Source of the DNA: Oscillospiraceae bacterium
Lineage (GTDB): Bacteria > Bacillota > Clostridia > Oscillospirales > CAG-272
Direction: 5' to 3'
Length of the DNA: 37,273 nt
NCBI GenBank assembly: GCA_015065365.1
Contig: SVQL01000005.1
Span: forward strand, 1 to 37,273
Shown: positions 1 to 37,273 of the stretch, piece after piece
Layout: each line of letters begins with the position of its first letter
How positions within the stretch are numbered: position 1 is the first letter of the stretch
Translations under genes and position numbers: made by a program
Notes under the pieces: generated by a model
The model's input: only the letters and a program-made list of their open reading frames with translations
Databases searched by the model: none
What the model was told of the DNA's origin: nothing

Positions 1-1
1 C

Positions 2-706
2 AAAAAGGTCTTTATCCGCTCGGGTATTCGCTTCGATTATCTGTTGCACGACAAGGACGACTCCTTTTTCCGCAAGCTTGTTAAGGATAACGTAAGCGGG
101 CAGCTCAAGGTAGCGCCCGAGCATTGCTCGTCTGCAGTTCTTTCCTGCATGGGCAAGCCCGAATTCGGTGTTTACGAGCGCTTCCGCGAAAAATATTTCC
201 GACTTACAAAGGAAATCGGCAAAGAGCAGTATCTTGTACCGTATCTTATGTCAAGCCACCCCGGATCGACGCTCAAGGATGCTCTTGAGCTTGCGCTCTG
301 TTTAAAGCGCGACAAGTACGCCCCCGAGCAGGTTCAGGACTATTACCCCACTCCGGGGACAGCTTCCACGGTTATGTTCAAGACGGGTATAAACCCACTT
401 ACCATGAAACGCGTGTACGTAGCAACCGATTACCATGAAAAGCTGCTTCAGCGCGCTCTTTTGCAGTATAACCGTCCCGAAAACGCGCCACTTGTGCGCG
501 AAGCACTGATAAAGCTCGGCAGAGAGGATCTTATAGGCTTTGATGAAAAGTGTCTTGTGAAACCCGAAAACAAGAATTACCATTCAAAAAAAGTAAATCA
601 AAAGATTGTAAAAAACAACACAGATAAATCTCACAATAAAACACCGACAAAGAAATTTTCTCAAAGTAAAAACAATTCAAAACACAAGCGTTCTTACCAA
701 AAATAA
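2..706 (+). CDS. ygiQ: YgiQ family radical SAM protein, C-terminal part (5' end lies outside the window)
   Basis: Frame is open from base 2 ([20 protein letters not shown]...); [38 protein letters not shown] and [18 protein letters not shown] match the YgiQ C-terminal half; Lys-rich tail. Confidence 0.9.
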
Positions 707-707
707 C

Positions 708-746
708 AAAAAAGTCGAAATGCTGAATTGCATTTCGACTTTTTTG
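708..746. terminator. Bidirectional intrinsic terminator between convergent ygiQ and rnc
   Basis: AAAAAAGTCGAAATGctgaattGCATTTCGACTTTTTT: long perfect stem with A/T tracts on both sides. Confidence 0.85.
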
Positions 747-769
747 TTTGTTTAAAATTTTCAACACAG

Positions 770-1471
770 TTAAATACCAAAAAGCTTTAGTGCCTCGCGC
801 GCGGCATTCTGCTCTGCCTCGCGCTTGGATTTTCCAACTCCGCGCCCAATAAGATTTGAGTTGAGTCTAACCTCAACCTCAAATTCCTTTGAGTGGTCGG
901 GGCCGCTTTCTCCCACCACGGTATAGGTAGGAGTCATTCCGTCGCTTACCTGCGTAAGCTGCTGAAGCTCGGTTTTAGCGTCGGAGTGAAGCATACTTTC
1001 GCCATTGTCTATCTGATTTTTGATTATAGGAAGCAAAAACTCCTTTACTCTGTCAATACCGTTATCGCCCGCGTCGAGAAATATAGCGGCAAGAAGTGCT
1101 TCAAAAGCATCCTCAAGAATGGACTGACGGTTTCGGTTTTTTTCCTCACCGTGGCCGAGATACAAATATTCTCCAAGTCCTATTTTCCTCGCGTAAGATG
1201 CAAGCGCCTGCGATTGAACGAGCGCAGCTCTTATATGAGTCAGATCTCCCTCGGGAAGGCTCGCGTATTTGGTAAACAAATATTCGCTCGTAACCAATGA
1301 CAGAACGGAATCTCCGAGAAACTCAAGTCGCTCGTTACAAACAGCATCTATTTTTCTTGCCCGAAGCTCGTGCGCGTATGACGAGTGAGTCAACGCCTCG
1401 CGAAGCAGCTCTTTGTTCTTAAAGGTATAGCCTATTGCATTTTCAAGAGCACCAATATCCGTTCTTTGCAT
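770..1471 (-). CDS. rnc: Ribonuclease III
   Basis: RNase III signature NERLEFLGDSVL; C-terminal dsRBD (DAKTELQQLTQ...GVGKSKREAEQNAAREAL). Confidence 0.96.
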   Translation of the reverse strand: MQRTDIGALENAIGYTFKNKELLREALTHSSYAHELRARKIDAVCNERLEFLGDSVLSLVTSEYLFTKYASLPEGDLTHIRAALVQSQALASYARKIGLGEYLYLGHGEEKNRNRQSILEDAFEALLAAIFLDAGDNGIDRVKEFLLPIIKNQIDNGESMLHSDAKTELQQLTQVSDGMTPTYTVVGESGPDHSKEFEVEVRLNSNLIGRGVGKSKREAEQNAAREALKLFGI

Positions 1472-1482
1472 TTGTTTCTCCT

Positions 1483-2811
1483 TTAAAGTATTTTATCCGC
1501 CATCTCCTCTATAATCTCAAGAGAACGCTCGGCATATTTTTCATATTTTGCGATTTTACCGCCCTTTACTCTCATAGGTAACGACTCAATTATTCCGAAG
1601 TTTGCATTCATGGGGACGAAATCTCCGCTTCCTCCTTCGGACACATAGTGCGCCATCGCGCCTATCATTGTAGTTTTGGGAAATACAGTCTTCTCCTCGC
1701 CAAGCGCGAGTGACGCCGCATTAAGTCCCGCAACAAATCCCGAGCCCGTAGATTCGATATATCCCTCAACACCCGTCATCTGTCCGGCAAAGAAAATGTT
1801 TTCTCTATCCTTCATAGCATAGGTAGCATCAAGCTTACCGGGTGAATTTATATACGTATTTCGATGCATAACTCCGTAGCGTAAAAATTCTGCGTTTTCA
1901 AGTCCGGGTATCATTCTGAACACCCTTCTCTGTTCGGGGAAGGTCAGATGCGTCTGAAATCCGACGAGATTATACATGCTTCCCTCGTCGTTTTCACGGC
2001 GAAGCTGAACTACCGCATGCGACTTACTTCCCGTACGCTTGTCCACCAAACCGACCGGCTTTAGCGGCCCAAAAAGAAGCGTATCGCGTCCGCGCCTTGC
2101 CATGACCTCAACGGGCATACAGCCCTCGAAAACCTTAAGCTTTTTCTGCTCCTCTTTGTCAAAATCCTTAAGAGTCGCCTCATCAGCGGTAACAAGCGCC
2201 TCCCAAAAAGCACTATACTGCTCCTCCGTCATAGGGCAGTTAATGTAATCCGCGTCACCCTTGTCGTAACGCGAGGCAAAAAAAGCCACGTCCATATTTA
2301 TAGATTGCGCATCAACTATTGGTGCCGCCGCATCAAAGAAATGAAGCCCATCGCCTACAAGCTCGTGACTTATATATTCCGCAAAGACGTCGGACGTAAG
2401 CGGTCCTGTTGCGATAACGGTAATTTCTCCGTCAGGCACTTCCGTGACCTCGCCCGCAATTACAGTTATATTTTCATTTTCTCTTATCTTTTGTGTGATA
2501 TACGCGGAAAATTTATCTCTGTCTACGGCGAGTGCCGAGCCTGCGGGAACTCTCGTGGCGTCAGCTGCCTCCATAATAAGAGAGCCCATACGACGAAGCT
2601 CCTCTTTAAGGAGTCCAACCGCATTAGTCGTGCTGTCCGAGCGCAGAGAGTTAGAACAAACAAGCTCTGCAAAATCCCTTGAATGATGCGCGGGGGTATA
2701 TTTTTCGGGCTTCATCTCAAAAAGCCTTACGTTTATACCCCGTCTTGCTATCTGCCAAGCTGCCTCGCAGCCTGCAAGTCCCGCGCCAAAAACGTTAACC
2801 GTTTTTTTCAT
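1483..2811 (-). CDS. trmFO: Methylenetetrahydrofolate--tRNA-(uracil-5-)-methyltransferase TrmFO
   Basis: N-terminal FAD motif [63 protein letters not shown]. Confidence 0.96.
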
Positions 2812-5108
2812 TATTCGTTATCTCCGTTTGAAGATGTCTCGTAAGGCTTTTTAAACGAGCATCCGTTTTTCTTACAAACGAGTATAGGCTGTCCCTTTTT
2901 GCGGAAAAGCATTTCTCCGCACTGAGGACATTTTTCATTGGTAGGAAGATCCCACGATGAAAAATCACATTCGGGATATTTCTCACAGCTGTAAAATACG
3001 GTCTTGTTGCGTCCCGTTTTCATTACTATTTTAGAGCCGCACTTAGGACATGGAACACCGATATCACGTGTTTTCTGCTTGGTGAAATCACATTCGGGAT
3101 AACGTACGCAAGCAAAGAACGAGCCGTAGCGTCCCGTTCTCTGAACCATATCAGACCCACATTTTTCACACTTGAAGTCAGCTATAACAACCTTTTTTTC
3201 CTCGGTTGCACTTCCCTCGTTATCCGTATCCACGGTCTTTGAAAGAGGCTTTGTATTGCGGCAGGTCGGATAATTCGGACATGCGGCAAACTTGCCGTAT
3301 CTTCCGTTCTTTATAACCATTCGACTTCCGCACTTGTCGCAAATCATATCTGTTTCCTCAACCGGTACCTCAAGCTCCTCGGACGACATCTTTTCGTTTG
3401 CTACCTCAAGCTCCTTTTCAAATCCACCCCAGAACTCTGAAAGGACACTGTTCATTTCGACACCACCGTTCTCGATGCTGTCAAGTCTGTCCTCCATATG
3501 TGCGGTGAACTCATAGTCAACTATATCGGGGAAGCTTTCCTTCATAAGCTTGTTAGTTAGCTCTCCCGTAGGCGTGGGAACAAGTGACTTGCCCTCTCGC
3601 TTTACATAGTTACGAGTAATTATCGTAGTTATAATTGTTGCAAAAGTACTCGGACGTCCTATACCCTTTTCCTCAAGGAACTTGATGAGAGACGCGTCGT
3701 TGTATCTTGCGGGCGGCTCGGTAAAATGCTTTGCGGGATCGGTAGAAACAAGAGCTATCTTTTGTCCTTCCTTGATATCGGGCAGGCGGATATTCTTCTC
3801 TTCTCTTACCTCGTCAGCAGTGCGAACGGTATCCTCCTCGCTCTCCTCGTAAACCGCCATATAGCCTTGGAAATCAACGGTATATCCGCTTGTTCTGAAA
3901 ATATATCCCGCCGACTCAAAGTCAGCCGTAACGGTTGAAAGCACCGCGCTCTCCATCTGGCTCGCGATAAATCTTTCCCATATAAGCTTATACAGCTTAA
4001 ACTGGTCACTTGTTACGTACTTCCTTATTTTTGCAGGCTCAAGGTCAATTCGAGAGGGTCTGATTGCCTCGTGCGCGTCCTGTGCTCCTGCCTTTTGCTT
4101 ATAGCTTCTTGCGACAGAAGGATAGTACTTATCTCCGAATTTTTCGCCAATATAGCTTCTTGCCTCCTCCTGCGCCTGGACAGAAACTCTCTGTGAGTCT
4201 GTACGCATGTAGGTTATAAGACCTTGAATTCCTCCGTTTTCCGAACCGACGTTAACGCCTTCGTAAAGCTCCTGCGCAATACGCATAATCTTCTGTGACT
4301 GGAATCCAAGCTTCTTTGCCGCCTCCTGCTGCATAGTAGACGTAGTAAACGGGGGAGCGGGAAGCTTCTTTTTCTTGGACTTTCGAACTGAGCTTACACT
4401 GAAATCAGACGTGCTTACGGCGTTTACCACCTTCATAGCGTCCGCCTCGCAGCTAAGCTTCATCTTTCCTCTTGCATTTCCGTAAAAACGAACGGTAAAT
4501 TCCTGATTATTATTAGCGCAAAGAGTAGCGTCAACCGTCCAATACTCGACCGGCTTGAATTCTCTGATCTCCTCCTCACGCTCAACGATTATTCTGGTAG
4601 CCACCGACTGAACGCGACCTGCCGACAGCCCGCTTCTTACGTGCTTCCAGAGAAACGGAGATAGCTTGTAACCAACTATTCTGTCAAGAATTCTTCTTGC
4701 CTGCTGGGAGTTTACAAGATCCATATCAATGGCTCTCGGCTCCTTGATAGCCGCCTTTACAGCCGTCTTGGTTATCTCGTTAAAGGTTACGCGAAGCGTA
4801 TTCTCGGGCTCTATTCCGAGAGCAGTAGCCAAATGCCATGAAATAGCCTCTCCCTCTCGGTCAGGGTCGGTTGCTAAGAATACTTTATTTGCGTTTTTCG
4901 CTTCCTTCTTTATGTCCTTGATAAGGTCTCCCTTACCTCTTATGTTTATATAATGAGCCTCAAAGCCGTTCTCAATATCAACTCCCAACTTACTCTTGGG
5001 AAGATCTCTCACGTGTCCCTTGGATGCAACTACCTTGTAGTTAGATCCAAGATATCCTTTTATCGTAGCGGCCTTGGAGGGTGACTCCACTATAACAAGA
5101 TTTGCCAT
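2811..5108 (-). CDS. topA: DNA topoisomerase I
   Basis: Toprim [44 protein letters not shown], and four C-terminal Cys4 zinc ribbons. Stop/start overlaps trmFO (TAATG). Confidence 0.97.
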
Positions 5109-5145
5109 ATATTTTTCCTTTCAATGTTCTTTATATTCTAAGTAC

Positions 5146-6450
5146 TCAAGACTGCTTTTTATATGCTCCTCCGGGTTGGGAGATAATGAGTCCCGATATT
5201 TCAAGTAGCGTAAGCGACGTTATCACATCTCTGACATCTGCTCCGCGCGACACTATATCATCCGCCACAAAGATGGCGTCGTCCGGGATAAGAGCATATA
5301 TCTCTTTTGTTTTAACGTCGAGTGTTTTAAGAATGTCATTATGAAAATTCGAATTTTGAGTAGTTTTTGCTTCATAAGCCACTGACTCCCGTATAGGTTC
5401 ATCCGTCGCGGTAGCTTCTACCGATTTCTGCTGCTCTGTCTTTTCGATGACCTCATCATATCCTCCACGATAAGAAGCTTCCGAAGCGCCATATTCCTTA
5501 AGCACTTTTGCATCGAAATCGGAATGCTTGGTTGCCCACGCAAGCCTTTTGAAATTAAAGGTGTCGTGATAAAGAAAATCATAATGCGATATTAGATCGT
5601 TTGCGGACAGTACAACGTTTGCTCCGCTCCTTATAAGCTCATTAGGCCCCGTCGCTCTCGCCTCGCCAATCTGTCCGGGCAATGCAAAAAGCTCTCTGCC
5701 CTGTGCAACAGCTCTTGATGCGGTTATAAGAGCTCCGCTTCTTTTCGCCGCCTCAACAACGAGCACTCCATTAGACATACCGCTGATTATTCGGTTTCTT
5801 ATTGGGAAATTGTTCTGCAAAGGACGCTCAAAGGGCGGGAATTCGCTTATTACCGCGCCATGCTTTGCAATCTTACGCATAAGCCTTGCGTGCTCCTTCG
5901 GATAGACAACAGAAAGTCCGCTGCCGAGAACAGCGACGGTTTCTCCGCCTGCCTTGAGGGCAGCTGCAGCGCAAACGCCATCAATACCAAGCGCCATTCC
6001 ACTCACCACGCACACTCTCGCCGCAGATAGCTCATATGCTATTTTATACGCAGAACACTTTCCGTATTCGCTCATTTTTCTCGTACCGACCATTCCGATA
6101 CAAAGTCTTTGATCAACGTTTGGAAGCTTTCCTAAGCAATAAAGCATAACAGGCGGATTTTCAATAGTACGCAAACGCGAGGGATACCTCTCGTCCGTAT
6201 ATCCTATTACCTCTATTCCCTGCCTTTGACAGTACTTAAGATACTTATAGGGAATTTCAAGCGATTTATCAGCAAGACGAGCCTTCGTAATATCCTTAAT
6301 TCCCTCTATCTGCTCCAGCTCCTCCTCCGACATTCTGTAAACGTCGTAAGGATCGTCAAACGTCGTAACAAAGCTTGGAAATTCCTTCGACGCAATACCG
6401 AATTTTTCCGCAAGCCATATCCAATAAAGCGCATTCTCGTCTTTTCTCAT
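5146..6450 (-). CDS. dprA: DNA processing protein DprA/Smf
   Basis: VGTRKMSEYGK, GMALGIDGVCAAAALKAGGETVAVLGSGLSVVYPKEH, SGALITASRAVAQGRELFALPG. Preferred start ATG 6450, overlapping the upstream TGA (ATGA). Confidence 0.94.
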   Translation of the reverse strand: MRKDENALYWIWLAEKFGIASKEFPSFVTTFDDPYDVYRMSEEELEQIEGIKDITKARLADKSLEIPYKYLKYCQRQGIEVIGYTDERYPSRLRTIENPPVMLYCLGKLPNVDQRLCIGMVGTRKMSEYGKCSAYKIAYELSAARVCVVSGMALGIDGVCAAAALKAGGETVAVLGSGLSVVYPKEHARLMRKIAKHGAVISEFPPFERPLQNNFPIRNRIISGMSNGVLVVEAAKRSGALITASRAVAQGRELFALPGQIGEARATGPNELIRSGANVVLSANDLISHYDFLYHDTFNFKRLAWATKHSDFDAKVLKEYGASEASYRGGYDEVIEKTEQQKSVEATATDEPIRESVAYEAKTTQNSNFHNDILKTLDVKTKEIYALIPDDAIFVADDIVSRGADVRDVITSLTLLEISGLIISQPGGAYKKQS

Positions 6451-7271
6451 ACGTTTCCCCTTACTGTTTCCCAAATGCATATAGAAGCGGCAGCTGCCGC
6501 ATTGAGCGACTCTGCATCCTCACGCATGGGAATGATGACCGAGCCACTGCATGCACGTATCACACTGTCCGTAAGCCCGTGTCCCTCATTTCCGATAACA
6601 AAGCAGTCTCCTGCTGCAAGTCTTATTTCACCGATGTTTTGGGAGCCCTCGCCAAGCGTAGTTGCATACACCCTGCGGCCGTCGCCCACAAGCTCCGAAA
6701 TAAATCTTGGAAGCATTTTAAAGGCTACGCTCTGCGTATGCATTTTAAACACCGCGCCCATAGCGGCACGAATAGTCTTAGGATTGTAAATATCGGCGCA
6801 ATCGTCCGTAATTATAAGTCTGTCAATGCCGAGCGCATAACAGCTTCTTATAACCGTTCCGAGATTTCCGGGGTCTCGCAAGGACTCTGCAATAAGTATT
6901 TTTTCAACCTTACTCGGAGTATTTTCTCCGCTTTCGTGTAGCAAATCGAGAGCATGCGCAACGGTAATTACTCCCTCGGGCGCTCTCTCCTCGCTAATCT
7001 TTTCAAAAACAGAGTTGCTGACCTCTACGACGGCATCGTGAGATATTCTTCCCTCTGATACAGCCTTGTCAAGCATACGGCGAAGCGTATCGTTCATTGG
7101 ACTTTGACAAACGACGTATTTAATTTTCACATCAGATGAAATAGCTTCACCGAGAAGCTTAATTCCGTCAAAGCGAAAGAGTCCGCTTTCGCGGCGATTT
7201 TTCTTTTCGGCAAGTCCGCATACGAACTTTACAAGCGGATTTTGCCTTGAGCTTATTACCTCTTTATTCAT
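6447..7271 (-). CDS. TrmH/SpoU family RNA methyltransferase
   Basis: SRQNPLVKFVCGL, DPGNLGTVIRSCYALG, FVIGNEGHGLTDSV, IPMREDAESLNAAAAASICIWE. Start ATG 7271 preceded by GGAGA. Confidence 0.92.
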   Translation of the reverse strand: MNKEVISSRQNPLVKFVCGLAEKKNRRESGLFRFDGIKLLGEAISSDVKIKYVVCQSPMNDTLRRMLDKAVSEGRISHDAVVEVSNSVFEKISEERAPEGVITVAHALDLLHESGENTPSKVEKILIAESLRDPGNLGTVIRSCYALGIDRLIITDDCADIYNPKTIRAAMGAVFKMHTQSVAFKMLPRFISELVGDGRRVYATTLGEGSQNIGEIRLAAGDCFVIGNEGHGLTDSVIRACSGSVIIPMREDAESLNAAAAASICIWETVRGNV

Positions 7272-7297
7272 ATGCGCGTCTCCTTTTTTACACAAAT

Positions 7298-7321
7298 AAA
7301 ACCCCGTGAAAACGGGGTTTT
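7298..7321 (-). terminator. Intrinsic terminator downstream of rplT
   Basis: AAAACCCCGTgaaaACGGGGTTTT, GNRA-type loop, T tract; between rplT and the TrmH-type gene. Confidence 0.85.
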
Positions 7322-7331
7322 ATAGCTCTGA

Positions 7332-7685
7332 TTAAAGAGCTGCTTTTGACTTTTCAGCGAGAGCTGCGAAAGCTTCCTTATCGGAAACTGCAATCTCTGC
7401 GAGCATCTTACGGTTAAGATCGATGCCTGCGAGCTTAAGACCATGCATAAAGGTGGAGTAATTCATACCGTTTACCTTTGCCTGTGCGGAAATACGAGCG
7501 ATCCACAGTCTGCGGAAATCTCTCTTCTTCATCTTTCTGCCGGCAAATGCATAGTTTCCGCTCTTGAGAACGGCTTGCTTTGCCATCTTGAAATGCTTGG
7601 ACTTTGCGCCCCAGTATCCCTTTGCAGCCTTAAGAACTTTATTTCTTCTCTTGCGCGTCATCATAGCGCCCTTGATTCTTGCCAT
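7332..7685 (-). CDS. rplT: 50S ribosomal protein L20
   Basis: [42 protein letters not shown]...[41 protein letters not shown]. Confidence 0.98.
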
Positions 7686-7715
7686 TTTTAATATCCTCCT
7701 TCTGTTGTTCCGTAA

Positions 7716-7910
7716 TTATTTCTGAATAAGCGTTCTGATGTTTGCGGTCATAGAATCACTGAGTATAGCACTCTGGCGAAGATGTCTCTTTCTCTTCGCG
7801 GTCTTAAGACCGGTGTTATGTCTGTGATGGCAGTGACCCATCTTTACCTTACCGGAAGCGGTAACAGAAAATCTCTTTGCGGATGCTTTATGTGTCTTTA
7901 CTTTTCCCAT
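7716..7910 (-). CDS. rpmI: 50S ribosomal protein L35
   Basis: MGKVKTHKASAKRFSVTASGKVKMGHCHHRHNTGLKTAKRKRHLRQ; lies between infC and rplT. Confidence 0.97.
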   Translation of the reverse strand: MGKVKTHKASAKRFSVTASGKVKMGHCHHRHNTGLKTAKRKRHLRQSAILSDSMTANIRTLIQK

Positions 7911-7993
7911 TTTTATAATCTCCTTTTTTTATAATCAAAATTGGGTGGGACTGAACGCCCCTTATAGTAGCGCGCTATGCGCGAATACATACG

Positions 7994-8512
7994 TTATTTA
8001 GCCTTTACGGGAGAAATCACCATGCTCATGATTCTGCCGTCAAGCACGGGAGCCTTATCAACGCTTCCGACCTCGCTACAGGTGTCCTGGAACTTCTTCA
8101 TTATTTCCTGACCTATGCCAACGTGACTCATCTCTCGTCCCTTAAAGCGCATTACGACTCTAACCTTATTTCCCGCTTCGAGAAACTTGATCGCATGGCG
8201 CGCCTTGGTTTCAAAATCATGAGTATCAATTCTGCAAGAAAGCTGAATCTCCTTAAGCTCAACGGTCTGCTGCTTCTTCTTCGCTTCCTTTTCCTTCTTG
8301 TCTCTCTCAAAGCGATACTTACCGTAGTCCATTATACGACATACGGGGGGCTGTGCTTGGGGAGCCATAAGAACAAGATCGTAGCTCTGATCGTAAGCCA
8401 TTTTGAGTGCCGCATCGGACGACATAATTCCTATCGCCTCACCGTCAACTCCAACGACTCTTACTTCCTTAAACTTAATCTCCTCATTGATAGTCATTTC
8501 TTTTGCGCTAAT
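7994..8512 (-). CDS. infC: Translation initiation factor IF-3, probable ATT start codon
   Basis: INEEIKFKEVRVVGVDGEAIGIMSSDAALKMA...CRIMDYGKYRFERDKKEKEAKKKQQTVELKEIQLSCRIDTHDF. GGAGG at the right distance precedes ATT 8512; the in-frame ATG 8596 would place the leader terminator inside the gene. Confidence 0.93.
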   Translation of the reverse strand: MSAKEMTINEEIKFKEVRVVGVDGEAIGIMSSDAALKMAYDQSYDLVLMAPQAQPPVCRIMDYGKYRFERDKKEKEAKKKQQTVELKEIQLSCRIDTHDFETKARHAIKFLEAGNKVRVVMRFKGREMSHVGIGQEIMKKFQDTCSEVGSVDKAPVLDGRIMSMVISPVKAK

Positions 8513-8676
8513 ACCGAATACACCTCCAAAGTAGCCCGTGAGGGCAAAAAAAATCATGCGAAAGAATATTTCTCCGCACGATGACACCTCGGGCACACCC
8601 GAAGCACTTAGTGAATATCAAACCGTACGCAACTCGTCGGCACGGTGAGAACGGAGAACGTTCTTCTTCTTTTGCC
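8513..8676 (-). promoter_or_regulatory. infC-rpmI-rplT operon leader, probable L20-type autoregulatory attenuator
   Basis: About 160-nt untranslated leader containing hairpin CTTCGGGtgtgCCCGAGG and a complete terminator (8546-8582) ahead of the infC SD. Confidence 0.7.
8546..8582 (-). terminator. Attenuator terminator within the infC leader
   Basis: Minus strand ATCGTGCGgAGAAataTTCTttCGCATGATTTTTTTT: 8-bp outer stem (one G-U), inner 4-bp stem, T8 tract. Confidence 0.75.
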
Positions 8677-8681
8677 TGACT

Positions 8682-8710
8682 ATTTTACCACACATGAATC
8701 CGTTTGTCAA
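8682..8710 (-). promoter_or_regulatory. Sigma-A-type promoter of the infC operon
   Basis: Minus strand TTGACA - 17 nt - TAAAAT. Confidence 0.85.
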
Positions 8711-8935
8711 TACCTTTTTTTGATTTTTTTTGATTTTTTCTCAGTTTCATGAGATGCGATTTTTAATACACAAATTGTTTACAATCACGTTGAGTCAAGA
8801 CATATACGACACGACCTACGACATTTTCTAAATTTAAAGGATAAAAGCACCAAAAAATTCAGAAAAACTTGGCATTTTTTCTATTGTGTATCGTTTTTAA
8901 CGAATTTTTCGACAAAAAATCGTGTAAAATGGATA

Positions 8936-8964
8936 TTTACAAATTCTCTTTTTTAGGGTATAAT
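8936..8964 (+). promoter_or_regulatory. Sigma-A-type promoter of candidate small RNA
   Basis: TTTACA (8936-8941) - 17 nt - TATAAT (8959-8964). Confidence 0.8.
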
Positions 8965-8970
8965 ACTAAA

Positions 8971-9082
8971 GCTGTCGGCGGCACCAACTCCACAGCGTCA
9001 CGCACAACGGTAATTCTTATCTGCGGAATATCAAGCTTATGATATCTTTCAGCGCAGAAAAGGTTTCGGTTGTGCTTTTTTA
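8971..9082 (+). ncRNA. Candidate structured small RNA with its own promoter and terminator (class not recognised)
   Basis: 5' stem GCTGT/ACAGC (8971-8975/8992-8996); outer stem GCACAAC/GTTGTGC (9002-9008/9069-9075) then T6; nested CTGCG/CGCAG (9021-9025/9053-9057) and ATATCA/TGATAT (9028-9033/9040-9045). No ORF. Confidence 0.65.
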
Positions 9083-9100
9083 TTTCCTGCAAAAAAACTG

Positions 9101-9129
9101 TTGCAATTCCGAATTAAATATGTTATAAT
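9101..9129 (+). promoter_or_regulatory. Sigma-A-type promoter of the 77-aa gene
   Basis: TTGCAA - 17 nt - TATAAT, just downstream of the candidate sRNA terminator. Confidence 0.75.
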
Positions 9130-9172
9130 GTGATTGTTACAAGTTTAAAAAGAAAAGAAAGGAAAGTGGATT

Positions 9173-9406
9173 ATGAAAAAGATTATTTGCAAGGTAGAAT
9201 ACGATACCGAGGCTGCTGAGGTAGTTCTTAAGAAGGTAAACGGTAATTTCGGAGATGCCGACGGCTACGAGGAAACTCTTTACAAAACCGCAAACGGCAA
9301 GTTCTTCCTCTACACCAACGGCGGAGCTGACTCCAAGTATCCCACCGAGGATATCAAGCGTATGTCCCCCGCAAAGGCTGACGAGTGGCTCGCTGCAAAC
9401 GCGTAA
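9173..9406 (+). CDS. Small acidic conserved protein of unknown function
   Basis: SD AGGAAAG; MKKIICKVEYDTEAAEVV...ETLYKTANGKFFLYTNGG...SPAKADEWLAANA resembles the widespread Firmicutes small proteins with a YDTETA...LYRTKKGxFFLxGEGG...AxEW pattern (from memory). Confidence 0.85.
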   Translation: MKKIICKVEYDTEAAEVVLKKVNGNFGDADGYEETLYKTANGKFFLYTNGGADSKYPTEDIKRMSPAKADEWLAANA

Positions 9407-9414
9407 TTCAAAAG

Positions 9415-9467
9415 AAAACGTAACGGCAGAGTATATCGGATGACGATAGCTCCGCCGTTACGTTTTT
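9415..9467 (+). terminator. Intrinsic terminator after the 77-aa gene
   Basis: AAAACGTAACGGC...GCCGTTACGTTTTT, stem extended by GAG/CTC. Confidence 0.8.
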
Positions 9468-9520
9468 ATTTTTAAGTTTATCCATACCGAAAAACACGAC
9501 TGAAAATTCGGATTTCAAAA

Positions 9521-9757
9521 TCAAGCCTCGTCAAACACGAGGAATTTGTATACCGGTATATCAAGCACGCGAGCGATATCAAAAAGAGTATCAAGAGAAA
9601 CCGCTTTGTTAATATTCGGGGCTTCAACGTGACCGATAAACGCCGGCGTGCGATCTATTTTCTCTGCTAATTGCTCCTGTGTCAGTCCTCTTAATTTGCG
9701 GTAATAAGCAATTTTCAATCCCAACTGCATATACTCAGATTCGTAGATAAGCTTCAT
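9521..9757 (-). CDS. XRE-family helix-turn-helix regulator
   Basis: LGLKIAYYRKLRGLTQEQLAEKIDRTPAFIGHVE...SLDTLFDIARVLDIPVYKFL, typical HTH_3. Start ATG 9757 preceded by GAGGTGG. Confidence 0.92.
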   Translation of the reverse strand: MKLIYESEYMQLGLKIAYYRKLRGLTQEQLAEKIDRTPAFIGHVEAPNINKAVSLDTLFDIARVLDIPVYKFLVFDEA

Positions 9758-9781
9758 CACTCCACCTCTTTCCGTAATAAT

Positions 9782-9810
9782 ATTATACCGCAAACAAAAA
9801 AATCTTGACA
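9782..9810 (-). promoter_or_regulatory. Promoter of the XRE regulator gene
   Basis: Minus strand TGTCAA - 17 nt - TATAAT; the -35 is the same 6 bp as the + strand TTGACA at 9805-9810. Confidence 0.65.
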
Positions 9811-9846
9811 TGACTTTGTAAATATGATATAATATCTGTCAGATAT
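9805..9846 (+). promoter_or_regulatory. Promoter of the membrane protein gene, with overlapping palindromic candidate operator
   Basis: TTGACA (9805-9810) - 17 nt - TATAAT (9828-9833); perfect inverted repeat ATATCTgtcAGATAT at 9832-9846 covers the -10 end and the start-site region. Confidence 0.75.
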
Positions 9847-9913
9847 AAAGGCATCTTTTTCAGAACATTAAAGTGCTTTTAGTTCAAAAACACACACTGA
9901 GAGGAATTACGCT

Positions 9914-11212
9914 ATGAGCCAACCTTACAAGCAATTTAAGTCCAATTTTTTACTCAACAATATTCTCTATCTGATCACAGCAGCCTTTGAAGTACTGCTA
10001 CTGTCTTGTTCTCTTTTTCTTCCCTTCATTAACGTAACTGCAGAGGGACTGCCCGACGGCCCTATTTCCCCCTTTAAATTACTTCTCGTTTTAATCACAT
10101 CAACCTCAAATGAGCTTGATGCCTTGAGCTTTGAGTTTGTAGAATTTTTATTTGTATCCGCTTTATTTTCACTTAGTCTCATTTTTTTGGTTATACTTGA
10201 AACAACGCTTATTATCTACAATTCACTAAACTTGGATTGGTACGGAAAATACCGATATTATCAAGAAAAAGTCATTATTAAAAACGGAATGCGATACAAT
10301 ATCTCGGAGTACTCCGAGCTTAACTTCTTTTACATCTCAATAGCGCCTTTAGTTATGATCGTGGGAAACGCAATGCTACCGTTCAGCTCTGATTACGGCA
10401 TTGAAATTTCGTGGTTTTACGTTTTCCCTATGCTGTTTTTGTACGTTGTGTGCATCGTCATAGGAAGCATTTCCGTTTCATACACGAAAAAAATGAATCA
10501 CACGATCAGATCCTCTCTGCGCAACACCGCAATAGAACGTCAGCCATTGTACGATGATTCCAAATACTACGTTCCCTATTTCAAGCGAATCGCAGTATTG
10601 CATATTATCACCGACGTTCTCGTGCTCGTTGCCGCAAGTATCATCTTTTTCTTCCCCCTTTTTTCTCTCTCAGATTCCGCACTGATTCCTATGAACTATT
10701 CACTGTCCACAAATCTCTTCCTGTTTTTGGGCGCTATGTTTTTTATGGATTTTGGTGTCACACTGTTTATCGAGGCGATATTTATTATGCTGATTTCAGC
10801 ATCCGCGGTATGGGCTTTGGTAAATTTGATAATAAACATAGTTTGCTTAGCAGGTGTTCGCCGATACACGGAAGCCTTCCGCAAAAAGCTTAATGACCAA
10901 GGACTTGGAAGAACTCCAGCGCCTGCCGTAATGTTGGGAGTAACCACCATATTTACGTTCCTATACATCATATTTGCAAAGTTTGGATTCATATCCACTG
11001 TCTTTTTCGGAGTCGATTTTTACATACCCGTCTTCATTTTCTTGCTTATGCTACTCACGGCTATATGGATACTGATAGGCGTATGCCGTATTTTAAACAA
11101 GAGAATGCAAAACACTTCCCTGACAGACAAAGCAGTAAAAATGGACAACGAAATTTGTGAATTCCGCGAGACTGTCTCGGAGCAAGCAGAAGAAAGCACC
11201 GTCAATAATTGA
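9914..11212 (+). CDS. Polytopic membrane protein of unknown function, apparently internally duplicated
   Basis: SD GAGAGGAA; 432 aa, about eight hydrophobic segments, two similar halves. Confidence 0.85.
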   Translation: MSQPYKQFKSNFLLNNILYLITAAFEVLLLSCSLFLPFINVTAEGLPDGPISPFKLLLVLITSTSNELDALSFEFVEFLFVSALFSLSLIFLVILETTLIIYNSLNLDWYGKYRYYQEKVIIKNGMRYNISEYSELNFFYISIAPLVMIVGNAMLPFSSDYGIEISWFYVFPMLFLYVVCIVIGSISVSYTKKMNHTIRSSLRNTAIERQPLYDDSKYYVPYFKRIAVLHIITDVLVLVAASIIFFFPLFSLSDSALIPMNYSLSTNLFLFLGAMFFMDFGVTLFIEAIFIMLISASAVWALVNLIINIVCLAGVRRYTEAFRKKLNDQGLGRTPAPAVMLGVTTIFTFLYIIFAKFGFISTVFFGVDFYIPVFIFLLMLLTAIWILIGVCRILNKRMQNTSLTDKAVKMDNEICEFRETVSEQAEESTVNN

Positions 11213-11236
11213 CGAGCCGCCGTTTATCGCTATACA

Positions 11237-11282
11237 AAAATACCGCCTTACCATCAAAAAAATGATGGTAAGGCGGTATTTT
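11237..11282. terminator. Bidirectional intrinsic terminator
   Basis: AAAATACCGCCTTACCATCAaaaaaaTGATGGTAAGGCGGTATTTT between convergent genes. Confidence 0.9.
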
Positions 11283-11311
11283 GCGTTCTTCAAAAGGCGT
11301 TGCAAATTTTC

Positions 11312-12472
11312 TTATACGTACGCCTTGTCTATATTTACGACGGCAAAATAGTTTCCGTCGAGAGTCCTCACTATCTTTTCAACCGCCGCCTTTATCTCCT
11401 CGTCGCTTTTTCTGACGCCGAAAGGAACGACTACGTCAAAAATCACGTTGGTATGCGTAGGGCCGACGACCATTCTGAAGTCGTGTATGGTAAGACCGGA
11501 ATCAATGCAGGTAACGAACGCCGCTATCTTTTCCTTAAGCTCGTTTATTTGCGGATCGTCGGTGACTATGGGATCCATATGTATAACCGCGTCACACCTG
11601 AGCTTCTCACGAAGCTCCTTTTCTATATTGTCTATCATATCGTGCGTGTGAAGAAGATCAGAGTTTGCGTCAACCTCCGCGTGCAGAGAAATCATCGAGC
11701 GACCGGGGCCGTAGTCGTGAACTATAAGGTCGTGTATTCCTCTTATACCCTCGTAAGAATACACAATAGCCGTTATTTCGTTTATATACTCGTCGCTCGG
11801 CGAGCCTCCGAGAAGCGGGTCAATCGTCTCCTTCGCGGAGCGAAGTCCGGAAAAGAGTATAAAGCCCGATACCGCAAGACCGCAGTATGCGTCGATATTT
11901 ACGGAAAACACCTTAGCGATAATAAGGCTTGCAAGCACAGCCGCAGTAGCAATACAGTCGGAAAGTGAATCGGTAGCGGTCGCCTTCATCGCCGCCGAGG
12001 AAATCTTTTTGGATATTCTGAAATTGTAAAACGCCATGTACGCCTTGATCACTATGGAAACTGCGAGTATAATCACGGCAACGTAGCTGAACTGCACAGC
12101 CTCGGGAGTTATAATCTTTTCAAATGACGATTTACCCAGCTCAAAGCCCACAAGTATTATAAGCATTGATACTATAAATCCCGAAATATACTCAAATCTG
12201 CCGTGTCCGAACGGATGATCCTTGTCTGCCTTCTGCTCCGAAAGTCGAAATCCGAGAAGCGAGATAAGCGACGAGGTCGCGTCCGTTAGATTATTGAATG
12301 CATCGGAAATAACGGATATTGCACCGCTTATAATTCCCGCAAAAAGCTTTATTCCGAAAAGCAAAACGTTAAGGCATATACCGACAAGGCTACAAAGCTT
12401 GCCGTAAGCCCCCCTCGCTTTCTCGGGAGAACCGTTGTCTTTTATAAATATTTTTGCTAAAAGTCCTATCAC
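11312..12472 (-). CDS. Cation diffusion facilitator (CDF) family transporter
   Basis: SVISDAFNNLTDATSSLISLLGFRLSEQKADKDHPFGHGRFEYISGF; C-terminal cytoplasmic domain with GIRGIHDLIVHDYGPGRSMISLHAEVD. Confidence 0.94.
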   Translation of the reverse strand: MIGLLAKIFIKDNGSPEKARGAYGKLCSLVGICLNVLLFGIKLFAGIISGAISVISDAFNNLTDATSSLISLLGFRLSEQKADKDHPFGHGRFEYISGFIVSMLIILVGFELGKSSFEKIITPEAVQFSYVAVIILAVSIVIKAYMAFYNFRISKKISSAAMKATATDSLSDCIATAAVLASLIIAKVFSVNIDAYCGLAVSGFILFSGLRSAKETIDPLLGGSPSDEYINEITAIVYSYEGIRGIHDLIVHDYGPGRSMISLHAEVDANSDLLHTHDMIDNIEKELREKLRCDAVIHMDPIVTDDPQINELKEKIAAFVTCIDSGLTIHDFRMVVGPTHTNVIFDVVVPFGVRKSDEEIKAAVEKIVRTLDGNYFAVVNIDKAYV

Positions 12473-12593
12473 TATCCTACCTCCAATATAAGGTAATTAT
12501 TATAATATCACACATTCGGTAAAAAAGCAAGAAATTATTTTAACAATATTTAAATAATTTGAAATAACTATGGAAATTCGGAAGAAAGTGTGA

Positions 12594-12725
12594 TATAATA
12601 TAATGAATATGTATTTGCTTGAGCGTATTTTTATGCAATAACTTCCTCAAGCCGCAATATTCAGCCGTAAATCTAACTTATTTTTAAGACACGGCAAGGC
12701 AATTTCCCGAAAGGATACTGAATAA
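12594..12725 (+). promoter_or_regulatory. lon promoter -10 (TATAAT 12594-12599) and structured leader
   Basis: TATAAT with a weak -35 (TGGAAA, 17 nt upstream); leader hairpin GCTTGAG...CTCAAGC (12617-12652). Confidence 0.5.
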
Positions 12726-15161
12726 ATGTCAAAATATATAGTTAAAATCAAAAAGATGACCCTTCCCGTAATTCCGGTTAAGGGCTTGGTCGCATTTCCG
12801 GGCGCCGCTATCAGCTTCGAGCTGACAGAGGATTTTGCTGCAAAGGCAGCAGAGGCGGCGTTCGATACCGATTCCCCAGCGTTTATAGTTGCTTACAAGG
12901 ACGTTGAGGGCGGGGCAAAGCTTCCCGACTGCCTTTACAGCGTAGGTACGGTATGTAAGATAAAGCAATCTGTCAAAGCTCCGGACGGTGTGCTTCGCGT
13001 AGTAGCCGAGGGATATTCAAGAGCGTCCTCTATTGAATACCGACCTTTTACGGAGTACATAATCGCAGAGGTAAATTCCAAAACGCACACCTCCGCTGAC
13101 GAGGATAATATTCGAAATCAGGCATACTGCCGCGCTATACTTACGGAAGCAAAAAAGCTTGCATCCTTCCTTCCCTCCGTAAGCGACGATATGCTGACAT
13201 CGGCATCTGCAATAAAAACCCCCGCTCTCCTTGCAGATTTTATAGCTTCGAATATGCTCGTAAAGCTTTCGGACAAGCAAAGAGTGCTTGAAACCTTTGA
13301 TCCCGAAAAGCGAATAGAGCTTCTTATTACTATAATTGCTGAGGAATTGGATATTTTGTCGTGCGAAATGAACATTCATAAAAAGGTCCGCGCGGCACTC
13401 AATCAAAATCAAAAGGACTATTATCTTCGCGAGCAGGTCAGAGTAATCAAAAACGAGCTTGGTGAGGGTGACGAGGCAGACGAGTATTACGACCGCATTA
13501 TGTCCGCAAAGCTTCCCGATGAGGTACGTGAAAAGCTTCTCAAGGAAAATGAAAGAATGTCAAAAGCGCCCTTTGGCTCATCCGAGGCTACCGTTGCGCG
13601 CTCGTATCTTGACACCTGTCTTGAAATACCGTGGTGTATTTCCACCAAGGACAGAGTAAGCGTGAGCGCGGCAAGAAAGATACTTGATAAAGACCACGAC
13701 GGTCTGGAAAAGGTTAAGGAAAGAATACTTGAATACCTTGCCGTAAAGCAGCTCAATCCCGAGCTTGGCAATCAGATTCTATGTCTTGTTGGTCCTCCCG
13801 GCGTTGGTAAGACCTCCATCGGCGCGTCCATAGCAAGAGCAATGAACAGAAAATACGTTCGCGTTTCATTGGGCGGAGTACGCGATGAGGCGGATATCCG
13901 CGGTCACAGAAAAACCTATATCGGAGCTATGCCCGGAAGAATTATAAACGCTCTTACACAAGCGGGAGTAAATAATCCCCTCATTCTTCTTGACGAAATA
14001 GATAAGCTCACCCGCGACTCACATGGGGATCCCTCCTCTGCACTTCTTGAGGTGCTTGACGGAGAGCAGAATAAGAGCTTCCGCGACCACTTTGTTGAGC
14101 TTTCCTTTGACCTTTCAAGCTGTCTTTTTATAGCAACTGCAAACACGCTTGATACCGTTCCGAAGCCCCTGCTTGACAGAATGGAGGTAATCGAGCTCAA
14201 TTCCTATACAAAGACCGAAAAAATTTCAATATCAAAAAACCACCTCGTGCCCAAGCAGCTTTCTCGCCACGGACTTAATAAGCGTATGCTTAATATTTCC
14301 GACTCGGCAATCGAGGAAATCATTGATTACTATACCAGAGAAGCAGGCGTAAGAAACCTTGAGCGCGCTATTGCGGACGTTTGCCGCAAAGCGGCAAAGG
14401 CAATCGTCGAGGAAACCGTATCGGGCAAAATAACGGTCACCGACAAAAATATCTGCGACTATCTCGGTGCGCGCAAGCGTCTGCCCGAATCCATTTCGGG
14501 CGAAGACGAGATTGGCGTTGTAAACGGACTCGCATGGACGCAGGCGGGCGGCGATCTCTTAAAGGTCGAGGTATCTGTTCTTGACGGAACGGGCAAGATC
14601 GAGCTTACGGGCTCGCTCGGTGACGTTATGAAGGAATCCGCGCAGATAGCGGTAAGCTACGTTCGCTCTATCGCGAGTGAATTCGGTATTCCCTCCGATT
14701 TCTACCAAAAGCATGATATACACATTCACTTCCCCGAGGGAGCCGTTCCCAAGGACGGACCTTCCGCAGGAGTTACCATGGTGACGGCACTTGTAAGCGC
14801 ACTGACAGGCAGGGCTGTTCGCCGCGACGTTGCAATGACGGGAGAAATTTCTCTGCGCGGAAACGTGCTTGCTATAGGTGGACTTAAAGAAAAAACCATG
14901 GCGGCATACTCTGCGGGAGTTAAAACCGTAATTATTCCGCACGACAACGCGAGAAACCTCGATGACGTTGACTCTTTAGTAAAGGAAAATGTAAAATTCG
15001 TTTCCTGCAAAAAGGCAACAGAGGTGTTGGCGGCGGCACTTTGCCCTCTGAAAGCACCCATAGGCAAAAATGCGAGCACCATAGAGGAAACAGAGGAAAT
15101 TGAAATTTTCGCCCCCGCAGACCTCTCACCGAAGAAAGGCAAGATACCTGCCGTAAGATAA
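12726..15161 (+). CDS. lon: ATP-dependent endopeptidase La (Lon)
   Basis: Lon N-domain PVKGLVAFPG; Walker A GPPGVGKTS; GGVRDEADIRGHRKTYIGAMPG; catalytic PKDGPSAGVTM. Confidence 0.97.
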   Translation: MSKYIVKIKKMTLPVIPVKGLVAFPGAAISFELTEDFAAKAAEAAFDTDSPAFIVAYKDVEGGAKLPDCLYSVGTVCKIKQSVKAPDGVLRVVAEGYSRASSIEYRPFTEYIIAEVNSKTHTSADEDNIRNQAYCRAILTEAKKLASFLPSVSDDMLTSASAIKTPALLADFIASNMLVKLSDKQRVLETFDPEKRIELLITIIAEELDILSCEMNIHKKVRAALNQNQKDYYLREQVRVIKNELGEGDEADEYYDRIMSAKLPDEVREKLLKENERMSKAPFGSSEATVARSYLDTCLEIPWCISTKDRVSVSAARKILDKDHDGLEKVKERILEYLAVKQLNPELGNQILCLVGPPGVGKTSIGASIARAMNRKYVRVSLGGVRDEADIRGHRKTYIGAMPGRIINALTQAGVNNPLILLDEIDKLTRDSHGDPSSALLEVLDGEQNKSFRDHFVELSFDLSSCLFIATANTLDTVPKPLLDRMEVIELNSYTKTEKISISKNHLVPKQLSRHGLNKRMLNISDSAIEEIIDYYTREAGVRNLERAIADVCRKAAKAIVEETVSGKITVTDKNICDYLGARKRLPESISGEDEIGVVNGLAWTQAGGDLLKVEVSVLDGTGKIELTGSLGDVMKESAQIAVSYVRSIASEFGIPSDFYQKHDIHIHFPEGAVPKDGPSAGVTMVTALVSALTGRAVRRDVAMTGEISLRGNVLAIGGLKEKTMAAYSAGVKTVIIPHDNARNLDDVDSLVKENVKFVSCKKATEVLAAALCPLKAPIGKNASTIEETEEIEIFAPADLSPKKGKIPAVR

Positions 15162-15182
15162 CCGTAAAACAAGGAGAGTATT

Positions 15183-15782
15183 ATGGCTCTTAATATTCAG
15201 AATACAAGCTTAAAAATAAGTGCGGGGCTCCCCAAGCAGTTCCCCTCAGACCCCATACCTCAGGTTGCGTTTTCGGGACGCTCAAACGTAGGAAAAAGCT
15301 CGCTCATAAACACCCTGCTCGGCAGAAAATCATTGGCGCGAGTCAGCTCTGCTCCGGGTAAAACGATAACTATAAATTTTTACGACGTTGATAAAAAGCT
15401 CTATCTTGTAGACCTGCCCGGCTACGGATTTGCAAAGCGCAATCCCGAGGACAAGAAAAAGTGGTCGGCACTTACGGACGGATATTTTACGGCAAATAAA
15501 AACATAGACCGTCTGACTCTCGTGCTTCAGCTTATCGACAGCAGAGTAGGTCCAACCAAGGACGACGAAATGATGCTTGAGTTTTTGCGAGCAGCAGAGC
15601 TTCCGTTTGTAGTTGTGGCTACCAAAATCGACAAGCTCAACGCCACCGAACGCAAGAAGAATCTTGAGGCTATTTCAAGTCACCCCTTAATTTCGGGAGA
15701 AAAGGTCATTGCGTTCTCCTCTCTCAAAGGAGAGGGCAAGGACGAGCTTTGGAAAACTGTTCTTGCATACGCAAAATTCTAA
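15183..15782 (+). CDS. engB: Ribosome biogenesis GTPase YihA/YsxC/EngB
   Basis: FSGRSNVGKSSLINTLLGRKSLARVSSAPGKT, DLPGYGFAKRNPEDK, TKIDKL; directly follows lon. Confidence 0.95.
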   Translation: MALNIQNTSLKISAGLPKQFPSDPIPQVAFSGRSNVGKSSLINTLLGRKSLARVSSAPGKTITINFYDVDKKLYLVDLPGYGFAKRNPEDKKKWSALTDGYFTANKNIDRLTLVLQLIDSRVGPTKDDEMMLEFLRAAELPFVVVATKIDKLNATERKKNLEAISSHPLISGEKVIAFSSLKGEGKDELWKTVLAYAKF

Positions 15783-15795
15783 AAACGGAGATACC

Positions 15796-16443
15796 ATGAC
15801 ACGCCTCATAATCACAAGACACGGACAAAGCATAGCAAACGCCGAATGCCGCTTTGCAGGACATTCGGACTTTGATCTATCTGAGCTTGGATTTGCCCAA
15901 GCCGAGCTTGTCGGAGAGTATATAGCAAAAAATTTCAAAATAGACCGTATTTATTCAAGCGACCTGCTTCGTGCGTATAACACCGCCGTACCAACTGCAA
16001 AAAAACTCGGACTCACAATAATTCCCACGACCGAGCTGCGCGAGATATACGCAGGTATATGGGAAGGACTCACGACGGACGAGATAGCAGAAAAATACGA
16101 GCATGACTTTGCAATCTGGAAAAACGATTACGCAAACAGCCGCTGCACCGAGGGAGAATCAACAAAGGAGATCTACGCTCGTGCGCTTACTACCGTAAGG
16201 AAGCTTGCAGAGAAGCACGACGGAGAGACGGTAATGCTTTCCACACACGCAACACTCGTAAGAGCGCTTTGCGCGCACGCCGAGGGATTTGATGACTCAC
16301 GAGTCGGCGAGATCCCCTTTACACATAACGCATCAATAAACGTATTTACCTACGACCAGGGCAAGCTTATCCCCGAGCGTTTGAATATTATTGAGCATCT
16401 TGGAGATATGGTGACGGGAGTGCACCGCTCATTCGGAAAATAA
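15796..16443 (+). CDS. Histidine phosphatase family protein
   Basis: MTRLIITRHGQSIANAECRFAGHSD (RHG motif), IYSSDLLRAYNTA, LSTHATLVRAL. Start ATG 15796 with upstream GGAG. Confidence 0.9.
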   Translation: MTRLIITRHGQSIANAECRFAGHSDFDLSELGFAQAELVGEYIAKNFKIDRIYSSDLLRAYNTAVPTAKKLGLTIIPTTELREIYAGIWEGLTTDEIAEKYEHDFAIWKNDYANSRCTEGESTKEIYARALTTVRKLAEKHDGETVMLSTHATLVRALCAHAEGFDDSRVGEIPFTHNASINVFTYDQGKLIPERLNIIEHLGDMVTGVHRSFGK

Positions 16444-16470
16444 CTCCCCTTGAAAGTGAAAGGAACAAAC

Positions 16471-17769
16471 ATGATTATTCACGAGCATTTTGATATAAAC
16501 GAAAATGGACATCTGACGTTAGGCGGCGCAGACACTGTAAGTCTTGCAGAAAAGTACGGTACACCGCTATATCTTCTTGACGAAAACGTTATTCGCCGCG
16601 CATGCAGAACCTATCGCGAGGCAGCACGCAAAAGCTTTGGCGAGGACGCGCTTCCCCTCTATGCCTCAAAGGCGCTTTGTTTTACGGAAATGTACCGAAT
16701 CGCCGCAGAGGAGGGCATGGGAATAGATTGCGTTTCGGGCGGCGAGCTTTATACTGCAAAGCGTGCGGGCTTCCCTGCCGAGCGTATTTATTTTCACGGA
16801 AACAACAAAACGCAAAAAGATATATGCGACGCTATGGACATGGGCGTCGGCACGTTCGTCGTTGACAATCCAGACGAGCTTTCGGCGGTAAGTGAGGAAG
16901 CTACGTCAAGAGGTATCACACAAAGAATACTGCTTCGCATCACCCCCGGAATTGATCCCCATACTCACCGCGCGGTAGTTACGGGAAACGTTGACTCGAA
17001 ATTTGGAAGCGCGATAGTTACGGGACAGGCTATGGAAATAGTCAAGGCGGCTATCTCTGCTCGCGGTGTTGATCTTGCGGGACTCCACTGCCACATCGGC
17101 TCGCAGATATTTGACATCGAGCCCTTTGAGGATGCGGCAAAAATAATGGTAAGCTTTCTTTCCGATATCAAGAAAGAGTGCGGATATGACATTCGCGAGC
17201 TCAATCTCGGCGGCGGACTTGGAGTTAAATATACGGAATACGACAGAGAAATAGATTACGCGAGCGCAATTTCCGAAATTGCAAATATTGTAAGCTGCGC
17301 TTGTAATGAACACGGCATAGAATTACCCCGTATTATTCTCGAGCCCGGTCGCTCGCTCGTTGCGGCGGCAGGCGCTACGCTTTACACCGTGGGCTCTGTT
17401 AAGTGTATTCCCCATTTCAGAAACTATATCTCGGTTGACGGCGGTATGCCGGATAACCCGAGATATGCGCTTTATCAGTCGCAATACACCGCGCTTATCG
17501 CGAACAGAGCATCCGCTCCCCGTGATTTTTGCGCAACGCTCGCAGGCAGATGCTGTGAGTCAGGAGACCTTCTCGGAGAAAATATAAAAATACAGACTCC
17601 AAAAAGAGGCGACGTGCTTGCGGTACTCGTAACGGGCGCATACAACTACTCCATGGCATCAAACTACAACAGGATCCCCCGTCCCCCCGTCGTAATGATA
17701 AAGGACGGCGAGGACAGAGTTGTCGTGAAGCGCGAAACCTACGAAGACCTTGTGAGAAACGACGTTTAA
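16471..17769 (+). CDS. lysA: Diaminopimelate decarboxylase
   Basis: PLYASKALCF (PLP lysine), GIDCVSGGELYTAKRAGFP, HCHIGSQIFD, LGGGLGVKYTEYD, EPGRSLVA, CCESGDLL. ATG 16471 preferred over upstream TTG 16450. Confidence 0.94.
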   Translation: MIIHEHFDINENGHLTLGGADTVSLAEKYGTPLYLLDENVIRRACRTYREAARKSFGEDALPLYASKALCFTEMYRIAAEEGMGIDCVSGGELYTAKRAGFPAERIYFHGNNKTQKDICDAMDMGVGTFVVDNPDELSAVSEEATSRGITQRILLRITPGIDPHTHRAVVTGNVDSKFGSAIVTGQAMEIVKAAISARGVDLAGLHCHIGSQIFDIEPFEDAAKIMVSFLSDIKKECGYDIRELNLGGGLGVKYTEYDREIDYASAISEIANIVSCACNEHGIELPRIILEPGRSLVAAAGATLYTVGSVKCIPHFRNYISVDGGMPDNPRYALYQSQYTALIANRASAPRDFCATLAGRCCESGDLLGENIKIQTPKRGDVLAVLVTGAYNYSMASNYNRIPRPPVVMIKDGEDRVVVKRETYEDLVRNDV

Positions 17770-17790
17770 TATAACACAAGGAGAAATATT

Positions 17791-18459
17791 ATGTTAAGTT
17801 CTCTTATGAGCGGTGATATAGAAGGCTTTATCATCCGCCTCGTACTTACTCTGCCGATAGTTCTCATATCCCTCTCCGTTCACGAAACGGCACACGGTTA
17901 CGTTGCCTACAAGCTCGGAGATCCAACGGCTTATAACCTCGGCAGACTTTCCCTAAACCCAATAAAGCATCTTGATCCCCTCGGTACGCTTTCCATGATT
18001 CTTTTCGGATTTGGATGGGCAAAGCCTGTACCAATAAACACCAGATATTTCAGAAAGCCCAAGCGCGATATGGCACTCACGGGTGTGGCAGGACCTGTTT
18101 CAAACATTCTTTTGGCTGTGTTTTTTGCCCTGCTTTTAAAAGCGACCATATTCATATTCGGCTTCGTCACACTAACGGAATTTACCTCTCAGCTTTACTA
18201 CTGGCTTTGGGTATTCTTCTCACTTGGAGTACAGCTGAACGTAACGCTTGCAGTCTTCAATTTTATTCCCGTACCGCCGCTTGACGGCTCACGAGTGCTT
18301 TTCGTATTTCTCCCATCGAGTGCGTATTTCAAAATAATGCGCTACGAAAAGTACATTTATCTCGTATTTTTGGTAGCTCTTGCAATCGGACTGCTCGATA
18401 CGCCGATAAATATTATGAGCGACTTTATAATAAAACTCATCGACGCGGCAGTTTTCTAA
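17791..18459 (+). CDS. Site-2 protease (M50) family membrane metalloprotease
   Basis: HETAHGYVAYKLGDPTA (HExxH), GRLSLNPIKHLDPLG, NFIPVPPLDGSR. Confidence 0.94.
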   Translation: MLSSLMSGDIEGFIIRLVLTLPIVLISLSVHETAHGYVAYKLGDPTAYNLGRLSLNPIKHLDPLGTLSMILFGFGWAKPVPINTRYFRKPKRDMALTGVAGPVSNILLAVFFALLLKATIFIFGFVTLTEFTSQLYYWLWVFFSLGVQLNVTLAVFNFIPVPPLDGSRVLFVFLPSSAYFKIMRYEKYIYLVFLVALAIGLLDTPINIMSDFIIKLIDAAVF

Positions 18460-18500
18460 AATCACCTAATCATTTTTAAACTTTAACGTAAGGGGCAGAC

Positions 18501-19292
18501 ATGGAATCGATAACCTACCGTCTTGATCAGTTTGAAGGACCTTTGGATCTTCTCCTGACGCTCATACAAAAGAATAAGGTCAGCATCACAGATATACCTA
18601 TATCTCTTATCTGCGATCAATACGTCGAATACATTGCAGAAGCACAGAAGCTGGATATGGATATTGCTTCAGAATTTATCGTAATGGCGAGCGAGCTTAT
18701 GCTGATAAAAAGCCGCATGCTTCTTCCTCGCGACGAGGAGGACGAGGACGACCCGAGGATAGCGCTTACCGACGCCCTGCTACGTTATCAGCAGGCAAAG
18801 GAAGCTGCCGCAAAGCTGTCTCCCCTGTATGCGTATTACAGCGGACGTATGGTAAAGGACACCGACGAAATATCCGTTGATAAAACATACGTTCAGGACC
18901 AAGACGTAACCTCTCTGTGCGCGGCTATTAGGCGTATTATCGCATATAATAACGCGCTTGAGCGCGCCGCTACCACCTCATTTACTCCCATGATAAGCAA
19001 GCCTGTAATACCCGTTGAAATAAAAATAGTCTCCATTCTAAAAACTATTGAGAAAAAGGGGATTGCCACACTTGAGGATCTTGTCATCGGCGAGGTAACG
19101 CTCCCCGATCTTATTGCCTCGTTTCTTGGAGTGCTTGAGCTTGTTAAGATACGCAAGCTTTTGGTTGAGGACGATGAGAAAAGCAGCGAAAACGCACTGC
19201 TAAGTCTTTCTACGAGATTTATTCTCAACACAGACGACTCCACTGTCGGCGAGAGCGAATATGACCTCTCCGCCATAAACGGTGAGGAATAA
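18501..19292 (+). CDS. scpA: Segregation and condensation protein A
   Basis: YRLDQFEGPLDLLLTLIQKNKVSITDIPISLICDQYVEYI...ELMLIKSRMLLP. Confidence 0.95.
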   Translation: MESITYRLDQFEGPLDLLLTLIQKNKVSITDIPISLICDQYVEYIAEAQKLDMDIASEFIVMASELMLIKSRMLLPRDEEDEDDPRIALTDALLRYQQAKEAAAKLSPLYAYYSGRMVKDTDEISVDKTYVQDQDVTSLCAAIRRIIAYNNALERAATTSFTPMISKPVIPVEIKIVSILKTIEKKGIATLEDLVIGEVTLPDLIASFLGVLELVKIRKLLVEDDEKSSENALLSLSTRFILNTDDSTVGESEYDLSAINGEE

Positions 19293-19302
19293 GGAGAATA
19301 TT

Positions 19303-19938
19303 ATGGACAATCAGAACACTCAAATAGACAGTCTTAAAAATATTGAAGGAGCAATCGAGGCAATACTTTATGCCGCAGGCTATCCCGTAAAATATACTCG
19401 AATTGCAGAGGTACTCGGTCTTGACGTACATAACACGAAAACCCTCATAGAGCACATGGCAAAGGACTACAATTCCGACAAATCAAAAAGAGGAATAAAC
19501 CTGCTTGTTTTTGACGAGACCTGCCAGCTTTGTACCAAGGAGCAGTACGCCCCCTACATACGTGAGGCGCTCGGCATACGCCGCGGTGGAAATCTCTCCG
19601 CATCCTCTATGGAGGTGCTTGCCGTAGTTGCGTATAATCAGCCCATCACACGCTCGTTCGTTGATCAGGTGCGTGGCGTTGACAGCTCATACGCGGTTAA
19701 TTCTCTTATCGATAAAGGACTTATTGAGGCGTGCGGAAGACTTGATGCCCCCGGCAGACCTATGCTGTACGTAACGACGGAAAAATTCTTGCGTGTATTT
19801 GGTCTTCGCTCACTCTCAGAGCTTCCCGCGACCGAAACGGTGCTCCCGCCCAAGGAGGAGGTTCCGATTATCGAGGACACCGAGGGTGTTGACGAGGAAG
19901 CAGGAATAACCGACGAATCAAATGCTGACGAAGCATAA
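19303..19938 (+). CDS. scpB: Segregation and condensation protein B
   Basis: IEAILYAAGYPVKYTRIAEVL; LSASSMEVLAVVAYNQPITRSFVDQVRGVDSSYAVNSLIDKGLIEACGRLDAPGRPMLYVTTEKFLRVFGL. Confidence 0.95.
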   Translation: MDNQNTQIDSLKNIEGAIEAILYAAGYPVKYTRIAEVLGLDVHNTKTLIEHMAKDYNSDKSKRGINLLVFDETCQLCTKEQYAPYIREALGIRRGGNLSASSMEVLAVVAYNQPITRSFVDQVRGVDSSYAVNSLIDKGLIEACGRLDAPGRPMLYVTTEKFLRVFGLRSLSELPATETVLPPKEEVPIIEDTEGVDEEAGITDESNADEA

Positions 19939-19971
19939 AAAAGCGACTTAAAAATCTAATGGAGGAAGACT

Positions 19972-20643
19972 ATGCCGGCATTGATAGTAATAGGCTGTAT
20001 TATTCTGTTTTTGGCGCTGGTGCTTTCTCTGCGCATAAAACTGACGGTAATATATAAGGACAGCCTGGTGGCTTATTGGAAATTTATGTTTTTCAAAAGA
20101 ATGATTTATCCCGAGAACGAAAAGCAACGCGGTCCTCATTCAATGAGCAAATGGCGAGCAAGGCGAATAAAAAAGAAGCATCAGGAGGATCAAGAAGAAA
20201 AACGGCGCCGCAATCTTCAAAGAGAGCTTAGAAAGAAAAAGGAAAGACAAGGAAAAAGGGAAAAGGAAACCTTCTCGGACGTGCTTGAGGTGCTTGGCTA
20301 TCTGAAAGAGCTTCTATCTGTCTTTCTCAAGCAGCTGTTTAAGCATTGGAGGGTTGACGTCGCTCGCTTTAAAATAAACGTCGCAACGGGGGAAGCGGCT
20401 ACTACGGCCATCGCATACGGTGCCGTCTGTGAGGCAGTTTCCGTCCTTTTAACAATTTTAGAGCCGCTCCGAGGCTTCTCCTCACCTAAAGCCAAGGATA
20501 TAGCAATTTCTGCCGACTACCTCTCTGAGAATACCACGGCAGATATAAAAATAGTACTGTCCGTGCGTCTCTGGCAAGCAATTCACATTGTGCTTGCAAC
20601 TCTCATGACTTATGTAAAGCAGCTCGTAGCGATAAAGTCGTAA
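19972..20643 (+). CDS. DUF2953-like membrane-anchored protein
   Basis: N-terminal TM segment, basic linker, C-terminal domain RFKINVATGEAATTAIAYGAVCEAVSVLL; position between scpB and ytfJ is typical of DUF2953 genes. Confidence 0.75.
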   Translation: MPALIVIGCIILFLALVLSLRIKLTVIYKDSLVAYWKFMFFKRMIYPENEKQRGPHSMSKWRARRIKKKHQEDQEEKRRRNLQRELRKKKERQGKREKETFSDVLEVLGYLKELLSVFLKQLFKHWRVDVARFKINVATGEAATTAIAYGAVCEAVSVLLTILEPLRGFSSPKAKDIAISADYLSENTTADIKIVLSVRLWQAIHIVLATLMTYVKQLVAIKS

Positions 20644-20685
20644 GAGCTCGTATATAAAGACATACAATGAAAGGAAATAAAAATT

Positions 20686-21105
20686 ATGGCAGCAAACGAC
20701 AACAGAATCCCAGAAATTATTCGCTCATCCATGGAAAACATCCGTTCTATGTTTGATGCAAACAAAATCGTGGGTGACCCCATAACTACACCTCAAGGGA
20801 CCACGATTATCCCCATATCAAAAATTTCAATGGGTATTGCCGCAACCGGCTTTGATTACAACCCGAAGAAGGACGCGCAGCCCCGCCCGCAAAATTTTGG
20901 AGGTGGTGGCGGAACAGGTATCACCGTAAATCCTGTCGGCTTCTTGGTCGTTGACAGCAGAGGCGACGTCGAGTTTTTGAGCGTTGCAAACAAGGGTAAG
21001 CCCGATCCCATTGATCAGGTAGCAGATCTCGTTGAAAGAGCACCCGACATTATAGCAAGAATAAAAGAAATTTTTGACAAGGACAAGATTTATCCTCAAA
21101 TCTAA
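20686..21105 (+). CDS. ytfJ: GerW family sporulation protein (YtfJ)
   Basis: IRSSMENIRSMFDANKIVGDPITTPQGTTIIPISKISMGIAATG..., Gly-rich GGGGGTGITVNPVGFLVV. Confidence 0.93.
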   Translation: MAANDNRIPEIIRSSMENIRSMFDANKIVGDPITTPQGTTIIPISKISMGIAATGFDYNPKKDAQPRPQNFGGGGGTGITVNPVGFLVVDSRGDVEFLSVANKGKPDPIDQVADLVERAPDIIARIKEIFDKDKIYPQI

Positions 21106-21176
21106 TCATACTTGAATTATGGTATTTTTCCCTTCATATATTTTTAGAAAACAATATATACGGGAGAAATATAAAG

Positions 21177-22295
21177 ATGAAAAGAATCATAACTTTTTGT
21201 TTGATTTTGGCGATAATTACAGGATTATTTACCGTTTTCCCAAATGCTGATACGTCGCTTACAGTATCAGCAAAAAGCGCCGTGCTTATCGATGCGTATA
21301 GCGGCAGCGTGCTTTACGAAAAGAATGCTCACGAGCCCATGGGAATGGCAAGTACGACCAAAATTATGACAGCGCTTACCGTTCTGCGGCTGTGCTCTGC
21401 TGACTCCGTAGTTACAGTTTCTAAGGAAGCCGTCGGTACGGAAGGCTCGTCAATTTATCTTTGCGAGGGCGAGCAGCTTACAGTTGAACAGCTTTTATAC
21501 GCTCTCCTACTCTCGTCTGCAAACGATGCAGCGGTAGCCCTCGCGATACATTGCGCGGGAAGCGTTGAAAAATTTGCAGAAGCTATGAACAAATACGCCG
21601 CTGAACTTGGTATTGAGGACACAAATTTTACCAATCCACACGGTCTTTACGACGAAAATCACTACACCACAGCACTCTCTCTTGCTCTAATAGCGCGCGA
21701 AGCGATAAAAAGTGAGCTTTTGCGTAAAATATTTTCAACGTATAAAACCACCATTCCATTCAACGGTACACCCGACCGTCGCCTTCTTGTAAATCACAAC
21801 AAGCTTTTGCGCACATACTACGGAGCTATCGGCGTAAAAACAGGATTTACAAAAAAGACGGGTAGAACACTTGTAAGCGCTGCTGAACGTGATGACCTGA
21901 CGTTAATTGCAGTAACGCTTAACGCTCCCGACGATTGGCGCGACCACACCTCAATGCTTGATTACGGCTTTGAGCATTATGAAAGACGAGTTTTTTACGG
22001 CATTGGAGAATATGAATACGCCCTTCCCGCAGCGGGCTCTGATACAGATTTTGCAATTCTTACGAATACCGAGCCGCTTGCCCTTACCGTCAAAAAAGGC
22101 ACGAGCGATGCTTTTGTTCGAGTGTATTCAAGCTACCGATTCGTTTACGCTCCTACCGATGCAGATACCGAAATCGGCAAGGTTGAGCTTTGCGCAGACG
22201 GGAGAATTGCGTCTTCCTCACTCATAACAAGCAAAAAGGTCAGCACCGTAAAAAAAGAAAAATCCTTCTGGGATAAATTGTTTAAAAAGGACTGA
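21177..22295 (+). CDS. dacF: D-alanyl-D-alanine carboxypeptidase (DacF-like)
   Basis: Signal peptide; ASTTKIMTALTVL (SxxK), SSANDAAVALA (SxN), VKTGFTKKTGRTLVSAA (KTG). Confidence 0.92.
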   Translation: MKRIITFCLILAIITGLFTVFPNADTSLTVSAKSAVLIDAYSGSVLYEKNAHEPMGMASTTKIMTALTVLRLCSADSVVTVSKEAVGTEGSSIYLCEGEQLTVEQLLYALLLSSANDAAVALAIHCAGSVEKFAEAMNKYAAELGIEDTNFTNPHGLYDENHYTTALSLALIAREAIKSELLRKIFSTYKTTIPFNGTPDRRLLVNHNKLLRTYYGAIGVKTGFTKKTGRTLVSAAERDDLTLIAVTLNAPDDWRDHTSMLDYGFEHYERRVFYGIGEYEYALPAAGSDTDFAILTNTEPLALTVKKGTSDAFVRVYSSYRFVYAPTDADTEIGKVELCADGRIASSSLITSKKVSTVKKEKSFWDKLFKKD

Positions 22296-22299
22296 AAAT

Positions 22300-23034
22300 A
22301 TGGCACCAATCCGCTTGCAAAAATATTTCACCGATTGTGGGGTAATGTCAAGACGCGCCGCGGAGGAGCAAATACTACTCGGCAAGGTAAAAGTAAATGG
22401 AATTATTGCATCCGTTGGAGATACGGTTGAGCCCGGAATAGACAAGGTTGAGTTTAACGGAAAAATAATTATTCCCATGACTGAAGAAAACGTCTGCATA
22501 ATGCTCAACAAGCCGCGAGGTTACGTAACAACGATGGCAGATGAAAGAGGCAGAAAGAACGTCAGTGAGCTTGTGAAAGACGTTAAAACAAGAGTTTATC
22601 CGATAGGACGTCTTGACATGGACTCAGATGGTCTTCTGTTGCTTACAAACAACGGCGCTCTTGCAAATAAGCTTACTCACCCGCGTCACGAAATACCAAA
22701 AATATATCGCATAAACGTCAAGGGTATTCCAACAGCCGAGCAGTTAAAGCATCTTGGCTCCGAAATGAAAATTGACGGATACAAAATTTTGCCCGTCAAG
22801 GTTGAAGTCGTATCGCGTGCTCGAACTGCGGACGAAGCAAGTGTACTTCAAATGACACTTTACGAAGGAAGAAACCGCCAGATACGCAAAATGTGCGATG
22901 CCGTTGGCCTTAAAATACGACGACTTACTCGTATATCAATAGGCAAAGTTTCGCTTGGCTCTCTTTCGTCAGGTAAATGGCGCAGACTCACAAAAAAAGA
23001 AATTGATTATCTTATGAATGATAAGGAAAACTGA
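22300..23034 (+). CDS. rluB: Pseudouridine synthase (RluB/RsuA family)
   Basis: S4 domain RLQKYFTDCGVMSRRAAEEQILLGKVKVNG; NKPRGYVTT; YPIGRLDMDSDGLLLLTNNG; EGRNRQIRKMC. Confidence 0.93.
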   Translation: MAPIRLQKYFTDCGVMSRRAAEEQILLGKVKVNGIIASVGDTVEPGIDKVEFNGKIIIPMTEENVCIMLNKPRGYVTTMADERGRKNVSELVKDVKTRVYPIGRLDMDSDGLLLLTNNGALANKLTHPRHEIPKIYRINVKGIPTAEQLKHLGSEMKIDGYKILPVKVEVVSRARTADEASVLQMTLYEGRNRQIRKMCDAVGLKIRRLTRISIGKVSLGSLSSGKWRRLTKKEIDYLMNDKEN

Positions 23035-23036
23035 TT

Positions 23037-23417
23037 ATGATAAAGGTATTACCAATTCAATCCAAGCTCCGTCAGGAAGAAATATGCATCAAATGCGGAG
23101 TTGAATACGATGCAGATCTGCTTGCGTATGCCGTTTCCGTTGACGACCGTCTTTCAGGTATCTGCCAATTTAAGCTTACAGATAAAGGCGGGGTGATTTA
23201 CGATATAGCGGCAACCACAGATCACTACGACGCAGATGCTCTGTTCGTTATGGGGCGCGGAGCACTTAATTTTATCGATCTGTGCGGTGTTCACTACGCA
23301 ACATACGTCGGAAACAGCGCCGAAGATTCTCTTTTGAAGAAAATAGGATTCAAGAAAAACAACGACGGTGTTTATGAAATCGATCTTAACGGATTTTTCA
23401 CGGATCACTGCCACTGA
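23037..23417 (+). CDS. Small GNAT-like protein, function unknown
   Basis: Good coding context 2 nt after rluB; pattern ...SGICQFKL...IYDIAA...DALFVMGRGALNFIDLCGVHYATY...LLKKIGFKKN resembles a short GNAT fold. Confidence 0.7.
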   Translation: MIKVLPIQSKLRQEEICIKCGVEYDADLLAYAVSVDDRLSGICQFKLTDKGGVIYDIAATTDHYDADALFVMGRGALNFIDLCGVHYATYVGNSAEDSLLKKIGFKKNNDGVYEIDLNGFFTDHCH

Positions 23418-23436
23418 TACAATACCAAAATAAAAG

Positions 23437-23465
23437 TTGACAAATCATATTTTTTGTGATATAAT
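23437..23465 (+). promoter_or_regulatory. Sigma-A-type promoter of the Wzz/BY-kinase/phosphatase operon
   Basis: TTGACA - 17 nt - TATAAT; leader has hairpins CGGTTttgtAACCG and CCAACggaatGTTGG before the SD. Confidence 0.8.
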
Positions 23466-23532
23466 ATAACTCGCGGTTTTGTAACCGTTATAATAAGCTT
23501 AACCAACGGAATGTTGGCTGAAAGGATTTATC

Positions 23533-24366
23533 ATGACAAAGGAAATTAATATTTCGCTTCTTTTCAAGGTTTTTAAATCGGCATGGTGGAAAATTCTCAT
23601 TATAACCGTTGCCGTTGCTGTCGCAGTTGCTGCCTTCACGGCGTTCGCGATTGATCCCAAATATGCGGCAACAACTAAATTTTACGTCATAAACACAAGC
23701 ACGACCTCGGAATATACGACTACCGCGCTTCTTTCCGCGGCAGAATATCTCGCTAACGACTACATAGAAATTATCAACGGCGACGATATGATGGAAATGG
23801 TCAAGGGCAAGCTTGAAAGCAATCAAGAGCTTAAGGATAAGGGCTACACAACCTTTAACAAGTCCGAGATTCGCGGTATGATTACGTCTGCTACGTCAAG
23901 CGAATCCTCTACGTTCACGATAACCGCAACGCATACCGACTATGCGGTTGCTTATTACGTATGCAAAGCGCTCGAGTCAACCGAAGCTCTCGAAATAATA
24001 AAGAATGCGGCACGTCCGAGCTACAGCTCTAATATTTATCAATGGAGAGATCTTAACGGTGACGGTAAAAAGGATGCAGACGAATTTTCTACTATTTCCG
24101 AGACTGACCTCGAATGCGTAAAGGTTCTTCGTTCTCCATCTCAGGATGTCCCTGCCCCCGTTTCTCCCGATGTAGTAAATTACACCTTCATTGCGGCAGT
24201 AGCATCCGCTGTGATAGCATACGCAATATTCCTTGTAAAAAAGCTTGCCGATACCGTTATACGCGGCGAGGAGTCTGCCAAGGATCTCGTTGATGAAACG
24301 GTTATCGGAGATATTCCCACTTGGACAAAATCAGCAACGACTGCAAAAGAGGAAGATAAAAAATGA
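23533..24366 (+). CDS. Wzz/CapA-type chain-length determinant (BY-kinase adaptor) with an EF-hand-like loop
   Basis: Two TM segments flanking an extracytoplasmic domain; MTKEINISLLFKVFKSAWWKILIITV start; 4-nt overlap with the kinase gene; DLNGDGKKDADE motif. Confidence 0.88.
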   Translation: MTKEINISLLFKVFKSAWWKILIITVAVAVAVAAFTAFAIDPKYAATTKFYVINTSTTSEYTTTALLSAAEYLANDYIEIINGDDMMEMVKGKLESNQELKDKGYTTFNKSEIRGMITSATSSESSTFTITATHTDYAVAYYVCKALESTEALEIIKNAARPSYSSNIYQWRDLNGDGKKDADEFSTISETDLECVKVLRSPSQDVPAPVSPDVVNYTFIAAVASAVIAYAIFLVKKLADTVIRGEESAKDLVDETVIGDIPTWTKSATTAKEEDKK

Positions 24367-25103
24367 AGAAAATAAATACGGCAAGAAAAAAGGCGCGGCT
24401 CGTAAGTGAGTCCACTCCCTTTGCAATAAGAGAGTCCTTTAATCAGCTTCGCATCAATATAATGTACTCTCCTCACGACAGCGAAGGCGCTCCTGTTTAC
24501 GCAATTACCTCTGCCGAGCAAGGAGTTGGAAAGAGCACGGTTTCAGCAAACGTTGCGCTGTCATTCTCTCAGGCTGGTCAAAAGGTGTTGCTCATAGATG
24601 CAGATATGCGTTGCCCTACGCAATATAAATTTTTCGGCTACGAAAAAAAGCAGAGCGGATTCAGCGAGCTTCTTTCGGGAATAGCAAAGGAGTCAAGCGC
24701 CGCTGTTTCCGTTTACTCGGATAATTTACATATAATAACCAGCGGTTGCATACCTCCTAACCCTTCTGCTCTCCTTATGAGCGGTAAGCTCTCGACTCTC
24801 GTTGAGCAATGGAAAAATGAATACGACATAATCTTTATCGACCTCCCGCCCGTAGGAATCGTTTCCGATCCTATCGTAATTGCAGGTCTGGTTGACGGAT
24901 ATATCTTAGTTGCAAGAGCAAACGTCAGCAACTCAAAGCACGTTAACACAGCTATACGCTCCCTTAAGAACGTCGGCGCAAAGATAACGGGACTTGTTAT
25001 CAACGGAACAAGCTACAAGGGCAGTGAGAACAAAAAGTACGCACGCGGAAAATACAGCTATAAATACGGATACACTTACGAATACGGTAATAAAGACGAC
25101 TAA
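24363..25103 (+). CDS. CpsD/CapB family tyrosine-protein kinase
   Basis: ESFNQLRINIMYS; Walker A SAEQGVGKSTVSANVA; Walker A' VLLIDADMRCPTQYKFFG; IIFIDLPPVGIVSDP; Tyr-rich C-terminus. Confidence 0.95.
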   Translation: MKKINTARKKARLVSESTPFAIRESFNQLRINIMYSPHDSEGAPVYAITSAEQGVGKSTVSANVALSFSQAGQKVLLIDADMRCPTQYKFFGYEKKQSGFSELLSGIAKESSAAVSVYSDNLHIITSGCIPPNPSALLMSGKLSTLVEQWKNEYDIIFIDLPPVGIVSDPIVIAGLVDGYILVARANVSNSKHVNTAIRSLKNVGAKITGLVINGTSYKGSENKKYARGKYSYKYGYTYEYGNKDD

Positions 25104-25138
25104 TCCCCCGCAAACAAAATACGGAAAGGACAAGCCGC

Positions 25139-25843
25139 ATGAATTACGCACCGACTGTTATCGATTTTCATGCTCATATTCTTCCTAATATTGACCACGG
25201 TTGTCGGTCTCTTGAGGAATGTAAAAAACAGCTTGAGCTTATTCGCTCCAACAAGACGGATACAGTAGTTGCTACTCCTCATTTTTACCCACACGTTCAC
25301 AGAATTGACGATTTTAAAAAATCACTTAAAGAATCAATCAACAGCATCAAGCTTGCAAATTTTGAGAACTCTCCTCAAATTTTTGTTGGTGCCGAGGTGC
25401 TTTTGTGCGAAAATCTATCAAAAATGGACGGGCTTTCGGAGCTTTGTATCAACGGAACGAAAACAATTCTGTTAGAGCTGCCGATGAGTTCCTTAAGGGA
25501 AGGACATTTTGACACGGTGGATGACATGCTCTCGAAAGATTTTAAAATCGTTCTTGCGCACGTTGACAGATACTTAAGAATTTGTCCGCATGACCTTGAC
25601 ACGTTACGGGATATGGGCGTGTTGATGCAGGTAAATGCGAGTGCTCTTTCCCCATTCTCCCTCCACGGGCGTCTAAAGCGCTACGTTGAGGAAGGAAGCG
25701 TTTGTGCGCTGGGCAGCGATCTTCACGGAGCAAATCCACTTGATTACAAGAGATTTTCCAAAGCACCGTCAGTACTGAAAAATCATTATTTAGATATAAT
25801 GAATAAGTCACAAAAAATTTTAGAAAATGCGATCTCAATATAA
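25139..25843 (+). CDS. CpsB/CapC family PHP-type tyrosine-protein phosphatase
   Basis: IDFHAHILPNIDHGCRSLEE, VATPHFYPH, VLAHVDRYL, LGSDLHG. Confidence 0.94.
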   Translation: MNYAPTVIDFHAHILPNIDHGCRSLEECKKQLELIRSNKTDTVVATPHFYPHVHRIDDFKKSLKESINSIKLANFENSPQIFVGAEVLLCENLSKMDGLSELCINGTKTILLELPMSSLREGHFDTVDDMLSKDFKIVLAHVDRYLRICPHDLDTLRDMGVLMQVNASALSPFSLHGRLKRYVEEGSVCALGSDLHGANPLDYKRFSKAPSVLKNHYLDIMNKSQKILENAISI

Positions 25844-25883
25844 AAAACGCTTTTGCTATCATTTGATAGCAAAAGCGTTTTTT
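25842..25883. terminator. Bidirectional intrinsic terminator (cpsB-like/typA)
   Basis: AAAAAACGCTTTTGCTATCatttGATAGCAAAAGCGTTTTTTT. Confidence 0.9.
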
Positions 25884-25893
25884 TAATATTCAA

Positions 25894-27729
25894 TTATTTA
25901 CCTGCCTCGCGGCGTGCTTTCATCATAGCCTTCATACGAAGCTCGGTATTGAGTATCTTCTTGCGAAGCCTTATGGACTTAGGCGTTACCTCAATAAGCT
26001 CATCGTCGGTAATGAATTCAATAGCCTCTTCAAGCGAAAAGATAATTGGCGGAGTAAGCAACAGCTTCTCGTCAGCACCCGCAGAGCGAATCGCGGTAAG
26101 CTGCTTCTTCTTACAGGGATTGACCGCTATATCGTCGTTCTTGGGATTTTCTCCAACTATCATTCCCTCGTAAACGGGAGTCTGAGGTCCTACGAAAAGG
26201 TTACCTCTTTCCTGCGTATTAAAGAGTCCGTATCTTGTGGTTTCACCTGTTTCGGAAGCGACTAGCGAGCCGGTAAATCTCATAACGACCTCTCCGCGAT
26301 AGGGCTGATAGCCGTCAAAAATAGTATTCATAATTCCCTCTCCGTGAGTTGCCGTAAGAAACTCTGAGCGGTACCCAAAAAGGCATCTCGAAGGAATAAC
26401 GTATTCTATTCTCATACGGTTGCCCAAGGGATTCATCTCCAAAAGATCACCCTTGCGCTGACCGAGCTTTTCAACAACAGCCCCAACGTAGTCCTGTGGA
26501 ACATCAAGTGTTACACGTTCCATAGGCTCGCATTTAACTCCGTCAATTTCCTTGAAAAGAACGCGTGGGTTAGAGCAAATCATCTCATATCCCTCACGTC
26601 TCATGGTTTCTATAAGAATAGAAAGGTGCATTTCGCCGCGTCCTGCCACCTTGAATTCCTCAGTGGTATCTCCGTCCTCAACACGCAAGGATACGTCCTT
26701 AAGAAGCTCCTTATAGAGTCTGTCGCGAAGCTGACGAGAGGTAACGAATTTTCCCTCTTTACCTGCGAATGGGCTATCATTTACGGAGAACGTCATTTCA
26801 AGCGTAGGCTCGCTTACCTTTACAAACTCCAAGGGCTCGGGAGCGTTAAGACTCGTTATAGTGTCACCGATTGTAATATTTTCCGCACCTGAGAAGCAGA
26901 CTATATCACCCATTTTTGCCTCAGTAACGGGCACACGCACAAGACCGTCTATCTGATAGAGCGATACTATCTTCGTGCGCTTGGGCGCATCTCCCGTATG
27001 ATAGTTGCATATATAGGCATCCTGATTCTGGCGGATACGACCGCGCTCAATACGTCCGATACCTATTCTTCCAACGTACTCGTTGTAGTCGATAGAGGAT
27101 ACGAGAAGCTGAAGCTCTCCGTCCTCGTTACCCTCGGGTGCAGGAATATAATTGAGTATTTTATCAAACAGCGGAACGAGATCTACACCTGGAACGTCGG
27201 CATCCTCTGTTGCAGTACCCGCTCTGCCTGAACAGTAAAGCATCGGGCTGTCAAGCTGCTCGTCAGTCGCGTTGAGGTCAAAGAGAAGCTCAAGTATCTC
27301 ATCCTCAACCACGCCAAGTCTTGCGTCGGGCTTGTCTATCTTGTTTATAACGATAATAACACGGTGGTTAAGCTCAAGCGCACGCTGAAGAACAAAGCGT
27401 GTCTGAGGCATGGGGCCTTCAGCGGCATCAACGAGAAGTATAACTCCGTTTACCATCTTGAGTATACGCTCCACCTCTCCGCCAAAATCCGCGTGTCCGG
27501 GAGTGTCTATAATATTTATCTTAACATCCTTGTAATGTACTGCGGTATTCTTTGCGAGAATGGTGATTCCTCTCTCCTTCTCCAAATCTCCCGAGTCCAT
27601 TACGCGCGTTACAGTTTCCTGATTGTCGCGATAAATTCCGCCCTGCTTGAGCATCTCGTCAACAAGTGTCGTTTTACCGTGGTCAACGTGCGCGATTATC
27701 GCTATATTTCTTAAATCCGTTCTTACCAT
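25894..27729 (-). CDS. typA: Translational GTPase TypA/BipA
   Basis: [68 protein letters not shown]. Confidence 0.97.
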
Positions 27730-27830
27730 ATATATTTCTCCTTGTTTTTTCTTTCCAAACAGATATTATACCACACTTCTTCGGAAAAATAAATACTATT
27801 TGACAATTTTTTTACAGTCGGAGTAAAATT

Positions 27831-28871
27831 TTATATACTGCAAATAAACTTCTCTATGGGTACGTATCCCTGCGACATTGATTTTACCCCAAGATCCGCC
27901 TCAGAGCAAAGCTCAAGCGCGTATTTCAACCGTGCCATCGATTTTCCGGATGCTCCTTGAATATAGAGCTTAGTTCTATATTCGTTTTTAGTGACCGCTG
28001 ACGTTATCTCCATAGAAGAACAGCCCTCGGAAAGTAACGCCTTTACCAAAATAAGATCACATATAGTCTTGGATATTTCCCCCATAAGCATTACGGGATC
28101 TATTCTCCTGAATTTCATAACGGCAAGCGCGTTTACCGCATCCTCACTTCTGCCGTCAAGAATTGCATTGGTCAGTGCGAATGCGTCTGTGCTTATCTGC
28201 GCTATAGACACGGTCATCACATCCTCGCGAGTCACATTGGTTTTTCCCTTTTCGAGAACGTAAAAGCTGAGCTTGTCTGTTTCATTAGCGAGAGTATACA
28301 TAGATTTACCAACGTAATTTATAAGGAAGGAGCATAGCTCGGGCGTTGCCGAGACACCGTTATGCTCAAAATGCTTACCTACCCAAGACACAAGTCTTGT
28401 GCCCGACACCGGCTCAAAGTACACGGGAGTTACGTACTCCGAAAGCTTTTTAAGAATTGGCGACGGTCTTTTGGGAAGATTTCCTTCCTCTATCATAGTA
28501 GCAGGAACAGAGATAATAAGAACGTTATAGTCGTATTCAGGCAACGTAGCAAGCACGTCGCAAAGCTCGTCAACCTCACGGGGTTTAAGCGCGTTTACGT
28601 TCAAGCCGTTTACAGTAACTACCTTTTTGTCACTCATCATAGGAAGCGGCATAAGCGCGTCAAGCAGCGCTCCTGCGCTGTAATCAATAACGTCTATCTT
28701 CATGTCGTTAAAAAGCGCAAAGGCTTCCTCCTCGCATACTGCCTTTCTTACCGTACCTACGGTATACGCCTTCATATAGTCCTCGTCACCAAAAAACAAA
28801 TACCCACCCGAAAGTCCTTTTTTCATTTGCTTGCGGAAGATATCGTCCTTAATTATTTCCACTTTGCTCAC
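27831..28871 (-). CDS. holA: DNA polymerase III subunit delta
   Basis: GGYLFFGDEDYMKAYTVGTVRKA; SVSGTRLVSWV...; domain III IDPVMLMGEISKTICDLILVKALLSEG; length and pattern fit HolA. Confidence 0.88.
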   Translation of the reverse strand: MSKVEIIKDDIFRKQMKKGLSGGYLFFGDEDYMKAYTVGTVRKAVCEEEAFALFNDMKIDVIDYSAGALLDALMPLPMMSDKKVVTVNGLNVNALKPREVDELCDVLATLPEYDYNVLIISVPATMIEEGNLPKRPSPILKKLSEYVTPVYFEPVSGTRLVSWVGKHFEHNGVSATPELCSFLINYVGKSMYTLANETDKLSFYVLEKGKTNVTREDVMTVSIAQISTDAFALTNAILDGRSEDAVNALAVMKFRRIDPVMLMGEISKTICDLILVKALLSEGCSSMEITSAVTKNEYRTKLYIQGASGKSMARLKYALELCSEADLGVKSMSQGYVPIEKFICSI

Positions 28872-28954
28872 CTCGCTTCATTTATAAAGTATAACATAAT
28901 ACTCGCCAAAAGGCAACGATTTTTTGGAAAATCCGAAAAAAATAAAAAAATCTC

Positions 28955-28983
28955 TTGACAAATGAAGTAATTTGTGGTTTAAT
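28955..28983 (+). promoter_or_regulatory. Promoter of rpmH
   Basis: TTGACA - 17 nt - TTTAAT. Confidence 0.75.
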
Positions 28984-29093
28984 ATAAGATGTCATTGTAT
29001 AAAGCGTAATTCGGCTGTAAAGCAACACGCTTCCGGATAAATTCCGGATATCTCGTAATCCGGGATGAAAACAAAAACAAGGAGGTGCACGAA

Positions 29094-29228
29094 ATGCTTA
29101 GAACCTATCAACCTAAAAAGCGTCAGAGAAAGAAAGAGCACGGTTTCAGAAAGAGAATGGCTACTGCCGACGGAAGAAACGTACTCAAGAGAAGACGTGC
29201 TAAAGGCAGAAAAAGACTGACCTACTAA
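29094..29228 (+). CDS. rpmH: 50S ribosomal protein L34 (absent from the ORF track because of its length)
   Basis: [53 protein letters not shown]. Confidence 0.98.
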
Positions 29229-29249
29229 TTTGGAAAGCTCCAAAAACAT

Positions 29250-29284
29250 AAAAACCACCGATGACATTGCGCATCGGGGTTTTT
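29250..29284 (+). terminator. Intrinsic terminator between rpmH and rnpA
   Basis: AAAAACC(a)CCGATG acattgcg CATCGGGGTTTTT: 13-bp stem with one bulged A and a T tract. Confidence 0.75.
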
Positions 29285-29300
29285 GATATGTGGGTGTTTT

Positions 29301-29696
29301 ATGAAAAACGTTGCAATTAAAGAGCATCATCTGTATGACAAGACGTTCAGGCGCGGCAAGCGCAGTGTCGGAAAGTACGTTGCCGTTTACGTTCTGCGAG
29401 ATCTGAAGGCGGAAAAGCTGAAAAATGCTCACCCCGAAAAAATCTACGTCAACCGTTTGGGGCTTTCGGTCTCAAAAAAGCTTGGCGGTGCAGTTGAGCG
29501 TAACCGTGCAAAGCGAGTTATTCGTGCCGCTTACGACTCGGTCAAGACAGAGCTCAAATCAGGAAATCTTATTGTCATCAGTCCCCGTAGTGCTATTTGT
29601 GCTGCAAAAAGCACAGATGTTTCACACGAGCTGAGAAGGGCCTTCGGTGAGCTTGGACTCATATCCTCTCCCAAGGCAAAGGACAAACAGCAATGA
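29301..29696 (+). CDS. rnpA: Ribonuclease P protein component
   Basis: [22 protein letters not shown]...[28 protein letters not shown]. Confidence 0.95.
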
Positions 29697-29953
29697 AGCA
29701 CGTTTGCATTTTGCTGATTCGCTTTTATCAGAAATTCTTATCCCCCCTGAAAAGAACTCCGTGCTGTAGGTTTTATCCTACATGCTCTGCCTATGCCGTA
29801 GAGGCATTTATGAAACGTGGCTTTTTCGTGGGATTTGGACTTTCGGTATGGCGCATACTGCGCTGTAATCCATTCTGCGCGGGCGGATTCGACCCCGTGC
29901 CCGAAAGGAAGCCCAAAAGAATCCCCAAGTATAAACGGAGAGGGAAAGAATAG
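29693..29953 (+). CDS. yidD: Membrane protein insertion efficiency factor YidD
   Basis: [64 protein letters not shown]. Confidence 0.97.
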
Positions 29954-30042
29954 CTTCGGCCGTGCGGTACCGAGCAATGACTGCCGCTAATATTTAAGAG
30001 AGGATTTTCCGCATTGATCCCTTTGCGGAAACTAAAATTCAA

Positions 30043-31356
30043 ATGAGTTCACTTTGGGATATAATCAATATACCGTTTGGCTACGTAATACGTTTTTGCA
30101 GCATGATAACGGGCAACCAGTATATTCTGGCGCTCCTTGTTTTTGCCGTAATACTCGAAATTGTTCTTCTGCCCTTCGGTATAAAGCAACAGAAAAACTC
30201 CATTAAGCAAGCAAAGCTCCGTCCTAAGGAAATGGCTATCCGCAAAAAGTACGCAGGACGTGACGATAACCCCACCAAGCAAAAAATGAGTCAGGAGATA
30301 CAGGAGCTTTATCAGAAGGAAGGCTACAACCCCATGGGCGGTTGTCTTCCCCTTCTCATTCAGTTCCCCGTTCTTATCGCGCTCTTCAACATTATCAAGG
30401 ACCCTCTCAAGTATATCTGTCAGTTTTCCGATTCAACGATAAGCCAGATATCCACCATAGTATCGGCTTACGATTCCGAATATAAATTTGTTTCGGGAAA
30501 TACCATCGACCTTCTCGGTAAGATGAAGGATATGGGCTGGGAGTATTTTTCAGAGGTTGAGGGACTCAGCCTCGAGGCATTCAACAATCTGCCCAATCTT
30601 AGAATCTTCAACTTCATCGACCTTGCAGAGACTCCTAATCTTCTCGCATCGTTCAATTTCAGCGGAGAGGGATTTTTCCTCACACAGTCGGCAATTCTCC
30701 TGTTGGTTCCGATACTTACCTTCCTTGCATACTTCTTCAGTATGAAGATGACGAGAAAGCTGACGTATCAGCCTGAGGTTACCGACAAGGCAATGGGCTG
30801 CTCCAACACAATGATGGACTTCATGATGCCCGTAATGAGCGTATTCATTACATTCGGTGTTCCTGCAGCTATCGGCGTATACTGGATATTCAAGAGTCTT
30901 TTGGGCGTTCTCAAGCAGTATCTTCTTAAGCTCGCTATGCCGCTTCCTACTTTTACAGAGGAAGAAATGAAGGCTGCTGAAAAGGAAGTAAACGCTAAAG
31001 CTGAAAAAGCACCTAAGAACAACAAATCGGGTAAGGTAGTACGTTCGCTCCACTATATTGACGACGAGGACTACGAGGATACCGCAGCACGAGGCAAGCA
31101 GCGCCGTGAGGCTCTTGAAGCTCAAAAAGCCGAGGAAGATGCTGCTCAGGCTCAAGCCCCCAAGCTTTCAAATCTTTTCGGTAGCGGATTCTTGAAGAAG
31201 GACAACACCGAGGAGAATAAAGAAAAGCAGGAAGAAAAGCAAGCTAAGAAGCAGGCTACGGACAAAAAAGAAAAAAAGGCGAAGAAGTCAAAGAAGAAAG
31301 CTGACGAGACTGACATCGCCAACAATACAGACAATAAAAATACAGACGGAGAATAA
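30043..31356 (+). CDS. yidC: Membrane protein insertase YidC/OxaA
   Basis: KQQKNSIKQAKLRPKEMAIRKKYAGRDDNPTKQKMSQEIQELYQKEGYNPMGGCLPLLIQFPVLIALFNII; five TM segments; long Lys/Glu-rich tail. Confidence 0.96.
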   Translation: MSSLWDIINIPFGYVIRFCSMITGNQYILALLVFAVILEIVLLPFGIKQQKNSIKQAKLRPKEMAIRKKYAGRDDNPTKQKMSQEIQELYQKEGYNPMGGCLPLLIQFPVLIALFNIIKDPLKYICQFSDSTISQISTIVSAYDSEYKFVSGNTIDLLGKMKDMGWEYFSEVEGLSLEAFNNLPNLRIFNFIDLAETPNLLASFNFSGEGFFLTQSAILLLVPILTFLAYFFSMKMTRKLTYQPEVTDKAMGCSNTMMDFMMPVMSVFITFGVPAAIGVYWIFKSLLGVLKQYLLKLAMPLPTFTEEEMKAAEKEVNAKAEKAPKNNKSGKVVRSLHYIDDEDYEDTAARGKQRREALEAQKAEEDAAQAQAPKLSNLFGSGFLKKDNTEENKEKQEEKQAKKQATDKKEKKAKKSKKKADETDIANNTDNKNTDGE

Positions 31357-31361
31357 CAAAA

Positions 31362-32006
31362 GTGAAAAAGGAAGTTATTACAACCGCTAAAACAATCGAG
31401 GAGGCCGTTGCTCTTGCTGTACGCGAGCTTGGCGCTCCCGATGCGGAAAAAATAGAATATACCGTTCTCGAAGAGCCCAAGAAAGGCGGTCTTTTCGGTA
31501 TCGGTGCAGTAAACGCAAAAATCAGCGCGTCATATATTACAGGCGGCGAGCAGAATGCTCTTGACTTTATAAACGCTCTGCTCTCCGACATGGGAATCAC
31601 TGCTGACGTAGCTATGACTGACGGCGAAAACGGAGAAAAGAGAATTACCGTTACGGGTGAGTCTGCTGCAGTTCTCATCGGTCATCACGGTGACACCCTT
31701 GATTCTCTTCAATACCTTGCAAATCTTGCGGCAAACAAGAGAGTTGACGGCAAGAAGGGCGAGCACGTCAAGATAACCGTTGACGTTGAGGGCTACCGTG
31801 CAAAGCGCGAGGAAACGCTCCGCGCACTTGCAAGACGTATGGCAGCTAAGGTCCAGAAATACAAGAAGAGCGTTATGCTCGAGCCCATGAACCCCTATGA
31901 AAGACGTATTATCCACTCGGAGATACAGAACATCGAGGGTGTTTCCACTAACTCAATAGGCTCTGAAAACAACAGAAAGATCGTTGTTTTCCTTGAAGAA
32001 AATTAA
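31362..32006 (+). CDS. jag: Jag/KhpB RNA-binding protein (Jag_N, KH, R3H), GTG start
   Basis: Jag_N KTIEEAVALAVRELGAPDAEKIEYTVLEEPKKGGLFGIG; KH region LIGHHGDTLDSLQYLANL; R3H LEPMNPYERRIIHSEIQ. Confidence 0.94.
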   Translation: MKKEVITTAKTIEEAVALAVRELGAPDAEKIEYTVLEEPKKGGLFGIGAVNAKISASYITGGEQNALDFINALLSDMGITADVAMTDGENGEKRITVTGESAAVLIGHHGDTLDSLQYLANLAANKRVDGKKGEHVKITVDVEGYRAKREETLRALARRMAAKVQKYKKSVMLEPMNPYERRIIHSEIQNIEGVSTNSIGSENNRKIVVFLEEN

Positions 32007-32012
32007 AACAGT

Positions 32013-32053
32013 AACGGGATTGCTTCAAAATGAAGCAATCCCGTTGTTTTTTT
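32013..32053 (+). terminator. Intrinsic terminator after jag
   Basis: AACGGGATTGCTTCaaaatGAAGCAATCCCGTTgttttttt. Confidence 0.9.
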
Positions 32054-32170
32054 CGAAAAAGGATAAAATTGTGTTACTTCTTTTCATAAATTTGTCGTTT
32101 ACAATACTCTGATTTTCATGATATAATATGTATGGTGGTAATATTCTTTTTTGACAAAAAGGAGATAGAA

Positions 32171-33970
32171 ATGATAACACAAAAAAGCTTTATATCAGCT
32201 ACGTTGCTTTTGCTTACGTTATGTATACTCGTTGGAATGATTAGCGTTTTTCCATGTATGGCAGCCGACACCGGCATTACGATGGAAGGCGCTCAAATAA
32301 GAACGGAAGGCGTTCAGGGTCTGCGCTTTGTAGCAAAAATAGAAAAATCAAAATTTGAGCTTGTGATGGGTGAGAACGCGAACTTCGGCATTCTACTTAT
32401 ACCTCAAAGCTCTGCGGATATTGGAGAGAAAATCACAAAGGACACCGAAAAAGTATCCGTATCTCCCGCAAAAAACACTTTAACCCAAGAAGTAGTCGAA
32501 AAGATGGATTTGATTTACGACCCCGATTACGTATATTTCACGGCAGTATTGCTTGAAATTCCCGGTGAATTTTACGGTACGGAAATTCTCGCGAGAGCAT
32601 ACGTTAACAACGGCGGTAACTACACCTACTCCAATCAACTTGCGCGCTCCGTAAAATTCGTCGCAGATAAAATCCTTGAGAATGAAAATGCTTCCGAAAA
32701 GGAAAAAAATTGCGCAACAAGAGTTCTTGAAATATACAAACGCATAGGAGACGATATTTTGATTAACGCAGCTAATTTGTTTGAGAAATTTAACGGAGAA
32801 TACGAAAGCAGCCCGCTTCAAAACACTTATCACCGTCTTAAGGTTGACAAGAAGCTCAACGTAGCGTATCTCGGCGGTTCGGTTACGAGCGGAGTAGGAC
32901 TCAGCTCGGCAGACCAAAACACGAAATCCTGGCGAGGCTTAACAACGGCGTGGCTTAGGGAAAGCTTCCCAAGCGCTACTATAAGAGAAACCAATGCGGC
33001 TATCGGCGGTACGGGCTCCGTTTTCGGGGCATACCGCGCAATGGACGATCTCAAGCTTACAGACGAGGAGTACAAGCCCGATCTTTTGTTCGTTGAATTT
33101 GCTATCAACGATAAATACGACAGTCCGAGCGATCCCGCCGATTATGTTTCCGACGTAAAGGCTTATATGGAAACGATCGTTCGCACCGTTCGTAAGTACT
33201 CCCCATACTGTGATATAATTTTCTGCTTTACGACAGATAAGGATATGCTCGCTACCGAATATCCTACCTTGAAAGCACACATGGCAGTAGCGAACACATA
33301 CGGTATTCCTACGATCAGCCTTGGCGCAAGACTTGTCACCGAGGAAGGCTTAACGCACAGCAACTGGAATACATCAGGCTTTTTCGACTCGTGGAAGCAG
33401 GCTGACGGAAGCATGTATTACGACATAGTACATCCGTCCGCAGCAGGATACGCGAAATACGGCTCTTACGTTATAGAGTATTTGCGCGATGAATTTTTTG
33501 GAAAAGCTATTGACCCCAAGCTATATTCCGCACAGGCGATGCCCGCCGCTTCTCACGGAGCACTTGACAGCCCTGAAAGATACTTCTTTAACGATGCCAA
33601 GGGTAAAACGTCGGGATTTAACCTTACGGAAGATAACGGTCTTTCTTCAAAGGGATATTTGACCGCAGGGTCAACAGGCGCAAAGGTCTCCTTTACCTTT
33701 ACGGGTACAGGCTTGCAGCTTTGGACTTACGCCAAGAAGGAAGCAACAACCGTAAAAGTCACTGTCGACGGAGTATCGAAAACTTATAATATTCAGCGCA
33801 ACAGCGCAAACCACAAGGCATATCGCGTAGCATCTGATCTTGAGCTTAAGGAACACACTGTCACCATTGAGGTAGTATCCGTTTCGTCAAGCTATCCGTT
33901 CGAGCTTCGCGCGCTTATGGTTGAGGGAGATCCCAATTTTGAGGGAGTAACATTTAAATCAGTAAACTAA
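32171..33970 (+). CDS. Secreted SGNH/GDSL-type hydrolase with N-terminal surface-protein module and C-terminal beta-rich domain
   Basis: Signal peptide; VAYLGGSVTSGVGLSS (block I), GGTGS, FVEFAINDKYD (block III), YDIVHPSAAGYAKYG (DxxH); C-terminal GAKVSFTFTGTGLQLWTYAKKEATTVKVTVDG. Confidence 0.87.
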   Translation: MITQKSFISATLLLLTLCILVGMISVFPCMAADTGITMEGAQIRTEGVQGLRFVAKIEKSKFELVMGENANFGILLIPQSSADIGEKITKDTEKVSVSPAKNTLTQEVVEKMDLIYDPDYVYFTAVLLEIPGEFYGTEILARAYVNNGGNYTYSNQLARSVKFVADKILENENASEKEKNCATRVLEIYKRIGDDILINAANLFEKFNGEYESSPLQNTYHRLKVDKKLNVAYLGGSVTSGVGLSSADQNTKSWRGLTTAWLRESFPSATIRETNAAIGGTGSVFGAYRAMDDLKLTDEEYKPDLLFVEFAINDKYDSPSDPADYVSDVKAYMETIVRTVRKYSPYCDIIFCFTTDKDMLATEYPTLKAHMAVANTYGIPTISLGARLVTEEGLTHSNWNTSGFFDSWKQADGSMYYDIVHPSAAGYAKYGSYVIEYLRDEFFGKAIDPKLYSAQAMPAASHGALDSPERYFFNDAKGKTSGFNLTEDNGLSSKGYLTAGSTGAKVSFTFTGTGLQLWTYAKKEATTVKVTVDGVSKTYNIQRNSANHKAYRVASDLELKEHTVTIEVVSVSSSYPFELRALMVEGDPNFEGVTFKSVN

Positions 33971-33971
33971 T

Positions 33972-34013
33972 AAAAAACGGAGCTTGGAAATAAAATTCCA
34001 AGCTCCGTTTTTT
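33972..34013. terminator. Bidirectional intrinsic terminator
   Basis: AAAAAACGGAGCTTGGAAataaaaTTCCAAGCTCCGTTTTTT between convergent genes. Confidence 0.9.
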
Positions 34014-34380
34014 ATTTAGGTCTTCTTCTCCCAATAAGTGCCGCTATAAAGGAAAAAACCAAAACTGCAGAAATCACCGCGGCAGATGCCGCGAGTCCGC
34101 CCTCAAGTATTCCGAATGCTCCCTTCTCCGTCACAGCGGTCTTTACTCCTTTTGCTATGACGTAGCCAAAGCCCGTAAGAGGTGTGGACGCACCTGCGCC
34201 TGCAAAATTCATAAGTGGCTCGTAAAGCCCTACCGCTCCGAGTATGACGCCCGCTACGACGTAGCCTACGAGTATTCTCGCCGGAGTCAGCGAGGTTTTG
34301 TCTATGAGTATCTGCGCAACAATGCAAAACGCGCCGCCAATAACAAACGCCCAAACGTAATCAAGCACAATATCCATCAT
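34012..34380 (-). CDS. spoVAE: Stage V sporulation protein AE (SpoVAE/SpoVAEb)
   Basis: VWAFVIGGAFCIVAQILIDKTSLTPARILVGYVVAGVILGAVGLYEPLMNFAGAGASTPLTGFGYVIAKGV. Start uncertain (34377-34395). Confidence 0.93.
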   Translation of the reverse strand: MMDIVLDYVWAFVIGGAFCIVAQILIDKTSLTPARILVGYVVAGVILGAVGLYEPLMNFAGAGASTPLTGFGYVIAKGVKTAVTEKGAFGILEGGLAASAAVISAVLVFSFIAALIGRRRPK

Positions 34381-35374
34381 TTCCCCCATATTCAAACCTT
34401 ACGAGATGTGCAACCGCAGGAATATTCAAGCCCTGCTGAATACTCGACGGACTCATCATAGCGCCGGTACCGATAAGCAGTACGTTTTTGAGTACACCGC
34501 ACTGCAATCGCTTCCATATATCAGCCGCAAAAACAGTCGCAGAGCAGCCGCAGCCCGAGCCACCCGCGTGCTTGTCCTGCTTTATTCTGTCGTATATCAT
34601 CACTCCGCAGTCATTATATACTGCCCTGATATCCAAACCCTTGGAGGACAGCAGCTCGCAAAGTATCGAACCGCCCTCAAAGCCAAGATCTCCCGTAAAA
34701 ATACCGTCAAAATCTGAGGGCATGAGTCCGCTTTCATCAAAGTACGCGAGGAGTGTACTCGCCGCCGCAGGTGCCATTGCCGCGCCCATATTTGATGCGT
34801 CGTTTATCCCCTTATCCATAACTATCCCCGGGCACGCCTCGGTGATTTTAACAACTCCCGTTCGTCCTATGGCAAACGCGCCCGCGCCCGTAACCGTCCA
34901 TTGAGCAGTTGGTGAGCGTTGCGCACCGTATTCGGTAGGAGAACGGTACTGCCGCTCTGCGGCAAGATAGTGCGACGAGGTAACAGCGGCAGAGAGGTCG
35001 AAATACCCTGCCGACACAGTCATCGCCGCAAGCATCATTCCCTCTGCCGCAGTCGAACAAGCACCGTAAAGCCCTATATACGGTATTGGAAACTCCAAAA
35101 GTCCATAGGACGAGCCTACGCATTGGTTTTGTAGATCGCCCGCGAACATCGCTCCCACGTCCTCTGCGCGTAGGTTGCATTTTTCAAGCAAAATTTCAAA
35201 TGCTTTTTTTTGCATCGCGCTCTCCGCCTTTTCCCAAGTCGGCGAGCCAAACGTATCGCTCACGTCGCAAAAATCAAATTTGTCCCCCATAGGTCCTTCC
35301 GCCTCGTGCTTTCCGACAACAGACGACACACCGCTTACGTAAACGCCGTTAAATTTAATTATCCTGTTTTTCAT
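34361..35374 (-). CDS. spoVAD: Stage V sporulation protein AD
   Basis: Thiolase-like fold: GDLQNQCVGSSYGLLEFPIPYIGLYGACSTAAEGMMLAAMTV, GRTGVVKITEACPGIVMDKGINDASNMGAAMAPAA, GSGCGCSATVFAADIW. Start ATG 35374. Confidence 0.95.
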   Translation of the reverse strand: MKNRIIKFNGVYVSGVSSVVGKHEAEGPMGDKFDFCDVSDTFGSPTWEKAESAMQKKAFEILLEKCNLRAEDVGAMFAGDLQNQCVGSSYGLLEFPIPYIGLYGACSTAAEGMMLAAMTVSAGYFDLSAAVTSSHYLAAERQYRSPTEYGAQRSPTAQWTVTGAGAFAIGRTGVVKITEACPGIVMDKGINDASNMGAAMAPAAASTLLAYFDESGLMPSDFDGIFTGDLGFEGGSILCELLSSKGLDIRAVYNDCGVMIYDRIKQDKHAGGSGCGCSATVFAADIWKRLQCGVLKNVLLIGTGAMMSPSSIQQGLNIPAVAHLVRFEYGGNDGYCA

Positions 35375-35431
35375 ACTTCCCCCACTGTTTTCGTTCAACT
35401 TTATTATTTACAAAAATATTGCGAATATGAC

Positions 35432-35460
35432 TTGAAAATCAAGTATATTATTGTTATAAT
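35432..35460 (+). promoter_or_regulatory. Promoter of the aldose-epimerase-like gene, with palindrome over the -35
   Basis: TTGAAA - 17 nt - TATAAT; perfect inverted repeat ACTTGAaaaTCAAGT at 35430-35444. Confidence 0.7.
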
Positions 35461-35494
35461 ATTTGTAAATAATAATTTAAGGAGAAATTTCGTT

Positions 35495-36364
35495 ATGGTA
35501 TACACTCTCAAAAACAACGATTTAACCGTAAAAATATCCGACAAGGGCGCGGAAATAGTTTCCGTAGTCAAGGACGGATGCGAATATATATGGCAAGCAG
35601 ATCCTATATATTGGGCAGGGCAAGCACCCATTCTCTTCCCTATTTGCGGAAGATTTTTCCAAGGTAAATATACCCACGGCGGCAAAGAATACCAAATGGG
35701 TACTCACGGCTTTGCGCGCCACTGCGACTTTGCAGCAAAGCAAAGCTCCGACGAGTCGGTGACCTTCGTGCTTACCCAAAACGATTTTACTCTCGAGCAG
35801 TATCCATTCGACTTTTATCTGACAATTACCTACACTCTGTCCGATAACAAAATAACCTCTACGACTAATATTCTCAACATAGGTAAGGATATAATGCCTG
35901 CAACCTTTGGAGCGCATCCCGCATTCAACGTACCGCTTGACAGTGGCAGCTTTGAGGACTGGTGCATTGAATTTGGTGACGATTGCACTCCCGACGAGCT
36001 AATCTTTTCCGATACCTGCTTCAATACTGGCAAAAAACGCGCCTATCCAATAGAAGGCTCGCGTATTATCCCCCTTCGTCACAATCTTTTTAACGTCGAC
36101 GCAATATTTATGTCGAGAGTCGCAAGCAGCGCAACTCTTAAAAGTAAGCTTTCCTCTCGCTCGGTAACCCTCGAATACGAGGATATGCCTTATCTCGGTC
36201 TTTGGCACAAGCCGCAGAGTGACGCGCCTTACGTCTGCATTGAGCCTTGGTGCGGTCTGCCCTCGTTTGACGGAGAGGTTGACGAGCTCACTAAAAAATG
36301 TGACATGTTCCATATAGAGAGCGGCAAGGATGTTACTATTGAATACTCAATGATATTTAACTAA
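35495..36364 (+). CDS. Aldose 1-epimerase family protein
   Basis: SDKGAEIVSVVKDGCEYIWQADPIYWAGQAPILFPICGRFFQGKYTHGGKEYQMGTHGFARHCDF; FGAHPAFNVPL; WCGLPSF. ATG 35495 with SD AAGGAG; the ORF-track extension to 35210 is spurious. Confidence 0.92.
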   Translation: MVYTLKNNDLTVKISDKGAEIVSVVKDGCEYIWQADPIYWAGQAPILFPICGRFFQGKYTHGGKEYQMGTHGFARHCDFAAKQSSDESVTFVLTQNDFTLEQYPFDFYLTITYTLSDNKITSTTNILNIGKDIMPATFGAHPAFNVPLDSGSFEDWCIEFGDDCTPDELIFSDTCFNTGKKRAYPIEGSRIIPLRHNLFNVDAIFMSRVASSATLKSKLSSRSVTLEYEDMPYLGLWHKPQSDAPYVCIEPWCGLPSFDGEVDELTKKCDMFHIESGKDVTIEYSMIFN

Positions 36365-36378
36365 ACAAGGAGCAAATT

Positions 36379-37152
36379 ATGCTTGAACACGCTCAAAAGC
36401 AATATCATATAAATATTTCAAAAGGTGAGGTAGGAAAATACTGTATTCTCCCGGGCGACCCCGCTCGCTGTGAGCAGATAGCCTCGTTTCTTGATAACCC
36501 GCATCACGTCAGCACCAACCGCGAATATACAGTTTACAACGGAACGCTCGCAGGCGAGACGGTAACCGTTTGCTCGACGGGCATAGGAGGACCGTCAACG
36601 GCAATCGCCGTTGAGGAGCTTGCCGCCTGCGGCGCGACTACCATGATAAGAGTCGGCACGTGTGGCGGTATTGCAACTAAGGTCTGTGCAGGAGACGTAG
36701 TAATTGCATCGGGAGCGGTCCGTCAGGACGGAACCTCACACGAGTATGCGCCGTCTGAATTCCCCGCAGTACCCGACACAGACGTGCTTTTTGCGCTAAA
36801 GAAGGCGGCAGAAAACGCGGAATTTCCGCATCACACGGGCGTCGTACAGAGCAAGGACTCTTTTTACGGTCAGCACTCCCCTGCCCGTATGCCCATAGCA
36901 CGTCAGCTTGAAGAAAAATGGGAAGCGTGGAAACGCCTCGGAGTTCTCGCAAGTGAAATGGAAGCATCTACGCTTTTTACCGTAGGCGCATCGTTAAATC
37001 TCCGTTGCGGAGCAGTATTCCTTTGCGTGTGGAATCAGGAAAGGTACAACGCCGGACTCGACTCAAAGGACGACGAGGCACACGACACCGAAAAGGCAAT
37101 TTTGTGCGCAATAGAGGCGATTCGTATCCTCATAGAAAACAGTTCCGTTTAA
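36379..37152 (+). CDS. udp: Uridine phosphorylase-type nucleoside phosphorylase
   Basis: CILPGDPARCEQIASFLD, TVCSTGIGGPSTAIAVEELAACGATTMIRVGTCGGI, ASEMEASTLFTVGA. Confidence 0.92.
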   Translation: MLEHAQKQYHINISKGEVGKYCILPGDPARCEQIASFLDNPHHVSTNREYTVYNGTLAGETVTVCSTGIGGPSTAIAVEELAACGATTMIRVGTCGGIATKVCAGDVVIASGAVRQDGTSHEYAPSEFPAVPDTDVLFALKKAAENAEFPHHTGVVQSKDSFYGQHSPARMPIARQLEEKWEAWKRLGVLASEMEASTLFTVGASLNLRCGAVFLCVWNQERYNAGLDSKDDEAHDTEKAILCAIEAIRILIENSSV

Positions 37153-37188
37153 TCGAAATCGGGCGAAAAGTTTTTTGTAAAAATTCAT

Positions 37189-37224
37189 TTTTATGCTTGA
37201 CATATACTATGTTAATATGTTATA
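37189..37224 (+). promoter_or_regulatory. Sigma-A-type promoter for a transcript running off the window
   Basis: TTGACA - about 18 nt - TATAAT in tTTGACAtatactatgttaatatgtTATAATaaatgc-like context (gcTTGACA...TATAAT). Confidence 0.65.
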
Positions 37225-37273
37225 ATAAATGCAGTATATATTTGGGCTTCGCCGTGCGCGGTAAGCTCTGACA

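Follow-up and report, generated by a model that had tools for sequence, protein, structure and literature searches.

The 37,273-nucleotide stretch of DNA analysed in this study (the window) carries a cpsC-cpsD-cpsB gene set on its forward strand. The first gene, cpsC (23533..24366), encodes a 277-residue Wzz-type polysaccharide co-polymerase (PCP) and BY-kinase modulator, as judged from PF02706, TIGR01006 and Foldseek. Its stop codon is overlapped by the start of the cpsD ORF (24363..25103), which encodes a BY-kinase with a Tyr-rich tail (TIGR01007, E 8.9e-55), and this is followed by cpsB (25139..25843), encoding a PHP-family phosphotyrosine phosphatase of the CpsB/CapC type (PF19567, E 3.7e-27). 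The three genes are found among conserved housekeeping genes (DacF, RluB and a GNAT-like ORF), both in the window (21177-25843) and in locus L039 from a relative (617-5301). No polysaccharide cluster was recognised beside cpsCDB within the window. A polysaccharide pathway appears to be present in the genome, where three Bac_transf (PF02397) genes, several Polysacc_synt (PF01943) matches and one LCP-family gene (PF03816) are all located on contigs other than that of cpsCDB.

The CpsC protein scores above threshold with the Pfam Wzz model (PF02706; 40.6 bits against a cut-off of 25.5, E 3.3e-10), and TIGR01006 gives a partial match that is under its cut-off (E 1.1e-20). The PCP fold is recovered by Foldseek, whose PDB matches include WzzE, KpsE and Wzc with E values below 1e-3. 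The AlphaFold2 model (mean pLDDT 83) contains membrane helices at residues 7-39 and 214-241, and the second of these, TM2 (24172..24255, forward strand), is also apparent as hydrophobic sequence. All features used to judge membership of the Wzz/CpsC family were found, namely the Wzz domain, two transmembrane (TM) segments with the PCP fold, and neighbouring genes for a BY-kinase and a PHP phosphatase. The Wzz-type family proposed in the first-pass annotation of this DNA is upheld.

Compared with its relatives, the region of CpsC spanning residues 89-160 (23797-24012) carries six extra residues at about positions 92-97. Position 153 is Leu, where at least 90% of relatives have Pro; a one-residue insertion adjoins this site, and the model shows a break in the helix at this point.

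Predicted structural setting of the loop

The sequence at 24049..24084 on the forward strand reads GATCTTAACGGTGACGGTAAAAAGGATGCAGACGAA, is in frame within the ORF at 23533-24366, and is translated to DLNGDGKKDADE, corresponding to residues 173-184 of CpsC. Because the helices at 7-39 and 214-241 are the TM segments, this loop is located on the ectodomain side of the protein, 30 residues ahead of TM2. Its ligand spacing fits the Dx[DN]xDG class of Ca2+ loops, in which the string D-x-[DN]-x-D-G is followed by a later acidic ligand, and the candidate ligands are D173, N175, D177, D181 and E184. The first-pass annotation had therefore read the sequence and frame of the loop correctly, and its placement of the loop outside the cell ahead of TM2, as well as the likeness to Ca2+ loops that it pointed out, agree with the model and the ligand spacing, respectively.

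In the AlphaFold2 model, DSSP assigns one strand to residues 169-173 (Y-Q-W-R-D; 24037..24051, forward strand), the last of which is also the first Asp of the loop, and a second strand to residues 183-187 (D-E-F-S-T; 24079..24093, forward strand). The two strands form a beta-hairpin that is capped by the loop, a strand-loop-strand arrangement predicted with moderate confidence in the loop region (pLDDT 64-77). For the CpsC protein of a close relative (L004), the same hairpin is predicted with a pLDDT of about 90, and there the turn is KNENGE, without the motif. Formation of the hairpin thus appears to be independent of the Ca2+-type loop. A Dx[DN]xDG loop in a strand-loop-strand setting is a more fitting description of the element than the 'EF-hand' label that was attached to it previously.

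Several observations led us to abandon that label. A helix-loop-helix around the loop is absent from the model, in which the two strands occupy the flanking positions at the moderate loop pLDDT given above. The consensus for EF-hand loops has a hydrophobic residue at position 8, which is Lys in CpsC. A PROSITE-type EF-hand pattern does not match the loop; this pattern is strict, as it also misses the dockerin and solute-binding examples encoded by the same genome. The Pfam EF-hand_5 model yields 13.3 bits on CpsC against a cut-off of 25.9. It is thus very improbable that CpsC has gained a true EF-hand or dockerin-type module, even though the weak best matches of searches with the segment are EF-hand proteins and the FrpC self-processing module, since the best E values are 0.005 with the segment and 0.6 with the whole protein. 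The loop resembles canonical EF-hands and dockerins at residues 1, 3, 5, 6, 9 and 12, but it differs from them in its flanking structure, in the Lys at position 8 and in being present as a single copy; the tandem loop-helix repeats of dockerins were not found in CpsC.

The FrpC module (6sjw/6sjx) has a similar W-x-D-L-N-x-D-G string. However, its whole-protein match is insignificant (E 0.6) and its fold and function are unrelated. It was dropped as a homology lead because the match is too weak and is confined to the loop.

Conservation and rarity of the loop

A single-sequence scan of genome contigs returned no relatives, and an alignment query returned 15 loci, all in Clostridia/Oscillospiraceae metagenome-assembled genomes, many from ruminant gut. 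A genus search covered 30 genomes. Together, genus, order and phylum samples yielded 124 unique Wzz-like ORFs, drawn from the best-scoring loci of each search (30 at most) and from 40 additional regions, and this survey is biased towards strong Wzz matches because of that intake. Among the 124 sampled ORFs, the window protein is the only one with a Dx[DN]xDG string and later acidic ligands. One other ORF (L008) carries the string DSNVNG, but at a different place and without the later ligands. In some relatives (L009, L027 and L031; the second copy in G015, as well as G031 and G053), the Wzz part is fused to the BY-kinase in a single ORF of about 500-560 aa. Such fusions are more common in Gram-negative bacteria.

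The window protein belongs to a clade of five, whose other members (L003, L004, L005 and L006) are 49-55% identical to it and align over the full length. In all five, extra sequence is inserted after the last ectodomain helix and ahead of the last strand that precedes TM2. This insertion is widely variable among the other members of the genus and nearly missing in most outgroups. Across the genus (L007-L021), it measures about 53-101 aa between fixed points, compared with about 41 in most outgroups, and in several members it has a helical look rather than that of a hairpin.

Within the clade, L003 (KDENGND), L004 (KNENGETVDKY) and L006 (APDGTVQYE) retain the segment, and their turns are short and of the N/G or D/G type. 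At the same site, L005, from the same genus, has the segment DLDGNGVPSGLDEF, which includes a weaker loop of the DxDxNG form, DLDGNGVPSGLDE. Its gene order (locus L039) is that of the window: DacF, RluB, GNAT-like, CpsC, CpsD and CpsB. Judged on sequence, the full loop appears to be nearly restricted to one species. The first-pass annotation had named absence from all close orthologues as grounds for rejecting its proposal. The loop is indeed missing in three of the four closest relatives and in the other sampled Wzz ORFs, but this absence is not quite complete because L005 retains a related loop in the same place. In a tree of the clade, L005 is the first branch and the window protein clusters with L003 and L006, which leaves two histories for the Asp loop: two separate origins, or presence in the ancestor followed by loss.

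Because the motif was singled out post hoc from a large window, estimates of its chance occurrence serve as a guide and not as a test: given the amino-acid composition of the window's genes, 2.6e-5 occurrences of D.[DN].DG..D..E are expected per 277 aa and about 0.05 per genome, and when the local 34-residue segment is shuffled, 5.5e-5 of trials contain a slightly relaxed pattern. A pattern search of the 1.75-Mb genome with D.[DN].[DN]G..[DN]..[DE] finds four sites where 0.27 are expected. The other three are in a dockerin-type repeat pair (L034), a solute-binding lipoprotein (L035) and a low-complexity linker (L033); the first two are typical carriers of Ca2+ loops. Given the low expectation and the excess of sites, the loop is unlikely to be an accident of composition, though it was picked after the fact.

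A different question is whether the loop is the neutral outcome of a fast-changing hairpin turn rich in D, N and G, without useful metal binding. This is possible, and it is the alternative that we take most seriously. Both the length and the sequence of the region differ strongly across the genus, three of four close relatives lack the motif, and Asp/Gly-rich tracts readily give rise to Dx[DN]xDG, according to Rigden et al. (PMC3123361). Against neutrality, both later ligand positions, D9 and E12, are filled, the frequency under local shuffling is low (5.5e-5, again as a guide), and L005 has a comparable loop in the same position.

Proposed role and comparison with known systems

The first-pass annotation also suggested that external calcium might be sensed by CpsC and signalled to the tyrosine kinase. 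In such a mechanism, a change in the ectodomain would pass through TM2 and the cytoplasmic tail to affect CpsD autophosphorylation and polymer length. Within the present data, this proposal is supported by nothing but the location of the loop, outside and near TM2; it is compatible with reports that the Wzz/CpsC family is required for kinase autophosphorylation and that ectodomain mutations in the pneumococcal homologue alter partner binding (PMC9216600). Nevertheless, a sensor of this kind is unlikely. The loop occurs in almost no relatives and is lacking in three of the four closest, and L005, whose loop is not identical, retains the same kinase and phosphatase. That relatives with the same kind of system lack the motif argues against a core role. 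The loop also sits at the tip of an added hairpin, outside the core, and the gut lumen is normally rich in calcium. For sensing, calcium levels would have to fluctuate about the Kd, and the signal would have to reach the kinase by some route. We consider it similarly doubtful that this BY-kinase modulator has gained an external Ca2+ site near TM2 through which kinase phosphorylation or polymer length would be governed by calcium in this gut lineage. In the unlikely event that calcium altered CpsD activity, BY-kinase modulators would have a defined external ligand.

We favour the interpretation, with a probability of roughly 0.55, that the loop evolved recently as a Ca2+ cap, probably with a structural role, on a hairpin that has been inserted into the ectodomain of CpsC. 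This is supported by the exact ligand spacing, the rarity of the motif and its outside location, by the strand-loop-strand model in which D1 and E12 bound the loop, and by the related loop DLDGNGVPSGLDE at the same place in a syntenic locus. Two other genome sites with the pattern, in the dockerin-type pair and the solute-binding protein, point the same way. The report of Rigden et al. (PMC3123361) provides further support: Dx[DN]xDG loops arise repeatedly, mainly outside the cell, in any secondary-structure context and in many unrelated settings, often at positions where the loop of a homologue is shorter and lacks the motif, and one grafted between two strands of CD2 bound Ca2+. Against the cap stand the moderate loop pLDDT (64-77) and the absence of the motif from three of four close relatives, and a lone, unpaired Ca2+ site may bind too weakly to be of consequence.

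In this uncultured Clostridia genus, CpsC proteins have an insertion, differing in length among members, that follows the last ectodomain helix and precedes the final strand ahead of TM2; in the five-member clade it is a beta-hairpin (as predicted for two members). Judging by sequence, the short N/G turn was replaced in the window species by a Dx[DN]xDG loop. Most likely, D173, N175, D177, D181 and E184 would hold one external Ca2+, which would stiffen and protect the hairpin tip. With millimolar external calcium, the site would be mostly filled, making the ion a structural metal and not a switch. The hairpin might touch other parts of the envelope or the polymerase, and CpsC would otherwise act as a normal co-polymerase and CpsD activator. 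The role of the loop is probably to stiffen CpsC rather than to sense calcium. The locus would catch a Dx[DN]xDG motif early, as the corresponding segment in close relatives still ends in short turns of an ordinary kind.

The first-pass annotation knew of no described Wzz with such a loop. Likewise, no Wzz protein or BY-kinase modulator with a calcium loop was found in the open-licence literature, an absence that is weak evidence. Compared with Dx[DN]xDG loops outside EF-hands, such as those in strand-loop-strand settings and the CD2 graft (PMC3123361), the CpsC loop has the same D1-N3-D5-G6 spacing and later acidic residues, and it is likewise external and lineage-restricted, with homologues that have a shorter, motif-less turn. 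It differs in that metal binding is presumed and in its host, as polysaccharide co-polymerases are not listed in the portion of that article considered here. Like CpsC, Wzd and CapA, the Wzz-type PCP modulators of BY-kinases, the window protein has two TM helices, a PCP ectodomain fold and a cytoplasmic tail, with cpsD and cpsB as neighbours. Unlike them, it has an added hairpin, with a Ca2+-type loop at its tip, where the last ectodomain helix leads into the last strand.
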